A stretch of 64,000 nt of DNA from Actinoplanes utahensis (GTDB taxonomy: Bacteria; Actinomycetota; Actinomycetes; Mycobacteriales; Micromonosporaceae), in the NCBI RefSeq assembly GCF_016862455.1, contig NZ_BOMZ01000105.1, forward strand, positions 1 through 64,000. The letters run 5' to 3'. Positions 1-64,000 of this stretch are shown in pieces. The notes below the pieces were generated by a model. That model was not told the DNA's origin and made no database searches. It saw nothing but the letters and a program-made list of their open reading frames with translations. The first letter of the stretch is position 1. The number at the start of each line of letters is the position of its first letter. A program made the position numbers and the translations under genes.

Positions 1-266
1 CTCTTTCGCCCTCTCCGGCTTCCGCTCCTTCGCCGCCTCCGGCCTCCGTTCCGCAGCAGCCGTCCGCCGCGAGCGCCGAGGGGTGGATGCGGCGGATCGA
101 GAAGGTGCGGGAGGACGTCCGCCGTCAGCACGCCCAGCGGATCGGCGAGCTGTCCCAGGCACTGGACGAGGCGTGGCAGCTGATCGACTCGATGCGGCCA
201 CCGGGCACCGAGCGGTCCGCGGACACGCTGCGTGCCAGCCATGCCGATCTCCGAAAGGCGCGGTGA
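1..266 (+). CDS. C-terminal end of an unknown protein (5' truncated)
   Basis: The reading frame is open from the window edge (first complete codon at base 3) to a TGA at 264-266. The visible part is about 87 residues: a Pro/Ser/Ala-rich stretch of about 28 residues, then a charged, probably helical segment starting near an internal Met at 87 (MRRIEKVREDV) and ending in DLRKAR. Such a linker-plus-helix tail is common in actinobacterial membrane or scaffold proteins, but no family can be named from it. The next gene starts 43 bp downstream on the same strand. The true start lies outside the window. Confidence 0.6.
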   Translation, partial: LSPSPASAPSPPPASVPQQPSAASAEGWMRRIEKVREDVRRQHAQRIGELSQALDEAWQLIDSMRPPGTERSADTLRASHADLRKAR

Positions 267-309
267 TCAATGACGACTTCGCCGATGGGAGCAGGGCTAA
301 GATCGGACG

Positions 310-1353
310 ATGGCTCGACAGCTCGACCTGTTCGTCCCGGGAGTCGTCTATCTTGACGTGATCTTCACCGGTCTGCGTGAGTTGCCCGGGCCCGGCACCG
401 AGGTGTGGGCGTCCGGCATGGGCTCCTGTCCCGGTGGCGTCGCCAATCTGGCCGTGGCCGCGAGCCGCCTCGGCCTGCACACCGGCCTCGGCACGGCGCT
501 GAGCTCGGACGCCTACGGCGAGTTCTGCCACCGGGTGCTGAGCCGGCAGGAGGGCATCGACCTGTCCTCGTCACGCCGCGTCGACGACTGGCACTCCCCG
601 GTGACCGTCTCCCTGGCGTACGACCGCGACCGCAGCATGATCACCCACGGGCATCCGCTGCCGACCGACGCCGACGGCCTGGTCAACGGCCTGCCCGCGG
701 CCCGCAGCGCCGCGGTCAGCCTGGCGCCCGAGGGGATGGGCTGGGTGCGGCGGGCCCGCGCGGCCGGCACCCTGGTGTTCGCCGACGTCGGCTGGGACGA
801 GACCGACCAGTGGTCCTCCGACGTGCTCGGGGTGCTGTCCGACTGCCACGCCTTCCTGCCGAACTCGGTGGAGGCGATGCGCTACGCCCGGACCGACGAT
901 CCCCGGCAGGCCTTGGAGAAACTGTCCGGTCTGGTCCCGGTCGTGGTGGTGACCTGCGGCGCCGACGGCGCCCTGGCCGTCGACGGCACGACCGGCGAGG
1001 TCGCGTCGGTGCCCGGCGTCCCGGTGACGGCCCTCGACCCGACCGGCGCCGGCGACGTCTTCACCGCGGCCTTCATCACCGGCACCCTCGGCGGCTGGCC
1101 GCTCACCGACCGGGTCGCCTTCGCCACCCTGGTCGGCGCCCTGTCGGTGCAGCACTTCGGAGGATCGCTGTCCGCCCCGGGCTGGGGCGACATCGCCGAC
1201 TGGTGGCAGGCCGTCCGCCTCGACGAGTCCCGCTCCGACCTGGCCGGGCGTTTCGGCTTCCTCAGCGACGTGATCCCCCCCGGCAGCCGCACCGCCGTCC
1301 ACCGGGCGACCGCCACCATCGCCCGCCTCTCCGACGCCCAGGCCGAACACTGA
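310..1353 (+). CDS. PfkB-family carbohydrate kinase
   Basis: A 347-residue protein of the ribokinase/PfkB family, which phosphorylates sugars or nucleosides with ATP in the cytoplasm. The N-terminal family region with conserved glycines is visible (GSCPGGVANLAVAASRLG, residues about 37-54). The C-terminal signature DPTGAGDVFTAAF (about 244-256) holds the catalytic Asp of the GAGD anion hole. Length fits the family. The substrate cannot be read from sequence. A GH4 glycosidase lies downstream on the same strand but 740 bp away, so a shared pathway is only possible. No Shine-Dalgarno sits at a useful distance. A TAAGAT hexamer at 298-303 lies six bases before the ATG, so the mRNA may be leaderless. 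Confidence 0.85.
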   Translation: MARQLDLFVPGVVYLDVIFTGLRELPGPGTEVWASGMGSCPGGVANLAVAASRLGLHTGLGTALSSDAYGEFCHRVLSRQEGIDLSSSRRVDDWHSPVTVSLAYDRDRSMITHGHPLPTDADGLVNGLPAARSAAVSLAPEGMGWVRRARAAGTLVFADVGWDETDQWSSDVLGVLSDCHAFLPNSVEAMRYARTDDPRQALEKLSGLVPVVVVTCGADGALAVDGTTGEVASVPGVPVTALDPTGAGDVFTAAFITGTLGGWPLTDRVAFATLVGALSVQHFGGSLSAPGWGDIADWWQAVRLDESRSDLAGRFGFLSDVIPPGSRTAVHRATATIARLSDAQAEH

Positions 1354-1382
1354 CCAGCCGTCACTTCGGCTTTCGCCCAGCC

Positions 1383-1760
1383 CTCGTTCCGGCCCCAGCC
1401 CTGCTCTGGCCCAGCGCCGTTTCGGTTCGGGCCCTCGTTCTGGCTGCAGCCTCGCTTTGGCTTGGGCTCTCGTTCCGGTCCCGGTCCCGTTCTGGTTCGG
1501 ACCCCCGTTCTGGCTGCAGCCCCGCTTTGGCTCCGGCTCTCGTTCCGGCCCCAGCCCTGCTCTGGCCCAGCGCCGTTTCGGTTCGGGCCCTCGTTCTGGC
1601 TGCAGCCTCGCTTTGGCTTGGGCTCTCGTTCCGGTCCCGGTCCCGTTCTGGTTCGGACCCCCGTTCTGGCTGCAGCCCCGCTCTGGCTCCGGCCCTCGTT
1701 CTGGCTGCAGCCCCCGCTCTGGCCCCGGCTCTCGTTCCGGCCTCAGCCCCGCTCTGGCGG
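1383..1760 (+). repeat. 156-bp tandem duplication built from shorter CTCGTTCCGG-type units
   Basis: Two almost identical 156-bp units lie head to tail at 1383-1538 and 1539-1694; both begin CTCGTTCCGGCCCCAG. A partial third, more diverged unit runs to about 1760. Each unit contains shorter submotifs (CTCGTTCYGG, TGGCTGCAGCC) every 25-50 bp. The period is 52 codons, which keeps long open frames on several strands, but the translations are low-complexity and resemble no protein. I treat it as intergenic satellite-like DNA. Confidence 0.85.
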
Positions 1761-2095
1761 TGCACTTTTCGCAGGCTTCGCCGTCCGGCCCGGCTCCACC
1801 CGCGCGGCCCAGCCCGCCCGGTCGAGCCCGGACCGATCTGTTCACGTTCCGATGCCGACAGTGGGGGTGCCACGAATGCCACCGCCGCCAGCGGATACGG
1901 AGGTGTTGCCGCCCGGCGGACGAGGGCGAATCGTTCAAGATCGCGATGTGGGGAACGGCGGGCGGGTCGATCCACCGGAGTTTCGGCACCCATGGCGAGG
2001 AGGCTGGGTGGGAGGCTCCGGCGCACACTCGCAAGATCGACAGGGAAGCGGCGGCAGATCGCTGGTGGCTGAGGGTGACGAGGTAAGGGGATGGG
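1761..2095. other. Intergenic stretch with a half copy of the window's palindromic element
   Basis: No convincing gene is seen. Bases 1928-1945 (GAATCGTTCAAGATCGCG) match the right arm of the palindromes at 2852-2899 and 62552-62605 with one mismatch in the core, without a left arm. The promoter and ribosome binding site of the GH4 gene should lie at the right end; GAGG and AAGGGG are present within 20 bp of its ATG. Confidence 0.5.
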
Positions 2096-4114
2096 ATGCG
2101 ACTGACGATTCTGGGTGGCGGCGGGTTCCGGGTTCCGCTGGTGCACCGGGCGCTGCTCGCCGACCGGCGGCGGACCGGCATCACCGAGCTGGTCCTCCAT
2201 GATGTCGACAAGGACCGGCTGGACGCGATCGGCCGGGTGCTGGACGCCCAGGCCCGGGACGTACCGGACGCTCCCGCCCTCGTCACCACCACCGACCTGG
2301 ATACGGCGGTGACCGGCGCGGACTTCGTGTTCTGCGCGATCCGGGTGGGCGGCCTGCACGGGCGCGTGGTCGACGAGCGGGTGGCGCTCGCGGCGGGCGT
2401 GCTGGGGCAGGAGACGGTCGGGGCGGGGGGTATCGCGTACGGCTTGCGGACCGTCCCCGAAGCCCGCCGCATCGCCGAACGTATCGCCCGGCTCGCCCCG
2501 GGCGCCTGGACGATCAACTTCACGAACCCGGCCGGTCTGGTCACCGAAGCGATGGCCGGAGTCCTCGGCGACCGCGTGATCGGCATCTGTGACTCGCCGT
2601 CCGGTCTGGTCGACCGGGTGGTGCGGGCTGTCGGCGCCGATCCCGCGTCGGTGCGTGTCGACTACGCCGGTCTCAACCACCTGGGCTGGCTCTACGGCAT
2701 CCACCCCCTCACCACTGCGACCATCACCCCAACCGCCACCATCGGCCCAACCGCCACCACTGCAACCGCCACCGCCACCACCCCAACCGCCACCATCACC
2801 CCCACTTCCAGCCGCATATCCGCGCGCGGTCGCGCTTCCGCCAGCGTTGTTGATCTTGGGCGATTTGCCACCGAATCCGGTGGAGAATCGTCCAAGATCC
2901 GCGGTGTAGGTGGTGCAAGCGGTGCAGGTGCTGGCCGTGCCAGCGGTGTTCGCGGTGGCAGCGGGGCGGGTGCCAGCGGTGTCGGCGGTGCCAGCAGTGT
3001 CGGCGGTGCCAGCGGTGCGGATGCCAGCAGTGCCAGCGGTGCCAGCGGTGCCAGCGGTGCCAGCAGTGTCGGCGGTGCCAGCGGGGCGGATGCCGGCGGT
3101 GCCAGCGGTGGCACCGGGGCGGGTGCCAGCAGAATCGGCGGTGGCAGCGGTGCGGATGCCGGCGATGCCGGTGGCCCCGATGGTGTCGGCGGCGCCGCTG
3201 GTGCTGTCGGTGCGACTGATGCTCGCGGCACCGGTGGTACCAGTGGTGGTGTGAGTACTCCCGGTGTGGGTGGTGCTGTCAGCGCGGGTAGTGCGGTTGG
3301 TGTTGGTGCCGACCGTGTCGGTGGTGCGGTTGGTGTTGGTGCCGGTGGCGTTACCGGGGGTGCTGGTCGTGCCGGGTGGGGGGAGGCCGGAGGACTGCTC
3401 GGCGGGTTGCTGGCGGACGACGAGCGGGTGGAGTCGTTCGAGGAGGGGCGGCTCTTCGGGGCCGGGCTGCTTCGCGAGCTCGGAGCCGTACCCAATGAGT
3501 ATCTGCACTACTACTACGATCCCGCCGGAACCCTCGCCGCCGTCCGGGACGCCGCGCGGACCCGCGGCGAGTTCCTGCTGGACCAGCAGAGTCACTGCTA
3601 TGCCGAGATCCGTTCGCCGGCCCGCGATCCGCTCGACGCCTGGCTGGCGGCGTGGCGCGAGCGCGAGGCCACCTACATGGCCGAGAACCGGGAGCTCACG
3701 GGCGCCGGCGAGCGGGAGCACGACGAGTCCCGGCCGGCCGGTTACGAGGGTGTCGCGCTGGCGGTGATGCGCGCGCTCGCCCGTGACGAGCCGGCGACCC
3801 TGATCCTCAACGTCCGTAATCGGGGCACGATCGCCGTTCTGGACGACGATGCGGTGGTGGAGGTCCCCTGTCTGGTGGACGGCCGCGGCGCGGTCGCGCA
3901 GCGTGTCGCGCCGCTTCCGGCGCACGGCACCGGGCTGGTCACGGCGGTCAAGTCCGCCGAGCGGTGGGTGCTCCAAGCGGTCACCACCGGGTCGAGAGCC
4001 GCGGCGGTACGGGCGATGGCCGCCCATCCGCTCGTCGGTTCCGAGCCGGTCGCGCGCCGCCTGATCGACGCCTACCGTGCCGAGCTTCCGGGACTCGCCT
4101 ACCTGCGCGGCTGA
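2096..4114 (+). CDS. GH4-family alpha/beta-glycosidase with a 220-residue low-complexity insertion
   Basis: A 672-residue protein related to family 4 glycosidases (6-phospho-beta-glucosidase type), which use NAD and a divalent metal. The NAD-binding N-terminus is clear (MRLTILGGGGFRVP). The CDSPSG motif (Cys165) and the GLNHLGW motif (His195) are the usual metal and substrate ligands. Family sequence resumes at LADDERVESFEEGRLFG and PNEYLHYYY. Family members are normally about 420-450 residues. Here residues about 204-425 (bases about 2705-3386) are a Thr/Pro- then Gly/Ala/Ser-rich insertion without stops. Removing it restores about 450 residues, so the insertion is in frame. It lies straight after the metal-binding motif, so whether the enzyme is active is unclear. 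The ATG at 2096 follows an AAGGGG. Confidence 0.8.
   Translation: MRLTILGGGGFRVPLVHRALLADRRRTGITELVLHDVDKDRLDAIGRVLDAQARDVPDAPALVTTTDLDTAVTGADFVFCAIRVGGLHGRVVDERVALAAGVLGQETVGAGGIAYGLRTVPEARRIAERIARLAPGAWTINFTNPAGLVTEAMAGVLGDRVIGICDSPSGLVDRVVRAVGADPASVRVDYAGLNHLGWLYGIHPLTTATITPTATIGPTATTATATATTPTATITPTSSRISARGRASASVVDLGRFATESGGESSKIRGVGGASGAGAGRASGVRGGSGAGASGVGGASSVGGASGADASSASGASGASGASSVGGASGADAGGASGGTGAGASRIGGGSGADAGDAGGPDGVGGAAGAVGATDARGTGGTSGGVSTPGVGGAVSAGSAVGVGADRVGGAVGVGAGGVTGGAGRAGWGEAGGLLGGLLADDERVESFEEGRLFGAGLLRELGAVPNEYLHYYYDPAGTLAAVRDAARTRGEFLLDQQSHCYAEIRSPARDPLDAWLAAWREREATYMAENRELTGAGEREHDESRPAGYEGVALAVMRALARDEPATLILNVRNRGTIAVLDDDAVVEVPCLVDGRGAVAQRVAPLPAHGTGLVTAVKSAERWVLQAVTTGSRAAAVRAMAAHPLVGSEPVARRLIDAYRAELPGLAYLRG
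2852..2899. repeat. Palindromic element inside the GH4 gene
   Basis: An imperfect 48-bp inverted repeat. The left arm begins GATCTTGGGCGATTTGCCAC and the right arm ends GAATCGTCCAAGATC, with about 22 bp per arm and a four-base centre. It is translated as part of the GH4 low-complexity insertion (VDLGRFATESGGESSKI). The same element occurs at 62552-62605 outside genes, so this is a dispersed repeat rather than a GH4 feature. Confidence 0.8.
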
Positions 4115-4158
4115 GAGTGTCGTACCTGGAGGGGTGTGAAGGAGAGAGGGGGACGGTC

Positions 4159-4473
4159 GTGAGATTCGGCTACTTCGGTTCCATGAAGGCCGAGCCGGGC
4201 CACCGCGACGAGGTGGTGCGGATCCTGCTGGCCGCCGCGGCGGGGGTGCGTGACGCCGGCTGTCATCTCTACGTGGTGGGTGTCGCCGACGACGACGATC
4301 AGACGATCTGGGTCACCGAGGTGTGGGACAGCAAGGAGCACCACGACGCCTCTCTGCGGCTGCCGGAGACGAGGGCCGCGATCGGCCGGGCGATGCCGTT
4401 GCTGACCGGCGAGTTCACCAGCCGGGAGTTCACCGTCCTGGGCGGTCTGGGCCTCCCGTCGGGGCCGGGCTGA
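4159..4473 (+). CDS. Antibiotic biosynthesis monooxygenase (ABM)-domain small protein
   Basis: A 104-residue protein starting at a GTG preceded by a strong purine-rich site (GGAGAGAGGGGGA). The sequence fits the ferredoxin-like dimeric ABM fold: an N-terminal strand (FGYFGSMKAEPGHRDEV), a middle strand ending in the typical IWVTEVWDSKEHHDASL, and a C-terminal helix and strand. Family members are small cofactor-independent monooxygenases, quinol oxidases or stress proteins; which applies here cannot be told. It follows the GH4 gene by 44 bp and ends at a bidirectional terminator. Confidence 0.75.
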   Translation: MRFGYFGSMKAEPGHRDEVVRILLAAAAGVRDAGCHLYVVGVADDDDQTIWVTEVWDSKEHHDASLRLPETRAAIGRAMPLLTGEFTSREFTVLGGLGLPSGPG

Positions 4474-4481
4474 CAGCCGAA

Positions 4482-4509
4482 CGCCCGCCGTGTGGGCACA
4501 CGGCGGGCG
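4482..4509. terminator. Bidirectional terminator between convergent genes
   Basis: A 13-bp perfect stem (CGCCCGCCGTGTG with CACACGGCGGGCG) and a two-base loop, with flanking GAAC/GTTC that could lengthen it. It sits between the stop of the ABM gene (+) and the stop of the desaturase gene (-). There is no long T run, as is usual at high GC. Confidence 0.75.
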
Positions 4510-4531
4510 GGGTTCGGTGCGGCGGGGTGGC

Positions 4532-5710
4532 TCAGGCGGCGACCTGGGCGGGCTGGCGCGGCGGGACCGAGTGGTCGATGTCGCGGGCCGGCTTGCGGTT
4601 CGGCAGGGCCAGGCGGAAGACCTTGGCCCATGCCGACGCGACCTGCACGACGAGCGGCCCGGTGACGTACTTGAGGTCGTACTTCTCGAAGAGGGCCCGG
4701 ACCTTCGGCGCGATCTCGGCGTAACGGCTGGCCGGCAGATCGGGGAAGAGGTGGTGCTCGATCTGGTGCGACAGGTTGCCGGTCATGATGTGCATCAGCT
4801 TGCTGCCGGAGATGTTGGCGGAGCCGAGCATCTGCCGGAGGTACCACTCGCCGCGGGTCTCACCGGTGATCGACGTACGCTCGAAGGTCTCGACGCCCTT
4901 CGGGAAGTGGCCGCACATGATGACCGAGTGGCTCCACAGGTTGCGGACCACGTTGGCCACCGCGTTCGCCGCCATCGTGCCGAACAGCGCGCCGAACGGG
5001 TTGCCGAACGCGAGGCCGACCGGCACCGACAGAACCGGGTGCGCGACGTAATCCTTCAGCACCTGGCTGCGGATCTTGCGGCCGACCTGGCGCAGACGGG
5101 CCCGGAATTCGGGGTTGTTGCGCCGCTTCTTGGTGGCCAGGTTGCGGCCGAGCTCCAGGTCGTACGCGGCGATGCCGTACTCGAAGAGGCAGGCGTTGAT
5201 GAAGTTGTAGAGCGGCTGGCCGAGGTGCGCGGGGGCCCACCGCTGCTGCTCGTCGACGCGCATGATGCCGTAACCGAGGTCGTTGTCCCGCCCGACCACG
5301 TTGGTGTACTTGTGGTGCAGCTCGTTGTGGGCGTGCTTCCACTGCTCGGCGGGGGAGGCGAAGTCCCACTCCCAGGTGGTGGAGTGGATCTTCGGGTCGC
5401 GCATGAAGTCGTACTGGCCGTGCAGGATGTTGTGGCCGATCTCCATGTTCTCCAGGATCTTGGCGATGGAGAGGCCGGCCGTGCCGAGGATCCAGGCGGG
5501 CGGGAAGATCGAGAACAGCAGCACGGCGCGGCTGCCGAGCTCGAGGCGCCGCTGGATCTTGATCATCCGGCGGATGTACTTCGCGTCCTTCTCGCCGCGG
5601 ACCGCGAGGGTCTCGTCGCGGATCGCGTCGAGCTCGCGGCCGATCTGCTCGATGTCCTCGGCGGACAGGTGGGCGATCGGGTTGACTTCCTTGCGCTGCA
5701 GCGTCGTCAC
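4532..5710 (-). CDS. Membrane fatty acid desaturase (acyl-CoA desaturase, DesA3-like)
   Basis: A 392-residue di-iron membrane desaturase that introduces a double bond into fatty acyl chains. All three histidine boxes are present: HNILH (93-97), HAHNELHH (126-133) and QIEHHLFP near the C-terminus. Hydrophobic segments occur near residues 62-85 and in the middle (VLSVPVGLAFGNPFGALFGTMAA). It lies 84 bp downstream of a ferredoxin reductase on the same strand. Mycobacterial DesA3 with its oxidoreductase Rv3230c shows the same pairing, so the two probably form one electron-transfer system for oleate-type synthesis. Expression probably depends on the divergent promoter at about 6910-6980. Confidence 0.9.
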   Translation of the reverse strand: MTTLQRKEVNPIAHLSAEDIEQIGRELDAIRDETLAVRGEKDAKYIRRMIKIQRRLELGSRAVLLFSIFPPAWILGTAGLSIAKILENMEIGHNILHGQYDFMRDPKIHSTTWEWDFASPAEQWKHAHNELHHKYTNVVGRDNDLGYGIMRVDEQQRWAPAHLGQPLYNFINACLFEYGIAAYDLELGRNLATKKRRNNPEFRARLRQVGRKIRSQVLKDYVAHPVLSVPVGLAFGNPFGALFGTMAANAVANVVRNLWSHSVIMCGHFPKGVETFERTSITGETRGEWYLRQMLGSANISGSKLMHIMTGNLSHQIEHHLFPDLPASRYAEIAPKVRALFEKYDLKYVTGPLVVQVASAWAKVFRLALPNRKPARDIDHSVPPRQPAQVAA

Positions 5711-5794
5711 AGGTATTCCTCGTCTTTCCAGGTTTCCGGCCGGGCTGGCGAGGTTGCGGGCTCGCCAGGAGGGGACCGGGGTGGGGATATGTGG

Positions 5795-6907
5795 TCAGGC
5801 GTCCAGTCGGCACGGCCCGGCGGCGGCCGAGACACAGGTCTGGATCAGGACGTTGTCACCGTCGACCTCGGTCGCGGTGGTGATCGTGCCGTCGCGCATG
5901 TCGCGGACGATGCCCTCACGCATCGGCAGCACGCACTTGAAGCAGATGCCCATCCGGCAGCCGGACTTCATCAGCTGGCCGGCGGCCTCACCGGCGTCGA
6001 GGATCGACGTGCCGGCCGGCGCCTCGACGACCAGGCCCGACTTGGCGAAGGTGACCGTGCCGCCGTCTCCGGCGACCAGCACGGTGGGCCGGAAACGCTC
6101 GACGTGCAGGCGTTCGGCGGCGCCGGCGTCGGCCCAGTGCTGCTGCAGGTCGTCCAGCAGCTCGCCGGGGCCACAGGCCCAGGTCTCCCGCTCGAACAGG
6201 TCCGGCACCAGGTCGGCCAGCTTGGCGGGCTTGAGCCGCCCGTCGGCGCGGGTGTGCCGCTCGATCAGCCGGATCCGGCCGTCGGCGGCGAGGGCGCGCA
6301 GCTCGGCGCCGAAGACCACGTCGTCGGCGGTTCGCGCCGAGTGCACGACGACCACGTCGGACAGTTCGTGCAGGGCGCTGCGGAGCATGCCCATCACCGG
6401 GGTGATGCCGCTGCCCGCGGTCACGAACAGGGTCTTCGCCGGCCGCTGGGCGGGCAGGACGAAATCACCGGTGGGCAGGTCGAGATGGACGATCATGCCC
6501 TTGCGGGCCTGGGTCAGCAGGTACGAGCTGACCGCGCCACCCTCGACGGCGTTGACGGTGACGGTGAACCTGCCGTCGGGACGGCCGGCCCGGCTGCTCA
6601 CCGAGTAGGCGCGCCACAGGCGTACCCCGTCGACGTCGACGCCGAGACGCACGTACTGGCCTGGCTCGTGTGACTGCCAGCCGCGTCCGGGACGCAACTC
6701 GAGGGTGACCGCCTTGGCGGTCTCGGGGCGTACCGCTTCGATCCGGGCACGCAGGACGGTCGGGTTGCGCAGGGGTGCGATCACGTCGAGGTAGTCGGCC
6801 GGCACCACCGGGGTGGTGAGCAGCTCGACCACACGCCACGCGCCGTCGCGCAATCTCTGTGTAGCAGGCACGTGACCAAGCCTGCCCGCTACCAGACGTA
6901 AAATCAT
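5795..6907 (-). CDS. Ferredoxin reductase with 2Fe-2S domain, electron donor to the desaturase
   Basis: About 370 residues with FAD-binding, NAD(P)H-binding and C-terminal plant-type [2Fe-2S] domains. The FAD motif is in the RLGVDVDGVRLWRAYSVSSR region. The NAD(P)H pocket is in LFVTAGSGITPVMGML. The cluster ligands are in KSGCRMGICFKCVLP, with a fourth Cys near the C-terminus (LIQTCVS). The protein should pass electrons from NADPH to the desaturase encoded just downstream, as Rv3230c does for DesA3. The frame is open further upstream to 6955, but that start lies inside a 19-bp palindrome that looks like an operator. I therefore use the internal ATG at 6907; a GTG at 6871 is also possible. Confidence 0.85.
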   Translation of the reverse strand: MILRLVAGRLGHVPATQRLRDGAWRVVELLTTPVVPADYLDVIAPLRNPTVLRARIEAVRPETAKAVTLELRPGRGWQSHEPGQYVRLGVDVDGVRLWRAYSVSSRAGRPDGRFTVTVNAVEGGAVSSYLLTQARKGMIVHLDLPTGDFVLPAQRPAKTLFVTAGSGITPVMGMLRSALHELSDVVVVHSARTADDVVFGAELRALAADGRIRLIERHTRADGRLKPAKLADLVPDLFERETWACGPGELLDDLQQHWADAGAAERLHVERFRPTVLVAGDGGTVTFAKSGLVVEAPAGTSILDAGEAAGQLMKSGCRMGICFKCVLPMREGIVRDMRDGTITTATEVDGDNVLIQTCVSAAAGPCRLDA

Positions 6908-6937
6908 GACCAGTAGAAGTGAATCCCGGACGGCTTT

Positions 6938-6956
6938 ATTGTTCGTGACGAACAAT
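6938..6956. promoter_or_regulatory. Perfect 19-bp palindrome, probable operator of the desaturase locus
   Basis: ATTGTTCGTGACGAACAAT is a perfect inverted repeat (9 bp arms, one-base centre). It lies in the short region between the leftward reductase-desaturase genes and the rightward PucR-type regulator. The position suggests a repressor or activator site controlling both directions. The bound protein could be the neighbouring regulator or a distant TetR-type lipid regulator. Confidence 0.7.
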
Positions 6957-6982
6957 GTTGGTCCGTTAAACGTGAGGTTCTC

Positions 6983-8194
6983 GTGAAACAGCCGCTCCGA
7001 GGTGTGAGATCGTACCGCCTACCGGTGGAGGTCGTCGATCCGCTGCGGCACGGTCTGGCGGACGTCTCCTCGCGGACCATCGCGGCGATCATCGAGGAGG
7101 TCCCGGCGTACGCGGAACCGTTCGCCGGAGCGCTCGGGCTCAAGATCGCGCGCGCGGTCCGGGCCGCGCTCGGCGCCTTCCTCGACCTCGTCTCCCAGGC
7201 GGGCGGCCGGACCGGCCCGGAGACCGGCGCCCATCCCGGCACCCCGATGGGGGCAGCGGTCGAGGCCGCGTACGCGCTCGGCCGCGGCGAGGCCCGCAAC
7301 GGCCGGAGCCTGGACGCGCTGCTCGCCGCCTACCGGGTCGGCGCCCGGGTGGCGTGGCGGGAGCTGGCCGCGATCAGCGTGGCGGCCGGCCAGCCCTCCG
7401 CGACCATCGCCGACTTCGCCGAACTCGTCTTCGCCTACATCGACGAGCTGTCCGCGGCGAGTGTCGCGGGGCACGCCGACGAGCTCGCGGCCTCCGGCCG
7501 GATCCGGCAGCGCCGCCTGCAGGAACTGGCGCAGGCACTGGCGGCGGGCGAGCCGGCGCACGTGGTGCACGGTCTGGCGGAGCAGGCCGAGTGGACGCCG
7601 CCGACGACCCTGACGGCGCTGCTGCTGCCGGAGCGGGCGGCACGCTGGGTCATCGACCTGCTCGACCGGCGGACGCTTCAGCTCGCCGACGCCGTACCCG
7701 ATCTGCCCGGGATGTCGGTCCTGCTCGTCCCCGACCCGCAGGGCGGCTCCCGCCCGACCCTCACCCGCCTGCTCACCGGTCACGGTGTGGTCATCGGCCC
7801 GGCCCGGCCCTGGGTCGAGGCGAACAGCTCGCTGGATCGGGCGATCCGGGTGCACCGGATCCATCCGCCGGCCGGGGGCGCCGTCGTCGACACCGAGGAC
7901 CATCTGGCCGAGGTCGTGATCACCGCCGATCCGAGCGCGCTGGAGGATCTGCGGGCCTGGGCGCTCGCCCCGCTCGCCGGGGAGCGGGGCGCGGCCGCCG
8001 CCAAACTGGTCGAGACGCTGCGCAGCTGGCTGCTGCACCACGGCCGCCGCGAGGACGTCGCCGCCGAACTGTTCGTGCACCCGCAGACGGTCCGCTATCG
8101 GATGGCCCGGCTGCGCGAGCTCTACGGTGACCGTCTCCGCGACCCGCAGTGGGTCCTGGCCCTGACCATCGCCCTGGCCGTCCCCGGATCCTGA
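6983..8194 (+). CDS. PucR/CdaR-type transcriptional regulator
   Basis: A 403-residue protein starting at GTG with GAGG six bases upstream. The C-terminus (LRSWLLHHGRREDVAAELFVHPQTVRYRMARLRELYG) is the typical PucR C-terminal helix-turn-helix, found in regulators such as PucR and CdaR. The N-terminal half is helical and has no recognised sensor domain beyond that seen in actinobacterial homologues. It is divergent from the reductase-desaturase pair with a perfect palindrome between them, so it is the first candidate to control membrane lipid desaturation here. Confidence 0.85.
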   Translation: MKQPLRGVRSYRLPVEVVDPLRHGLADVSSRTIAAIIEEVPAYAEPFAGALGLKIARAVRAALGAFLDLVSQAGGRTGPETGAHPGTPMGAAVEAAYALGRGEARNGRSLDALLAAYRVGARVAWRELAAISVAAGQPSATIADFAELVFAYIDELSAASVAGHADELAASGRIRQRRLQELAQALAAGEPAHVVHGLAEQAEWTPPTTLTALLLPERAARWVIDLLDRRTLQLADAVPDLPGMSVLLVPDPQGGSRPTLTRLLTGHGVVIGPARPWVEANSSLDRAIRVHRIHPPAGGAVVDTEDHLAEVVITADPSALEDLRAWALAPLAGERGAAAAKLVETLRSWLLHHGRREDVAAELFVHPQTVRYRMARLRELYGDRLRDPQWVLALTIALAVPGS

Positions 8195-8298
8195 GGCATA
8201 TACCAAAGTCGAGGGTCATCGACCTTGGAGAACTGGCCAGGGGTCCGCACGCGGCATAGCGTCAGCCGTGCATCAGCGGACACCTGGAGGCGAGCACG

Positions 8299-8997
8299 AT
8301 GAGCGGCGGGACGACCGAGCGGACACCCACGGTGCTCACGTTCTCCCCAGCCGGCCGGGTGATCGTGCTGCTCGGCCCGGCCGCCCTCGGGATTCTGCTG
8401 GCCGTGCTGCTGCCGGTGCTGGCCCGCTGGCTGGTCGACAAGCGCTTCCCCGTCTTCGGCGTGGTGTGGAGACTGGCCTCCTCCGTCGACGCCTGGTGGG
8501 AGGTGGCCGTGCAGGCCGTCATCCTCGCTGTCCTGGGCGCGCTGGCCAGTGTCGAGATGGTGCGCCGGAGCGCCCGCGTGACGATCGCCCCCGGCGAGGT
8601 CCGCCTGCAGACCGGCGACGACGTGATCACCGTCCCGCGGACCCGGATCGACTTCGTCTTCCTGCACGGCGACCGGCTCGTGATCCTCGACCGGGAGTCA
8701 CGGCACCTGTTCCACGGCGAGCCGCAGGCCGACGGCGGCCCGCTGGAGCAGACCTTCCGGGAGTACGGCTATCCCTGGCGGGACGGCGACCCCTTCACCG
8801 AGCTCTACCAGCCCTGGGTGCCGGGCACCGGCCTGCTGCCGGTGGCCGCCGAGGCGGTCCTGTCCGCCCGCGCCGTCGCCGTCCGTAAGAAAGCCGCCCG
8901 CGAGGCCGCCGAGCTCCGCGAGTCCCTGGAGAAACTGGGCTACTCGGTCCGTGACGAGGGCGACCGGCAGTTCTGGCGCCCCCTGGTCAGCTCGTGA
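8299..8997 (+). CDS. Two-TM membrane protein, YqeB-like
   Basis: A 232-residue protein with two hydrophobic segments (about residues 20-45 and 70-93) and a soluble C-terminal part of beta then helical character. The layout, the FSPAGRVIVLLGPAALG start and the final DRQFWR motif resemble actinobacterial proteins named after Bacillus YqeB; I recall the family without knowing a function. GGAGG at 8284 precedes the ATG. Its stop overlaps the GTG of the histidine kinase (GTGA), so the two are probably co-translated and the protein may take part in that sensory system. Confidence 0.6.
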   Translation: MSGGTTERTPTVLTFSPAGRVIVLLGPAALGILLAVLLPVLARWLVDKRFPVFGVVWRLASSVDAWWEVAVQAVILAVLGALASVEMVRRSARVTIAPGEVRLQTGDDVITVPRTRIDFVFLHGDRLVILDRESRHLFHGEPQADGGPLEQTFREYGYPWRDGDPFTELYQPWVPGTGLLPVAAEAVLSARAVAVRKKAAREAAELRESLEKLGYSVRDEGDRQFWRPLVSS

Positions 8998-10448
8998 CCG
9001 CGCACCGGCTGCCGCGGGCGGCACCGGACGCCGAGCCGGGCCGGCGCGCGGGTTCCCCGACGGCCGCCGAGCCGGTCGAAGGGCTCTCCTCGGGCGCGGT
9101 GGTCGAGCCGGTCGAAGGGCTCTCCGCGGGCGCGGTGGTCGAGCCGGTCGAGGGGCCCTCCTCGGGCGCGGTGGCGTCTCCGGCGGCGGTCGAGCCGGTC
9201 GAAGTGCTTCCCGCGGGCGTGAAGGCGTCTCCGGCGGTGGGCACGCCTGCCCCGGTGCGGCGGGCGAGGCGAGGCCTGGGTGCCCGGATCCGGGGCCGCG
9301 CCTGGGACGCCACGGCGATCCTGGTGTCCTGGTTCGGTGGGCTGCTCCTGATCGGCGACGCCGCGTCGTTCCGGCACTTCTCCGACGAGGCGATGGCCCT
9401 GTTCTTCGCGCTCGGTTGCCTGTTCTCCCTGACGCTGTGGTGGCGGCGCCGCCATCCGACGCGCGTCGCGGTGTTCCTCGCGGTCGCGGCTCTGGCCACC
9501 GACGGGGCCGGCATCGCCGCGCTGATCGCGTACTACACGGTCGTCTCCCGCCGGCGCGGCCGGGATGTCGTCGTGGCCACCGTGGTCAACCTCGTGGGCG
9601 CGACCGCCTACCTGTTCCTGTTCCCGGATCCGTCCGTGCCGTGGCCCTTCGGTCTCCTGCTGGCAGTCGCGTTCATCGCCTCCACTCTGGCGGCCGGGAT
9701 GGCCGCCCGCTCGCGGCGGGAGCTGATCGAGTCGTTGCGGGAGCGGGCCGCCCGCGCCGAGGAGGAGGCGCGGCTGCGCGCCGACCGGCTCCGCGCGCTG
9801 GAGCGGGAGCGGATCGCCCGGGAGATGCACGACGCGCTCGCCCACCGGATCTCCATGGTCAGCCTGCACGCCGGCGCGCTGCAGATCCGCCCCGATCTCA
9901 CGCCCGGCGAGGTGGCCCGGGCCGCCACCACGATCCGTGACAGTGCCCATCACGCCCTCGAGGACCTGCGCGAGATCCTCGGCGTGCTGCGGGCCGGCCC
10001 GGGTGACGCGCTGCGTCCCCAGCCCGGCCTGGAGCACCTGGGTGAGCTGGTGGCGGAGGCCGAGCGGGCGGGTGTGCGGGTCGATCTCCGCGACCGTCTG
10101 GGCGACCGTCCGGTCAGCGGCTCGCTGGGCCGCACCGTCTACCGTCTCGTCCAGGAGGGCCTGACCAACGCCGGGAAGCACGCCGGCGGGGCCCTCGTGA
10201 CGGTGCTGCTCGACCGGGCTCCCGACGGCGCGTTGCACGTCCTGGTCTCGAATCCGCTGTTGCCGGGGCCCCGCGCCGGCAGCGGGCGGACCGAGGTGCC
10301 CGGGGCGGGCAGCGGCCTCGTCGGGCTGGCCGAGCGGGTCGATCTGCTCGACGGGCGGATGCGGCACGGCGTCCGGGGGGACCCGCGGACCGGTCTCACC
10401 TTCGATCTGGAAGCCTGGTTGCCATGGCCGACACCGTCCGGGTCCTGA
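8994..10448 (+). CDS. NarL-type sensor histidine kinase with repetitive N-terminus
   Basis: A 484-residue kinase. Residues about 20-80 are a tandem-repeat leader (VEPVEGLSSGAV-like units, about four copies) rich in Pro, Ser and Gly. Residues about 100-240 hold four to five membrane segments. The dimerisation motif RERIAREMHDALAHRISMVS gives His279 as the phosphorylated residue. The C-terminus holds the HATPase part (TVYRLVQEGLTNAGKHAGG and GSGLVGLAERV). It starts at GTG overlapping the previous stop and overlaps the next gene, its response regulator, by 25 bp. The N-terminal repeat is unusual and may be a recent expansion; a later start would remove it. Confidence 0.85.
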   Translation: MTAHRLPRAAPDAEPGRRAGSPTAAEPVEGLSSGAVVEPVEGLSAGAVVEPVEGPSSGAVASPAAVEPVEVLPAGVKASPAVGTPAPVRRARRGLGARIRGRAWDATAILVSWFGGLLLIGDAASFRHFSDEAMALFFALGCLFSLTLWWRRRHPTRVAVFLAVAALATDGAGIAALIAYYTVVSRRRGRDVVVATVVNLVGATAYLFLFPDPSVPWPFGLLLAVAFIASTLAAGMAARSRRELIESLRERAARAEEEARLRADRLRALERERIAREMHDALAHRISMVSLHAGALQIRPDLTPGEVARAATTIRDSAHHALEDLREILGVLRAGPGDALRPQPGLEHLGELVAEAERAGVRVDLRDRLGDRPVSGSLGRTVYRLVQEGLTNAGKHAGGALVTVLLDRAPDGALHVLVSNPLLPGPRAGSGRTEVPGAGSGLVGLAERVDLLDGRMRHGVRGDPRTGLTFDLEAWLPWPTPSGS

Positions 10449-11224
10449 TCGCCGACGACGACCCGCTGGTGCGGGTCGGTCTGTCGCTGGTGCTGGGGGC
10501 GGCTCCCGAGATCCGGATCGTCGGGGAGGCGGGTGACGGCGCGGAGGCGGTCGAGATGTGCCGCGGCCTGCAGCCGGACGTCGTGCTGATGGATGTGCGG
10601 ATGCCGCGGATGGACGGGCTCGCCGCGACCGAGGCGCTACGGCGCGACGGCCCGGCGCCGGCGATCATCGTGCTGACCACTTTCGACACCGACGAGAACC
10701 TGCTCGGCGCGCTGCGGCTCGGTGCGAACGGCTTCCTGCTCAAGGACATCGCGCCCACCGAGATCCTGAACGCGGTCCGCCGTGCGGCCGCGGGCGAGTC
10801 GATCCTGGCGCCGGCCGTGGTGCCACGCCTGATCGACTACGCGGTCGGCCGCGGCGGCGACGGCGGCTCCGGTCGTGACGACGGCAGTGATCTCGGCGGC
10901 GGGGCCGCCCGGGTGGGCGGGGTCGGGGAGTCCGGCCGTGGCGCCGGCGCCGGTGGGACGGGCGCCGGTCGCGGTGACGCCGGTCGCGGTGACGGCGGGC
11001 GGGCCGCGGAGGCGAGGCGGAACGCGCGGGCGGCACTGGGGCGGCTGTCCGAGCGGGAGCGGGAGGTGGCCGAGGCGGTGGCGACCGGGCGGTCCAATGC
11101 CGAGATCAGTGGCGAACTGCACATGAGTGTCCCGACGGTGAAGGCGTATGTCTCGCGGATCCTGGACAAACTCGGGTGCGGCAACCGGGTGCAGATCGCG
11201 ATTCTCATCCACGAGGCCCGATGA
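10424..11224 (+). CDS. NarL/FixJ-family response regulator
   Basis: A 266-residue two-component regulator. The receiver has the acidic DDD pocket at residues 11-13, phosphoacceptor Asp57 (VVLMDVRMP) and Lys107. The C-terminal LuxR-type helix-turn-helix (LSEREREVAEAVATGRSNAEI, then VKAYVSRILDKLG) is at about 208-260. Between them, residues about 142-197 are a Gly/Arg/Asp-rich linker (GGDGGSGRDDGSDLGGG and GAGRGDAGRGDGG), far longer than the usual 15-25 residues. It is translated in overlap with the kinase gene. Targets are unknown; the kinase-regulator operon and the upstream membrane protein are the first candidates. Confidence 0.9.
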   Translation: MADTVRVLIADDDPLVRVGLSLVLGAAPEIRIVGEAGDGAEAVEMCRGLQPDVVLMDVRMPRMDGLAATEALRRDGPAPAIIVLTTFDTDENLLGALRLGANGFLLKDIAPTEILNAVRRAAAGESILAPAVVPRLIDYAVGRGGDGGSGRDDGSDLGGGAARVGGVGESGRGAGAGGTGAGRGDAGRGDGGRAAEARRNARAALGRLSEREREVAEAVATGRSNAEISGELHMSVPTVKAYVSRILDKLGCGNRVQIAILIHEAR

Positions 11225-11360
11225 AAGTGACGGGGGTCGTGAGGGTCGTTACACGAGTTGGCTTCCGGGTGTGACACGGGCTAACCTGGGGCTCGCCGCA
11301 AAGCCCACTGATTAAGTATGTTTTGCGACGCTCGTCACAACTGCTGACCAGGGTGTTCAC

Positions 11361-12596
11361 GTGATCGAAATAAGCGGTCTACGTAAAACGTACCGCTCGA
11401 AGAGGGGTTCCGTCGTCGCTGTCGACGGTGTCGACCTCAGCGTCGGCGAGGGCGAGGTCTTCGGTGTGCTGGGGCGCAGCGGAGCGGGCAAGAGCACCCT
11501 TCTCCGGTGCGTCAACATGCTGGAACGCCCGGACGCCGGCACCGTCACGGTCGGCGGGCTCGAGCTGACCGCGCTGGGCGGCAAGCAGCTGCGGATCGCC
11601 CGGCACGGCATCGGGATGATCCACCAGCACTTCGCGCTGCTGTCGTCGCGGACCGTCGCGGGAAACGTGGCGTTCGCCCTGGAGGTCATCGGCACCCCGC
11701 GGGCCGAGCGCAAGGCCCGCGTCGCCGAGTTGCTCGAGCTGGTGGGGCTGACCGATCGCGCCGAGGCGTACCCCGCTCAGCTCTCCGGTGGGCAGAAGCA
11801 GCGGGTCGGGATCGCCCGTGCGCTCGCCGCGCGGCCCCGGGTTCTGCTCTCGGATGAGGCGACCTCGGCGCTCGACCCGGAGACCACCGACTCGATCCTG
11901 CGGCTGCTGCTCGACCTCAACCGCCGGCTGGGGCTGACCATCCTGCTGATCACGCACGAGATGACCGTGGTGAAGCGGATCTGCACCTCGGCGGCGGTGA
12001 TGCGGGACGGGCGGTTCGTCGAGTCCGGCACGATCGCCGATCTGCTCCGCCGGCCCGACTCCGAGCTGGCTCGCGACCTGTTCCCGCTGGACACCGCCAC
12101 CACGGCGGTCCTCGGCTCCGCGCCGGTGCGTTCCGGACCGGCAGCGCCCCAAGGCGCGACGGCGAACGGCGTGACGGCGAACGCCGCGACGGCGAACGGC
12201 GTGACGGCGAACGCCGCGGCCACGACGGGCGCGGCGGCGGTCGGTGCGGCCACGACGGGCGCGGCGACGGTCGGTGCGGCCACGACGGGCCCGGCGACGG
12301 TCGGTGCGACGGCGGCTGGTGCGACGGCGGTCGGCGGGACGTCGGCCGGTGCGGGGGTCGCGGTGGCGGACGGTGAGGTCACGATCGTGGACATCACCGT
12401 CAGTGGGCCCGCGGCGGACGAGCCGATCATCGCCGAGCTGGCCCGGCGGTTCGACGTGGACGTGCGTATTCTCGGCGGGTCGGTGGAGACCCTCGCCACG
12501 ACGCGGGCCGGGCGCTGGCGTCTGGCCCTGCCCGGCCGGGCGGACGACAACCGGGCCGCCCTCGAATACCTGCGTGAGCGCGGAGTCACCCGATGA
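11361..12596 (+). CDS. metN: Methionine ABC importer ATP-binding protein
   Basis: A 411-residue ATPase of the D/L-methionine uptake system. Walker A (GRSGAGKST, about 39-47), the [15 protein letters not shown] signature and [12 protein letters not shown] are intact. The C-terminal NIL domain (about 335-411, [20 protein letters not shown]), which binds methionine and inhibits transport in this family, is also present. Between them is a low-complexity stretch of about 70 residues (repeats of [19 protein letters not shown]); typical MetN proteins are about 340 residues. The gene starts at GTG, overlaps metI by 4 bp, and is followed by metQ, which supports the call. I found no SAM riboswitch in the 136 bp upstream. 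Confidence 0.93.
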
Positions 12597-13249
12597 CCTG
12601 GTCCGAAGTCCTGGAACTGCTGAACCTGGGCGCCCAGGAGACCGGCTGGATGGTCGGCGTCTCGGCGCTGCTCACCGCGGTCGGCGGCCTGCTCGTCGGG
12701 GTGCTGCTGGTGCTCACCGCCCGGGGCGGGCTGCTCCCGGCGCCGCCGGTCAACGCGGTCCTCGGCCTGATCGTCAACGTGGGCCGGTCCCTGCCGTTCA
12801 TCATCCTGCTGGTGGCGGTCATCCCGTTCACCCGGGCGGTGGTCGGCACCACGATCGGCACCGACGCGGCGATCGTCCCGTTGACCATCGGCGCCATCCC
12901 GTTCTTCGCCCGGATCGTCGAGTCGGCGTTGCGGGAGGTGCCGGCGGACGTGGTCGCCGCGGCCACCGCGATGGGCGCCACCCGGCGGCAGATCGTCGGC
13001 AAGGTGCTGCTCCGTGAGGCGCTGCCGGCTCTGGTGGCCGGTCTGACGATCACGGTGATCGCGCTGGTCGGCTATTCGGCGATGGCCGGTGTGGTCGGCG
13101 GCGGCGGTCTCGGCGACCTGGCGATCCGGTACGGCTACCAGCGCTTCGAGACCGAGGTCATGATCGCCACCGTGGTCGCCCTCGTGGTCTTCGTCCAGCT
13201 CGTTCAAATGGTGGGTGACCTGCTCGTCCGCAGGCTGTCCCACCGCTGA
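12593..13249 (+). CDS. metI: Methionine ABC importer permease
   Basis: A 218-residue inner-membrane permease with five hydrophobic segments. The cytoplasmic coupling loop ([25 protein letters not shown]) has the EAA-like form typical of MetI. Length matches the family (about 217). Its ATG overlaps the metN stop (ATGA), and metQ follows after 75 bp. Confidence 0.93.
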
Positions 13250-13324
13250 TCCCGGATCCCGGCCTCGGCCGCTCCGGAGTCCGTCCCAATTCCTGCAAAA
13301 CCCATCGATGTGAAAGGTTCACTC

Positions 13325-14146
13325 ATGCGCCGCCGCTCCCTCGCCGCCGTCCTGGCCGCCGCCACCCTCACCCTGGGCCTGGCCGCCTGCGGCTCGTCCG
13401 ACGACAGCGCGGCCACGTCGACCGACACCCTCACGGTCGGCGTCAGCCCGGTCCCGCACGGCGAGATCCTCAAATACGTCGCGGAGAACCTGGCCGCCAA
13501 AGAGGGCCTGAAGCTCGAGATCAAAGAGTTCAACGACTACATCCAGCCGAACGTGGCCCTGAGCGAGAAGCAGCTCGACGCCAACTACTTCCAGCACATC
13601 CCGTACCTGGAGGAGGAAGTCGCGGCTAAGGGCTACAAGTTCACCGCGCTCAAGCCGGTGCACATCGAGCCGCTCGGCGTCTACTCCAAGACCGTCAAGA
13701 GCATCGCCGAGGTGCCGTCCGGCGGCGTCGTCGGCATCCCGAACGACCCGTCGAACTCGGGCCGGGCCCTCAACCTGCTCGCCAAGAACGGCCTGCTCAC
13801 GCTGAAGGACGGCGTCGGCGTCAAGGCGACCGAGAAGGACATCACCGCGAACCCGAAGAACCTCCAGTTCAAGGCCCTCGAGGCGGCCCAGCTGCCGCGC
13901 AGCCTGGAGGACACCGCGATCTCGGTGATCAACGGCAACTACGCGATCGAGACCGGCCTCAAGCCGGCCACCGACTCGCTCGCGCTGGAGACCGGCGAGA
14001 ACAACCCGTACGCGAACCTGGTCGTGGTCCGCGCCGGTGAGGAGACCGACCCGCGGGTGGTCAAGCTGGAGAAGCTGCTGCACTCCGCCGAGGTCAAGAA
14101 GTTCATCGAGGACAAGTACCAGGGCTCCGTCCTCGCCGCGTTCTGA
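13325..14146 (+). CDS. metQ: Methionine-binding lipoprotein
   Basis: A 273-residue NlpA-type lipoprotein. The leader ends in a lipobox (TLGLAACGSS), so the mature protein should be lipid-anchored outside the membrane. Family features include TVGVSPVPHGEILKYV near the N-terminus, the DYIQPNVAL and NYFQHIPYL motifs, and GIPNDPSNSGRAL. I chose the ATG at 13325 because GTGAAAGG ends seven bases upstream; the in-frame GTG at 13310 would overlap that site. It is the last gene of the operon and is followed by a strong hairpin. Confidence 0.93.
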   Translation: MRRRSLAAVLAAATLTLGLAACGSSDDSAATSTDTLTVGVSPVPHGEILKYVAENLAAKEGLKLEIKEFNDYIQPNVALSEKQLDANYFQHIPYLEEEVAAKGYKFTALKPVHIEPLGVYSKTVKSIAEVPSGGVVGIPNDPSNSGRALNLLAKNGLLTLKDGVGVKATEKDITANPKNLQFKALEAAQLPRSLEDTAISVINGNYAIETGLKPATDSLALETGENNPYANLVVVRAGEETDPRVVKLEKLLHSAEVKKFIEDKYQGSVLAAF

Positions 14147-14158
14147 TCCGTCCGGTAC

Positions 14159-14188
14159 GCCGCCGCACCTGTCCACAGGTGCGGCGGC
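14159..14188 (+). terminator. Terminator of the metN-metI-metQ operon
   Basis: A perfect 14-bp stem (GCCGCCGCACCTGT with ACAGGTGCGGCGGC) separated by CC and followed by GTTTCCTT, starting 12 bp after the metQ stop. Confidence 0.9.
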
Positions 14189-14229
14189 GTTTCCTTGCCG
14201 GGGGACGGCGCCGGGAGGATGATCGGTGC

Positions 14230-14415
14230 ATGGCTGAGGAGAGCGGGCCCAGCGAGGCCGTCATCGCACGTGCGCGCAGCGAGCGCTTCGGCGCCCTGCC
14301 GCCGCGGATCCACCCCGGCGACCAGGTCGAGCTCGTCGAGACCCGCCGGCTGGACGCCCGTCCCGCCACCGCTCTCAGCCTGGAGCAGGAGCGCGCCCTG
14401 CACACGGCGGCCTGA
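14230..14415 (+). CDS. Small hypothetical protein
   Basis: A 61-residue reading frame starting at ATG with GGGAGG about 12 bases upstream. It is charged and polar, with a Pro-rich centre (RFGALPPRIHPGDQVELVETRR), and has no membrane segment or known motif. The codon pattern is GC-rich at third positions, as in real genes here. It lies between the met operon terminator and the convergent alanine dehydrogenase gene, only 6 bp from the latter's stop. It could be a real small gene or chance. Confidence 0.4.
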   Translation: MAEESGPSEAVIARARSERFGALPPRIHPGDQVELVETRRLDARPATALSLEQERALHTAA

Positions 14416-14421
14416 GCCGGG

Positions 14422-15537
14422 TCAGGCCAGGACCGCGCTGATCTTCTCGGTGGGCAGCCCGAGGGCCGATCCGACCAGGTCGTTGGTGAGCGCGCCGGCG
14501 TGCACGTTGAGGCCGAGCGCGAGGGCCGGGTCGGCGCGCAGCGCCTCGCGCCAGCCCAGGTCGGCGAGGCGCAGGGCGTACGGCAGGGTGGCGTTGGTCA
14601 GGGCGTACGTCGAGGTGTTCGGCACCGCGCCGGGCATGTTGGCCACGCAGTAGAAGACCGAGTCGTGAACCCGGTACACCGGGTTCTGGTGGGTGGTCGG
14701 CCGAGAGTCCTCGAAGCAGCCGCCCTGGTCGATCGCGATGTCGACCAGCACCGAGCCGGGCTTCATCCGCTTGACCAGCTCGTTGCCGACCAGTTTCGGG
14801 GCCTTCGCGCCGGGCACCAGCACCGCGCCGATCACCATGTCGGCGGCGAGGACCGACTGCTCGATCGCGTACGAGCTGGACACCAGCGTCTTCACCCGCC
14901 CGCCGAACCGCGCGTCGATCTGCCGCAGCCGCGGGATGCTCAAGTCCAGCACGGTCACGTCAGCGCCGAGGCCGAGGGCGATGGTCGCCGCGTTCACCCC
15001 GGACACACCACCACCGATGATCGTGATGTTGGCGGGCGCCACCCCGGGCACCCCGCCCGGCAGCACGCCGCGACCGCCGCTGTTGCTCATCAAGCTGTAC
15101 GCGCCGACCTGCGGAGCCAGCCGCCCGGCGACCTCGGACATCGGCGCGAGCAACGGCAGGGAACCGTCGGCGAGCTGCACGGTCTCGTACGCGATGGCGG
15201 TCGTCCCGCTGTTCAGCAGCGCTTTCGTCCCGTCCGGGTCGGCTGCCAGATGCAGATAGGTGAAGAGGATCTGACCGTCGCGCAGCCGGTGGTACTCCTC
15301 GGCGATCGGCTCCTTCACCTTGAGGATCATGTCGGCGGCGTCCCAAACCGCGTCCGCGCCGGGGAGGATGGCCGCGCCGGCCGCCACGTAGTCGTCGTCG
15401 GTGATCGCGGAACCCAGTCCGGCGCCGGTCTGCACCGACACCCGGTGCCCGTGCCGGACCGCTTCGACCACGCCGGCCGGGGTGATCGCCACCCGGTACT
15501 CGTGGTTCTTGACCTCCGCAGGCACGCCGATGTGCAT
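14422..15537 (-). CDS. ald: Alanine dehydrogenase
   Basis: A 371-residue NAD-dependent enzyme that interconverts L-alanine and pyruvate plus ammonia. It has the family N-terminus ([20 protein letters not shown]), the substrate region around Lys ([13 protein letters not shown]) and His96 ([10 protein letters not shown]), the Rossmann motif [14 protein letters not shown], and [18 protein letters not shown]. Length equals that of characterised Ald proteins. The ATG at 15537 fits the family start; longer in-frame extensions have no support. The divergent Lrp/AsnC gene 124 bp away is the usual regulator of ald in actinobacteria. Confidence 0.95.
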
Positions 15538-15661
15538 GGGACTTCCTTCCGCCTTGGGTGCTGCCGTCGCTTCCGTTGGCGATAGAGTGAAACGATGTGC
15601 GGCGTACGGCAAGACGGTCGAAGATGATTCTGCCCGTGACGTCCGAGAAGCAGATGCTTCG

Positions 15662-16144
15662 ATGGTGTGGCCCCCGGTGACCGATCTGCCGAAGGATGTT
15701 CGGGGTCTCGACCACATCGACCTGGAGTTGCTGAGTCTGCTGCGGGCCGACGGCCGGATGCCCAACAACGCCCTCGCCGAACGCGTCGGCATCGCCCCGT
15801 CCACCTGCCTCACCCGGATCCGGCGGCTGCGGGAGATCGGCGCGGTCCGCGGTTTCCACGCCGACGTCGACCCCGCCTGGATCGGCCGCCCGATCCAGGC
15901 GATGATCGCCGTCCGGATCCGGCCGGACGCCCGGGAGTCCATCGGCCGGTTCGCCGAGTCGCTGGCCGGCATCCCGGCCGTCCGGGACGTCTACTTCATC
16001 TCCGGCTCCTACGACTTCCTGCTGCACGTGGCCTGCGCCGACGTCGACGACCTGCGCGCCGTCATCACCGAACGGCTCAGCGGCACCGGCCTGATCGCCG
16101 GCACCGAGACGTACCTGATCTTCGAGCACCGCCGCGGCTCCTGA
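15662..16144 (+). CDS. Lrp/AsnC-family regulator, probable ald regulator
   Basis: A 160-residue regulator. The N-terminal helix-turn-helix is at about 15-65 (LDHIDLELLSLLRADGRMPN, LAERVGIAPSTCLTRIRRL). The C-terminal RAM ligand domain is at about 80-155 (GRPIQAMIAVRI, VRDVYFISGSYDFLLHV). It is divergent from alanine dehydrogenase, and Lrp-type activators of ald in mycobacteria have this arrangement. Amino acid binding (alanine likely) would control DNA binding. Confidence 0.9.
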   Translation: MVWPPVTDLPKDVRGLDHIDLELLSLLRADGRMPNNALAERVGIAPSTCLTRIRRLREIGAVRGFHADVDPAWIGRPIQAMIAVRIRPDARESIGRFAESLAGIPAVRDVYFISGSYDFLLHVACADVDDLRAVITERLSGTGLIAGTETYLIFEHRRGS

Positions 16145-16185
16145 CCGCCGCGGCCTCCCGCCGCGACGATCTCTATGATCTGCCG

Positions 16186-17688
16186 ATGCGTGCGGGACGG
16201 GTGGCGGGCTGGGCGACCCTGGTCGCGGTGATGACCGCGGTCGCGACGTGGACGGCACTGCCCCTGCTGGTGCAATGGTTGCCGGTCGACGGTCCGGAGC
16301 GGCCGCCCGTCCAGCAGGCCGGGACGCTGCCGGCCAGGGTCGGCGCCCCGGCGATCTGGACCCCCGACCAGGAGCAGTCGCCGATCGGCGCGGCCTCGGT
16401 CTACTACACGTCCAACACCTGGTTCGACGACTCCCACCTCGCGGTCGGGCTGGTCGGCCGCGGCACGGACACGTACCGGGTGGGCCGGTTCACCGGCGCC
16501 GCCGGGATGACCGGCGCGATCTCGCCGGACGGCGCCCGCCTGGCCGTCGAGGACGGCCTCGTCGACCTGGCCACCGGCCGGCTCACCGGCTATCCCGAGC
16601 CCTGGGCCGGCCACTCCGTCCAGCCGCAGGCCTGGTCCCCGGACGGCGCCCGCCTCGCCGTCCTCGTCGGCGACCACGAAACCGAGAGCGACGGCGCCAC
16701 CGGGACAGGCGACGCCGCCACCGGGACAGGCGACGCCGCCACCGGGACAGGCGACGGCGCCACCGGGACAGGCGACGGCGCCACCGGGACAGGCGACGCC
16801 GCCACCGGGGAGGACGACAGCACCGCCGGGGAACAAGACGACGGCGGTACGGGCGCCGACGAGGCGGAGAAGGCCCCGCTGACCCGCGTCCGGCTCGCGC
16901 TGCTGGAGCCGGCGAACGGCACGATCCGCGAGATCGCCCGGCTCAGCGACCGGGCCGCGCTGCCGGGCTGGACCGTCGCCTTCTCCCCGGACGGTTCCCG
17001 GCTGGCCTTCCCGTCGGAGGATCGGCTGCACGTCCGCACGCTGGCCGGCGGCACCACCATCGACCTTCCCCTTCCGGCCGACGCCCGGATCGCCGGAAAG
17101 GGCGCGTGGACCCGTGACGGCCGGAACCTGCTGGTGGTGTCCGGCGCCCGCTGCGACTGCGGCGATCACCCGGTCCGCTGGACGGTCACCACGATCTCCG
17201 CCACGGACGGTGCGGTCACCGGGACGGAGATCAGCCGCGAGGGCGTCTACGCGCTGCGGGTGATCGGCTGGTGGCCGTCCGGCACACCGGTCGCCGTCGA
17301 GTACACGGCGGTCTCCGGCGCCGATCCGTCGCTCTTCACCGACCCGGCCGGGCGCGACGGCCTGACCAGCCAGATCGACATCGAGGCCGCCCGTCTGATC
17401 GACCTCGGAACCGGCCGGACGCTGCTGACCGACGGCTCCACGATCGTTCCCGGCGCCATCGAGTCCCTCGACATCCCTGATCAGGTTCTCGCCGCCGGCG
17501 CCGTCCGCCCCGGCGATCCACCGCTCCTCGACCACGGGACGGTTCTGCTCATCCCGGCGTCGATCTTCGCGGTGTCACTGGTCGTCGTCATCGCCGCCAC
17601 GGTCCTGCGCCTGGCCAGGAGAGAAGACCCTGGTGGTACGCCGCCCGCGGACCCGATCAGCCGGGACTCCTCCGCGCCCACCGGGTGA
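16186..17688 (+). CDS. Membrane-anchored beta-propeller-like protein with ATGTGD repeats
   Basis: A 500-residue protein with a hydrophobic segment at each end (residues about 8-30 and 450-475). The central part has TolB/WD40-like blades marked by ISPDGARLAVEDG, WSPDGARLAVLVG, FSPDGSRLAFPSE and WTRDGRNLLVVSG. Between the second and third blades is a seven-residue tandem repeat (D-A/G-A-T-G-T-G, about 5.5 copies) and an acidic stretch. Function is unknown. A TATGAT hexamer at 16174-16179 lies six bases before the ATG and there is no ribosome binding site, so the transcript may be leaderless. The gene follows the Lrp gene by 41 bp. Confidence 0.75.
   Translation: MRAGRVAGWATLVAVMTAVATWTALPLLVQWLPVDGPERPPVQQAGTLPARVGAPAIWTPDQEQSPIGAASVYYTSNTWFDDSHLAVGLVGRGTDTYRVGRFTGAAGMTGAISPDGARLAVEDGLVDLATGRLTGYPEPWAGHSVQPQAWSPDGARLAVLVGDHETESDGATGTGDAATGTGDAATGTGDGATGTGDGATGTGDAATGEDDSTAGEQDDGGTGADEAEKAPLTRVRLALLEPANGTIREIARLSDRAALPGWTVAFSPDGSRLAFPSEDRLHVRTLAGGTTIDLPLPADARIAGKGAWTRDGRNLLVVSGARCDCGDHPVRWTVTTISATDGAVTGTEISREGVYALRVIGWWPSGTPVAVEYTAVSGADPSLFTDPAGRDGLTSQIDIEAARLIDLGTGRTLLTDGSTIVPGAIESLDIPDQVLAAGAVRPGDPPLLDHGTVLLIPASIFAVSLVVVIAATVLRLARREDPGGTPPADPISRDSSAPTG
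16690..16809 (+). repeat. 21-bp in-frame minisatellite
   Basis: Five full copies of a 21-bp unit (GACGSCGCCACCGGGACAGGC) plus a partial sixth, encoding D-A/G-A-T-G-T-G within the propeller-like protein. Near identity between copies suggests recent slippage, and copy number may differ between strains. Confidence 0.9.
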
Positions 17689-18327
17689 GAGCCCGCAACA
17701 ACCGTCGCAGCAGCCGAGGGGCGCCGGTCCACCAGTGATCGAGCCGTCGGGCGGGGGCAGCCCCGGGATCCGGTGCGGCCGGCGCGGCGGTGTGGTGAGG
17801 TGACGCGGTGGGGGGCGGTCGCCGTGGCGGCGTTCGCGGGTCGGGCGGCGGGGCGGCGCGGTGAGGTGACGCGGCGTGGTACGGCCGGCGGGGCGGCGCG
17901 GGAGGGTGGGGCGGCGTGGTGCGCCCGGACGGGCAGTGCGGGGAGGCGGGGCGACGTGGTGGCGGTGGCGGGCGCCGGGGCGGCCGCGGTGGGCCGGGCC
18001 GGCGCAGTCGGGAAGCTGGGGAACGGTGCACTGATCTCTCGGGCGATCGTCGGAGCCGGTCGGCCTCAAGTTGCCGAACCGGCCCCCGACGTTGCCATGA
18101 TGTGACCGGACTCACTGCGAGACCTGATCCCGGCGGCGGTCACCACGGCCGGAGGCGCCCGCCGCGGTCCATCCCGGGCAGCGGCGGGTCCGGAGACGGC
18201 ACCGCTCTCGCGCTGCCGCCGGCCGGCGCCGGGCCGCACGATGGCGGCGCGATGGGGCGGTGCCGTGGCTGGCGCCGACCCGCGCGATGGGGCGGTGCCG
18301 TGGCTGGCGCCGGCCCGCACGGTGGTG
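17689..18327. other. Intergenic region rich in GC repeats, no convincing gene
   Basis: About 640 bp between two convergent genes. It is dominated by G-rich motifs on the + strand, such as GTGAGGTGACGCGG (twice, about 17793 and 17860) and GGGGCGGCG. A 36-bp direct repeat at about 18248-18318 (GCGCGATGGGGCGGTGCCGT twice) is also present. Open frames exist on both strands but translate to Pro/Arg- or Gly/Arg-only sequences. I see no clear terminator hairpin. Confidence 0.55.
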
Positions 18328-19122
18328 TCAGGCGCCGGGGTGGTGGCCGCCGCGGGTCGCGGCGGGTGCCGTGGGCGGTGCGGCAGGGGCGAGCCGGTCG
18401 CTGATCACGTGGGCCGCGAACAGGTGGAAGCCGATGACCAGGGGGATCGTCGCGGGCATCGACAGCGCCAGGAAGAAGGCGAGGACACCGGCCAGCGCCG
18501 GGGCCAGTGCCGTCCACGGCCGGGTGATCGCCTGGTCCCCGGCCCAGCGCAGCGCCGCCCGCCACCGGATCCCGGGTTCCCGGCCGACGGCGACCAGGGT
18601 CAGCGTGGCCGCCCCGGCCAGCCAGGTCACCACGACCGCCGTGAGCACGAGGACGGGGGTGCCGCCGGGCACCCAGCCGCGGCTCACCGCGATCAGGTCG
18701 ACCAGCAGCAGCAGTCCGATCAGGACGGCGGGCAGGCCGGGCAGCAGGGACCGGCCGTACTGGCGCAGCAGGGGCCGGAACGAGGGCAGCTTCCCGGTGA
18801 CGTACCGGTGCCGGACGGCGGTGGAACCGGCGGCGAGCGCTGCCGGCAGGGTCAGCGCCGGCAGCGCCGCGACCGTCACCACGATGCCGATCAGGGCGAG
18901 ATCGGCGCCGAGGGCGAACTTCTCCCGCCAGTCCGGGCGGTTCTCCGGCGTCTCGTCGGCGGGCCAGTTCATCCCGGCGGCGTCGGGCGCGCTCTTTCCC
19001 GTACCGGAGAAGGGTTTCGATCCGTGCGGCGCGGAGGCCGCGAGCGAGCCGGCAACGGGGGCGCCCGGCCCGCTCGCCGCGGAGGCGGCAAGCGGACCGG
19101 GAGCGGGTCCGGGGCGGGTCAT
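18328..19122 (-). CDS. YesL/DUF624-like membrane protein of the sugar transport operon
   Basis: A 264-residue protein with about five to six hydrophobic segments after a polar, Pro/Ala-rich N-terminus of about 70 residues. The core (ALIGIVVTVAALPALTLPAAL, then a cytoplasmic loop with FRPLLRQYGRSLLPGL) resembles DUF624/YesL proteins, which often accompany carbohydrate ABC transporters in pectin loci. The match is by pattern only. Its ATG overlaps the stop of the permease upstream by 4 bp, so it is the last gene of the lacI-sugar transporter operon. Confidence 0.6.
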   Translation of the reverse strand: MTRPGPAPGPLAASAASGPGAPVAGSLAASAPHGSKPFSGTGKSAPDAAGMNWPADETPENRPDWREKFALGADLALIGIVVTVAALPALTLPAALAAGSTAVRHRYVTGKLPSFRPLLRQYGRSLLPGLPAVLIGLLLLVDLIAVSRGWVPGGTPVLVLTAVVVTWLAGAATLTLVAVGREPGIRWRAALRWAGDQAITRPWTALAPALAGVLAFFLALSMPATIPLVIGFHLFAAHVISDRLAPAAPPTAPAATRGGHHPGA

Positions 19123-19955
19123 CCCTTGAGTCCGGACGTGTTGATGCCTTCCACCAGCATGCGCTGGAAGGCCACGAAGAACAGGAAGACCGGCGCCAGC
19201 GACAGCACCGACATGGCGAACATCGGGCCGACCGACGACTGGCCGCTGGAGTCGATGAACAGTGTCAGAGCCACCGGGGCGGTGTACTTCTCCAGGTCGG
19301 ACAGGTAGACCAGCTGCCGGAAGAAGTCGTTCCAGGTCCAGATGAACGAGAAGATCGCCGTGGAGACCAGCGCCGGCCGCGACAGCGGCAGGATGACGTG
19401 CCGGAACACGCCGTACGGAGTGCAGCCGTCGATCGTGGCGGCCTCGTCGAGCTCGCGCGGCACCCCTCGCATGAACTGGACCATCAGGAAGACGAAGAAC
19501 GCCTCGGTGGCCAGCAGTTGCGGGACGATCAGCGGGGCGTACGGCCAGTCGCCGCCGACCCAGCCGAAGGTCTTGAACATCACGAACTGCGGAACGATGA
19601 GCACGTGACCGGGCAGCAGCAGCGTTCCGATCATGATGGCGAACCAGAAGCCCCGCAGCTTGAACTTCAGCCGGGCGAAGGCGTACGCGGCCAGCAGGCA
19701 GGAGATGCAGTTCGCGACCACGGTGAGGCCGGCGACCATCGCGCTGTTCAGGAAGAACCGGCCGAAGCTGACGTCGAAGTTCGACCAGCCGTCGGCGTAG
19801 TTCCCCGGCGTCCACTCGTTCGGCAGGATCGACATGTTGTTCAGCACCTCTTGGGGTGACTTGAACGAGCTGCCGAGCATCCACACCAGCGGGTACAGCA
19901 CCACCGCCGAGAGCAGGACCAGCGTGAGAGGCCGGGCCAGGCGCTGGAGGGTCAT
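19119..19955 (-). CDS. Carbohydrate ABC transporter permease (MalG-type)
   Basis: A 278-residue permease with six hydrophobic segments. The cytoplasmic EAA loop (ELDEAATIDGCTPYGVFRHV, then ILPLSRPAL) is typical of the second permease of CUT1 sugar importers, as is the conserved opening (VLYPLVWMLGSSFKS). It overlaps the MalF-type permease by one base and the YesL-like gene by four. No ATPase is encoded here; CUT1 systems often share an MsmK/MsiK-type ATPase encoded elsewhere. The uronate genes across the divergent promoter suggest pectin oligomers as substrate. Confidence 0.9.
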   Translation of the reverse strand: MTLQRLARPLTLVLLSAVVLYPLVWMLGSSFKSPQEVLNNMSILPNEWTPGNYADGWSNFDVSFGRFFLNSAMVAGLTVVANCISCLLAAYAFARLKFKLRGFWFAIMIGTLLLPGHVLIVPQFVMFKTFGWVGGDWPYAPLIVPQLLATEAFFVFLMVQFMRGVPRELDEAATIDGCTPYGVFRHVILPLSRPALVSTAIFSFIWTWNDFFRQLVYLSDLEKYTAPVALTLFIDSSGQSSVGPMFAMSVLSLAPVFLFFVAFQRMLVEGINTSGLKG

Positions 19956-20941
19956 CAGTCTTCTCCGTCCGAGTAGTGCACCCAGAACTTGCCGGTCCGG
20001 AAGACGACGGCGGTGACCAGGCCGATCGCGAGCAGGAACACCCAGGCCATCGCCGAGGCGTAGCCCATCTGGTACTCGTTCCAGCCCTTGATGTAGAGGT
20101 GCAGCGTGTACATGAGGGTCGAGTCGACCGGGCCGCCGGTGCCGTTGCTGAGCACGAACGCCGAGGTGAAGCCCTGGAACCCGTTGATCGTCTCGAGGAC
20201 CAGGTTGAAGAAGATCACCGGCGAGAGCATCGGCAGGGTGATGCTGATGAACTTGCGGAACGGGCTCGCGCCGTCGACCGACGCGGCCTCGTAGAGCTCA
20301 CCGGGCACCTGCTTGAGGCCGGCCAGGAAGATCACCATCGGGGCGCCGAACTGCCAGACCGCCAGCAGGATCAGCGTGCCGAGCGCGAAGTCCGGGTCGT
20401 TGACCCACGCCTTGCCCTCGATGCCGAACCAGCTCAGGAACGAGTTGAACGCCCCGTCCCGGTTGAACATGTTGACCCACACGATCGCCAGCGCCACGCT
20501 GCCGCCGAGCAGCGACGGCAGGTAGAACAGGCCCCGGAACAGGCCGGACGCCTTGAACGACCGGTTCAGCAGCACCGCCACGCCGAGCGCGGCGGCAAGT
20601 TTGAGCGGGGTCGCGATCAGCGCGAAGACCAGGGTCGTCTGCACCGCGTGCCAGAACGACGGGTCCTCGGTGAACATGTAGCGGTAGTTCTCCAGCCCCA
20701 CCCACTCCATCGACTCCCAGTCCGAGAGCACGTCGTAGTTGGTGAAGCTGAGGTACAGCGACATCAGCATCGGGATGGCCGTGATGGTCAGCAGCCCGAG
20801 CAGCCAGGGGGAGAGGAAGACGTAACCGGCGATGCCGTCCGACTTCTGCTTGGCGGGACGGCCCCGCCGCTTGGTAGCGGCGGGGCCGGCCGTCGGCCGA
20901 GTCGGGGTCGGCTGGGCCGTCGTTGTTGCCACCGGACTCAC
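19955..20941 (-). CDS. Carbohydrate ABC transporter permease (MalF-type)
   Basis: A 328-residue permease. The polar N-terminus ends in KRRGRPAKQKSDGIAGYVF and is followed by six membrane segments. The EAA loop reads ELYEAASVDGASPFRKFISI followed by TLPMLSPV. This is the first permease of a CUT1 importer, with partners on both sides. Its start overlaps the stop of the binding-protein gene by 4 bp, so the operon is translated as a chain. Confidence 0.9.
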   Translation of the reverse strand: MSPVATTTAQPTPTRPTAGPAATKRRGRPAKQKSDGIAGYVFLSPWLLGLLTITAIPMLMSLYLSFTNYDVLSDWESMEWVGLENYRYMFTEDPSFWHAVQTTLVFALIATPLKLAAALGVAVLLNRSFKASGLFRGLFYLPSLLGGSVALAIVWVNMFNRDGAFNSFLSWFGIEGKAWVNDPDFALGTLILLAVWQFGAPMVIFLAGLKQVPGELYEAASVDGASPFRKFISITLPMLSPVIFFNLVLETINGFQGFTSAFVLSNGTGGPVDSTLMYTLHLYIKGWNEYQMGYASAMAWVFLLAIGLVTAVVFRTGKFWVHYSDGED

Positions 20942-22242
20942 CGCTTGATCGCGGCCTGGGCGGCGGTGAAGAACTGCTCGGCGGCCTTCTGCGGGGTGGC
21001 GCGCCCGTACTGGGCCTCCTCAGCGGCCTTGATCAGCTCGGAGCGCACGGTGCTGTGACCCTTCGGCGGAACCGTCGGCGCGGGGCCGAAGTTCTTGCCG
21101 AGCTCGGTGGTCACCTGGATGCTCTCCTTCATCGCCGCGTTGTCGGTGGTCGCGGCGACCTGGGTGCGGATGTCGAGGTTCGACGGCAGGCCACGGTCGG
21201 TGCCGAGGATCTTGCCGGCCTCCGGGTCGTTGGCGAGGAAGTTCAGCACGTCGGCCGCGACGTCCTTGTTCTTGCTGCCGCGGTAGACCGAGAAGTACAT
21301 CGAGGCACGGGCCCACTGCTTCGAGGCGTCACCCGGGTACGCGATCACACCGAGGTCGTCCTTGGTGTTCTTCTGCAGCTCGGGCAGCTGGTTGGCCCAC
21401 ACCCACGAGGTGAGCGCCTTGTTGGTCACCACCAGCTGCTTGGTGACGTCGGTGGCGTTGCCCTCGTGGATCACGTCCGGGGACGGGGTGGCCTGGGTGT
21501 CCCGGGCGCCCTTCCACAGCTCGAACCACTTCTGCACGTCCTCCTGGGTGAAGCCGAGCTCCTTGCCGTTGTAGAACTCCTTGCCGTTCTGCCGCAGCCA
21601 CACCCAGAACGCCTTGTAGTCGGCGCTCGGGTCCATGGTGCCGGCCAGCTTGGTCTTCACGGCGGCGTCCTTGGCCCAGGCGATGTGCTCCTCCCAGGTC
21701 TGGCCGGTCTTGGGCACGGCGACCCCGGCCGCGTCCAGCTTGGCCTTGTTGAAGACCAGGCCCTGGGTGTTCTCGCCCATCGCCAGGCCGGCCAGCTTGC
21801 CGTCGACGGTGCCGTACTCGACGAGGCCCTTCTGGAACTTGGACGTGTCGAGCTTGCCGGACTTGGTGTACTCGGACAGGTCGGCCGTGACGTTGCGGGT
21901 CGCGTACTCGGCCAGGTAGTTGTCGTCGATCTGGAAGATGTCCGGCGCGTCGTTGCCGGCCGTCAGGGTGGCCAGCTTGTCGAAGTAGCCCTGGTTGGCC
22001 TGCCACGTCTTCTTGAACGTGACGTTCGGGTGCTTCGACGTGTAGAGGGCGAGAGCCTGCTCGGTGAGCTGGGCGCGGGCCTCGCCGCCCCACCAGAAGA
22101 AGCTCAGCTCGACCTTGCCGTCGCCGGTGGCCTGCCCGCCGTCGTCGGTGCCACAGGCACCGAGGGCGAGGGGAAGCGCCAGCATGGCGGCCACGACGCC
22201 GCCGAGCACGCGGCGAAGGGGTTGGGGGTGGGATGCGGTCAT
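20938..22242 (-). CDS. Sugar-binding lipoprotein of the ABC importer
   Basis: About 434 residues. The signal peptide ends in a lipobox (LPLALGACGTDDG), so the protein should be anchored outside the membrane. The fold signature of family 1 extracellular solute-binding proteins is visible (VELSFFWWGGEARAQLTEQAL near the N-terminus, APDIFQIDDNYLAEYA in the middle). I use the ATG at 22242 because AAGGAG lies 11 bases upstream; a GTG at 22254 overlapping the lacI stop is the alternative. Cargo is inferred from the pectate lyase and uronate genes nearby: oligogalacturonides or similar. Confidence 0.88.
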   Translation of the reverse strand: MTASHPQPLRRVLGGVVAAMLALPLALGACGTDDGGQATGDGKVELSFFWWGGEARAQLTEQALALYTSKHPNVTFKKTWQANQGYFDKLATLTAGNDAPDIFQIDDNYLAEYATRNVTADLSEYTKSGKLDTSKFQKGLVEYGTVDGKLAGLAMGENTQGLVFNKAKLDAAGVAVPKTGQTWEEHIAWAKDAAVKTKLAGTMDPSADYKAFWVWLRQNGKEFYNGKELGFTQEDVQKWFELWKGARDTQATPSPDVIHEGNATDVTKQLVVTNKALTSWVWANQLPELQKNTKDDLGVIAYPGDASKQWARASMYFSVYRGSKNKDVAADVLNFLANDPEAGKILGTDRGLPSNLDIRTQVAATTDNAAMKESIQVTTELGKNFGPAPTVPPKGHSTVRSELIKAAEEAQYGRATPQKAAEQFFTAAQAAIKR

Positions 22243-22250
22243 GGGGTTCG

Positions 22251-23276
22251 TCACTCCTTGACGTGTGCGGCAACCTCAGCGTTGAGCGCTCCGGCCGGGA
22301 CGTACGGCCCCGGGCCGGTGGAGTTGCGAATGATCAGGTCGGTCCGGAGGGTGACCTGCCCGGTCGGTCCGTCGTCGCCCTGCTGCAGCAGCATGTCGAC
22401 GGCGGCACGGCCGGCGGCCCCGGTCGGGTTGGCCACGGTGGTCAGCCGGGGCCGGACCAGGCCGCTGTACGCGATGTCGTCGATCCCGACGACACTCACC
22501 TGCCCGGGGACCTCGACCCCGCGGTCCTGCAACGCCTGGAGCAGGCCGATCGCCATCAGGTCGTTGTAGGCCAGCACCGCGGAGGCGCCGGTCTTGAGCA
22601 CGGCCTCGGCGGCCGCGGCGCCGGTCTCCTCGACCGGCTGGTTCGGGCCGAGGACGGTGAGGTCCGCGCCGGCCGTGCGGGCGGTCGCCCCGGCGGCCCG
22701 GCGGATCTCCCGGTTGGTCCATGAGCCACGTGGCCCGGCCAGATAGACCAGGTGGCGGTGACCCAGATCGAGCAGGTGCTGCACGGCGTCCCGCGCCCCC
22801 AGCCCCACGTCCATGACCACCGCGGGCAAGCCGGTGATCAGGCGGTTGATGACGACCAGCGGAACTTCCCTCTTCAGAAGCTCTATCTGGTCGTCGCTCA
22901 TCCGGGGACTGCACAGGAGGATCCCGTCGACCTGCTTGGCCAGTGCCTGCACCAGGTCGAGCTCGACGATCGGATCCTCGTCGGTGTCGGCGACGAAGAC
23001 GTGGTAGTCGCGCCGCCGGGCGTGGGTCTCGGCCGCCTTGATCAGAGGCGGGAAGAACGGGTTGGCGATATCGGCCACGATCAGGCCGATGTTGTGGGTG
23101 CGTCCGGTGATCAGTGCCCGGGCCGCCCGGTTCGGGCGGTAACCGAGCTGCTCCGCGGTGGCCAGCACCCGGGAGCGGGTCTCGGGGTTGACCAGATGCG
23201 GTGCGGAGAACGTGCGCGACACCGTGGAGATGTGCACTCCGGACGCTCTTGCGACGTCCCGGATGGTCACAGCCAC
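22251..23276 (-). CDS. LacI-family regulator of the pectin/uronate locus
   Basis: A 341-residue repressor. The helix-turn-helix is at the very N-terminus (VTIRDVARASGVHISTVSRTFS) and the hinge follows at YRPNRAARALITGRT. The periplasmic-binding-type ligand domain makes up the rest (IGLIVADIANPFFPPLI, VVGIDDIAYSGLVRPRLTTV). The GTG at 23276 has GAGGAGG four bases upstream; longer extensions have no support. The gene leads the transporter operon and lies divergent from the catabolic genes. Two LacI-type operators in the gap suggest it controls both arms and itself, with a uronate or oligouronate as inducer. Confidence 0.9.
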   Translation of the reverse strand: MAVTIRDVARASGVHISTVSRTFSAPHLVNPETRSRVLATAEQLGYRPNRAARALITGRTHNIGLIVADIANPFFPPLIKAAETHARRRDYHVFVADTDEDPIVELDLVQALAKQVDGILLCSPRMSDDQIELLKREVPLVVINRLITGLPAVVMDVGLGARDAVQHLLDLGHRHLVYLAGPRGSWTNREIRRAAGATARTAGADLTVLGPNQPVEETGAAAAEAVLKTGASAVLAYNDLMAIGLLQALQDRGVEVPGQVSVVGIDDIAYSGLVRPRLTTVANPTGAAGRAAVDMLLQQGDDGPTGQVTLRTDLIIRNSTGPGPYVPAGALNAEVAAHVKE

Positions 23277-23333
23277 GATGCCTCCTCGATGGCGATCCGG
23301 TGTGACCCGGATCTCTTGGTGAGAGCCATTAAT

Positions 23334-23345
23334 GCAAACGGTTGC
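23334..23345. promoter_or_regulatory. LacI-type operator, proximal to the regulator gene
   Basis: GCAAACGGTTGC, a 12-bp palindrome with one mismatched pair and the central CG typical of LacI-family operators. It lies 58 bp upstream of the LacI start and probably mediates autoregulation and control of the transport operon. Confidence 0.75.
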
Positions 23346-23463
23346 GGTGGTGTCAACGCCTCTCGATGTCGCTCCTGTTGCGTGATCATCACCGAGCATG
23401 GGCAAACCTGGACAAATCAGTGCGGTGCATTGACTTTGGTCGCAGTCCACTCCCTAATCTGTT

Positions 23464-23475
23464 GCAAACGTTTGC
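23464..23475. promoter_or_regulatory. LacI-type operator, proximal to the catabolic operon
   Basis: GCAAACGTTTGC, a perfect 12-bp LacI-family palindrome, 18 bp before the ATG of the first catabolic gene and next to its ribosome binding site (GGAGG). Binding here would block transcription of the uronate operon. Its centre is 130 bp from that of the other operator, which would allow looping. Confidence 0.85.
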
Positions 23476-23492
23476 CGAATGGAGGCGACGGA

Positions 23493-24812
23493 ATGCCCCC
23501 GTCCCCACGCCGCCGGTACGCCCTCGTGGGCGCCGGCGCACGGGCTGGAATGTTTCTCCGGGCGATCACCGGCGACCACGCTGACGTGGCCGAACTAGTC
23601 GCCATGGCGGACACCAACCCCGCACGGCCGGCCGCCCACAACAAGCGGCTCGGCACATCCGTCCCGGTCTACGACGCCGCCGACTTCACCGAGATGCTCA
23701 AGCGGGAACGTGTCGACGTCGTGCTGGTCGCCACCGTGGACCGCTACCACGACCACTACGTGGTGGCCGCGCTCGAAGCCGGCTGCGACGCCATCACCGA
23801 GAAGCCGATGACCGTCGACGCCGCCGGATGCCGCCGCATCCTCGACGCGCAGCGGCGCACCGGCCGCGACGTCCGCGTCACGTTCAACTACCGCTACAAC
23901 CCGCTGCACGAGGCGGTGAAACGGGTCATCGCGTCCGGTGAGATCGGCGAGATCGGCTCGGTGCACTTCGAGTGGCTGCTCGACGTGCGGCACGGCGCCG
24001 ACTACTTCCGCCGCTGGCACCGTGACAAGGCGAGCTCCGGCGGGCTGCTGGTGCACAAGGCCGGCCACCACTTCGACCTGGTCAACTGGTGGCTCGACGA
24101 CAGCCCGGCCCAGGTCTTCGCGGCCGGGCGGCTGTTCTTCTACGGCGATCAGGGACGGCGGCACGGCTACGCCCGCGACTACGAGCGGGCGCACGGCGCC
24201 GCCGACGCCGAGGGCGACCCGTTCGCGCTGCGGCTGGCCGACGAGCCGGCCATGAAGGAGCTCTACCTCGACGCCGAGGGACATGACGGCTACCACCGCG
24301 ACCGCAACGTGTTCGCGCCCGGCGTGACCATCGAGGACGACATGGCGGTGCTGGTCCGCTACGCCGGCGGGGCGTCGATGAGCTACCACCTCACCGCGTA
24401 CGCCCCGTGGGAGGGCTACCGGATCATGTTCAACGGCAGCCGCGGCCGGCTCGAGCTGGAAGTGGTGGAGAGCGACCACGTCGCCCCGTCGGCCGCCGCC
24501 GGCGTGAAGGGCGAGCCGGGTGCCGAGTCCACCGCCGAACAAGGCTTCAAGCGCCTGCTGGTCCGGCCGTTCTGGGCGCCACCGCGGGAGATCGCGGTGG
24601 ACGGCCTGTCCCGGCACGGCCACGGCGGCGCCGACGTGCGCATGCTCGCCGACCTCATCCGCCCCGGCGCCCCGGCCGACCCGCTCGGCCGGACCGCGAA
24701 CGCCGTCGACGGCGCCCGTGCCCTGCTGACCGGTCTGGCCGCCAACGAATCCCTGGCCCAGGGCCAGGCCATCCGCGTGCAAGACCTCCTAGATCTTGAG
24801 GAGATCAGGTGA
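23493..24812 (+). CDS. Gfo/Idh/MocA-family oxidoreductase (uronate locus)
   Basis: A 439-residue NAD(P)-dependent dehydrogenase. It has the Rossmann start YALVGAGARAGMF, the EKPMTVD motif with the conserved Lys (about 110-117), and a substrate domain with DxxxH-like residues in KAGHHFDLVNWW. It is longer than typical members (330-390), with an insert around GYARDYERAHGAADAEGDPF. The ATG follows GGAGGCGACGG, and a perfect LacI operator sits just upstream. Its stop overlaps the GTG of uxaC. The substrate is unknown; a sugar acid or unsaturated uronate derivative fits the context. Confidence 0.85.
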   Translation: MPPSPRRRYALVGAGARAGMFLRAITGDHADVAELVAMADTNPARPAAHNKRLGTSVPVYDAADFTEMLKRERVDVVLVATVDRYHDHYVVAALEAGCDAITEKPMTVDAAGCRRILDAQRRTGRDVRVTFNYRYNPLHEAVKRVIASGEIGEIGSVHFEWLLDVRHGADYFRRWHRDKASSGGLLVHKAGHHFDLVNWWLDDSPAQVFAAGRLFFYGDQGRRHGYARDYERAHGAADAEGDPFALRLADEPAMKELYLDAEGHDGYHRDRNVFAPGVTIEDDMAVLVRYAGGASMSYHLTAYAPWEGYRIMFNGSRGRLELEVVESDHVAPSAAAGVKGEPGAESTAEQGFKRLLVRPFWAPPREIAVDGLSRHGHGGADVRMLADLIRPGAPADPLGRTANAVDGARALLTGLAANESLAQGQAIRVQDLLDLEEIR

Positions 24813-26230
24813 CCGACGAGAACCATCTCTTTCCCTCCGAGCCGAACCAGCGGCAGATCGCGCGTGAGCTGTACCGGCACGCCAAGGACCTGCCGCTGAT
24901 CAGCCCGCACGGCCACGTCGACCCGCTGCTGCTCGCCGACGACCAGCCGTTCGGCGACCCGGCCCGGCTGTTCGTGGTCCCCGACCACTACGTCACCCGG
25001 ATGCTCGCCAGTCAGGGGATCCCGCCGGCGCGCCTCGGGGTGCCCAGTGTGGACGGCTCGGAGGTGGAGACCGACGGCCGGCGGATCTGGCGGCTGCTCG
25101 CCGAGAACTGGAGACTGTTCCGCGGCACCCCCTCCCGGCTCTGGACCGAGAAGGTGCTCGCCGACGTCTTCGGCATCGCGAAGACCTTGAGCGGGGGTAC
25201 GGCCGACGAGATCTACGACGAGCTCTGCGCCCGCCTGGCCGAGCCGGAGTACCGGCCGCGCGCCCTGTTCACCCGGTTCAACATCGAGGTGCTCGCCACC
25301 ACCGAGAGCCCCCTGGACGAGCTGCAGGCGCACGCCAAGCTGGCCGCCGACGGCTGGGGCGGCCCCGGAGGCCGGGTGATCACCACCTTCCGGCCGGACA
25401 ACCTGGTCGACCCGGACTGGCCGGGCTGGGCCGAGCGGGTCGCCCAGTTGGGCGAGCTGACCGGTCTCGACGTCGGCACCTACCCCGGGTTCCTGGCCGC
25501 GCTGCGCAGCCGCCGCCAGGCGTTCATCGAGGCCGGCGCCACCAGCTCCGACCACGGCCACCTGACCGCCGCGACCCTGGAGCTGTCCGACGCCGACGCG
25601 GCGGCGCTCTACCGCAAGGCGCTGGGCGGCGGCGCGGACGCGGCCGACGCGGAGGCGTTCCGGGCGCACATGCTCGTCGAGTTCGCCCGCATGTCGCTCG
25701 ACGACGGCCTGGTCATGCAGCTGCACCCCGGCTCGGTGCGCAACCACAACAAGGCGCTGTACGAGCGGCACGGGCGCGACACCGGCGGCGACATCCCGTC
25801 GGCCACCGACTACGTGCACGCGCTGCGGCCGCTGCTCGACGCGTACGGCACCGACCCGCGCCTGCGGATCGTGCTCTACACCCTGGACGAGACCACGTTC
25901 AGCCGCGAGCTCGCCCCGCTCGCCGGCGGCTACCCGTCGCTGTACCTCGGCGCGCCCTGGTGGTTCCTGGACAGCCCGGAGGGTCTGCGCCGGTTCCGGG
26001 AGACGGTCACCGAGACGGCCGGCTTCTACAACACGTCCGGGTTCGTCGACGACACCCGCGCGTTCTGCTCCATCCCGGCCCGGCACGACGTGGCCCGCCG
26101 GATCGACGCCGGATACCTCGCGAAGCTGGTCTCGCAGGGCACCCTGCCGCTCGACGAGGCCGCCGAGACCATCGCGGATCTGGCGTACCACCTGCCCAAG
26201 AAGGTCTTCCGCCTGGACGGGAAGGCATGA
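24809..26230 (+). CDS. uxaC: Glucuronate isomerase (uronate isomerase)
   Basis: A 473-residue amidohydrolase-superfamily enzyme that converts D-glucuronate to fructuronate and D-galacturonate to tagaturonate. The metal-binding HGH motif is in LPLISPHGHVDPLLLADD. Other family segments are LFTRFNIEVLATTESPLD, MQLHPGSVRNHN and the C-terminal GYLAKLVSQGTLPLDEA. Length matches UxaC (about 470). It starts at GTG overlapping the upstream gene's TGA. With the UxuB-like gene 64 bp downstream it supports uronic acid catabolism. Confidence 0.93.
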   Translation: MTDENHLFPSEPNQRQIARELYRHAKDLPLISPHGHVDPLLLADDQPFGDPARLFVVPDHYVTRMLASQGIPPARLGVPSVDGSEVETDGRRIWRLLAENWRLFRGTPSRLWTEKVLADVFGIAKTLSGGTADEIYDELCARLAEPEYRPRALFTRFNIEVLATTESPLDELQAHAKLAADGWGGPGGRVITTFRPDNLVDPDWPGWAERVAQLGELTGLDVGTYPGFLAALRSRRQAFIEAGATSSDHGHLTAATLELSDADAAALYRKALGGGADAADAEAFRAHMLVEFARMSLDDGLVMQLHPGSVRNHNKALYERHGRDTGGDIPSATDYVHALRPLLDAYGTDPRLRIVLYTLDETTFSRELAPLAGGYPSLYLGAPWWFLDSPEGLRRFRETVTETAGFYNTSGFVDDTRAFCSIPARHDVARRIDAGYLAKLVSQGTLPLDEAAETIADLAYHLPKKVFRLDGKA

Positions 26231-26294
26231 GGGAGCGAAGCGAGTTCATGCCTGACCATACTTGCGCTTCTGATTCCCGAGTGGGGGAAATGCC

Positions 26295-27755
26295 ATGACG
26301 GTGACCTACCGCCTGGACCGGGGCGCCCTGACCTCGATCGCCGCCGCCAGCCGGCCGGCCGTCGCGCCCGGCTCGGTCCGGCCCGGGATCGTCCACCTCG
26401 GACTCGGCGCCTTCCACCGGGCCCACCAGGCCGTCTTCACCGAGTCCGCGGTCGCGGCGTCCGGCGGCGACTGGGGGATCATCGGGGTGGCCCCGCGCTC
26501 CCGGGAGATCCTCGACAGACTGCGTGCGCAGGACGGGCTCTACAGCGTCCTCACCGTCGGCGGGGGAGAGGACCGGGCCAAGGCGGTCGGCATCCTGGCC
26601 GGGTTCGGCCACGCGGCGGGTGATCCGTACGGGGTGGTCGCCGCGATCGCCGACCCCGGTGTGCGGATCGTGTCGATGACGGTGACCGAGAAGGCGTACC
26701 GGCTCGACCCGGCCGGCCGGTTACTGCTCGACGACGTGCTGCGGGCCGAGCTGACCGGGGAGGCGCCGCCGGTGTCCGTGCCGGCTCTGCTCGTGCGGGG
26801 TCTGCTGCGGCGGCAGGCCGCCGGCGCCGGGCCACTGACCGTGCTGTGCTGCGACAACCTGCAGGGCAACGGCCCGCGCATCCGCGGCCTGGTCGAGCAG
26901 GCCCTCGACGTGGCCGGCGCGCAACTGCCGGACGGGGTGTCGTTCCCGGCCACCATGGTCGACCGGATCGTGCCCGCCACCAGCGCCGACCATCTGCGGC
27001 GCACCGCTCTCGCGCTGGGCGCCGACGACGCCGCGCCGGTCGTGGCGGAGCCCTTCACCCAGTGGGTGATGCAGGACGACTTCCCCGGCGGGCGCCCGGA
27101 CTGGGGCTCGGCGGGCGCGATCTTCACCGACGACGTCACGTCGTGGGAGAAGCTGAAGCTGCGGACCCTCAACTCGGTGCACTCGGCGTGCGCGTATCTC
27201 GGGGCGCTGGCGGGCCGCGAGCTGATCGCCGACTCCCTCGAACTGGCCGGGCTGCCCGCGCTGCTGCGCCGGTTCATCGCCGAGGACATCGCCCCGACCG
27301 TGCGGCCGCCGCAGGGCGTCACCGTGGAGGGTTACGGCGAGACCGTCCTGGAGCGTTTCGCCAACCGCGAGCTGGGCCACCGCAATCTGCAGGTGGCGAT
27401 GGACGGCAGCCAGAAGCTTCCGCACCGGCTGCTGGGCACCATCGCCGACCGGCGGCGGGCGGGCGCGTTCCCCGGGTGGGCGGCCTTCGTCCTGGCCGCC
27501 TGGATGCGCTTCGCGCGGGGGTACGCCGACTCGGGCGCCGCCCTCACCCTGGACGACCCGATGGCCGACCGGATCCGCGCGGCGCTCGCCGCCGCCCCCG
27601 ACACCCCGGCCGGCGTGGTCGGCGCGCTGCTCGCCCTGGACCAGATCTTCCCGCCCGCGCTGGCCGGCGACGACGAGCTGAAGCGCGAGCTGATCAAGTG
27701 GTACGGCGAACTGGAACGGCACGGCGCGGAGGCCACCGTCCGGAGTCTCGCATGA
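26295..27755 (+). CDS. Mannitol dehydrogenase-family protein, probable fructuronate reductase (UxuB-like)
   Basis: A 486-residue polyol/uronate dehydrogenase. The N-terminal NAD domain has IVHLGLGAFHRAHQAVFTE. The central motif VLCCDNLQGNG and the C-terminal catalytic region KLRTLNSVHSACAYLGALAG, which contains the conserved Lys and His, are intact. In uronate loci this family reduces fructuronate to mannonate (UxuB); the mannitol and altronate enzymes are close relatives, so the exact substrate rests on the neighbouring uxaC. GGGGGAAA precedes the ATG, and its stop overlaps the next gene by 4 bp. A mannonate dehydratase (UxuA) is not in the window. Confidence 0.85.
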   Translation: MTVTYRLDRGALTSIAAASRPAVAPGSVRPGIVHLGLGAFHRAHQAVFTESAVAASGGDWGIIGVAPRSREILDRLRAQDGLYSVLTVGGGEDRAKAVGILAGFGHAAGDPYGVVAAIADPGVRIVSMTVTEKAYRLDPAGRLLLDDVLRAELTGEAPPVSVPALLVRGLLRRQAAGAGPLTVLCCDNLQGNGPRIRGLVEQALDVAGAQLPDGVSFPATMVDRIVPATSADHLRRTALALGADDAAPVVAEPFTQWVMQDDFPGGRPDWGSAGAIFTDDVTSWEKLKLRTLNSVHSACAYLGALAGRELIADSLELAGLPALLRRFIAEDIAPTVRPPQGVTVEGYGETVLERFANRELGHRNLQVAMDGSQKLPHRLLGTIADRRRAGAFPGWAAFVLAAWMRFARGYADSGAALTLDDPMADRIRAALAAAPDTPAGVVGALLALDQIFPPALAGDDELKRELIKWYGELERHGAEATVRSLA

Positions 27756-28873
27756 CGACGCGGGTGGCGCTCATCGGTGCCGGAGGCCACGGCCTCTGGC
27801 ACCGGCGGGTGCTGCAACGGCTCTGGGACGCGGGCGCGATCAACGTCGTCGGCCTCTGCGACCGGCAGCCGGTGGAGCCGCACCCGGACGCCCCCCTCGA
27901 CGGGGTGCCGTTCTTCACCGATCACGGGGAACTGCTGTCCACCGTGTGGCCGGACGTGGTGGTGGTCTGCACACCCCCGCACACCCACCTGCCGATCGCC
28001 CTCGACGTCTTCGCCGCCGGCGCCGACCTGCTCCTGGAGAAGCCGCCGGTGATGTCGACGGCCGAGCACGAACGCCTGTCGTCGGCGGTCGCGTCCACCG
28101 GCCGGATCCTGCAGATCGGTTTCCAGGCTCTCGGGTCGGCGGCCCTGGCCGAGCTGTGCGTGGCCGCGCCGGCCGGCGACCTCGGGGTGTCCGGCGCCTG
28201 GTGGCGGCCGGACAGCTATTACCGGCGGACGCCGTGGGCGGGCCGGCGCAGCGTCGGCGGGCGGCCGGTGTTCGACGGTGCGCTGGTGAACCCGTTCGCG
28301 CACGCCCTCATGCAGGCGCTGGTGGTGGCCGGCTGCGCCGGGGCGGACTTCCGGCCGGAGCTGCTGGAGCTGGAACGGTACCGGTCCCGGGAGATCGAGA
28401 CCGACGACTCCACGTTCCTGCGGATCACCGGTGCGGGCGGGCGGCGGATCACGGTCGCGGTGACGCTCGCCTCGAAGGTGTTCATCGCCGGGGAGATCAG
28501 TGTCGGCGACGCCGTCCTGGAGTACCCGACCGACCGGCTGCGGCTGCCCGGCGAGACCGATTTCACCCACGTGCCGGGCCGGGCGGGTCTGCTGGAGAAC
28601 CTCCTCGAACACCGGAACGACCCGAAGGTCCCGCTGCTCGCGCCCCTGGACCGGACCGCCGGTTTCACGGCGGTGGCCGAGGCGATCGTGGCGGCGCCGG
28701 AGCCCGCGCGGATCCCGGACGGCTACCTGGAACCGCACCCGGACGGCGGCGGCTCCGTCGTGCCCGGTATCGACGAACTGGTCCGCGAGGTCGCCGGCAC
28801 CGGACGGCTCCCGTCCGAGATCGGCGTCCCGTGGTCCACCCCACCCCAGCGGGTGGAGTTGCGGCGCATATAA
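27752..28873 (+). CDS. Second Gfo/Idh/MocA-family oxidoreductase
   Basis: A 373-residue NAD(P)-dependent dehydrogenase. It has the Rossmann start VALIGAGGHGLWHRRVL, the LLLEKPPVMS motif with the catalytic-site Lys, and the substrate domain with GALVNPFAHALMQAL. It is translationally coupled to the UxuB-like gene (ATGA overlap). It is not closely similar to the first oxidoreductase of the operon, so the two probably act on different sugars or sugar acids. A role in side-chain sugars of pectin is possible. Confidence 0.85.
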   Translation: MTTRVALIGAGGHGLWHRRVLQRLWDAGAINVVGLCDRQPVEPHPDAPLDGVPFFTDHGELLSTVWPDVVVVCTPPHTHLPIALDVFAAGADLLLEKPPVMSTAEHERLSSAVASTGRILQIGFQALGSAALAELCVAAPAGDLGVSGAWWRPDSYYRRTPWAGRRSVGGRPVFDGALVNPFAHALMQALVVAGCAGADFRPELLELERYRSREIETDDSTFLRITGAGGRRITVAVTLASKVFIAGEISVGDAVLEYPTDRLRLPGETDFTHVPGRAGLLENLLEHRNDPKVPLLAPLDRTAGFTAVAEAIVAAPEPARIPDGYLEPHPDGGGSVVPGIDELVREVAGTGRLPSEIGVPWSTPPQRVELRRI

Positions 28874-28972
28874 CGGCCGCACTCCACACGTGGAAGAAGC
28901 GGGGCGGGCGGCTTTTCACCGGGCGGCTCGTCCCGTACACGGAAAGGGTTTCGCTACTAACGAAAGGAACTG

Positions 28973-30292
28973 ATGCATACCGTGCGAACCGCTCTCGCAG
29001 CGGCCATCGGCCTCGTCCTCACCGCCGGTGTCGCCGCCATTCCCGCCTCCGCGTCCGCGGGCATTCCGTCCGCGGCCCGGGACGTATTGCCGGCCAATGA
29101 CGGATGGGCTGCCGCGACGACCGGGACCACCGGTGGCGCCGCAGCCGACGACGCGCACGTCTTCGTGGTGCGCAACCGCGCCGAACTGGCCGCCGCACTC
29201 GCCGGCGGAACCGATCCGACACCCCGGATCGTGCTGATCCAGGGCACCATCCGGGCCAATGAGGACGACGCCGGGAATCCGCTCTCGTGTGACGACTACG
29301 CGGATCCGGCCTATTCTCTGGACGCCTATCTGGCCGCCTACGACCCGGCGGTGTGGGGACGCGCCACCCGGCCGAGCGGGCCTCTCGAGGAGGCGCGGGT
29401 ACGGTCGGCGCGCAACCAGGCGGCCCGGATCCAGTTCAAGGTCGGCGCGAACACGACGATCTACGGCCTGCCCAACGCCCGGCTGGTCGGGGCGAACCTG
29501 CTGGTCCAGAACGTCGACAACGTGATCGTGCGCAACGTGCGCTTCGAGGACGCGGCCGACTGCTTCCCGCTGTGGGATCCGACCGACGGATCGCAGGGCA
29601 ACTGGAACTCCGCCTACGACCTGGTGACCCTCACCGGCGCCACGCACGTGTGGGCGGATCACAACACCTTCAGTGACGGCGAGAACGTCGACGCGAACCA
29701 GCCGCTCTATTTCGGACGGCCGTACCAGGTGCACGACGGGGCGCTCGACATCATCCGGGCGTCCGATTACGTCACCGCCTCCTGGAACGTCTTCTCCGAG
29801 CACGACAAGACGATGCTGATCGGTTCGACCAACACGGTCGGCGCGGATGTCGGAAAACTGCGGGTCACCCTGCACCACAACCGTTTCGCCAATGTCGGGC
29901 AGCGTGTCCCGCGGGTGCGTTTCGGGCAGGTCGACGTCTACAACAACTACTACTACCAGACCGATGAGGACACCTATTCGTACTCGTGGGGCGCGGGCGT
30001 CTACTCGGCCATCTACGCCGAGAACAACTTCCTGCTCCGCAGTGCGGATCTGGCTCTCGAGGACTTCGTCTACGACTGGGGTGGCACGGCGATCACCGAG
30101 ATCGGCACGCTGACCCGGGTCGGTACCGGGCCGGTGCGGGCGGTCAGCCTGCTCGCCGAGTACAACGCCACCCACGATCCGGATCTGGGCACGGACGCCG
30201 GATGGACCCCCGTCCTGCGTGCCGGGCCGGTCACCCCGACGGCGCAGGTGCCGACGGTGGTCGGCAAGGGCGCCGGAGCCGGGCGGATCTGA
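28973..30292 (+). CDS. Secreted pectate lyase (PL1-like)
   Basis: A 439-residue secreted beta-helix enzyme that cleaves polygalacturonate by beta-elimination with calcium. The signal peptide is about 28 residues (LAAAIGLVLTAGVAAIPASASA). PL1 features are the calcium-site region HVWADHNTFSDGE, DGALDIIRASDYVTASWN, the stacked asparagines, and catalytic-region arginines in QRVPRVRFGQVDVYNNYYY. GAAAGGAAC precedes the ATG. It lies 99 bp behind the uronate operon. Released oligogalacturonides would feed the ABC importer and UxaC pathway of the same locus. A strong hairpin follows the stop. Confidence 0.93.
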   Translation: MHTVRTALAAAIGLVLTAGVAAIPASASAGIPSAARDVLPANDGWAAATTGTTGGAAADDAHVFVVRNRAELAAALAGGTDPTPRIVLIQGTIRANEDDAGNPLSCDDYADPAYSLDAYLAAYDPAVWGRATRPSGPLEEARVRSARNQAARIQFKVGANTTIYGLPNARLVGANLLVQNVDNVIVRNVRFEDAADCFPLWDPTDGSQGNWNSAYDLVTLTGATHVWADHNTFSDGENVDANQPLYFGRPYQVHDGALDIIRASDYVTASWNVFSEHDKTMLIGSTNTVGADVGKLRVTLHHNRFANVGQRVPRVRFGQVDVYNNYYYQTDEDTYSYSWGAGVYSAIYAENNFLLRSADLALEDFVYDWGGTAITEIGTLTRVGTGPVRAVSLLAEYNATHDPDLGTDAGWTPVLRAGPVTPTAQVPTVVGKGAGAGRI

Positions 30293-30300
30293 CCGGCGTA

Positions 30301-30333
30301 TGGAGTTCGGCCGCTCTCCGCGGCCGAACTCCA
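30301..30333 (+). terminator. Terminator after the pectate lyase gene
   Basis: A perfect 14-bp stem (TGGAGTTCGGCCGC with GCGGCCGAACTCCA) and a five-base loop, 9 bp after the stop. Confidence 0.88.
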
Positions 30334-30380
30334 CTACGCTCCACTCATTCCCGACATTTCCATAATGCGGAGTGAGCCCC

Positions 30381-30971
30381 ATGAATCATGCCGCCCGCCG
30401 TCTCGCGGCGCTGTCCGCAGCCACCCTCCTCCCCCTCGCCGGCCTCGCCGTCCCCGCCTCCGCCGCGGCGATCCGGGTCCCGCCCGGCGCCGGCTCCCCG
30501 GCTCTGGAGAAGATGCGCCGCGAGGTCGGCGCCGACGTCCCGTGCTGGCGCAACATCACCATCAGATCCACGGCCAACGGCCGGTACGTCACCACCGAGA
30601 TCGGCTGGGACGGCGGTGACCACGGATCGTTGCGGGCCCGGTCGACGACCGCGGGCCCGTGGGAGAGGTTCACCGTCTGCCGCGATCCCGAGTCCGGCGT
30701 GACCCGGATCCGGGCACAGGCCAACGGTGACTTCGTCTCGGCCGAACTGGACAACGCCGGCGCCAGGTACGGACTGCTGCGTGCCCAGGCCGACAAGGTC
30801 GGTGGCTGGGAGCGGTACTACTCCAACAGCCCGCCCGGCGAGCCGTTCTCGTTCTACGCCCGGCACACCAGGCGCTGGGTGTCCGCCGAGGTCACGTTCA
30901 CCGGCAACCAGTACGGGATCCTGCGTGCGCGGGCCACCAGTGTGGGCGCCGAGGAGACCTTCGTATGGTGA
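30381..30971 (+). CDS. Secreted beta-trefoil (fascin-like) protein
   Basis: A 196-residue exported protein with a signal peptide of about 29 residues (LSAATLLPLAGLAVPASA). The mature part holds three similar units of about 40 residues, each with a pattern like R-x-x-x-x-x-x-(Y/F/W)-V-(T/S)-(A/T)-E followed by G-x-L-R-A: NGRYVTTEIGWDGGDHGSL, NGDFVSAELDNAGARYGLL and RRWVSAEVTFTGNQYGIL. This matches a three-lobed fascin-type beta-trefoil, often a carbohydrate- or protein-binding fold. GGAG lies eight bases before the ATG; a GTG at 30372 is the alternative. Being next to pectate lyase suggests, without proof, cell-wall polysaccharide binding. Confidence 0.75.
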   Translation: MNHAARRLAALSAATLLPLAGLAVPASAAAIRVPPGAGSPALEKMRREVGADVPCWRNITIRSTANGRYVTTEIGWDGGDHGSLRARSTTAGPWERFTVCRDPESGVTRIRAQANGDFVSAELDNAGARYGLLRAQADKVGGWERYYSNSPPGEPFSFYARHTRRWVSAEVTFTGNQYGILRARATSVGAEETFVW

Positions 30972-31095
30972 GCTTCCTTTAAAGATCCAGCCCTCGAACC
31001 TTAAGTTTCTCTTTATTTCGATCTAGGGTGATCCGGCGCTGGGAGCGTTCCCGTATGGACCGATCGAGAAGGTGGTCCAACAGGAAGGCACGCAG

Positions 31096-32331
31096 ATGAA
31101 GCGCTACCGGAGCTACCGGAGCAACGCTGGGGGATCCGACATCCGGCGCTGGCGGGTCGCCGGTGTGGCGGGTGTCGCGGTGGCCCTGGTCGGTGTGGGA
31201 CTGGGTGTCGCGGCCGCGGCCGACAGCCCCGTGCCCACGGTGAACTGCCCGGCGGTGGCCGGCAAGCTGGGCGCGGTCCCGGCATCGGCGCAGTCGGAGA
31301 TCGCGCGCAACCTGCAGCTGCTGAACACGCAGATCCAGGAGGCCAACAACCGGATCCGCACCAGCCAGGGCCAAGGTGGCCCGAACTTCATCCAGAACGC
31401 GATCCTCGGCCCGCTGAAGGACAAGCGGTTCGCCACGATCAACCGGATGGAGACCGCGATCGGCCGCACCCTCGCCAAGCCGAACCTGAACGCCGAGGGC
31501 CTCTCCGGCTGCACCCTGAACGCCAACGGCGGCGGCAACGCCTCGCCGGAGCCGAACCAGGTGCCCGCCGCCTCCGTCTCCGCCGGCGCCGCCGCGGCCG
31601 GGAACGTCGGCACGATCGCCTGCCCGGACGTGGTCATCAACGTGGCGGTCCCGGCGCAGGCGAAGGCTGAGATCGACCGGAACCTGGCCCTGTTGCAGAC
31701 CCAGATCAACGAGGCCGACGCCCGCCTCAAGAGCTCCGTCGGCCAGGGCGGCGCCAACTTCGTGCAGAACGCGATCCTCGGCCCGCTGAAGGACAAGCGC
31801 TTCGCGACCATCAACCGGATGGAGACGGCGATCGGCCGTAACGCCGCGAAGCCGAACCTGAACGCCGAGGGCCTGTCGACCTGCTCGGTCGACGCCGCCG
31901 GTGGCGGTGGCGCCGCGGCCCAGCCGACCGCGGCTCCGGCCACGCAGGCCCCGGCCGGCAACGGCGACGCCGGCAACAACGGCAACAACCAGGCCGCGGC
32001 CAGCCGGAACACCGGCAATGTCGGCATCAACGACGGCACCGCGCAGGTGGACTGCCCGAACGTCGCGATCAACGTGGCGGTCCCGGCGCAGGCGAAGGCC
32101 GAGATCGACCGGAACCTGGCTCTGCTGCAGACCCAGATCAACGAGGCCGACGCCCGGATCAAGAGCACGGCGTTCCAGGGTGGCGTGAACTTCATCAACA
32201 ACGCGATTCTCGGCCCCCTGGCGGACAAGCGTTTCGCGACCATCAACCGGATGGAGACCGCGATCGGGCGCAACGCCGCCAAGCCCGACCTGAACGCCGA
32301 GGGCCTGTCCGCCTGCAACCTGAACAAGTGA
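31096..32331 (+). CDS. Exported three-module repeat protein of unknown function
   Basis: A 411-residue protein. An N-terminal hydrophobic segment (residues 21-41, after RRWR) acts as signal peptide or anchor. Three nearly identical modules of about 88 residues follow at 51-139, 176-263 and 320-407, each opening with CP and closing with a Cys 87-88 residues later. The core repeats VPAQAKAEIDRNLALLQTQI, NAILGPLKDKRFATINRMET and AKPNLNAEGLS. Ala/Gly/Pro/Asn-rich linkers separate the modules. The one-Cys-at-each-end design suggests one disulfide per module outside the cell. I recognise no named family. AGGAAGG precedes the ATG. Module DNA is also very similar, pointing to recent duplication. Confidence 0.75.
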   Translation: MKRYRSYRSNAGGSDIRRWRVAGVAGVAVALVGVGLGVAAAADSPVPTVNCPAVAGKLGAVPASAQSEIARNLQLLNTQIQEANNRIRTSQGQGGPNFIQNAILGPLKDKRFATINRMETAIGRTLAKPNLNAEGLSGCTLNANGGGNASPEPNQVPAASVSAGAAAAGNVGTIACPDVVINVAVPAQAKAEIDRNLALLQTQINEADARLKSSVGQGGANFVQNAILGPLKDKRFATINRMETAIGRNAAKPNLNAEGLSTCSVDAAGGGGAAAQPTAAPATQAPAGNGDAGNNGNNQAAASRNTGNVGINDGTAQVDCPNVAINVAVPAQAKAEIDRNLALLQTQINEADARIKSTAFQGGVNFINNAILGPLADKRFATINRMETAIGRNAAKPDLNAEGLSACNLNK

Positions 32332-32354
32332 CCTGTCACGTCTGATCAACGCCA

Positions 32355-32382
32355 CAGCCCGGCCGCACCAGCGGCCGGGCTG
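32355..32382. terminator. Bidirectional terminator
   Basis: A perfect 12-bp stem (CAGCCCGGCCGC with GCGGCCGGGCTG) and ACCA loop, between the stop of the three-module protein (+) and the stop of the coiled-coil protein (-). Confidence 0.88.
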
Positions 32383-32404
32383 TCTCGTACCCCCGGCTTC
32401 GCGC

Positions 32405-33010
32405 CTAACGCTCGTCGTCGAAGAGTCTGTCCAAGGTCGGGCGGGCCGCCTCCTGCGCCTCCCAGGCGTCGAGGGCGTCCGACTCGGCGAGGTGCGCCTC
32501 CTCCACCAGCACCTCGGCGGCCACCGCGGCGACCCGGGCCTGCTCGCGGACCTGCACCGTCTCGGCGACCGCACGCTCGTACGCCCGGCGCGCATCCCGG
32601 ACCCGCCCGTCGTCCAGCTGGTCCGCCGGCGGGCCGGCGTGATGCCAGATGCCGTTGAGCTGCTCCACCGACAGCTCACCCCGCCGGTACGCCGCCAAGG
32701 CGGCCCGCTGCACCAGCAGATGCGCCTCGTCCGCCGTGGCGACCCGGGCCTCCCAGCGGGCCTCCAGGAACCGGTCCTCCGCCTGATCGCGTGCCCCGGC
32801 GGCCTCCTCCGCCCGGCGGCGCGCCTCGTCCGCCTCGGCCGCCGCCCGATCCGCGGCGGCCCGGACCGCCCCCACGTCGGCCAGCAACTCCCGCACCTCG
32901 CCCTGCACCACCGGCGCCCGCTCCGGCCGCTGCCGGGCGGCCACCACCGCCACACACGCCAGGACGCCCGCGATCACCGCAGCCGCGACGGCCGCCAGCT
33001 CCCAGACCAT
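32405..33010 (-). CDS. Single-TM protein with long coiled coil
   Basis: A 201-residue protein. One membrane segment lies at residues about 4-26 (LAAVAAAVIAGVLACVAVVAA). An Ala/Glu/Arg-rich helical region follows (about 40-85, then 120-190) with heptad-like spacing, probably coiled coil and cytoplasmic. A short conserved-looking piece (LSVEQLNGIWHHAGPP) breaks the helix. The ATG at 33010 has GAGGGGG upstream. No family is recognised. It is divergent from the large membrane protein gene at 33286, so the two might share control. Confidence 0.6.
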   Translation of the reverse strand: MVWELAAVAAAVIAGVLACVAVVAARQRPERAPVVQGEVRELLADVGAVRAAADRAAAEADEARRRAEEAAGARDQAEDRFLEARWEARVATADEAHLLVQRAALAAYRRGELSVEQLNGIWHHAGPPADQLDDGRVRDARRAYERAVAETVQVREQARVAAVAAEVLVEEAHLAESDALDAWEAQEAARPTLDRLFDDER

Positions 33011-33285
33011 CGCCCGCCGATCCCCCTCAGCACTCGGCCCCCATCGATCATCCGACCGTAGGATGGATGACCCGCCGCCCGCCACTCGGGCAGGCGCCGG
33101 CCGACCGTGAGCGCCGTCTCATCCCGCCGGCGTGCGTCGGGGTGAGGACGGACACCGGAGACGGCGATCGCATCGAGGATTCCGCTAGTCTTCCTCGTCG
33201 GTCGCGGGACTTCGTAGGCGTAACCCGGGCGTGGTAGAAAGCCAGCCGGCCGGCATGTGGCCGACCGCGATGAGAGGCGTCCGGA

Positions 33286-35514
33286 GTGAAGCAGTTCAAC
33301 GACCTGATAGCGGACTTCTGGCAGGACTACGCCGCCCTGGTCCTGCTGGCAGCCGGCCTGCTCGGTGTGGTGCTGCTGATCGCCTTCGCGGTCTGGGCGA
33401 AACGCTCGAAGAAGCCCCTGCGGCCGCTCGCGCTGGCCTTCAGCATGAACCTGGCGCTGCTGCTCAACGCCGAAGGCATGTGGGTCATCGCGATCGACCA
33501 GCTCGACCTGCCGGCGATCTTCGCGGTGCTGGTCTTCGCGGTGTTCGAGATCTGCTTCCTGACGGCGACGTCGCTGGCGGCCGAGCAGTACCGGCGCACC
33601 TCCGTCTACGCGAGCGACGGCACCATCGTCACGCCCGGCCACCCCGGGGCGATGCTCTACATCGCGGCGCTCATCGCGGGACTGTCCGGTGTCATCGTGG
33701 CCAGCAACGCGGCCACCTTCACCGAGAAACTGCTGCGGCTGGCCGTACCCTGCATGATCTTCCTGATGTGGTGGGCGGCGCTCACCGCGGCGGGGCAGCG
33801 GGTGCGGCGAGGCCGTTTCGCCTACAGCCCGCGGCGGCTCGCCGAGCGGTGGGGCTGGCTCATCCCCGACGACGACCCCGATCTGGTACGGATGGGGGCC
33901 GAGCGCCAGGTCCGCCGGATGGTCGTGAACTACCACCGGGTCAGCGCCGGGCGGTTCCCCAAGGCGTGGTGGCGGTCGCGGCTGCTCAAGGACGCCCGGA
34001 CCGCGGGGGAACCGGTGGTCGACGAGGTGATCGAACAGCTCGACCGGATCCAGCGGGTGATGGACCTCCTCGTCCCGGGCGCGCCGCGGATCAAGGTGCC
34101 GGTGCGGGATGTGACCGGAGTCGCGGGCCGGCCCGCCGAAGCGCTGACGGCGGCGACCACACCCGTGGCCGCGGATCCGGCGGCCGCCGAGCCGCCCGCC
34201 CCGGTGAGCCCGGCCGCCCCCGCGGACGTCACTCCGGCGCCGGGCGTTCCCGCGGTGACCGTCGCTCCGGTCTCTGCCACTCCCGCTCCCGCCGACTCCT
34301 CCGAGCCCGCCCCGGGCCCCGCCTCCGTCCCGGCCCCCGCCCTCGCCTCGGCTGAGCCGGGCGTCGCCCTCGCCTCTGCTGAGCCGGGCGCCGCCGAACG
34401 TCAGGGAAGTACGGTGGGGCAGGCGGTGCAGTTCGTGGAGCCGGTCCAGTTCGTTCAGCCGTCCCCGCCCGCCGTCGCCGGGGAGACCGTGCCGATGTCC
34501 GGGACCAACGGGGTGCCGGCGCAGCGGCCCGCGCCCACCGAGGCCGCACCGTCCCTCGCACCCGCCGGCTCCGCACCGTCCCTTCCGGCCACCAGCGCGG
34601 CGCCTGCCGTCCCGGCCTCCGGCGCGGCGCCCTCCCTCCCCGCCTCCGGCTCCGCGCTGTCCCTCCCGACGCCGTCCCGCCCGCAGGTCCCGGCTCCCGT
34701 GCCGCAAACCCCCGCCCCCGTCCAGGCGGTTCCGGCGGAGGTCCCCGTCGCGGGTCAGGCGGCTGCCGGCCCGGCGCCCGCCGTGCCCGCGTGGGCCTCG
34801 ACGGTCACCGGGGCGCGACCGGCGGTGAGCATCGCCGGATCGCCGTGGTGGCGGCTCGCCGTCGACCGGCTCAGCAAGATGGTGGCGCAGGAGATCAGCG
34901 CCGAGGACCTGCCGGAGATGAACTACCTGCGGACCAACGAACTCGCCCGCAAACTCGCGCCCCGGGTGTCGGAGCTCGGTGAAGGTGTCGTCCGGACGTT
35001 CATCAACGAGTACGTCCGGGAACTCGACGGCGAGCACGTCGAGTCGGCGTACCCGTGGCGGGACTTCCTGCCCGCGCCGCTGCCTGCCCCGCCCGGATCG
35101 GAAGCGTGGCATGCCGCCCTGGCCGACCTGCGGGCCGCCCTGGAGGACGAACTCGGCGAAGGCCAGCCGATGGACCCCGAGGCGCTGGCCGGACTCCTCG
35201 CCCCCAGCGCGCCCCGCCTCGACGACCGGACGATCCGCGAGTTCATCAGCGACTACCTGCTCGCCCTGAACGGGATGAGCGTCACCGGCGGCCAGCCGTG
35301 GGCGGAACTGCTGCCCCGCCCACGGCCGGCCCGCCCGGCCAGCGACGAGGAACTGCTGGAGATGCACGGCGCCGAACTGTTCGAGCACCTGCGGACCACC
35401 GGGAGACTGACCCGGTACAAGGTGCAGGCCGTCACCGGGATCAAGAGCCGCGTCCAGGCCGACCGTCTCAAGGCGACCATCGAGGAACGCGCCGCCGAAA
35501 CCGCCACCGCCTGA
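33286..35514 (+). CDS. Large membrane protein with Pro/Ala linker and duplicated C-terminal modules
   Basis: A 742-residue protein starting at GTG. Residues about 15-175 hold five hydrophobic segments. A basic cytoplasmic part (RRLAERWGWLIPDDDPDLVRM, RQVRRMVVNYHR) follows and faintly resembles SpdB-type plasmid spread proteins. Residues about 280-515 are a Pro/Ala/Val linker. Residues about 530-610 and 615-690 are two related modules sharing LAxxLAP, RxFIxxY, LxGxxV and PWxxxLP. The last 60 residues (ELFEHLRTTGRLTRYKVQAV) look like a winged helix. No function is known. A DNA-binding or membrane-linked role is an inference from the tail and the SpdB-like part. Confidence 0.65.
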   Translation: MKQFNDLIADFWQDYAALVLLAAGLLGVVLLIAFAVWAKRSKKPLRPLALAFSMNLALLLNAEGMWVIAIDQLDLPAIFAVLVFAVFEICFLTATSLAAEQYRRTSVYASDGTIVTPGHPGAMLYIAALIAGLSGVIVASNAATFTEKLLRLAVPCMIFLMWWAALTAAGQRVRRGRFAYSPRRLAERWGWLIPDDDPDLVRMGAERQVRRMVVNYHRVSAGRFPKAWWRSRLLKDARTAGEPVVDEVIEQLDRIQRVMDLLVPGAPRIKVPVRDVTGVAGRPAEALTAATTPVAADPAAAEPPAPVSPAAPADVTPAPGVPAVTVAPVSATPAPADSSEPAPGPASVPAPALASAEPGVALASAEPGAAERQGSTVGQAVQFVEPVQFVQPSPPAVAGETVPMSGTNGVPAQRPAPTEAAPSLAPAGSAPSLPATSAAPAVPASGAAPSLPASGSALSLPTPSRPQVPAPVPQTPAPVQAVPAEVPVAGQAAAGPAPAVPAWASTVTGARPAVSIAGSPWWRLAVDRLSKMVAQEISAEDLPEMNYLRTNELARKLAPRVSELGEGVVRTFINEYVRELDGEHVESAYPWRDFLPAPLPAPPGSEAWHAALADLRAALEDELGEGQPMDPEALAGLLAPSAPRLDDRTIREFISDYLLALNGMSVTGGQPWAELLPRPRPARPASDEELLEMHGAELFEHLRTTGRLTRYKVQAVTGIKSRVQADRLKATIEERAAETATA

Positions 35515-35538
35515 CCCACCGGACACCCGTCGCCCTGG

Positions 35539-35576
35539 AACCGCCCAGTCCTGTCGATCGGCAGGACTGGGCGGTT
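35539..35576 (+). terminator. Terminator after the large membrane protein gene
   Basis: A perfect 15-bp stem (AACCGCCCAGTCCTG with CAGGACTGGGCGGTT) and an eight-base loop, followed by CTGT; 24 bp after the stop. Confidence 0.88.
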
Positions 35577-35633
35577 CTGTACGTGACAGCCGTGCGGCGA
35601 ATCCCCGTGCCGTCCCTGCGCGGCGGATCCTGC

Positions 35634-35765
35634 CCGGCTGGTCGTGAGTGCTGTCTCCGGTGGGTCGAGACAGCCGTGAGAGCCGGCCGGTTCTTTCCGG
35701 CTGGTCGTAGGGTGCTGTCCCGGAGCCGGCGAGACAGCCGTGACGGCCAGCCGGAAGGAACGGTG
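35634..35765. repeat. 63-bp duplicated hairpin units and nested inverted repeat
   Basis: Two related units start CCGGCTGGTCGT at 35634 and 35697. Each contains a GCTGTC...GACAGC hairpin. A further inverted repeat pairs CCGGTTCTTTCCGGCTGG (about 35688-35705) with CCAGCCGGAAGGAACGG (about 35748-35764). A shortened GTGACAGCCGTGCGG lies at about 35583. The stretch lies between two convergent genes and holds no gene. Confidence 0.7.
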
Positions 35766-35783
35766 CTGGTGGGCGTGACGGGG

Positions 35784-36740
35784 TCAGGCCGGCGTGGAGA
35801 TCCAGACGGAGCGGGTGCTGCGGACCGTCAGGTCGGTGCGGTGGCGGAGCGCGTGCGGGCCGTCGTCGGCGAGCAGGACGTCGAGAGTGGCGAGGTCGTC
35901 GGGGGAGATGCGGTCGGCGATACCGGCACGGAACCGGCGCAGCGTGGCCGGCGCGTAACGGATCGCCGCGTCGGGAAGCGGTGCCGGCAGGTCGACGGTC
36001 AGGTCACGGGACTCCAGGATCCGGAAGCCGGCGGCGGTCAGACGGGCCGGCCAGTCGGAACCCATGTGCGGAAGATGCTCGGCGCGGGCCTGATCGGCGG
36101 CGGCATGACAGCGGGCTTCCAGACCGGGAACGCCGATACCGAGGTCGTCGGGGAGGAAACGGGGCATCGCCTCCATCTCGATCATCGCGAAGAGGCCGCC
36201 GGGAGCGAGCGTGGCGCGAATGTCGGCCAGGACCCGGTCCGGGTCGGACAGGTGATGCATCGAGGAGGAGGCCCAGACCAGATCGGCCGGGCCGGTCAGT
36301 GGCCAACCGGAGTCGAGGTCGGCCTCGGTGGGGCGGATCCGGTCGGCGAGACCGTGGCGGCGGGCGCTGCCGGCGAGGTGGGCCAGCATCTCCGGGGAGG
36401 TGTCGACCGCGGTCACGGTGGCCTCGGGGAAGCGGCGGAGCAGGGCGAACGAGCCACTTCCGGTGCCGGCGCCGAGGTCGACGACGGTACGGACCGGGCG
36501 CTCGCCGGCGAACTCGGCGATCCGGCGGGTCAGTTCGGCCACCTGGCCGGCCACGACTTCGGCGTCCAGGTCGAGCATCTCCGCCAGTCCTTCACCCGGC
36601 GGAGCCCCGTCGTGCCCGTGCTCGCCGCCGTGCCCATGGCTGCCGTGTCCGTGCTCGCTGCCGCCGGCGCCGGGGCGGGTGCTGCCGGGGGTGAGCTGGT
36701 GAACGTTGGGGTGCGGGGCGGGATGGGGGTGCTGTGCCAT
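35784..36740 (-). CDS. SAM-dependent methyltransferase with His-rich N-terminus
   Basis: A 318-residue class I methyltransferase. Motif I is VVDLGAGTGSGSFALLRRFP (about 82-101), followed by VTAVDTSPEMLAHLA, ADLVWASSSMHHL and LAPGGLFAMIEME. Residues about 27-48 form a His/Gly stretch (HGHGSHGHGGEHGHDG) that could bind a metal ion. The ATG at 36740 lies 47 bp from the divergent XRE-cupin regulator. That regulator probably controls this gene, as such pairs are common in actinobacteria. The substrate is unknown. Confidence 0.82.
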   Translation of the reverse strand: MAQHPHPAPHPNVHQLTPGSTRPGAGGSEHGHGSHGHGGEHGHDGAPPGEGLAEMLDLDAEVVAGQVAELTRRIAEFAGERPVRTVVDLGAGTGSGSFALLRRFPEATVTAVDTSPEMLAHLAGSARRHGLADRIRPTEADLDSGWPLTGPADLVWASSSMHHLSDPDRVLADIRATLAPGGLFAMIEMEAMPRFLPDDLGIGVPGLEARCHAAADQARAEHLPHMGSDWPARLTAAGFRILESRDLTVDLPAPLPDAAIRYAPATLRRFRAGIADRISPDDLATLDVLLADDGPHALRHRTDLTVRSTRSVWISTPA

Positions 36741-36774
36741 GGCACGACTGTAGGCCGGGATTGCGGCTGGCGCA

Positions 36775-36780
36775 TACAAT
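36775..36780 (+). promoter_or_regulatory. -10 element of the XRE-cupin gene, leaderless start
   Basis: TACAAT ends eight bases before the ATG at 36788, which would place the transcription start at or next to the first codon. No Shine-Dalgarno is present. CTTGC and GCAAG arms flanking the ATG (36781-36797) could be a regulator site overlapping the promoter. Confidence 0.5.
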
Positions 36781-36787
36781 CTTGCGT

Positions 36788-37354
36788 ATGAGGCAAGACG
36801 CTGAGGTGGATGCGCTGGTTCGGGCGCGGATGCGGGGATTGCGGATCGCCAAAGGGTGGTCCCTCGACGAGCTGGCGGGGCGCTGCCATCTGAGTCCGTC
36901 GACGCTCAGCCGGATCGAGACGGGGCATCGGCGGATCGGGCTCGACCAGCTCACGGCCATCGCGCGGGCGCTCGGCGCCAGTCTCGATCAGCTCGTCGAG
37001 ACCGAGGACGATGCGGTGGTCATCAAGCCGCACCACCATCCGGAGCGGGGGATCACCACCTGGCTGCTCAGCGGTGAGGAGGGTGGCACCGGGCTGACCG
37101 TGGCCCGGATCCGGCTCACCCGGCCGGCGTCGCGACGGCCGGAGGATCAGAAGGTGCATCCGGGGCGGGACTGGTTCACCGTCCTGTCCGGCACTGTCGA
37201 GTTGCGGCTCGGTGAGCGGGAGATCGTGATCGAGACGGGGGAGGCGGCATCGTTCTCGACCATGGTGCCGCACGTGTTCGGCGCGCGGGGCGGGCCGGCC
37301 GAGGTGATCGCGGTCCTCACGCCGGACGGGGAGCGGTTCCACAGCGAGTCGTGA
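36788..37354 (+). CDS. XRE-family regulator with cupin domain
   Basis: A 188-residue regulator. The N-terminal helix-turn-helix is at about 12-65 (LRIAKGWSLDELAGRCHLSP, STLSRIETGHRRIGLDQL). The C-terminal cupin is at about 75-185, with HPGRDWFTVLSGTVELRLGER and STMVPHVFGA. Cupin pockets in this family usually bind small ligands or a metal; KPHHHPERG just before it adds clustered histidines. It is divergent from the His-rich methyltransferase and probably regulates it and itself. Confidence 0.88.
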   Translation: MRQDAEVDALVRARMRGLRIAKGWSLDELAGRCHLSPSTLSRIETGHRRIGLDQLTAIARALGASLDQLVETEDDAVVIKPHHHPERGITTWLLSGEEGGTGLTVARIRLTRPASRRPEDQKVHPGRDWFTVLSGTVELRLGEREIVIETGEAASFSTMVPHVFGARGGPAEVIAVLTPDGERFHSES

Positions 37355-37455
37355 CGGTGTGGAAGGGCCGTGTGAGCCGCGGCGAATAGGCGAATCCTGA
37401 GGACGGGGAGGTCTGTCCGGGAGCGGTTCCAGGCTAGGTCGTGACGGTGGGGGAA
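37329..37455 (+). repeat. Direct duplication of the 3' end of the XRE-cupin gene
   Basis: Bases 37329-37365 (GGGAGCGGTTCCACAGC, then GTGACGGTG) recur at 37419-37455, exactly 90 bp later, with few changes. The first copy includes the last codons and stop of the regulator gene; the second is untranslated. The rest of the 240-bp gap up to the next gene shows nothing else I can name. Confidence 0.65.
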
Positions 37456-37593
37456 GCGCGCGGGCAGCGAGGGCGGGGTGCGTTCGGTGGGCCGCGGGTC
37501 AGCGCCTCTTTCCGCGGGCGTGCATGTGTGGCCGTACCGAGAGATCCGATGTGAGCGGAAGCGGACCGCCTGCCGTAAGGCGAAGGGGGTGGC

Positions 37594-38613
37594 TCACAGG
37601 GCGGGGGGTGCGGTGCAGCTGGCGCGCCAGACCAGGGTGGCGTCGGCGTTCTCGGTGTGCGGCTGGGCGCCGTCGCCGAGGGCCAGGGCCATGGCGCGTT
37701 CGCCCATCTCGACCAGCGGGAGTTTGACCGTGGTGAGGCCGGGGGTGACGTCGCGGGCGATCGGCATGTCGTCGAAGCCGGTGACGGAGATGTCGTCGGG
37801 GACGCGGATGCCGCGTTCGCGGAGGGTGGCCATGGCGCCGACGGCCATCGAGTCGTTCAGGGTGATCAGGGCGGTCAGGTTGGGCTGGGCGTCCAGCAGC
37901 GACGCGGTGGCGGCGGCGCCACCGTCGCGGGTGAAGTCGGAGTAGATGATGCGGGAGGCGGGCAGCGGGATGCCGAGCTCGTCGAAGGCGCGGCGGAAGC
38001 CGGTGAGACGGTCGGTGGTGGTGGTGAGGTAGCGGGGGCCGGAGATCACGCCGACCTCGCGGTGACCGAGGCCGAGCACGCGCAGGCCGAGGGCGTGTGC
38101 GCCGGCCTCGTTGCCGGGCAGGACCGCGCTGCCGACCAGGCGGTGCCGGCCGATCACGGCGACCCGGCCGCCGGCCTGCTGGTACGCGTTCAGCTCCCCG
38201 TTGAGGCGTTCGGTGAACTCGTCGTCGTGGTAACCCGAACCGGCGAGGATGAGGGCGTGCACCTGCTGGGCGCGGAGCAGGCCCACATAGGCGAGCTCGC
38301 GTTCCGGCTCCCGGTAGCTGTTGCAGATGACCAGGAGCCGGTCGTGCGCGCCGGCCTGGCGTTGCAGACCGCGGGTGATCTCGGCGAAGTACGGGTCGGA
38401 GACGTCGTGCACGATCACGCCGACCGCGGACTTGCGGGGGCGGGCGACGCTCTGCGCGTGCGCGTTCGGCACGTAGTGCAACTCGCGGACGGCGGCCAGG
38501 ACCCGCTCGCGGAGCTGCTCGTTGACCTTCTTCGCGCTGTCGTTGATGACGCGGGACACCGTGGCCGGGGACACCCCGGCGAGCCGTGCTACATCCGCCA
38601 GGGTGACCGCCAT
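37594..38613 (-). CDS. LacI-family transcriptional regulator (downstream of gap)
   Basis: A 339-residue regulator. The helix-turn-helix is VTLADVARLAGVSPATVSRV, the hinge is YVPNAHAQSVARPRK, and the ligand domain follows (VGVIVHDVSDPYFAEITRGL, SVTGFDDMPIARDVTPGLTTV). It begins a few bases after the stop of the GAPDH gene, so it probably belongs to the same transcript. I use the ATG at 38613; a GTG two codons upstream (38619) is equally possible. The effector and targets are unknown; a role in sugar control of the glycolytic gene in its own operon is an inference. Confidence 0.87.
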   Translation of the reverse strand: MAVTLADVARLAGVSPATVSRVINDSAKKVNEQLRERVLAAVRELHYVPNAHAQSVARPRKSAVGVIVHDVSDPYFAEITRGLQRQAGAHDRLLVICNSYREPERELAYVGLLRAQQVHALILAGSGYHDDEFTERLNGELNAYQQAGGRVAVIGRHRLVGSAVLPGNEAGAHALGLRVLGLGHREVGVISGPRYLTTTTDRLTGFRRAFDELGIPLPASRIIYSDFTRDGGAAATASLLDAQPNLTALITLNDSMAVGAMATLRERGIRVPDDISVTGFDDMPIARDVTPGLTTVKLPLVEMGERAMALALGDGAQPHTENADATLVWRASCTAPPAL

Positions 38614-38622
38614 GCGCACAGG

Positions 38623-39579
38623 TTAACGGCCGAGCAGCGTCAATGTGTCGACGACCCGGTTGGCGAACCCCCATTCGTTGTCGTACCAGGCGACCGCCTT
38701 GACCAGGCGGCCGTTCGCGGCGGTCAGCAGCGAGTCGAAGATCGAGGATGCCGGATTGCCGGTGATGTCGGAGGAGACCAGCGGATCGGTGGCGAACTCC
38801 AGCACCCCGCGCAGCGGGCCGGTGGCGGCCGCCTCGAACGCGCTGTTGATCTCCGCGGCGGTGACCTCCCGGCTGACCAGCGCGTTCAGTTCGACCAGGG
38901 AACCGACCGGAACCGGCACCCGCACCGAGTAGCCGGTCAGCCTGCCGTCCAGGCGGGGCAGCACCGCGCCGATCGCGGTGGCCGCCCCGGTGGTGGTCGG
39001 CGCGATGTTGAGGGCGGCGGCGCGGGCCCGGCGCGGGTCGCGGTGCGGGCCGTCCTGCAGGTTCTGCTCCTGGGTGTACGCGTGGATCGTGGTCATCGAC
39101 CCGGCCTCGATGCCGGCCAGATCGTCCAGCACCGACGCGACCGGGGCGAGGGCGTTGGTGGTGCACGACGCGTTGGAGACGACCCGGTGCCGGTCGGGGT
39201 CGTAGTCGCCGTGGTTGATCCCGTACGCGATGGTGATGTCCGCGTCCTTGGCCGGGGCGGTGACCAGGACCTTGCGGGCCCGGTGGGCGGCGGCGCCGGT
39301 GGTGAACCGGCCGGTCGACTCGACGGCGACGTCGATGTCGTCCCAGGGCAGCCGGGACGGGTCGGGCTCGGCGGTCACCGCGATCTTGTGGCCGTCGACG
39401 ATCAGGTGGTCCTCGCCGGCCACGACGGTGCCGGGGAAGCGGCCCAGGGTGCTGTCGTAACGCAGCAGGTGAGCGAGGGTCCGGGCGTCGGTGAGGTCGT
39501 TGACGGCGACGATCGTGCCGGGGGCGGCCCGCAGGACGCTGCGGCCGATCCGCCCGAAACCGTTGATGGCGATTCTCAT
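38623..39579 (-). CDS. gap: Glyceraldehyde-3-phosphate dehydrogenase
   Basis: A 318-residue NAD(P)-dependent enzyme of glycolysis. The N-terminal RIAINGFGRIGRSVLRA, active-site Cys in VVSNASCTTNALAP, catalytic His in TTIHAYTQEQNLQD and the C-terminal WYDNEWGFANRVVD are intact. It is about 15 residues shorter than most bacterial GAPDHs, mainly in the N-terminal half. The ATG overlaps the stop of a GlxA-type regulator (ATGA) and a LacI gene follows directly. This is not the usual gap-pgk-tpi arrangement, so it may be a second, specially regulated isoform. Confidence 0.93.
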   Translation of the reverse strand: MRIAINGFGRIGRSVLRAAPGTIVAVNDLTDARTLAHLLRYDSTLGRFPGTVVAGEDHLIVDGHKIAVTAEPDPSRLPWDDIDVAVESTGRFTTGAAAHRARKVLVTAPAKDADITIAYGINHGDYDPDRHRVVSNASCTTNALAPVASVLDDLAGIEAGSMTTIHAYTQEQNLQDGPHRDPRRARAAALNIAPTTTGAATAIGAVLPRLDGRLTGYSVRVPVPVGSLVELNALVSREVTAAEINSAFEAAATGPLRGVLEFATDPLVSSDITGNPASSIFDSLLTAANGRLVKAVAWYDNEWGFANRVVDTLTLLGR

Positions 39580-40589
39580 GCCCTCGACTCTGCTCGCGGC
39601 GCCCGGTCGGGGGCAGGTGGCGCAGCGACAGATCGCGCAAGCTTTCCGCCAAACGCGCGCCGGTAGTCGCTCGGCGTGGTCCCGAGGATCCGCTGGAAGT
39701 GCAGCCGCAGGTTGGCGCCGGTGCCCAGCCCGCAGCGGGCGGCGACCTGGTCGACACCGAGATCGGTGGTCTCCAGGACCTGCCGGGCCAGGTCGACGCG
39801 GGCGCGCAGGATCCACTGCATCGGGGTGTAGCCGGTGTCCTCGACGAACCGGCGGCCGAAGGTGCGCGTGGACACGCCCGCGTGCCGGGCCATCTCCGGC
39901 ACGCCGATCGGCTCGCCGAGGTGGTGCAGCGCCCATTCGCGGGTGGCGGCGAAGACGTCGCCGAGGGATTCCGGCAGGCTGCGGGCGATCACCTGGGGCT
40001 GGCCGCCGCTGCGGTACGGCGCGGCGACGATGCTCCGGGCCACGTCGTTGGACGCGCGCACCCCGTGGTCGCGGCGGATCAGGTGCAGGCAGAGGTCGAT
40101 CCCGGCGGCCTGGCCCGCGGAGGTGAGGATCTGCCCCTCGTCGACGAAGAGCACATCCTCCACGACCGATATCTCCGGGTAGGTCCGGGCGAGTAGCTCG
40201 GTGCGCGACCAGTGCGTGGTCGCGCGGCGGCCGTCCAGCAACCCGGCCGCGGCCAGGACGAAGGCCGCCGTGCAGATCGACACCGTGCGGGCGCCCCGGC
40301 CCGCGGCCTCCCGCAGCGCGTCCAGAGCCCGGGGGTCCGGCGGCGCGGCGGTGGTGGTGGGCGTGGCCCAGGCGGGCACGATCACGGTGTCGGCGTCGGC
40401 CAGCACGGAGAGATCGTGCTCGACGACGAAGCCGAGTCCGTCACGCCCGGTCACCGGCCCGGCCTCCAGAGAGCAATGCCTCAACTCGTAGGGCAGGCCG
40501 TGCCGCGGGCTGAACAACTGCGCGATGATCCCGACGTCCAGAGGGTTGGCGCCGGGCAGGACCAGGATCGCTATTCGGTGGGGCCGCAC
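39576..40589 (-). CDS. GlxA-family AraC-type transcriptional regulator
   Basis: A 337-residue regulator. The N-terminal DJ-1/PfpI-like domain is at about 5-185 (IAILVLPGANPLDVGIIAQL), with SICTAAFVLAAAGLL at the nucleophile elbow, where a Cys is kept. The C-terminal AraC helix-turn-helix pair is at about 215-315 (VPEMARHAGVSTRTFGRRF, VDQVAARCGLGTGANLRLHF). It starts at GTG and overlaps gap by 4 bp, so it is the first gene of a regulator-gap-lacI operon. Relatives respond to small metabolites or aldehyde stress; the ligand here is unknown. Confidence 0.88.
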   Translation of the reverse strand: MRPHRIAILVLPGANPLDVGIIAQLFSPRHGLPYELRHCSLEAGPVTGRDGLGFVVEHDLSVLADADTVIVPAWATPTTTAAPPDPRALDALREAAGRGARTVSICTAAFVLAAAGLLDGRRATTHWSRTELLARTYPEISVVEDVLFVDEGQILTSAGQAAGIDLCLHLIRRDHGVRASNDVARSIVAAPYRSGGQPQVIARSLPESLGDVFAATREWALHHLGEPIGVPEMARHAGVSTRTFGRRFVEDTGYTPMQWILRARVDLARQVLETTDLGVDQVAARCGLGTGANLRLHFQRILGTTPSDYRRAFGGKLARSVAAPPAPDRAPRAESRA

Positions 40590-40667
40590 CCCTCAACTGT
40601 GCATGGTGCCTGGAAACGTGTGAACAGCGCGTGTACCGTGGGTCGGTCGCGGAAAGGACGGTCAGCG

Positions 40668-41678
40668 ATGAGGGAAGACCGGAGCCGCTCGACCGGGCGC
40701 CCGACGTTGGAGGAAGTGGCGGCCCGGGCCGGGGTCGGCCGTGGGACGGTGTCCCGGGTCGTCAACGGGTCGGCGCAGGTCAGCCCGAAAGCACGGGAAG
40801 CCGTGCAGGAGGCCATCGACGCGCTCGGCTACGTGCCGAACCGGGCGGCGCGCGCGCTCGTCACTCAGCGTACCGATTCGATCGCTCTGGTGATCTTCGA
40901 GTCGGGGGAGCGGTTCTTCGCCGAGCCGTTCTTCGGCCGCATCGTGCAGTCCATCTCGTCCGTGCTCGTCGCGCGGAACCTGCAGATGGTCCTGATGATC
41001 GCGCAGGCGCCGGAGGAGCGCCGCCAGCTCGAGGGCTACCTCACCCGCCAGCACGTGGACGGGGCGCTGCTGCTGTCGCTGCACGGCGACGACCCGCTGC
41101 CGGCGATCCTGGAGGAGCGCGGCGTGCCGACGGTCCGCGCCGACCGGCCCTACCACCCGGAGCCGGTCAGCTTCGTCGACGCCGACAACCGTGGCGGCGC
41201 CCGGGCGGCCGTCACCTACCTGCGTGAGCAGGGCCGGCGCTGCATCGCCACGATCACCGGCCCGCTCGACATGGCGGTCGGCACCGCCCGTTACGACGGC
41301 TATCGCGACGTGGTCGGCGACGGCCCGGCGGCCCGCGGCGACTTCGGCGAGCTCAGCGGCGCGACCGCGATGGAGTGGCTGCTCCAGCAGTACCCGCAGA
41401 TCGACGCCGTGTTCTGCGCCTCCGACATGATGGCCGCCGGCGCGCTGCGGGTGCTGCGCCGGGCCGGGCGCCGCGTGCCGGAGGACGTCGCGGTGATCGG
41501 CTTCGACGACTCGGTGGTCGCGCGGCACACCGATCCGCCGCTGACCAGCGTCTACCAGCCGGTCGAGCAGATGGGCCAGGAGATGGTCCGGCTGTTGCTG
41601 GCCAAGATCGACGGCGACGACTCGACGGCGTGGGAGACGGTGCTGCCCACCCGGCTGATCCTGCGTGGCTCCGCTTAG
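40668..41678 (+). CDS. LacI-family transcriptional regulator
   Basis: A 336-residue regulator. The helix-turn-helix is TLEEVAARAGVGRGTVSRVV, the hinge YVPNRAARALVTQRT, and the ligand domain has IALVIFESGERFFAEPFFGR, FCASDMMAAGALRVL and VIGFDDSVVARHTDPPLTSV. AAAGGA lies about nine bases before the ATG. It is divergent from the GlxA-gap-lacI operon, separated by 78 bp, and has no transporter or enzyme gene beside it. It could act on that operon or on distant sugar genes. A TGGAAACGTG stretch upstream resembles half a LacI operator but is not a clean palindrome. Confidence 0.88.
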   Translation: MREDRSRSTGRPTLEEVAARAGVGRGTVSRVVNGSAQVSPKAREAVQEAIDALGYVPNRAARALVTQRTDSIALVIFESGERFFAEPFFGRIVQSISSVLVARNLQMVLMIAQAPEERRQLEGYLTRQHVDGALLLSLHGDDPLPAILEERGVPTVRADRPYHPEPVSFVDADNRGGARAAVTYLREQGRRCIATITGPLDMAVGTARYDGYRDVVGDGPAARGDFGELSGATAMEWLLQQYPQIDAVFCASDMMAAGALRVLRRAGRRVPEDVAVIGFDDSVVARHTDPPLTSVYQPVEQMGQEMVRLLLAKIDGDDSTAWETVLPTRLILRGSA

Positions 41679-41803
41679 GACCTCGATGTCGTACGAAGCC
41701 ACCGAGACGAACCGTGGCCGTCCCCGGCGGGTGGGCCGGGGTTGCGGCCGACGGGCCCGCTGCGGGCTCGCGCGGTCTCCCCGGCTGACGACCAGCCGGT
41801 TCG

Positions 41804-43204
41804 CTACACGCTCGCGCGCAGGTCGGCGAGGCGTTCCTGAAGGACGGCGGCCCGGGCCGCGGAGATGCCCCGCTCGTCGAGCCGCTGGCGGACCTTGCGG
41901 CGCAGCTGGTCGATCTGTTCGGTGACGGCGGCGCCGTCCTCCGGATCGATCAGGCGCAGCAGGTTCTTGAAGTCGAGGGCCACGTCGGCGCGGATCTCCC
42001 CGTTGGCCTCGCCCTCCTCGACGGCGACCCGGACCCGGCTCACGGCGGCGTCCACGTTCAGCGGAGGTCGTGTCGTCGGCGTCTCCCGCGCGGCGGTCAC
42101 CTCCACCTCCGGGGAGGCGTCCGGCGGCGCCGGGACGGCGGACGCGGACGCGGTCGAGGCCGAGGTGGTGGTCACGACGATGGGCTGGGCGAACTCGGGC
42201 TCGCGGTCCGGCGAGCCGACCGCGTTGACCACCGCCACGACGACGACACCGGTCATCACCAGGACGGCCCCCACCGCCGCCCGGCGGACCGGTGGCGAGG
42301 ACGCCCGGCGGTAGGACGGCAGCACCTTGGCGTGCCCGGTCGGCGGGCGGCCGGGCAGCGGGATGGTGAGCCGGGCCGGGGCGGACGGGATCAGCCGGGA
42401 CAGGATCCGGCGGGCCTGCGCGGCGGACGGGCGATGCGCCGGGTCCTCGTCGAGACAGCGCATGATCAGCTCGCGGAGGCGGGCGGGCAGCGTCTCCGGC
42501 AGCGGGGTGGGCCCGTGCGCCTGGGCGGCGGCCAGCTCCTCCCAGGTGTTGACGTCGTAGGGCGGCTCGCCGGTCACCATCTCGAACAGCAGCACGCCGA
42601 GGCCGTACAGGTCGGTGGCGGGTTCGGCGGGTTTGCCGTCCAGGCGTTCCGGCGCCGCGTAGGCGGGGGTGCCGAAACTCGCGCCGGTCTCGTCGTCGTC
42701 CGGCTCGCCGGCGGCCGCGCTGATCCCGAAGTCGAGCAGTTTGACCCCGCCCGGGCAGAGCATCACGTTGCCCGGCTTGATGTCGCGGTGCACCACCCCG
42801 GCGGCGTGTGCCGCGGCGAGGGCCTCGGCGACGGCGGTGCCGATCGACACCGCCTCGCCCCACGGGATCGGGCCGCCGCTGTCGTGCAGCCGGGCCGCCA
42901 CGGTCTCCCCGCCGAGCAGCTCCATCACCACGAACGGGGCGACCGAGCCGTCCGGGCGGACCGCCTCCCGGTAGTCGTGCACGGCGGCGATGCCCGGATG
43001 CGACAGTCGCGCCGCGAAGCGGGCCTCCCGCCAGGCCAGGTGCGCGGCCCGGGTGTCACCGGCCGGAAGCTTGACCGCGACCGGCCGGTCCAGCAGCTCG
43101 TCGGTGGCCCGCCAGACCTGCGCCATGCCGCCGGTCTCCAACAGGGTGACGAGGCGGTACCGCGAGGCGAGGAGGACGCCCGAGTCCGGCCAAACTTCGT
43201 GCAT
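41804..43204 (-). CDS. Transmembrane Ser/Thr protein kinase
   Basis: A 466-residue Hanks-type kinase. The glycine loop is LLETGGMAQVW, ATP-site Lys45 is in PVAVKLPAG, the catalytic loop is VVHRDIKPGNVML, and DFGISAAAGE and GTPAYAAPERL follow. One membrane segment lies at about residues 305-325 (VGAVLVMTGVVVVAVVNAV). The external part has a Ser/Ala/Pro linker and a helical C-terminus (VRQRLDERGISAARAAVLQE); no PASTA repeats. The ATG at 43204 fits the domain start. It is divergent from a secreted Pro-rich protein gene. Ligand and substrates are unknown. Confidence 0.92.
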   Translation of the reverse strand: MHEVWPDSGVLLASRYRLVTLLETGGMAQVWRATDELLDRPVAVKLPAGDTRAAHLAWREARFAARLSHPGIAAVHDYREAVRPDGSVAPFVVMELLGGETVAARLHDSGGPIPWGEAVSIGTAVAEALAAAHAAGVVHRDIKPGNVMLCPGGVKLLDFGISAAAGEPDDDETGASFGTPAYAAPERLDGKPAEPATDLYGLGVLLFEMVTGEPPYDVNTWEELAAAQAHGPTPLPETLPARLRELIMRCLDEDPAHRPSAAQARRILSRLIPSAPARLTIPLPGRPPTGHAKVLPSYRRASSPPVRRAAVGAVLVMTGVVVVAVVNAVGSPDREPEFAQPIVVTTTSASTASASAVPAPPDASPEVEVTAARETPTTRPPLNVDAAVSRVRVAVEEGEANGEIRADVALDFKNLLRLIDPEDGAAVTEQIDQLRRKVRQRLDERGISAARAAVLQERLADLRASV

Positions 43205-43377
43205 GCCAGGACATTCACCCAGTGCGGCGGGCATGTCAACTCCCGCGAGTGTCGCGGGCGGCGCATCTCACCGTCGATGAGAAATCTGCACGGCAACCGA
43301 TCGGCAACCGCACAGCGCACCGGGCCGCACCCGGCGGTGCGAAACATGGGTGTCACCCGAGCTGAGGAGTTCTCCCC

Positions 43378-44106
43378 ATGCGCATGCGCCGTACCGCTGT
43401 CGCCGTCGCCATCGCCGCGGCCGTCACCGTCTCCACCACCGGCGCCGGTGTCGCCTACGCCGCGCCGTCCGGAGCCTTCGCGAAGGCCGCCGCGGCCAAG
43501 AAGCCGGTGGCCCCCGCCAAGAAGCCCACGACCCCCGCCAAGAAGCCGACGACCCCGGCCCCCACGAAGCCGAAACCCGCGCCGGTCAAGAAGGTCAAGG
43601 CCAACTTCCAGGCCAGCGGTACGATCACCGCCGCCGCCGCTGGGAAGATCACGGTGGCCGTGAAGAGCGGCACCACGGACGTCCGCGGCAAGACCGTCAC
43701 GATGACCGTCGCCCCGACCGCCCAGATCGTGGTGAACGGTAAGAAGGTCAAGGCCGCGTCGCTCGGCGCCGGCCTGAAGGTGTCGATCACCGGCACCCGG
43801 CTGGACAGCGCCTACACCGCCGCCAAGGTCCAGGCGTCCGGGAAGGTGACCGCCCCGAAGCCGACGTCGCCGGCCCCGGTGACCTCGCCGACCACCAGCC
43901 CGTCTCCGTCGGTCTCCACGCCGCCCGCCACGGCCCCGGAGCCGTCCGCGCCGGCCCCGTCCGCGCCGGCCCCGTCCGCGCCGGCCCCGTCGGACTCGGC
44001 CGAGCCTTCCACCCCCGCGGAGACGGCCGCGCCGACCGAGCCGGTCACCGAGCCGACCGCCGAGCCGACCGCCGACGCCCCCGAGGAGGACGAAGAGGGC
44101 GCGTGA
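43378..44106 (+). CDS. Secreted protein with a small beta domain and Pro/Ala-rich flanks
   Basis: A 242-residue exported protein. The signal peptide is about 28 residues (VAVAIAAAVTVSTTGAGVAYA). A Lys/Pro-rich stretch with PAKKPTT repeats follows. Residues about 75-150 form a compact beta-rich domain (QASGTITAAAAGKITVAVKS, VTMTVAPTAQIVVNGKKV) resembling DUF5666-type domains. The rest is a Pro/Ser/Ala tail with APAPSAP repeats and an acidic end (EEDEEGA). GAGGAG precedes the ATG. Its position next to a membrane kinase may mean a shared envelope role. A strong terminator follows. Confidence 0.7.
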   Translation: MRMRRTAVAVAIAAAVTVSTTGAGVAYAAPSGAFAKAAAAKKPVAPAKKPTTPAKKPTTPAPTKPKPAPVKKVKANFQASGTITAAAAGKITVAVKSGTTDVRGKTVTMTVAPTAQIVVNGKKVKAASLGAGLKVSITGTRLDSAYTAAKVQASGKVTAPKPTSPAPVTSPTTSPSPSVSTPPATAPEPSAPAPSAPAPSAPAPSDSAEPSTPAETAAPTEPVTEPTAEPTADAPEEDEEGA

Positions 44107-44119
44107 GCCCCCGCGACCA

Positions 44120-44174
44120 CCGGTGACCGGTACGCCCCACCCGCCATGACAAGCCGGGGCGTGCCGGTCACCGG
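44120..44174 (+). terminator. Terminator after the secreted protein gene
   Basis: A 19-bp stem with one G-T pair (CCGGTGACCGGTACGCCCC with GGGGCGTGCCGGTCACCGG) and a 17-base loop, followed by CGTTTTCG. Confidence 0.87.
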
Positions 44175-44247
44175 CGTTTTCGCTAAGGACCCGGCGGTCG
44201 CGGTCGATTGCAGCCGGGGACGGCCGGAGTAGAACGGGAGAGTCGGC

Positions 44248-46086
44248 ATGCCCTCAGCGGTGCGCGCCCCACTGCGGCAGGACCCCGTCCTGATCCTGCT
44301 CGCGGCGGCAGGTCTCCTGGTGCTCGGCGGCTTCCTGCTGGACGTGGGCCCGCCCCGCCGGCAGATCCTGGCCGGCTGGACGATCGCCCCGATCCTCGAC
44401 CTGCTGCAGTTCTGGCTGTCCCGCCGGGTCTACCGGCTGCCCGGGCTGCCGTTGCACGCCCGCCGGTTCTGGCAGGCGGTGGCCGCGGGCGGGCTGATCT
44501 TCTGCGCCGGTGACGTGACACAGCTGGTGAGCGTCGTCCTCGGCCCGGAGACCGACGAGATCGTCTTCCACCCGGCGCAGTCGGTCGCGGTGATGCTCGG
44601 CGTCGCGGTGGTGTTCGTGGTCGCGCTGATCCAGCGCCCGGACCGGCGCTGGCCGTCCCGGGACTGGAACCGGCTGCTGCTCGACACCGGGATCGTCAGC
44701 AGCTCCGCCGGCGTGGTGGCCTGGTGCCTGATGACCCGGCCCGGCCTGGCCCAGGTGGGTCCGGCCGACTACCTGGTGGCGGTCTTCGGCTGTGCCGTGG
44801 TGCTGTGCGGTGTGTTCGTCTCGGTGCGCTGCGGTCTGAGCGGGGAGGCACCGCTGACCCCGGCCTCGGCGGTCGCCCTGGTGGCGTCCACGGTGCTGAT
44901 CGCGGTGGCGAGCGTGATGCTGCCGGAGTCGGCGAGCACCGGTGTGCAGATGGCGGTGCTGGTCATCCCGTTCTTCGTGGTGCTCGCCGGGCCCCGGATC
45001 CAGGAGCTGCACGGCGTCGAGGGGCTGGACGGCCTGCAGTGGTGGGGATGGGCGTCGCGGCGGCGGTACGCCCTCCTGCCGTACGCCGGAACCGTGATCT
45101 GCGCCGTCGCCCTGGTGATCGTCCTCGCGGTGCAGGGTCTCGGGGTCTCCGCCTGGGGCGCCCTGGCCGGGCTGCTGGTCAACGTGGCCCTGGTGGTGGC
45201 CCGGCAGGTGGTGGCGCTGACCGAGAACAACCGCCTGCTCGGCGAGATCCGCAACCGGGAGCAGCGGCTCACCTCGCTGCTGGAGCACTCCAGCGAGATC
45301 ATCTCGATCGCTTCGGCGAACGGGGACTTCCAGTACGTCAGCCCGGCGGTGGAACGGATCCTCGGGCACCCGGTGGCGTCCGTGATGGGCCGTTGCGCCC
45401 TGGACATCCTGCACCGGCAGGACCGGGCCCGCCTCCAGGACGAGCTGGACCGCCTGTACGGCACGCCCGGCGCGGAACTGACCTACCAGGGCCGGTACCG
45501 GCACGCCGACGGATCGTGGCGGTGGCTCGAGGTGGTGTCGGTGAACCTCACCGACAAGCGCGGCATCGGCGGCGTGGTCTGCAACTCCCGCGACGTCACC
45601 GAGTCCCGGGAGCTGCACGAACGGCTCAGCTACCAGGCCGGGCACGACGAGCTGACCGGGCTGGCGAACCGGCGCGAGTTCACCGCGGCGATGGCCGCGC
45701 GCGCCGGGGACGTCACGGTGCTGCTGATCGACCTCAACGGCTTCAAACAGATCAACGACACGTACGGCCACGCCGCCGGCGACGGGATCCTGCGCCACGT
45801 GGCCGGGCTGTTGCGCTCCTGTGCGGGCCCCGGCGACGTCCCGGCCCGGCTGGGCGGCGACGAGTTCGCGGTGCTGGCCGGTGGGGACGCGGCGGCGGGC
45901 GAACGGCTCGCCGGCCGGTTGCGGGCCGCGCTGCGGGCCCCGGCCGAGGCCGGCGGCCGGCCGCTGCGGGTGGGCGCCAGCATCGGGGTCGCCACCGGGC
46001 CGGCGGCCGAGCCGGATCAGCTGCTCAACGCCGCGGACTTGCGGATGTACGAGGAGAAACAGCAGACCCGGGCGTACACGTCATGA
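44248..46086 (+). CDS. Membrane diguanylate cyclase with PAS domain
   Basis: A 612-residue protein with about eight to nine membrane segments in residues 10-325. A PAS domain lies at about 345-450 (RLTSLLEHSSEIISIASANG, YRHADGSWRWLEVV). A GGDEF domain lies at about 455-610, with DELTGLANRREF and an intact active site (RLGGDEFAVLAGG), so c-di-GMP synthesis is expected. The membrane part is probably a sensor. Its stop overlaps the ATG of a GGDEF-EAL gene by 4 bp, so the two probably tune the same c-di-GMP pool. Confidence 0.9.
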   Translation: MPSAVRAPLRQDPVLILLAAAGLLVLGGFLLDVGPPRRQILAGWTIAPILDLLQFWLSRRVYRLPGLPLHARRFWQAVAAGGLIFCAGDVTQLVSVVLGPETDEIVFHPAQSVAVMLGVAVVFVVALIQRPDRRWPSRDWNRLLLDTGIVSSSAGVVAWCLMTRPGLAQVGPADYLVAVFGCAVVLCGVFVSVRCGLSGEAPLTPASAVALVASTVLIAVASVMLPESASTGVQMAVLVIPFFVVLAGPRIQELHGVEGLDGLQWWGWASRRRYALLPYAGTVICAVALVIVLAVQGLGVSAWGALAGLLVNVALVVARQVVALTENNRLLGEIRNREQRLTSLLEHSSEIISIASANGDFQYVSPAVERILGHPVASVMGRCALDILHRQDRARLQDELDRLYGTPGAELTYQGRYRHADGSWRWLEVVSVNLTDKRGIGGVVCNSRDVTESRELHERLSYQAGHDELTGLANRREFTAAMAARAGDVTVLLIDLNGFKQINDTYGHAAGDGILRHVAGLLRSCAGPGDVPARLGGDEFAVLAGGDAAAGERLAGRLRAALRAPAEAGGRPLRVGASIGVATGPAAEPDQLLNAADLRMYEEKQQTRAYTS

Positions 46087-48365
46087 GACGCCACACCGTC
46101 GCCACCGCCGCGATCTGCCTGCTCGGCACCCTCTGGTACCTGTGCTGGGTCGCCTTCACGCCCGGCCCGGTCGCCGTCGGCTACCTGTTCATGCCGCTGT
46201 CCATGGGGATCGCCGGCCTCGCCGCGCGCTCGCTGCGCCGGGCGGTCCCACCGGCCCCGGCCGGCCGCCGGTTCTGGGTGCTGCTGGAGATCTGCTGCTA
46301 CCTGTTCGCGGCCGGGTTCACGCTGCTGGCCGTGGCGGCGGTGCGGACCGCCCCGGAGATGCCCGCGATGCCCCCGGCCGGCGCCGCGCTGATCGGCACC
46401 GGCGTGCTCGTGGCGATGTGGGGCGTGGCCCAGGTGCCGCTCGGGGTGACGAGCTGGTACGAACGCGGCAAGCAGTGGCTGGACCGGACCATCGCGTTCC
46501 TCGGCTGTGTCACCGTGCTGTGGCATTTCGGCATCTCCCCGATGATCTGGGCGTCCGAGCCGTGGACCGCGTCGGCGGTGTCGGTGCTGTTGCTGGCCTG
46601 CCTGTTCGCGGCCGGCTCGATCACCAAGGTGGCGTACATCGCGGGCGGGCCGGTGGACCGGACCGCGATGCGGCTGGTCGCCTCGACCGGTCTGGGTGCG
46701 GCCGCGGTGGCGCTGCTCGCCGTCCTCGGCGGCTACCACGGCATCCTGCCCGGGCAGGCGGTGTGCATGCCGGTCTGCGGCCTGCTGATCGCGCTCGCCG
46801 CCCGCCGGCAGATGCGCGCCGCGGTCGAGGCCCCGCGCGGCGCCGCCAACGTCTGGCTGCCCTATCTGGCGGTGCTGGCCGTCGACGTCCCGGTCGTCGA
46901 CGTGCTGATCCGCGCACGCTTCTGGGCGCCCGGCGTCCCGGAGGGCCGGTTGATGGTGGCGGCGGCGGTCGTCGTCACGGGCCTCGTCGCGGTCCGGCAG
47001 TACGTGGTGTTCCGGGAGAACACCCGGCTGCTGCGGGAGAAGCAGGAGTCGGAGGCGCGGCTGCGGCACGAGGCCACCCACGACCCGCTGACCGGCCTGG
47101 CCAACCGGGCCCTGTTCCGCCGGAGTCTGGAGGCCGCCCTGGCGACCGGCCCGGCCACGGTGGTGCTGGCCGACCTGGACGAGTTCAAGACGGTCAACGA
47201 CTCGCTCGGCCACGACGCCGGGGACGGGCTCCTGGTCGCCTTCGCCGACGTGCTGCGGGCGGCGGCCGGCCCGGGCGCCGAGGTGGCCCGGCTGGCCGGC
47301 GACGAGTTCGCGGTGCTGCTGCCCGGCGACACGGCCGGTGAGGCGGTCGCGGAGCGGATCACCGCCGCGACCGCGCTGCCGCTCGGCGAGCAGCGGCTGC
47401 TCGTGCAGTTCAGCGCCGGCCTGGCGACCGCGGCGCGGGGCACGCCGGCGAGCCGGTTGCTGCGCGGCGCCGACGCCGCCCTCTACGCCGCCAAGCAGCG
47501 CGGGCGGGCCAACTGGGTACGGTACGCCGACGGCATGGAACGGCCCGCGTCGGCGCACGCCCGGCTCGGCGGCGACCTGCGAAGGGCTCTGGACGCCGGC
47601 GAGTTCCGGCTCGTCTACCAGCCGATCGTGGACCTCCGCGACGGCCGGATCACCGGCGTGGAGGCGCTGGTCCGCTGGGAGCACCCGGACCGGGGGCTGG
47701 TGTCGCCGGCCGAGTTCATCCCGGCCGCGGAACGTACCGGCCTGATCGTGCCGCTGGGCCGCTGGGTGCTGCGCGAGACCTGCCGGCAGGCGGCCGCGTG
47801 GATCGCCGCGTTCGGCCCGGACGTGCTGGACAAGGCCGCCCCGAACGTGTCGGTGCGCCAGCTGCACGACCCGGACTTCGCCGCCGACGTGGCCGCCGCC
47901 GTCGCGGACTCCGGCCTGCCCGCGAACCGCCTGGTGCTGGAACTGACCGAGTCGGCGGTGCTGCGCGGCCAGCAGGTGTCCCGGGTGCTGCACGAGGTAC
48001 ACGCCATGGGGGTACGGCTGGCGCTCGACGACTTCGGCACCGGCGAGTCGTCGCTGAGCCTGCTGCGCGCGTTCCCGGCGGCGATCGTGAAGCTCGACAA
48101 GTCGTTCGTCGACGGCATCGAGCTGGACGAGCCGGGCACCCCGGCGGCCGAGGCCCGGCAGGCGGTGGCCCGCGCGGTGGTGCAGCTCGCCGGCGCTCTC
48201 GGCCTGGACACGGTGGCCGAGGGCATCGAGAACCAGGAGCAGGCGGACCGGCTGCGCCGGCTCGGTTACACCGTCGGGCAGGGTTACCACCTGGGCCGGC
48301 CGATGCCGGCCGAGCAGCTCACCGAGATCTTCGCGGCCCGGCGCCGGGTGGCCGCCGCGGCGTGA
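46083..48365 (+). CDS. Membrane GGDEF-EAL protein
   Basis: A 760-residue protein. Membrane segments fill residues about 5-310. The GGDEF domain (about 335-480) has DPLTGLANRALF, but the active site reads RLAGDEFAVL (AGDEF). The EAL domain (about 495-750) keeps catalytic motifs: EALVRWEHP, ELTESAV, the DDFGTGESS loop, VKLDKSFVDG and VAEGIE. Phosphodiesterase activity is therefore likely, while cyclase activity is less certain. The gene is translationally coupled to the diguanylate cyclase upstream. The layout with EAL last is typical of c-di-GMP regulators in actinomycetes. Confidence 0.9.
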   Translation: MRRHTVATAAICLLGTLWYLCWVAFTPGPVAVGYLFMPLSMGIAGLAARSLRRAVPPAPAGRRFWVLLEICCYLFAAGFTLLAVAAVRTAPEMPAMPPAGAALIGTGVLVAMWGVAQVPLGVTSWYERGKQWLDRTIAFLGCVTVLWHFGISPMIWASEPWTASAVSVLLLACLFAAGSITKVAYIAGGPVDRTAMRLVASTGLGAAAVALLAVLGGYHGILPGQAVCMPVCGLLIALAARRQMRAAVEAPRGAANVWLPYLAVLAVDVPVVDVLIRARFWAPGVPEGRLMVAAAVVVTGLVAVRQYVVFRENTRLLREKQESEARLRHEATHDPLTGLANRALFRRSLEAALATGPATVVLADLDEFKTVNDSLGHDAGDGLLVAFADVLRAAAGPGAEVARLAGDEFAVLLPGDTAGEAVAERITAATALPLGEQRLLVQFSAGLATAARGTPASRLLRGADAALYAAKQRGRANWVRYADGMERPASAHARLGGDLRRALDAGEFRLVYQPIVDLRDGRITGVEALVRWEHPDRGLVSPAEFIPAAERTGLIVPLGRWVLRETCRQAAAWIAAFGPDVLDKAAPNVSVRQLHDPDFAADVAAAVADSGLPANRLVLELTESAVLRGQQVSRVLHEVHAMGVRLALDDFGTGESSLSLLRAFPAAIVKLDKSFVDGIELDEPGTPAAEARQAVARAVVQLAGALGLDTVAEGIENQEQADRLRRLGYTVGQGYHLGRPMPAEQLTEIFAARRRVAAAA

Positions 48366-48386
48366 GATCCCGCTATCGTACGGCCC

Positions 48387-48896
48387 ATGGACGCGGCCGA
48401 CGACGCAACGAGCACTGCCCGGTCGCTGCGCGAGTGGCTGGAGCGGGTCACCTTCGCCGACCTGCCCGAGGGCGAGGCCACCGCGCGGATCACCGACGAG
48501 ATCGCGAAATGGGCCGACTGGCAGGGCTGGCGTGTCTACCGGCGGGCGCCGAGCGTCTTCCCGCTGCCCCCGCCGCTGCGCGGGAAGTCGGTGCTCGACG
48601 TCGCGTGCGCGCGGCCGAGCGGCCCGCCGATCGCGATCGAGGTGGACCGCACCGACCGGCAGCGCACCGTCGACAAGCTGCTCGCCGAGGCCGCCGCCGG
48701 ACGGGTCGCGATCTGGGTGCGCTGGGGCGCCGGCCCGTTCCCGCCGCCGCCGGTTCCGGTGCATCTGGTGGTCCTGGAGGCTGCCCGGCGGTCCGGCCGA
48801 TGGCATACGGTGTCGGCGCGGCCCGCGCCACGCCATTCCGGGGCGGTCACCGCCGCAGAGACCGTGCACGCCGAGGAGCTGCCGTGGGAACCGTGA
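48387..48896 (+). CDS. Hypothetical protein, possibly PD-(D/E)XK-like
   Basis: A 169-residue cytoplasmic protein. The N-terminal part is helical. The centre has LDVACARPSGPPIAIEVDRT followed by a charged helix and the strand RVAIWVRWG. An Asp about 13 residues before an I-E-V-D strand is reminiscent of the PD-(D/E)XK nuclease core, but the lysine is not clear, so this is only a hint. TATCGT at 48374-48379 lies seven bases before the ATG and no ribosome site is seen: a possible leaderless gene. It overlaps the next gene. Confidence 0.55.
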   Translation: MDAADDATSTARSLREWLERVTFADLPEGEATARITDEIAKWADWQGWRVYRRAPSVFPLPPPLRGKSVLDVACARPSGPPIAIEVDRTDRQRTVDKLLAEAAAGRVAIWVRWGAGPFPPPPVPVHLVVLEAARRSGRWHTVSARPAPRHSGAVTAAETVHAEELPWEP

Positions 48897-49753
48897 CCGA
48901 GAGCCCGTACCGACTCGCCTGGCGGGTGACCGAGCCGCTGCACGCGATGGTCTACTTCGTGCCCGAGGCCCCGGAGCGGTACGCCGCGTTCGGCCTGGAT
49001 CCGATGGACGGCTACTTCGCCTCCCGGGCGGCCGCGTTCGGGCCGGTCGGCCCGGGCCCGGTGATCGCCACCTTCTACAACTTCAGCCCGCGCCGGGTGC
49101 GCCGCGCGCTGCCGTCGGCCTGGGCGAAGGCCACTCCGGAGCAGCTCGTCGCGGCCCGCCTGGACGCCGCGGACGCGGCCCTGACCCGCGGCCTGGGCGC
49201 CGAGGTGCTCGGCGGCCCCGAGGTGGCGGAGGCGGCCGCGCTGGCCCGCACCGCGGCGCTGGCCGCGAGCGAGCAGCCGCACGGCCGGCCGTTGTTCGCC
49301 GCGCACGCCGATCTGCCCTGGCCGGAGCAGCCGCATCTGGTGCTCTTCCACGCGCAGATGCTGCTCCGCGAGTTCCGGGGTGACGGGCACGTGGCGGCGC
49401 TCGTCGCGGCCGGGATCGGCGGGCTCGACGCGATCGTGCTGCACGCCGCCAGCGGCGAGATCGAGCCGCGGTTCCTCCAGGCGACCCGCGGCTGGGGCCG
49501 GGAGGCGTGGGCCGCCGCCGAGGACGACCTGCGCGGCCGGGGGCTGCTGGGGGAGAGCGGGCTGACCGAGGCCGGGGTCCGGCTGCGGGCCGGGCTGGAG
49601 GAGACGACCGACCGGCTGGCCGAGCCGGCGTACCGGGTTCTCGGCGAGGAGGGGTGCCTGCGGCTGGCCGCCCTGACCCGGCCGTTGAGCCGCACGGTGG
49701 TGAAGGCGGGCCTGCTGAATCCGGCCACCCTGGTTGAGGCTAATCGGCGGTGA
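48884..49753 (+). CDS. SCO6745-family protein (SalK-like)
   Basis: A 289-residue protein resembling actinobacterial SCO6745/SalK proteins: an N-terminal RVTEPLHAMVYFVPEAPERY, DGYFASRAAAFGPVGPGPVI, FYNFSPRRVRRALPSAW, and a C-terminal helical part with winged-helix character (LGESGLTEAGVRLRAGLEE). The family is widespread in actinomycetes without an established function. I use the GTG at 48884 (GAGGAG five bases upstream); the GTG at 48893, overlapping the previous stop as GTGA, is the alternative. Confidence 0.7.
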   Translation: MGTVTESPYRLAWRVTEPLHAMVYFVPEAPERYAAFGLDPMDGYFASRAAAFGPVGPGPVIATFYNFSPRRVRRALPSAWAKATPEQLVAARLDAADAALTRGLGAEVLGGPEVAEAAALARTAALAASEQPHGRPLFAAHADLPWPEQPHLVLFHAQMLLREFRGDGHVAALVAAGIGGLDAIVLHAASGEIEPRFLQATRGWGREAWAAAEDDLRGRGLLGESGLTEAGVRLRAGLEETTDRLAEPAYRVLGEEGCLRLAALTRPLSRTVVKAGLLNPATLVEANRR

Positions 49754-49819
49754 GAGTGCTAACTCATCGTCTCGCCGGAATCGTTTGCCGGAGAGTAGTC
49801 AGTACGTCACGCTAGGTGC

Positions 49820-50596
49820 GTGACACAACATCAGCGGAGACACCCGGCGTCCTGGTGGGCGCAGTTCCAAGAGGCCTCCGAGCGGTTCGACGCCGCTTAC
49901 CTGACCGAGGGGTTGGGTGACCTGATAAACGCGAAGATCAGCTCGCAGTTGCTGCGCCGGGAGGCGGAGATCGCCACCGATGTGGTGGTCCGGCACCTCA
50001 ACAAGCCGCAGAGCGAGGAGCTGGCCGATCGTTCGCAGAAGGGAGTGGAGCGGCTGATCGCCACGGTGGAGCGGCTCGCGGAGCGGGCCGGTGAGGCGTT
50101 CTCCCTCGCCGAGGTCCATGCGGTCTGCCACCTGCTGGAGGGGCGGTTCGGTGACGCCGCGCACGCGGCCGAGGAGTTCCTCAAGACCCAGCAGATCCTG
50201 CGGATCTTCGTCGGCGCGATGCGGATGGAGCGGTTCGACGGTGACGTGGCGGTCCGGATGCTGGCGGCCGGGCATGAGCCGGCGGCGGCCATGCACTCCG
50301 GCATGATCATCGGTAAGTACAGCTGGTGGCCCGCCTGGCTCATCAAGATCGTCACGGAGCGGGCGATGGCCGGGCACCTGGACGACGAGATGATCGCCGC
50401 CCTCGACCGGTGCGCCTACGCGACGCTCAGTCCCGCCCAGTCCCGCATCGCGCGCCGCCTGCTCGAGGGGGAGGAGGCGCTGGTCGACGCCTCGGCGGGC
50501 CGCCTGGAGGCCCTGGGCGAGGCCGACGCCGCCGAGAAACTCCGCAAGGGCGACCTGACCGCCGTCGCCCTCGCCGCCCGTCTCATCCCCGTCTGA
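49820..50596 (+). CDS. Hypothetical mostly helical protein
   Basis: A 258-residue cytoplasmic protein beginning at GTG with no Shine-Dalgarno. The sequence is mainly amphipathic helices (SQKGVERLIATVERLAERAG, FSLAEVHAVCHLLEGRF). A hydrophobic-aromatic patch in the middle (IGKYSWWPAWLIKIV) could contact a membrane or partner. No family is recognised. It ends just before a bidirectional hairpin. Confidence 0.6.
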   Translation: MTQHQRRHPASWWAQFQEASERFDAAYLTEGLGDLINAKISSQLLRREAEIATDVVVRHLNKPQSEELADRSQKGVERLIATVERLAERAGEAFSLAEVHAVCHLLEGRFGDAAHAAEEFLKTQQILRIFVGAMRMERFDGDVAVRMLAAGHEPAAAMHSGMIIGKYSWWPAWLIKIVTERAMAGHLDDEMIAALDRCAYATLSPAQSRIARRLLEGEEALVDASAGRLEALGEADAAEKLRKGDLTAVALAARLIPV

Positions 50597-50597
50597 C

Positions 50598-50715
50598 CTC
50601 CGAGCGCGTGTGGAGCCGGGCCGTCCGGGGCGCCCGAAGCACGCACGCGGGGTGGTGACCGTGCGCGTGTGGAGCCGGGCCGTCCAGCGCGCCCCAGCTC
50701 CACACGCGCTCGGAG
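50598..50715. terminator. Bidirectional inverted repeat with a duplicated arm
   Basis: CTCCGAGCGCGTGTGGAG at 50598-50615 is the exact reverse complement of 50698-50715. A second copy of the left-arm core (GCGCGTGTGGAGCCGGGCCG) lies at about 50663-50682 and can form a shorter, probably preferred hairpin with the same right arm. It sits between convergent stops at 50596 (+) and 50720 (-). Confidence 0.75.
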
Positions 50716-50719
50716 GCGG

Positions 50720-51850
50720 TCAGGCGCCGCCCTCGGTGAGGGTCACGGTGGCCGGCTGGAAGGACGAGCCGGTCACGTCGACGCCGGCCGCCTTGGCCTG
50801 CTCGATCGCCTGGTTGATGTAGTCGTTGGTGTAGGCCAGACCTTCCGGGGCCTTCGTGAGGACGCTGTCGCCGGTCTGGTTCCTCGTGGTCATCGAGATG
50901 TCCACGGTCTGCTTCCAGGCCGCCTCGTCGATCACCCCGATGCCCGCGCCGGTGGCCGGCCAGATCAGCTTGCTGGTCTCGTTCATCTGCCACAGCTGGT
51001 GGCTCCTGCCGAGCTTCGAGCCCTTGGCGACGACCAGGTCCCGGCACTTCTCCGCGTTGTCCCGGCAGAACGCCCAGCCCTTGATCGTGGCGGTCAGGAA
51101 CTTCACGGTCTGCTGCTGGTACGCCGGGTCGCTCAACTTCTCGGTGTTCGCCCAGACCGCGTCCTGCAGCATCGACGAGCCCTCGGTCTTCCAGTCGATG
51201 ATCGAGAAGTCGCCGGCGGTGTACAGCTTGCCGGTCGCCGGGTTCTTCGCCTCCAGGAGCTGGGCGTACTCGTTGTAGCTCATCGCCTGCGCCGCATCGA
51301 TCTCCTTCTTCAGCAGCGCCTGCATGTCGAACTGCTGCTGCACCAGGGTGACGTCCTTACCGGGGTCGAGCCCGGCCTTGGTCATCCCGGCGAACAGCTC
51401 GAACTCGTTGCCGAAACCCCAGTTGCCGACCTTCTTGCCCCTCAGATCGGCGGCCTCGGTGATGCCGCTGTCCTTCCAGGCGACCTGGTAGGTGCCGGAG
51501 CGGGCGAAGATCTGCGCCACGTCGGTGATCCCGGCGCCCTGCTCGCGGGAGGCGAGCGCCTTCGGCACCCAGGCGACCGCGTAGTCGGCCTTGCCCTGGG
51601 CCAGGACCGTCTGCGGAACGATGTCGACGCCGCCCTCCAGCAGCTCGACGTCGAGGCCCTGCTCCCGGTAGAACCCCTGGTCGACGGCGGCGATGTAGCC
51701 GGCGAACTGGGCCTGGTAGAACCACTGTAACTGCAGCTTGACCGGGGTGAGCGCGCCGCTCGCGCCGGGGGCGGGGGTGCTGGGTGTGTCGGCGGTGCCG
51801 CAGGCGCCCAGAGCGAGCACCGACGCGAGAAGGAGGCGGGAGATCTTCAC
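50720..51850 (-). CDS. ABC importer substrate-binding lipoprotein (NMT1/ThiY-like)
   Basis: A 376-residue lipoprotein (leader LASVLALGACGTAD). The NMT1/THI5-like fold is indicated by VKLQLQWFYQAQFAGYIAAV, GLDVELLEGGVDIVPQTVL and NWGFGNEFELFAGMTKAG. This subfamily binds pyrimidines, thiamin precursors or riboflavin. Being in one transcript with dihydropyrimidinase and beta-ureidopropionase-like genes, it most likely binds a pyrimidine or hydantoin-type compound. It is the last gene of the leftward cluster; the permease gene lies 15 bp upstream. Confidence 0.87.
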   Translation of the reverse strand: MKISRLLLASVLALGACGTADTPSTPAPGASGALTPVKLQLQWFYQAQFAGYIAAVDQGFYREQGLDVELLEGGVDIVPQTVLAQGKADYAVAWVPKALASREQGAGITDVAQIFARSGTYQVAWKDSGITEAADLRGKKVGNWGFGNEFELFAGMTKAGLDPGKDVTLVQQQFDMQALLKKEIDAAQAMSYNEYAQLLEAKNPATGKLYTAGDFSIIDWKTEGSSMLQDAVWANTEKLSDPAYQQQTVKFLTATIKGWAFCRDNAEKCRDLVVAKGSKLGRSHQLWQMNETSKLIWPATGAGIGVIDEAAWKQTVDISMTTRNQTGDSVLTKAPEGLAYTNDYINQAIEQAKAAGVDVTGSSFQPATVTLTEGGA

Positions 51851-51865
51851 GAGGCGAACCCCTAA

Positions 51866-52621
51866 CTAGCTGATCAGATTTCTTTTCCAGGGCATGGCCA
51901 GACGCTCCAGCAGGAGCGTGACCAGGTAGAAGGTCAGGCCGAGCAGGCAGGCGCCGGCCACGAAGGCCCAGGCCCGGGGATAGGCGGTGAACGCGGCGGC
52001 GGACGTGATCCGGGCGCCGAGCCCGTCCTGCAGCCCGCCGAAGTACTCGGCGACGACCGCGGCGATCACGGCCAGCGACGACGCCTGCCGCAGGCCGGTG
52101 AAGAGGTGGGGGAGCGCGCCCGGCAGCCGTACCTTGCGGGCGAAGGTCCAGCCGGAGGCGGCGTAGGTGCGCATCAGCTCCTGATGGACCGGGCTCACCT
52201 CGCGCAGCCCGCGCAGCAGGTTGAGGAAGACCGGGAAGAACACCACGATGCCGGTGACCAGGCGGCGCGGGACGCTGCTGGTCGACTCGAACATGTTGTT
52301 GAGAATCGGGGCGAGCGCGATGATCGGCAGCGCGTTGATCACCGCGGCGAACGGGATCGACACGTCGCCGAGCAGCGTCGACCGGCTGGCGGCCAGCGCC
52401 GCGCACACCGCCAGGAGAGTGCCGCCGATCAGGCCCACGAGGGCGTTCGCGCCGCTGGCCAGGGCCGCGTCCCCGATGTTGCCGCGCTGCTCGACGATCT
52501 GCGCGCCGATCGCCGAGGGGGCCGGGAGGATGAACGGCGCGACCCGCCCGGCCGTCACGAGCACCTCCCACAGGACCAGGGCGAGAAGACCGAAGAGCAC
52601 CGGCGGGAGTACGCGTCTCAT
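51866..52621 (-). CDS. ABC importer permease (first of two)
   Basis: A 251-residue permease with six hydrophobic segments. The coupling loop (LREVSPVHQELMRTYAASGW) and the N-terminal LPAPSAIGAQIVEQRG are typical of SsuC/TauC-type permeases. The ATG at 52621 overlaps the stop of the ATPase gene by 4 bp. A second permease gene sits on the other side of the ATPase, so the channel may be a heterodimer. Confidence 0.88.
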   Translation of the reverse strand: MRRVLPPVLFGLLALVLWEVLVTAGRVAPFILPAPSAIGAQIVEQRGNIGDAALASGANALVGLIGGTLLAVCAALAASRSTLLGDVSIPFAAVINALPIIALAPILNNMFESTSSVPRRLVTGIVVFFPVFLNLLRGLREVSPVHQELMRTYAASGWTFARKVRLPGALPHLFTGLRQASSLAVIAAVVAEYFGGLQDGLGARITSAAAFTAYPRAWAFVAGACLLGLTFYLVTLLLERLAMPWKRNLIS

Positions 52622-53433
52622 GAGCGCAGCGCCTGTCGTACCTCGGTGATCTTCTCGAAGTAGACCGGAGCCTGCCGCCCGGCCTCGTCCCGGGACGGCA
52701 GCTCCACCGCGATCGACGCACGAATCCGGCCCGGCCGGGCCGACATGACCACCACCCGGTCGGAGAGGAACACCGCCTCGGAGATCGAGTGGGTGACGAA
52801 GACCGTGCTGGTGCCGGTCTTCGCGCAGATACCGAGCAGCTCGGACTGGAGCCGCTCGCGGGTCATCTCGTCGAGGGCGCCGAACGGCTCGTCCATCAGC
52901 AGCAGCGGCGGCTGGACCGCCAGCGCCCGGGCGATCGCGACCCGCTGCTGCATGCCGCCGGAGAGCTGGCCGGGGTAGTGGCCGGCGAAGTCGGCGAGCC
53001 CGACCAGCTCCAGCATCTCCTCGGCCCGGGCCCGGCGCTCGGCCCGGCCCACGCCGCGCAGCTCGAGCGGCAACTCGACGTTGCGGCGCACGGTCCGCCA
53101 TTCGAGGAGACCGGCCTGCTGGAAGGCGATGCCGTACTCCTGCTCGCGGCGCGCCTGCGCGGCCGGGCGGCCCGCGACGGTGACCGTGCCGCTGGTCGGC
53201 TCGATCAGGTCGGCGATCAGCCGCAACAGGGTGCTCTTGCCGCACCCGGACGGCCCGATCAGCGACACGAACTCGCCGGATCCGACCGTCAGGTCCACGT
53301 CGGACAGTGCCGGCACCTCGTCGGAGCGGCCCTGGTTGAAGATCTTCGTGACGTTGCCGACGACGACCGAGGCCGTGTCCGCAGGCCCGGACGTGGGCAC
53401 GACGTCCGGATCCGAGTTCGCCGGAGCGCTCAC
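52618..53433 (-). CDS. ABC importer ATP-binding protein
   Basis: A 271-residue ATPase of the SsuB/TauB/ThiZ group. Walker A (IGPSGCGKSTLLRL), the signature LSGGMQQRVAIARAL and Walker B (LLLMDEPFGALDEMTRE) are intact; VTHSISEAVFLSDRVVVM follows. A polar 25-residue N-terminal extension precedes the domain. The GTG at 53433 overlaps the stop of the upstream permease gene (GTGA). Confidence 0.92.
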   Translation of the reverse strand: MSAPANSDPDVVPTSGPADTASVVVGNVTKIFNQGRSDEVPALSDVDLTVGSGEFVSLIGPSGCGKSTLLRLIADLIEPTSGTVTVAGRPAAQARREQEYGIAFQQAGLLEWRTVRRNVELPLELRGVGRAERRARAEEMLELVGLADFAGHYPGQLSGGMQQRVAIARALAVQPPLLLMDEPFGALDEMTRERLQSELLGICAKTGTSTVFVTHSISEAVFLSDRVVVMSARPGRIRASIAVELPSRDEAGRQAPVYFEKITEVRQALRS

Positions 53434-54272
53434 AGCGTCACCACCTCCACGTGGCGCCGGTGCCGCATCAGCGGCAGTTCCAGGAGACTGACGAGGCCGG
53501 CGACCAGCAGGCCGAGCAGGGCCGCGCCGAGCATCGCCGTGTAGACCTTGGCGGGGTCCGAGGTGGCCTCCCGCGAGTACTCGATGATCAGACGGCCGAT
53601 GCCGCCGCGGGTGCCGGTGGAGATCTCTCCGACCACCGCGCCGACCACCGCCGCCGCGCCGGCCAGGCGCAGCGCCGGGAAGAGGTACGGCAGCGCCGCC
53701 GGGAAGCGCAGCTTCACCAGCGTGCGCCACCAACCCGCCGCGTAACTGCGCATCAGCTCCACACCGCTGGCGGACGGTGACTGGAGCCCGCGCAGCATGC
53801 CCACCGCGACCGGGAAGAAGGCCAGGTAGGCGGCGATCACCGCGACCGTCGCCCACGGGGGCATCAGGGTGCCGCCCCACCCGGCGATCAGTGGGGCGAG
53901 AGCGACCAGGGGCACGGTCTGGGAGAGGACGACGTACGGCAGCAGGCCGCGCTCCACGATCCGGAACCGTTGCATCGCCGTGGCCAGGACCAGGCCGATC
54001 ACGGTTCCGGCGAGGAAACCGGCGGCCGTGATGCCGAGCGTGAACAGGCAGGCGTCCAGCACCACCAGCCACACCGGGCGGCCACCGGTCATCTCCGGGC
54101 CGGCCAGCCGCCGCAGGACCGTCCACAGGTGCGGCATGGAGAGGTCGTCGGCGCGCGGGAGCACTCGCACGCCGAACACCACGGTCCCCTCGGGGGCACC
54201 GACGGCCTTGTAGCCCTCCCACACGAGCACGGCCGTGGCCAGGCCGGCAACGCCGGCGAGGAGACGCCTCAT
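53430..54272 (-). CDS. ABC importer permease (second of two)
   Basis: A 280-residue permease with six hydrophobic segments and the coupling loop LQSPSASGVELMRSYAAGWW. It has the same architecture as the other permease but clearly different sequence, and carries an extra periplasmic stretch near residues 35-70. It overlaps the stop of the oxidoreductase gene upstream (ATGA), which ties the transporter to the catabolic enzymes. Confidence 0.88.
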   Translation of the reverse strand: MRRLLAGVAGLATAVLVWEGYKAVGAPEGTVVFGVRVLPRADDLSMPHLWTVLRRLAGPEMTGGRPVWLVVLDACLFTLGITAAGFLAGTVIGLVLATAMQRFRIVERGLLPYVVLSQTVPLVALAPLIAGWGGTLMPPWATVAVIAAYLAFFPVAVGMLRGLQSPSASGVELMRSYAAGWWRTLVKLRFPAALPYLFPALRLAGAAAVVGAVVGEISTGTRGGIGRLIIEYSREATSDPAKVYTAMLGAALLGLLVAGLVSLLELPLMRHRRHVEVVTL

Positions 54273-55267
54273 CCGAACGCCGGGATGATGCTCCGGCCGT
54301 ACGCCGCAAGGGTCTGCTCTTTGGCGTCGTGCTGGAGATAGACGGCGAACTGGTCGACGCCCAGCTCCTTGAGCTCCTGCAGGCGTTCGACGTGGTTCTC
54401 CACCGGGCCGAGGACGCAGAACCGGTCCACGATCTCGTCCGGCACGAACGAGGTGTGGCTGTTGCCGGCCCGCCCGTGCTCGGCGTAGTCGTACCCCTGC
54501 CGGGCCTTGATGTAGTCGGTCAGCGCCTGCGGCACCGCGCCGCCCTCACCGCCGTAGCGGGCGACGATGTCGGCGATGTGGTTGCCGACCATCCCGCCGA
54601 ACCATCGGGTCTGCTCCCGCTGGTGCTCGACGTCGTCGCCGACGTAGGCCGGGGCCGCCACGCAGAACGTGATCGCGTCCGGGTCCCGCCGCTTGTCGGC
54701 GGCGGCCTTCCGGACCGCCTTGATCATCCATTCGGCGATGTCCGGGTCGGCGAGCTGCAGGATGTAGCCGTCACCGACCTCCCCGGTGATGGCCAGGGCC
54801 TTCGGGCCGTAGGCCGCCACCCAGACCTCGAGCCTGCTGTCGGCGGCCCAGGCCAGCTGGAGCTCGCTCCCGCGGACCGTGACCTTCTCGCCGTTGCCGA
54901 GGCCCTTGATCGCGAGGACGCTCTCGCGGAGCCGGCCGAGGGTCTGCGGGGCGAGCCCCAGGACCCGCAGCGCCGAGTCGCCCCGGCCGATGCCGCAGAC
55001 GGTGCGGTTGCCGTACATCTCGTTGAGGGTCGCGAAGGCCGAGGCGGTGACCGTCCAGTCCCGGGTGCCCGGGTTGGTCACCATCGGGCCGACGATGATC
55101 CGTTCGGTGGCGCCGAGGATCGCCGAGTAGACGACGTACGGCTCCTGCCAGAGCACGTGCGAGTCGAAGGTCCAGAAGTGGCTGAAGCCGGCCGCCTCGG
55201 CCTTCTTCGCCCACTCGACGATCTCCCGCGCGGGTGGGTCGTTCTGCAAGACGACGCCGATGTCCAT
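54269..55267 (-). CDS. LLM-class F420-dependent oxidoreductase (TIGR03842/CPS_4043-like)
   Basis: A 332-residue flavin/F420-type TIM-barrel enzyme. Family hallmarks include DIGVVLQNDPPAREIVEWAK, FSHFWTFDSHVLWQEPYVVY, IIVGPMVTNPGTRDWTVTAS, TVCGIGRGDSALRVLGL and VWVAAYGPKALAITGEVGDG. It closely resembles the actinobacterial branch of the family I know as TIGR03842, whose members are assigned to F420 and have no proven reaction. It lies between the dihydropyrimidinase and the transporter in a tight operon. A redox step on a pyrimidine or hydantoin ring, possibly in place of dihydropyrimidine dehydrogenase, is my inference. The ATG at 55267 is preferred over a GTG two codons upstream. Confidence 0.87.
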   Translation of the reverse strand: MDIGVVLQNDPPAREIVEWAKKAEAAGFSHFWTFDSHVLWQEPYVVYSAILGATERIIVGPMVTNPGTRDWTVTASAFATLNEMYGNRTVCGIGRGDSALRVLGLAPQTLGRLRESVLAIKGLGNGEKVTVRGSELQLAWAADSRLEVWVAAYGPKALAITGEVGDGYILQLADPDIAEWMIKAVRKAAADKRRDPDAITFCVAAPAYVGDDVEHQREQTRWFGGMVGNHIADIVARYGGEGGAVPQALTDYIKARQGYDYAEHGRAGNSHTSFVPDEIVDRFCVLGPVENHVERLQELKELGVDQFAVYLQHDAKEQTLAAYGRSIIPAFG

Positions 55268-55279
55268 TCCCACCCCTCT

Positions 55280-56683
55280 CTAGATCAGGTAGTCGCTGAG
55301 GCCGCGTTTGAGGTACCGGCCGCGGCCGGCCCGCCCGGTGTACTCGCCGCCGGACGCGATGACCTCGCCTCGGGCGATGACCGTGTCGACCCTCCCGTCG
55401 ATCTCCCAGCCCTCCCAGGCGGAGTGGTCCATGTTCATGTGATGCGTCGCCGCGCTGATCCGGGTGCGCCCGTTCGGGTCGTAGAGGACGATGTCGGCGT
55501 CCGAGCCGGGGGCGATGATCCCCTTGCGCGGGTAGAGGCCGAACATCCGCGCCGGGGTCGTCGCGATCGTCTCCACCCAGCGGCCCAGCGACAGCTTCCG
55601 GTCGACGACGCCCTGATAGAGCAGGTCCACCCGGTGCTCGACGCTGCCGATCCCGTTCGGGATCCTCGAGAAGTCGCCGAGGCCGAGCTCCTTCTGGTCC
55701 TTGAAGCAGAACGGGCAGTGGTCGGTCGACACCACCGACAGGTCGTCGGTGCGCAGGCCCTGCCACAGGTCGGCCCGGTGCGTCTCGTGCTTGCTGCGCA
55801 GCGGTGTCGAGCAGACCCACTTGGCGCCCTCGAAACCGGGGGCGCCGAGCTGGTCCTCCAGGGTCAGGTAGAGGTACTGCGGGCAGGTCTCGGCGAAGAC
55901 GTTCCGCCCGCGGTTCCGGGCCTCCGCGACCTGTTCGAGGGCCTTGGACGCGCTCAGGTGCACGATGTACAGCGGACAGTCGGCGGCGACGCTCGCCAGC
56001 CAGATCGCCCGGCTGGTGGCCTCCGCCTCCAGTTCCTGCGGGCGGGTCAGGCCGTGGTGGACCGGGTCCGTCTCGCCGCGTTCCAGGGCCTGCTTGACCA
56101 GCACGTCGATGGCCGGGCCGTTCTCCGCGTGCATCATGATCATGGCGCCGTTGTCGCGGGCCTTCTGCATCGCCCGCAGGATCTGCCCGTCGTCGGAGTA
56201 GAAGACGCCGGGGTACGCCATGAACAGCTTGAAACTGGAGATGCCCTCGGTGGCCACCAGTTGGTCCATGGCCTTGAGCGACTCGTCGTCGACCCCGCCG
56301 AGGATCATGTGGAAGGCGTAGTCGATGTGACAGTTGCCCGCGGCCTTGCCGTGCCAGGCCGCCAGCCCGTCCTGGACCACCTCGCCGGTCCGCTGCACCG
56401 CGAAGTCGATGATCGTGGTGGTACCGCCGATCGCCGCCGCCCGGGTGCCGGTGTCGAAGGTGTCGCTGGCGTGGGTGCCGCCGAAGGGCAGTTCCATGTG
56501 GGTGTGGGCGTCGACGGCACCCGGGATGACGTACTTCCCGGTGGCGTCGATGGTGTGGTCGATCGCGGGGGCCCGGCCGGGCGCGTAGATCGCGGCGATC
56601 GTCTCGCCTTCGATCAGCACGTCCGCCGGGTTCGGCCCGGTCGGGCCGACGACGGTCCCGCCCTTGACGAGGAGCGGGCTCAC
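55280..56683 (-). CDS. hydA: Dihydropyrimidinase (D-hydantoinase)
   Basis: A 467-residue zinc amidohydrolase that opens dihydropyrimidine or hydantoin rings to N-carbamoyl amino acids. Metal ligands are visible: DAHTHMELPFGG, the carboxylated Lys in SSFKLFMAYPG, His in MMHAENGPAID and YIVHLSASKALE, and Asp in VVSTDHCPFCF. C-terminal IAPGSDADIVLYDPNGRTRI is also typical. The GTG at 56683 overlaps the stop of the amidase gene (GTGA). In the reductive pyrimidine pathway it acts on dihydrouracil or dihydrothymine, producing the substrate of the enzyme encoded just upstream. Confidence 0.93.
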   Translation of the reverse strand: MSPLLVKGGTVVGPTGPNPADVLIEGETIAAIYAPGRAPAIDHTIDATGKYVIPGAVDAHTHMELPFGGTHASDTFDTGTRAAAIGGTTTIIDFAVQRTGEVVQDGLAAWHGKAAGNCHIDYAFHMILGGVDDESLKAMDQLVATEGISSFKLFMAYPGVFYSDDGQILRAMQKARDNGAMIMMHAENGPAIDVLVKQALERGETDPVHHGLTRPQELEAEATSRAIWLASVAADCPLYIVHLSASKALEQVAEARNRGRNVFAETCPQYLYLTLEDQLGAPGFEGAKWVCSTPLRSKHETHRADLWQGLRTDDLSVVSTDHCPFCFKDQKELGLGDFSRIPNGIGSVEHRVDLLYQGVVDRKLSLGRWVETIATTPARMFGLYPRKGIIAPGSDADIVLYDPNGRTRISAATHHMNMDHSAWEGWEIDGRVDTVIARGEVIASGGEYTGRAGRGRYLKRGLSDYLI

Positions 56684-57522
56684 GGCGCCACCAGCCCGTC
56701 GTAGCTGTCCGGGCGGCGGTCGCGGTAGAACTGCCACCGGTCGCGGACCGTGCCGAGCAGGCTCAGATCCAGGTCCCGGATCACCAGCTCGGGGTGGTGG
56801 GTGTCCGCCACGTCGCCGACGAACCTCCCTTCCGGGTCGACGAAGTACGTCTGCCCGTAGAAGTCGTTGTCGCCGAGCTCCTCGACGCCGACCCGGTTGA
56901 TCGCGCCGATGAAGTACTCGTTCGCGACCGCGCCGGCCGGCTGCTCCAGCTGCCACAGATAGGAGGAGAGACCGCGGCTGGTGGCCGACGGGTTGAACAC
57001 GATCTGGGCGCCGTTCAGGCCGAGCGCGCGCCAGCCCTCGGGGAAATGCCTGTCGTAACAGATGTAGACGCCGACCTTGCCGACCGCGGTGTCGAAAACC
57101 GGATAGCCCAGATTTCCGGGACGGAAGTAGAACTTCTCCCAGAACCCCTTCACCTGCGGGATGTGGTTCTTGCGATATTTACCGAGGTATTCGCCGTCGG
57201 CGTCGACCACGGCCGCGGTGTTGTAGAGGACGCCGGGCTGCTCCTGCTCGTACATCGGCAGGACCATGACCATTCCGAGTTCGGCGGCGAGCGCCTGGAA
57301 ACGTTCGGTGGTCGGGCCGGGGATGCTCTCGGCGTACTCGTAGTAGGCGGCGTCCTGAACCTGGCAGAAGTACGGCCCGTAGAAGAGCTCCTGGAAGCAG
57401 ATCACCTTCGCGCCCTGGGCGGCGGCCTCACGAGCGTAATCCTCGTGCGCCTTGATCATCGATTCCTTGTCGCCCGTCCAAGTGGTCTGGACGAGGGCGG
57501 CGCGGACGACTCCGGTCGTCAT
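56680..57522 (-). CDS. Nitrilase-superfamily amidase, probable beta-ureidopropionase
   Basis: A 280-residue carbon-nitrogen hydrolase. The Glu-Lys-Cys triad is in VICFQELFYGPYF, GKYRKNHIPQVKGF and VGVYICYDRHFPEGW. It should cleave N-carbamoyl-beta-alanine (or another N-carbamoyl amino acid) to the amino acid, ammonia and CO2. It is the first gene of the leftward operon and overlaps the dihydropyrimidinase gene. Its ATG lies 201 bp from the divergent MocR gene, whose operon encodes an aminotransferase that could take the released beta-amino acid. Confidence 0.92.
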   Translation of the reverse strand: MTTGVVRAALVQTTWTGDKESMIKAHEDYAREAAAQGAKVICFQELFYGPYFCQVQDAAYYEYAESIPGPTTERFQALAAELGMVMVLPMYEQEQPGVLYNTAAVVDADGEYLGKYRKNHIPQVKGFWEKFYFRPGNLGYPVFDTAVGKVGVYICYDRHFPEGWRALGLNGAQIVFNPSATSRGLSSYLWQLEQPAGAVANEYFIGAINRVGVEELGDNDFYGQTYFVDPEGRFVGDVADTHHPELVIRDLDLSLLGTVRDRWQFYRDRRPDSYDGLVAP

Positions 57523-57690
57523 TGCGGCCCCTCTCTTTTTGATCTCTTCGCACGCTTGATCTTTATCAGGCAGGGTGCGGAACGCCTGTGATCGTGTGTT
57601 TACTCCTCGTTAAGGGTCCTGCGCCAGGGCTTGCCGGAAAGCGCCGGATGCCGTAGGACACTAACGACACAGATTGAGGCGAACAATTGC

Positions 57691-57703
57691 CCGTACGTTA
57701 CGG
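57691..57703. promoter_or_regulatory. Palindrome in the divergent pyrimidine promoter region
   Basis: CCGTACGTTACGG has 5-bp arms and a 3-base centre, 20 bp before the likely TTG start of the MocR gene; flanks CGAACAATTG and AATGTTTCG extend it imperfectly. It is a candidate site for the MocR regulator. Confidence 0.5.
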
Positions 57704-57723
57704 AATGTTTCGGAGACGATAAT

Positions 57724-59070
57724 TTGCTCAACCTGATCACCGGGGCGGTTCAGGACAGAAGCGCCAGGGGCATCGCGGCCGCCGTGAGCCGCCTGATCAC
57801 GTCCGGCCGGCTCCCCGCCGGAGCGCGGCTGCCCACCGTCCGGGTGGTCGCCGGCGGGCTCGGCGTCAGCCCGACCACCGTCAGCGAGGCCTGGCGCAAC
57901 CTGATCCTGGCCGGGGCCATCCGGACCCGCGGGCGGTCCGGGACCTTCGTGGCCGGACCACTGCCGCCGCGCGAACGGCTCCGGTACGCGCAACTCCGCG
58001 GGACACGGGTGAACCTGCCGACCGACCTGTCGACCGGCGTGCCCGACCCGCTGCTGCTGCCCGACCTCAGCGCGGCGTTACGGCGGGCCGGGGACGGGCG
58101 GTGGGCCGGCAGCTATCTCGACGCCCCGGTGCTGCCCGACCTGGAGGCGGTGCTGCGGGAGCGGTGGCCGTACCCCGCGGAGAAGCTGACCGTGGTCGAC
58201 GGCGCGATGGACGCGCTGGACCGGGTGGCCGGCGCCGCGCTGCGCTACGGCGACCACGTGCTCGTGGAGAACCCCGCCTTCCCGCCGCTGCTCGACCTGC
58301 TGCAGGCCGTCGGCGCCACCGTCGTCGGGGTGCCGGTGGACTCCGCCGGCATCGTGCCCGAGGAACTGCGGCGCGCCGTCCGGGAGTACCGGGCGGTCGC
58401 GCTGTTCCTGCAGCCGCGGGCGCACAACCCGACCGGCGCCGGCATGGACGCCGCCCGGGCCGCGCAACTGGCGGAGATCCTGCTCCCGGTGCCGCACCTG
58501 CTCGTCGTCGAGGACGAACACGCCGGGGACATCGCCACCGCGCCGCCGGTCAGCCTCGGCCGCTACCTGCCCGACCGCACCGTGCACGTGGCCGGCTTCT
58601 CCAAGAGCCACGGCCCCGACCTGCGGCTCGCGGCGGTCGGCGGGCCCGCGCACGTGCTCGACGCGGTCGCCGACCGGCGGCTGCTCGGGCCGGGCTGGTC
58701 CAGCCGGCTGCTGCAGAGCGTGCTGCTCGACCTGCTCACCGATCCGGCGGCGGTCGCCCGGGTCGCCGAGGCCCGGTCGGTGTACGCGGCCCGCCGGTCC
58801 ACGCTGGTGGCCGCCCTGCGCGAGCGTGGGGTGACCGCCACCGCCGACGACGGGATAAACCTCTGGATGGAGGTGCCCGACCAGCAGAGCGCCCTGGTCG
58901 CGCTCGCCGCCCACGGCATCGCCGCCGCGCCCGGAGCGCCGTTCTGCGTGTCCCCGCTCGCCGCCGACCACCTGCGGATCACCGCGGGCCTGGTCGACGG
59001 CGGCCACGACGACCTGGCCGACGTGCTCGCGGCGGCCGTCTTCGCCTTTCGGAACGGAGTGGTGAGATGA
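57724..59070 (+). CDS. MocR-type regulator (GntR domain fused to aminotransferase fold)
   Basis: About 448 residues. The GntR winged helix is at about 15-70 (IAAAVSRLITSGRLPAGARL, VVAGGLGVSPTTVSEAW). It is followed by a class I aminotransferase-like domain with the PLP Lys region VHVAGFSKSHGPDLRLAAV. MocR regulators sense PLP adducts of amines or amino acids. I take the TTG at 57724 as start, because CGGAGA lies 9-10 bases upstream; the frame is open further upstream without a better site. It overlaps the aminotransferase gene (ATGA) and is divergent from the pyrimidine operon, suggesting a beta-amino acid as signal. Confidence 0.87.
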   Translation: MLNLITGAVQDRSARGIAAAVSRLITSGRLPAGARLPTVRVVAGGLGVSPTTVSEAWRNLILAGAIRTRGRSGTFVAGPLPPRERLRYAQLRGTRVNLPTDLSTGVPDPLLLPDLSAALRRAGDGRWAGSYLDAPVLPDLEAVLRERWPYPAEKLTVVDGAMDALDRVAGAALRYGDHVLVENPAFPPLLDLLQAVGATVVGVPVDSAGIVPEELRRAVREYRAVALFLQPRAHNPTGAGMDAARAAQLAEILLPVPHLLVVEDEHAGDIATAPPVSLGRYLPDRTVHVAGFSKSHGPDLRLAAVGGPAHVLDAVADRRLLGPGWSSRLLQSVLLDLLTDPAAVARVAEARSVYAARRSTLVAALRERGVTATADDGINLWMEVPDQQSALVALAAHGIAAAPGAPFCVSPLAADHLRITAGLVDGGHDDLADVLAAAVFAFRNGVVR

Positions 59071-60362
59071 GTCTTCTGGACCGACACCGGGCGGTGATGC
59101 CGACCTGGATGCCCGTCTACTACGGCGACGACGCGCTGGAGATCGTCTCCGGCAGCGGGCGGCGGGTCACCGACGCCACCGGGCGCACCTACCTGGACTT
59201 CTTCGGCGGCGTGCTGACCACCATGATCGGGTACGACATCGCCGAGATCAGCGACGCGGTCCGCCGCCAGATCGGCACCGGCGTCGCGCACACCTCGACG
59301 CTCTACCTGATCCGGCAGCAGGTCGAGCTGGCCGAGAAGATCGCCCGGCTCTCCGGGATCCCGGACGCGCGGGTGTTCTTCACCAACTCCGGCACCGAGG
59401 CCAACGAGACCGCGCTGCTGATGGCGACGAACGTGCGCCGCTCCAACCAGATCCTGGCGATCAAGAACAGCTATCACGGCCGGTCGTTCGGCACGATGGC
59501 GATCACCGGGCACCGGACCTGGTCGTCGAGCTCGCTCAGCCCGTTCACGGTCAACTGGCTGGCGTCGGCCGACCGGCTGCGCGGCCGGATGGCCCGGCTC
59601 ACCGACGCGGACGTGATCGACGCGGCCGTCGACGACCTGCGGGAGGTGCTCGCCACGGTCACCGCCGGGGACGTGGCCGCGCTGATCGCGGAGCCGATCC
59701 AGGGGGTGGGCGGGTTCGTGCACGGCCCGGACGGGCTGCTCGGGGCGTACCAGAAGGTCCTCGCCGAGAACGGCATCCTGCTCATCGCCGACGAGGTGCA
59801 GACCGGGTGGGGACGGACCGGAGACCACTTCTGGGGGTACGAGGCGCACGGGGTCACGCCGGACCTGGTCACCTTCGCGAAGGGGATCGGGAACGGGTTC
59901 GCCCTCGGCGGGGTGGTCGGCCGGGCCCCGGTGATGAACGCGGTGCCGGCGATCAGCTTCTCCACCTTCGGCGGCAACCCGGTCAGCGCGGCGGCCGGGA
60001 ATGCGGTGCTCGACTACGTGCTCGACCACGACCTGCAGGGGAACGCGCGGACGGTCGGGGCGATCCTGCTGCGGGGGTTGCGGGAGTTGTCGTACGACAT
60101 CCTCGCCGCCGTCCGTGGCCGGGGCCTGATGATCGGCCTCGAGTTCGTCCGTCCCGGCACCACCGAGCCGGACCCGGCGGTCACCGCGCGCGTCTTCGAT
60201 CTGTGCCGGGAGGGCGGGCTGCTGGTCGGCAAGGGTGGGTTGCACGGCAACGTGCTGCGGCTCGGCCCGGCCCTGACGCTGACCGTGGAGGAGGCGCGTG
60301 AGGGTCTGGCGATCCTCGCCGGAGCCATCGCCGCAGCCGACGCGGAGCTCAGAATCACCTGA
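59067..60362 (+). CDS. Class III aminotransferase, probable beta-alanine/omega-amino acid transaminase
   Basis: A 431-residue PLP enzyme. It has FTNSGTEANETALLMATNVR, the YHGRSFGTMAITGH segment, the cofactor Asp in LLIADEVQTGWGRTG, and the PLP-binding Lys in LVTFAKGIGNGFALGG. It overlaps the MocR gene and is divergent from dihydropyrimidinase and the N-carbamoyl amidase. Transamination of beta-alanine or 3-aminoisobutyrate to a semialdehyde is therefore the most likely job. 4-aminobutyrate and AGXT2-like enzymes are close relatives. A terminator follows 77 bp after the stop. Confidence 0.88.
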   Translation: MSLLDRHRAVMPTWMPVYYGDDALEIVSGSGRRVTDATGRTYLDFFGGVLTTMIGYDIAEISDAVRRQIGTGVAHTSTLYLIRQQVELAEKIARLSGIPDARVFFTNSGTEANETALLMATNVRRSNQILAIKNSYHGRSFGTMAITGHRTWSSSSLSPFTVNWLASADRLRGRMARLTDADVIDAAVDDLREVLATVTAGDVAALIAEPIQGVGGFVHGPDGLLGAYQKVLAENGILLIADEVQTGWGRTGDHFWGYEAHGVTPDLVTFAKGIGNGFALGGVVGRAPVMNAVPAISFSTFGGNPVSAAAGNAVLDYVLDHDLQGNARTVGAILLRGLRELSYDILAAVRGRGLMIGLEFVRPGTTEPDPAVTARVFDLCREGGLLVGKGGLHGNVLRLGPALTLTVEEAREGLAILAGAIAAADAELRIT

Positions 60363-60439
60363 ATCCGGTATGTCCGTCTTAGGGGTTCTATCACCCCGGT
60401 GCGGCTAAGGCAAAGTTCATTCGCCGTACGCTTGAGTAG

Positions 60440-60475
60440 CACGCCGTAATCATTTGGTTGCGGCGTGTTCTTTTT
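60440..60475 (+). terminator. Intrinsic terminator
   Basis: CACGCCGTAA pairs with TTGCGGCGTG (one mismatch) around an eight-base loop, followed by TTCTTTTT, the best T run in the window. It ends the MocR-aminotransferase transcript. Confidence 0.88.
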
Positions 60476-60564
60476 GGGAAAACGGCCGGTTAACGGAGGC
60501 GGAAACTTGTACACGTCCCGTTCGGCCTATGGCAGCGGCCCGGCAACTCGGTCACGATCACCGC

Positions 60565-61797
60565 GTGACAGAAACATCCGTGATCTTGGCGCTGGTGGTC
60601 ATCACGGCCCTGGCCTTCGATTTCACCAACGGGTTCCATGACACCGCCAACGCGATGGCGACCTCCATCGCCACCAAGGCGCTACGGCCCAAGACCGCCG
60701 TCGCCCTGTCCGGTGTGCTGAACCTGGTCGGCGCCTTCCTCTCGGTGGAAGTCGCGCTGACCGTCACCAACGCCGTCGTCAAGATCCAGGACAAGAGCGG
60801 CGCCCCCAAGGCGGAACTCCTCGCCGACGGCGGCAGCGCCCTGTTGCTGATCATCCTGGCCGGCCTGGTCGGTGGCATCGTCTGGAACCTGCTGACCTGG
60901 TTGCTCGGCCTGCCGTCCAGTTCCTCCCACGCGCTCTTCGGCGGCCTGGTCGGGGCCACCCTGGCAGGTCTCGGCGTGGCCGGTGTCAACTGGAACGGCG
61001 ACGGCTCGAAACTCGACGGCGTCGTCGGCAAGGTCCTGCTCCCCGCCGTCATCTCCCCGGTCATCGCCGGCGCGGTGGCCGCCGTCGGCACCTGGGTCAT
61101 CTTCAAGATCACGACCGGGGTCGCGGCCCGCTTCACCGAGCAGGGCTTCCGCTGGGGCCAGATCGGCAGCGCCTCCCTCGTCTCCCTCGCCCACGGCACC
61201 AACGACGCGCAGAAGACCATGGGCGTGATCACCCTCGCGCTGATCGCCAGCGGCCACTGGGGCGACACCGAGAACATCCCGCTCTGGGTCAAGGTCTCCG
61301 CCGCCGTCGCCATCGCGCTCGGGACCTACCTCGGCGGCTGGCGCATCATCCGCACCCTCGGCAAGGGCATCACCGACATCAACCCGCCGCAGGGCACCGC
61401 CGCGCAGTCCGGCGCCGCCGCCGTCATCCTCGCCTCCAGCCACCTCGGCTTCGCGCTCTCCACCACCCACGTGGCCACCGGCTCGGTGATCGGATCCGGC
61501 CTCGGCCGTCCCGGCGCCAAGGTCCGCTGGGCCGTCGCCGGCCGCATGGTCCTGGCCTGGCTGATCACCCTGCCCGCGGCCGGCCTGGTCGGCGCCGCGA
61601 TGTGGTACATCGGCGACACCGTCGGCGGCACCGCCGGCGCCCTCGTCGTCTTCACCCTGCTGGTCCTCGCCTCCGGGGCGATGTACCTCAAGTCCCGCAC
61701 CGGCAAGGTCGATCACGAGAACGTCAACGACGACTGGGACGGCGCCGCTCCTGCGGCCGCCGGATCCAGCACCCCCGTCCCCGCCGCGGCTCACTGA
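60565..61797 (+). CDS. PiT-family inorganic phosphate transporter
   Basis: About 410 residues with ten or more membrane segments. The duplicated PiT signatures are present: FDFTNGFHDTANAMATSIA near the N-terminus and SLAHGTNDAQKTMGVITL in the second half. It should carry low-affinity phosphate-metal symport. The GTG at 60565 gives the usual short N-terminus; an ATG at 60529 is possible but adds polar residues. A small membrane protein gene follows 13 bp downstream, an arrangement also common for pit genes in actinobacteria. A GTTCATTCGCC at about 60415 resembles one PhoP-box repeat, but the second repeat is poor. Confidence 0.92.
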   Translation: MTETSVILALVVITALAFDFTNGFHDTANAMATSIATKALRPKTAVALSGVLNLVGAFLSVEVALTVTNAVVKIQDKSGAPKAELLADGGSALLLIILAGLVGGIVWNLLTWLLGLPSSSSHALFGGLVGATLAGLGVAGVNWNGDGSKLDGVVGKVLLPAVISPVIAGAVAAVGTWVIFKITTGVAARFTEQGFRWGQIGSASLVSLAHGTNDAQKTMGVITLALIASGHWGDTENIPLWVKVSAAVAIALGTYLGGWRIIRTLGKGITDINPPQGTAAQSGAAAVILASSHLGFALSTTHVATGSVIGSGLGRPGAKVRWAVAGRMVLAWLITLPAAGLVGAAMWYIGDTVGGTAGALVVFTLLVLASGAMYLKSRTGKVDHENVNDDWDGAAPAAAGSSTPVPAAAH

Positions 61798-61810
61798 AGG
61801 ACGGCGCAGC

Positions 61811-62119
61811 ATGCACAACCTCGGATTCGCGCTCGACGGGGCGTGGCAGGTCCTGCTCGCCGGCCTCGCCCTCGGCGCCGGCCTGCCGATCCTCTTCGCC
61901 CTCGGCATCCGCTCGCTGGCGTGGGGCGCCGGCTCGGTCGCCGTCGACGAGACCGGAGTCACCGCCGGTGCACGCAGGCCGGCCGGCACGGCGCTCGGCT
62001 ACACCCTCTTCGCCGTCGTGATCATCGGCGTGCTGCTCGGCCTCACGTTCATCGTGGCCAGCGGCTTCGGCTACAAGCTCGACTTCTCGAACGTGGTACC
62101 CACCCTCGTCGCGAAGTGA
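61811..62119 (+). CDS. Small two-TM membrane protein linked to the phosphate transporter
   Basis: A 102-residue protein with hydrophobic segments at about 8-38 (VLLAGLALGAGLPILFALGI) and 63-85 (YTLFAVVIIGVLLGLTFIVA). Its gene lies 13 bp behind the PiT transporter gene with GAAGGACGG before the ATG, so it is in the same transcript. Similar small proteins sit behind pit genes in streptomycetes; the function is not known to me. A subunit or regulator of the transporter is a reasonable guess. Confidence 0.75.
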   Translation: MHNLGFALDGAWQVLLAGLALGAGLPILFALGIRSLAWGAGSVAVDETGVTAGARRPAGTALGYTLFAVVIIGVLLGLTFIVASGFGYKLDFSNVVPTLVAK

Positions 62120-62141
62120 CGCCCGTCGCGAAGTGACGCGA

Positions 62142-62192
62142 AAGGCCCCGGCGCCTCGCCGATCCTGGAACCGCAGGCGATGCCGGGGCCTT
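62142..62192 (+). terminator. Terminator of the phosphate transporter operon
   Basis: An 11-bp perfect stem (AAGGCCCCGGC with GCCGGGGCCTT), with partial pairing inside the 29-base loop and TCGCCC after it; 22 bp downstream of the small gene's stop. Confidence 0.8.
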
Positions 62193-62213
62193 CGCCCAAC
62201 TTCAAGACCCTTC

Positions 62214-62329
62214 GCTCGTACGCCTACGGCTTCCTCGTACGCCTACGGCTTCCTCGTACGCCCACCGCTTTTTCGTACGCCCACCGCTTCGTTGTACGCC
62301 CGCCGCTTCCTCGCACGCCCATCACGCTT
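62214..62329 (+). repeat. Tandem 18-21-bp repeats (TCGTACGCC type)
   Basis: About six copies of a unit like CCTCGTACGCCTACGGCTT, diverging from left to right. They are followed at about 62365-62405 by two copies of GGGCCAAAGTGCCGTGCT. No gene is evident between 62193 and 62551. Confidence 0.75.
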
Positions 62330-62551
62330 GGCGGGCGGTCCTGCCGGGCCACCGTGTAGCCGCCGGGCCAAAGTGCCGTGCTGGGCCAAAGTGCCGTGCT
62401 GGGCCGCCGCGTAGCCATCGGGGCTGAAGCGTCCCCGCCGGGCAGGCAGCCGCCCACTCTTCCCGCGCTCTGCCGATCTTGTCGCTGGTGCCCGGGTTCC
62501 TCCGCGCTCACGTCAAGCCCTCGGCAGGACGGCTCACCCGCCGGCTCCGTT

Positions 62552-62605
62552 CGCGATCTTGGACGATTTCCCGCCGTTTCCGGTGGTCTATCGTCCAAGA
62601 TCGCG
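62552..62605. repeat. Palindromic element, intergenic copy
   Basis: A 54-bp imperfect inverted repeat starting CGCGATCTTGGACGATTTCC and ending CTATCGTCCAAGATCGCG. Left and right arms match over about 24 bp with a few mismatches. It is the same element as at 2852-2899, here between the phosphate operon and the convergent glycerophosphodiesterase gene. It could act as a terminator. Confidence 0.8.
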
Positions 62606-62636
62606 GGAGAGAGGACTCGGCGTCCCGTTCGTGGCG

Positions 62637-63734
62637 TCAGACGAGGGTGCGGGCCAGGACGCCGATGTCGGGGTTGTCGGTGAACAGGCCGTCGATGCCG
62701 GTGCGCAGGAACGTCACCTGCTCGTCGATCGACTTGCCGTAGGCCGCCACATCCGTGCCGACCCGCAATTCGGCCGGCAGGAACGAGTTCTCCGCCCGGA
62801 AGGTGTACGGGATCACCTTCAGCCCGGCCGCGTGCGCGTCAGCGACCAGGCGGGTCGGCGTGCCCAGGGTGCCGTCCGCCTTCCGCGGGATGATCTGGTT
62901 CTTCTCCGGGCCGAGCCCGTCGGCGAACCCGGACAGCTCCTTGAGCCCCGCCGGCGTCAGATAGTCCGCGTACGACCGCGGGTCGTTGAACGGGTTCCCC
63001 GACGCGCTGGTCAGGAACACCAGCGGCACCTCCACCCGGTGCTCGCCGGCGAGGGTGCGCAGGTTCGCCGCCTCGAACGACTGGATGAAGACCTTCGCGC
63101 CCCGCCTGTCCAGGCCGTTGCGGCGCAGCGTCCGGACCAGCGGTTTCTCCAGCCCCAGGCCGATACGCTGGAAGAAGGTCGGGTGCTTGGTCTCCGGGAA
63201 GACCCCCAGCTCCCGGTCCAGTTCCTTGGAGAGCCGCTTGCGCAGATCCAGCACCTCCTGGAAGGTCGGCACCTCGAAGTAGCCGTCGTAGATCGTGTTC
63301 TGCTGCCGGATCGCCGGGATCCGCTCGACCGCCCGCAGCGTCTTCAGCTCGGCCAGGGTGAAGTCCTGCGTCCACCAGCCGGTCACGCTCACCCCGTCCA
63401 GCACGACGGTCCGCTTCCGGCCCGCGAACTCGGGCCGCGACGCGACGTCGGTGGTCCCGCCGATCTCCGGCTCGTGCCGGCAGACCAGGACGCCGTCCTT
63501 CGTGATGACCAGGTCCGGCTCGATGTAGTCGGCGCCCATGCGCGCGGCCAGCTCGTACGACGCGAGGGTGTGCTCCGGCCGGTAACCGGAGGCGCCGCGG
63601 TGACCCACCACGAGCGGCCGGCTCCTGCCACCGCCGTGCGCACCGGCCCACGCGGGCGCGGAAACGGCCCCGGCCAGCGCCGGAGCGGCGGCGGCGACCG
63701 CCCCGAAGCGCAGCACCTGACGGCGATCTGCCAC
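62637..63734 (-). CDS. Secreted glycerophosphodiester phosphodiesterase
   Basis: A 365-residue enzyme that splits glycerophosphodiesters into glycerol-3-phosphate and an alcohol. Catalytic His and Glu are in VVGHRGASGYRPEHT; the metal ligands are in YIEPDLVITKDGVLVCRHEP. The C-terminal GIDGLFTDNPDIGVL is also typical of the family. The N-terminus carries a twin-arginine signal (RRQVLRFGAVAAAAPALAGA), so folded export through Tat is likely. The GTG at 63734 has GGAGG six bases upstream. The phosphate transporter operon converges on it, which suggests a shared role in phosphorus supply. Confidence 0.92.
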   Translation of the reverse strand: MADRRQVLRFGAVAAAAPALAGAVSAPAWAGAHGGGRSRPLVVGHRGASGYRPEHTLASYELAARMGADYIEPDLVITKDGVLVCRHEPEIGGTTDVASRPEFAGRKRTVVLDGVSVTGWWTQDFTLAELKTLRAVERIPAIRQQNTIYDGYFEVPTFQEVLDLRKRLSKELDRELGVFPETKHPTFFQRIGLGLEKPLVRTLRRNGLDRRGAKVFIQSFEAANLRTLAGEHRVEVPLVFLTSASGNPFNDPRSYADYLTPAGLKELSGFADGLGPEKNQIIPRKADGTLGTPTRLVADAHAAGLKVIPYTFRAENSFLPAELRVGTDVAAYGKSIDEQVTFLRTGIDGLFTDNPDIGVLARTLV

Positions 63735-64000
63735 GTTGTCCTCCACAGGTCCTCGACACCGGCGTTCCTCGCCGGATCTCCGGTCAGAGTCGACGTGATC
63801 GATCCGTCGGCCGGGCGACGAACTCATGGCGCGCCCTTGAACGACGGATCAATCTCCCACCCGACCCTTCCGCTATCCCCTGCCCAAGTCCACTGCGGAT
63901 CGGAGCCACCCAGGGTCCCCACCACTCATCCACCGGTCGGGGTCGTGGCGCGCGTCGGGCATCCGGACGTCCAGGCTGTGAAGTCGTGCCGCTCATCCGA
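63735..64000. other. Upstream region of the glycerophosphodiesterase gene to the window edge
   Basis: About 266 bp with no convincing gene; a 70-codon minus-strand frame at 63784-63996 has an atypical Arg/Pro/Ser composition. It should hold the promoter of the phosphodiesterase. I see no clear PhoP-type direct repeat or palindrome. Confidence 0.4.

What the first reader, a model, noticed from the sequence alone, without database searches (positions are those of the whole stretch)
31096..32331. Exported protein with three near-identical Cys-bounded modules of unknown family
Three modules of about 88 residues, each starting with CP and ending with a Cys at constant spacing, follow a signal or anchor. 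The conserved cores (AKAEIDRNLALLQTQINEAD, RFATINRMETAIGR) are almost invariant. I know no domain with this signature. The protein follows a secreted beta-trefoil protein and the pectate lyase, suggesting a surface or matrix role.
Basis: seen in the sequence. Interest (0 to 1): 0.6.

Follow-up and report, generated by a model that had tools for sequence, protein, structure and literature searches.

The report
Undescribed disulfide-closed helical hairpin module
A secreted actinobacterial protein is built from three copies of a small helical module that the searched domain libraries do not describe, and relatives of that module sit where a cellulose-binding module sits on related cellulases, so it is probably a new kind of attachment module for extracellular proteins.

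Summary
ORF 31096-32331 (411 aa) has a signal-like N-terminus and three modules (residues 47-141, 172-265, 316-409), each with one Cys pair 87-88 residues apart. No module match reached a curated cutoff in Pfam or NCBIfam; PHROGs and PDB sequences gave nothing credible.

The module is not private to this protein. Of 158 distinct module-bearing ORFs collected here, 103 are modules only; 24 carry DUF1996, 12 a GH5 cellulase, 14 an undescribed ~180-residue domain, 5 are other. Of 30 related GH5 enzymes, 22 have CBM2 N-terminal to the catalytic domain, 4 have the module there, 1 has ricin lectin/fn3, 3 have nothing; module-bearing GH5 domains form one supported clade. Of 20 DUF1996 proteins without the module, 5 carry CBM6/35 or F5/8-type domains.

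Best reading: a mobile targeting module that binds an extracellular polysaccharide or wall polymer, the window protein being a trivalent form without cargo. Binding is inferred, not shown. The pectate-lyase neighbourhood holds in one Actinoplanes group only and is weak evidence.

The parts
31082..31088 (+). Shine-Dalgarno-like AGGAAGG
   Evidence: read directly
31096..32331 (+). gene for the three-module secreted protein, 411 aa
   Evidence: orthologues about 89% identical
31096..31221 (+). signal-peptide-like region, residues 1-42, possible cleavage after AAAA42; RRW before the hydrophobic stretch
   Evidence: seen in the translation; no signal-peptide predictor available
31234..31518 (+). 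module 1, residues 47-141, Cys51 and Cys139
31519..31608 (+). linker 1, 30 residues, Ala/Gly/Asn/Pro-rich
31609..31890 (+). module 2, residues 172-265, Cys176 and Cys263; AF2 model pLDDT 93, pTM 0.83
31891..32040 (+). linker 2, 50 residues, Ala/Gly/Asn-rich
32041..32322 (+). module 3, residues 316-409, Cys320 and Cys407
32354..32383 (+). 13-bp perfect inverted repeat with a 4-nt loop after the stop codon, possible terminator without T-run
   Evidence: not reported by the terminator scan, which demands a T-run
28973..30292 (+). neighbouring secreted pectate lyase (PF00544), context only
   Evidence: E 1.2e-44; conserved neighbour in one Actinoplanes group
30372..30971 (+). neighbouring secreted protein, possibly beta-trefoil, context only
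   Evidence: FRG1-like E 0.0089 and Fascin E 0.042, both below the curated cutoff

Best explanation
The module is an undescribed, secreted, non-catalytic attachment domain of filamentous actinobacteria. It is an about 94-residue two-helix hairpin whose N- and C-terminal ends are stapled by one disulfide. It is shuffled as a unit, with low-complexity linkers, onto extracellular proteins (GH5 cellulases, DUF1996 proteins and another undescribed domain). By analogy with a carbohydrate-binding module it most likely holds its cargo on an extracellular glycan: a plant polysaccharide or the producer's own wall or matrix. The window protein is a trivalent form without cargo that would bind multivalently and could coat or cross-link that polymer. 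Shown: sequence, repeats, distribution, architectures, the place shared with CBM2. Predicted: fold and disulfide. Inferred: glycan binding, multivalency, localisation.
For: Architectures among 158 distinct module ORFs: 103 modules-only, 24 DUF1996, 12 GH5, 14 GHFHT domain, 5 other; Pfam confirms 24 DUF1996 and 12 cellulase among the 50 with a long tail. Place test: of 30 GH5 relatives, Pfam counts CBM2 in 22 and ricin lectin with fn3 in 1; per protein, a CBM2-like match lies N-terminal to GH5 in 22 (L195-L217 except L215), the module lies there in 4 (L188-L191), and 3 (L192-L194) have neither; no Pfam CBM in L188-L194. The module-bearing GH5 domains form one group, 16 of 16, support 100/99. 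DUF1996: 10 of 30 loci have the module and no other Pfam family; of the other 20, L225, L227 and L228 have F5/8 type C and L218 and L222 have CBM6/35. Confident compact fold. The Cys pair and the same core residues are kept in modules-only, GH5 and GHFHT proteins. Purifying selection. A sortase-like motif near the C-terminus in only 1 of 155, so attachment, if any, would have to come from the module.
Against: No binding experiment exists. The only strongly conserved aromatic residue is F51, unlike the aromatic platforms of most CBMs (recalled). The conserved polar residues may serve helix packing. In the GH5 tree the module group joins enzymes with no accessory domain, not CBM2 enzymes, so a direct exchange with CBM2 is not shown and the module may have been added for another reason. 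15 of 20 module-less DUF1996 proteins have no known CBM, and in L222 the CBM6 copies are C-terminal, so a shared place is not shown for DUF1996. The module of the DUF1996 class is less conserved. No structural neighbour of meaningful score.
Confidence: 0.5

Rival explanations
1. Self-association or docking module: hairpins pair with hairpins, so that the trivalent protein is a scaffold which gathers GH5, DUF1996 and other module-bearing proteins, roughly as a cohesin-dockerin system does.
For: A modules-only protein and a module-tagged protein coexist in one genome, for example G000, G014, G029 and G035. Helical hairpins readily form bundles, and the structural neighbours include designed helical homo-oligomers, all at uninformative Z.
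Against: The window's own genome has only one other module protein by profile and no DUF1996. One module type serves all roles, without separate scaffold and dock types. The monomer is predicted confidently by itself.
Confidence: 0.2
2. Rigid disulfide-stapled spacer or stalk: the module merely holds domains away from the surface and has no ligand.
For: Simple fold, low-complexity linkers and varying copy number; no aromatic platform.
Against: 103 of 158 ORFs have modules and nothing else, so there is no cargo to space; polar residues Q32, R64 and R70 are kept in all four architecture classes.
Confidence: 0.17
3. Pectin-degradation accessory protein specific to the neighbouring pectate lyase and uronate genes.
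For: A related pectate lyase is in 10 of the 79 loci clustered: nine with modules-only genes, window included, and L088, where it follows a GH5 fusion gene directly.
Against: Not conserved outside that group: 25 Streptomyces loci have an argH-like gene (named by eye) in the flank instead and 14 Paractinoplanes/Actinoplanes loci other neighbours.
Confidence: 0.1

Closest known systems
CBM2 (PF00553), as found on related GH5 cellulases
   Same: Discrete non-catalytic domain N-terminal to the catalytic domain with a low-complexity linker between
   Different: CBM2 is a beta-sandwich with surface tryptophans (recalled); this module is predicted all-helical, has one conserved aromatic and no Pfam match
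DUF1996 proteins (PF09362)
   Same: Carry the module in 10 of 30 loci examined
   Different: DUF1996 is the cargo; it exists without the module in 20 of those 30
Wall-binding domains such as LysM, SLH or PG_binding_1 (recalled)
   Same: Small, often repeated modules on secreted proteins (recalled)
   Different: None of them is among the Pfam matches of the window protein; one disulfide-stapled hairpin
Cgt of Actinoplanes sp. SE50/110, a small secreted protein made of a single CBM20 (PMC7275007; start of the abstract seen in the listing)
   Same: Precedent in the genus for a secreted protein consisting only of a binding module
   Different: Different module; one copy instead of three

Membership tests
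Any described domain family (Pfam, NCBIfam, PHROGs) | match of the module above the curated cutoff | tested here: not met
   no module match at or above a cutoff; best Pfam for the window protein TcfC, 13.7 bits against 29.4. PHROGs has no curated cutoff; best E 0.012
Known PDB sequence families | sequence-profile match to a solved chain | tested here: not met
   only an alphabody at E 0.74
Known PDB folds | clear structural match | tested here: inconclusive
   no Foldseek match at E <= 0.001; VIA Z at most 7.7, which by the tool's note may mean only a common arrangement
CBM2 | PF00553 match | tested here: not met
   none in the window protein or in the four module-bearing GH5 proteins L188-L191
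Carbohydrate-binding modules as a functional class | discrete non-catalytic domain attached by a linker to carbohydrate-active enzymes | tested here: met
   N-terminal to GH5, where CBM2 lies in 22 of 30 relatives
Carbohydrate-binding modules as a functional class | demonstrated carbohydrate binding | not testable with these tools
   needs a binding assay
Disulfide-closed helical hairpin | two antiparallel helices with the two cysteines adjacent | tested here: met
   prediction only: helices 16-42 and 48-76, DSSP bridge residues at 4 and 93 beside Cys5 and Cys92, pLDDT 93; no Cys-Cys distance was measured

The most novel reading that the evidence does not exclude
A previously undescribed class of all-helical carbohydrate- or wall-polymer-binding module, spread among filamentous actinobacteria and shuffled among cellulases, DUF1996 proteins and modules-only multivalent proteins, that holds in one cellulase lineage the place usually held by CBM2.
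Probability: 0.4. Interest if true: 0.68.

Novelty: new variant of a known kind. Interest (0 to 1): 0.52.

Why it matters
It gives a definable unit to many actinobacterial secreted proteins (543 matching stretches in one capped scan), of which the modules-only kind gets no domain call, and it gives a new handle on DUF1996. If the module binds a glycan, it adds an all-helical, disulfide-stapled fold to attachment modules; the GH5 relatives with CBM2, with the module and with neither make the function directly testable by exchange.

Tried and rejected
Viral contigs: no relative in two scans. Apparent 1033-1040 aa Amycolatopsis fusions (L134, L149) and a 775-aa one (L082) were rejected by eye: the long N-terminal parts look like open frame outside the gene, before a plausible Met start of a modules-only (L134, L149) or module-plus-GHFHT (L082) protein. 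The weak third hit in the own genome (C33, E 9.4e-4) is not found by the module profiles and was dropped. The structure prediction of the ~180-residue GHFHT domain was poor (7 rows, pLDDT 53.6), so no fold search was made with it; its profile found no credible PDB chain (best E 0.37). Structural neighbours of the module: none stands out from the helical background. Promoter scan: nothing. Plasmid records: three Streptomyces matches, two without annotation and one annotated as DUF1996 protein. Gene neighbourhood as a general guide was rejected because neighbours differ between groups. Module tree: copies are neither purely position-specific nor purely species-specific (39 label changes, least possible 2, shuffled mean 71.4), read as repeated duplication or homogenisation; few columns, so weak. 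Tat export was considered because of RRW near the N-terminus (54 of 103 modules-only, 12 of 12 GH5) but not tested. Literature: the searches listed no paper that by title or abstract start describes the module; beyond listings I saw only term passages of PMC12691653 and PMC13390465, and a term look-up without hits in PMC13118837. Supplements and most subscription papers were not searchable, so absence from print is not shown. PMC12691653 reports GH5 enzymes GimA and GimB that degrade the sporangium matrix of Actinoplanes missouriensis and have a galactose-binding-like, not this, accessory domain.

Limits of the counts: classes come from motifs and were checked by Pfam only for the 50 with a long tail; 'distinct' means distinct sequence, so near-identical orthologues count separately. 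Eleven module ORFs touch an end of their locus, among them three counted as one-module proteins (L112, L122, L141), and L139 and L154 appear frameshifted, so copy numbers are minima. Three ORFs with masked runs (two in L030, one in L114) were left out, but the L114 catalytic domain is in the tree. One search looked at only 11 of the 30 GH5 loci; one search repeated the module search on all 30. In the first look at DUF1996 loci 20 of 30 were caught; one search has all 30.

Full report
The gene. Frame 31096-32331 encodes 411 residues. The ATG follows an AGGAAGG run. The first 46 residues have a basic stretch, a hydrophobic run and an AAAA site, as a signal peptide has; this is read by eye. Three modules follow at residues 47-141, 172-265 and 316-409, separated by 30- and 50-residue linkers. 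Each has two Cys, 88, 87 and 87 residues apart. Module 2 is 70% identical to module 1 and 81% to module 3. From the first module on, dN/dS is 0.22-0.39 against eight orthologous loci, of which L033 and L077 may be one record. The dS between modules 2 and 3 is 0.42, more than the 0.21-0.35 between species in the same call, so that duplication probably predates these species.

No known family. Nothing reached a curated cutoff for the window protein in Pfam or NCBIfam, nor for the module in other proteins; PHROGs gave nothing better than E 0.012. A profile of 18 modules found no solved chain better than E 0.74.

Fold. AlphaFold2 on module 2 with 53 other modules gave pLDDT 93.0 and pTM 0.83: helices 16-42 and 48-76, a short helix 86-89, and bridge residues at 4 and 93. 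These lie beside Cys5 and Cys92, so the ends seem to meet and a disulfide is plausible; I had no coordinates and measured no distance. Foldseek found nothing at E <= 0.001 and VIA-align gave Z up to 7.7, to a designed helical oligomer and other helical proteins, which says little.

Distribution. Matches occur in 36 of 60 genomes, own included; 35 of the 36 in the window's genus. In a family draw 59 of 150 genomes and 11 of 44 genera match; in a phylum draw 8 of 296 genomes and 3 of 199 genera. For many genomes only part of the candidates was scored, so these are lower bounds. None was found in viral contigs.

Architectures. Of 158 distinct module ORFs, 103 have modules only (9 with one, 42 with two, 52 with three; some are cut or frameshifted, so these are minima), 24 DUF1996, 12 GH5, 14 a domain marked GHFHT, 5 other. 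Pfam finds DUF1996 in 24 and GH5 in 12 of the 50 with a long tail, and nothing that marks the module. The window's own genome has one further module protein, of the GHFHT kind.

Place test on GH5. The GH5 domain of L062, whose protein carries the module, was searched in 150 family genomes; 96 matched at 1e-60. I examined the 30 loci returned. Pfam finds GH5 in 30, CBM2 in 22, ricin lectin and fn3 in one. Protein by protein, 22 have a CBM2-like stretch N-terminal to GH5, 4 (L188-L191) have the module there, 3 (L192-L194) have neither, and L215 is the remaining one, by its sequence the ricin/fn3 one. No protein has both. In a tree of 42 GH5 domains the 16 with the module form one group (100/99), which joins the three without accessory domain (98/87 and 100/100); the CBM2 enzymes form the other side (89/84). 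So the module looks gained once, in a lineage separated from the CBM2 enzymes; a direct exchange is not shown.

DUF1996. PF09362 was found in 20 of 148 class genomes and not in the own genome. Of 30 loci, 10 have the module and no other Pfam family. Of the other 20, L225, L227 and L228 have an F5/8 type C domain and L218 and L222 CBM6/35; fifteen have nothing known. Four of the five have it N-terminal, L222 C-terminal. This is weaker support than GH5.

Conservation. In 304 distinct modules C5, P6, V8, P15, L26, Q32, A36, F51, L60, R64, R70 and C92 are kept at 85% or more in all four classes; N25, E35, R39, N54, K63 and R77 as well in modules-only, GH5 and GHFHT proteins but at 42-83% in the DUF1996 class. 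This suggests a shared role, but packing can explain many of these residues.

Context. A related pectate lyase is in 10 of 79 loci: nine with the modules-only gene, window included, and L088, where it follows a GH5 fusion gene. The beta-trefoil-like neighbour is in 7. Twenty-five Streptomyces loci share an argH-like gene (named by eye) in the 6-kb flank and 14 Paractinoplanes/Actinoplanes loci others. The neighbourhood supports a pectin link in one group only.

Conclusion. Shown: an undescribed, shuffled domain of signal-bearing proteins with two near-invariant cysteines, alone or attached to carbohydrate-active and other domains. Predicted: a stapled hairpin. Inferred, at about even odds: an attachment module for an extracellular glycan or wall polymer, the window protein being a trivalent binder.

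Noticed in passing
window 24809-30292: A run of genes that looks, by eye, like uronate catabolism (a glucuronate isomerase-like and a mannitol/fructuronate dehydrogenase-like protein) ends in the pectate lyase: a possible pectin-use cluster upstream of the gene.
   Followed up: partly
window 30372-30971: Secreted protein with weak FRG1/fascin resemblance (E 0.009-0.04, below cutoff), plausibly a beta-trefoil; relatives in 7 of 79 clustered loci, window included.
   Followed up: partly
L057:5101-6099 (C-terminal part), L110:6340-6876 and similar: An undescribed ~180-residue C-terminal domain with RGHFHTACR and GDGSHR motifs that look metal-binding; no Pfam, NCBIfam or PHROGs match above cutoff in the members scanned, and the AlphaFold2 model is poor.
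   Followed up: partly
L073:5703-7016: A module protein with long Asp/Ala repeats and a degenerate second module that has lost both cysteines, in a genome of another family.
   Followed up: no
window 32354-32383: Perfect 13-bp inverted repeat directly after the gene, without a T-run.
   Followed up: partly
window 1369-1758, 2912-3160, 12153-12353: Long GC-rich tandem repeat arrays.
   Followed up: no
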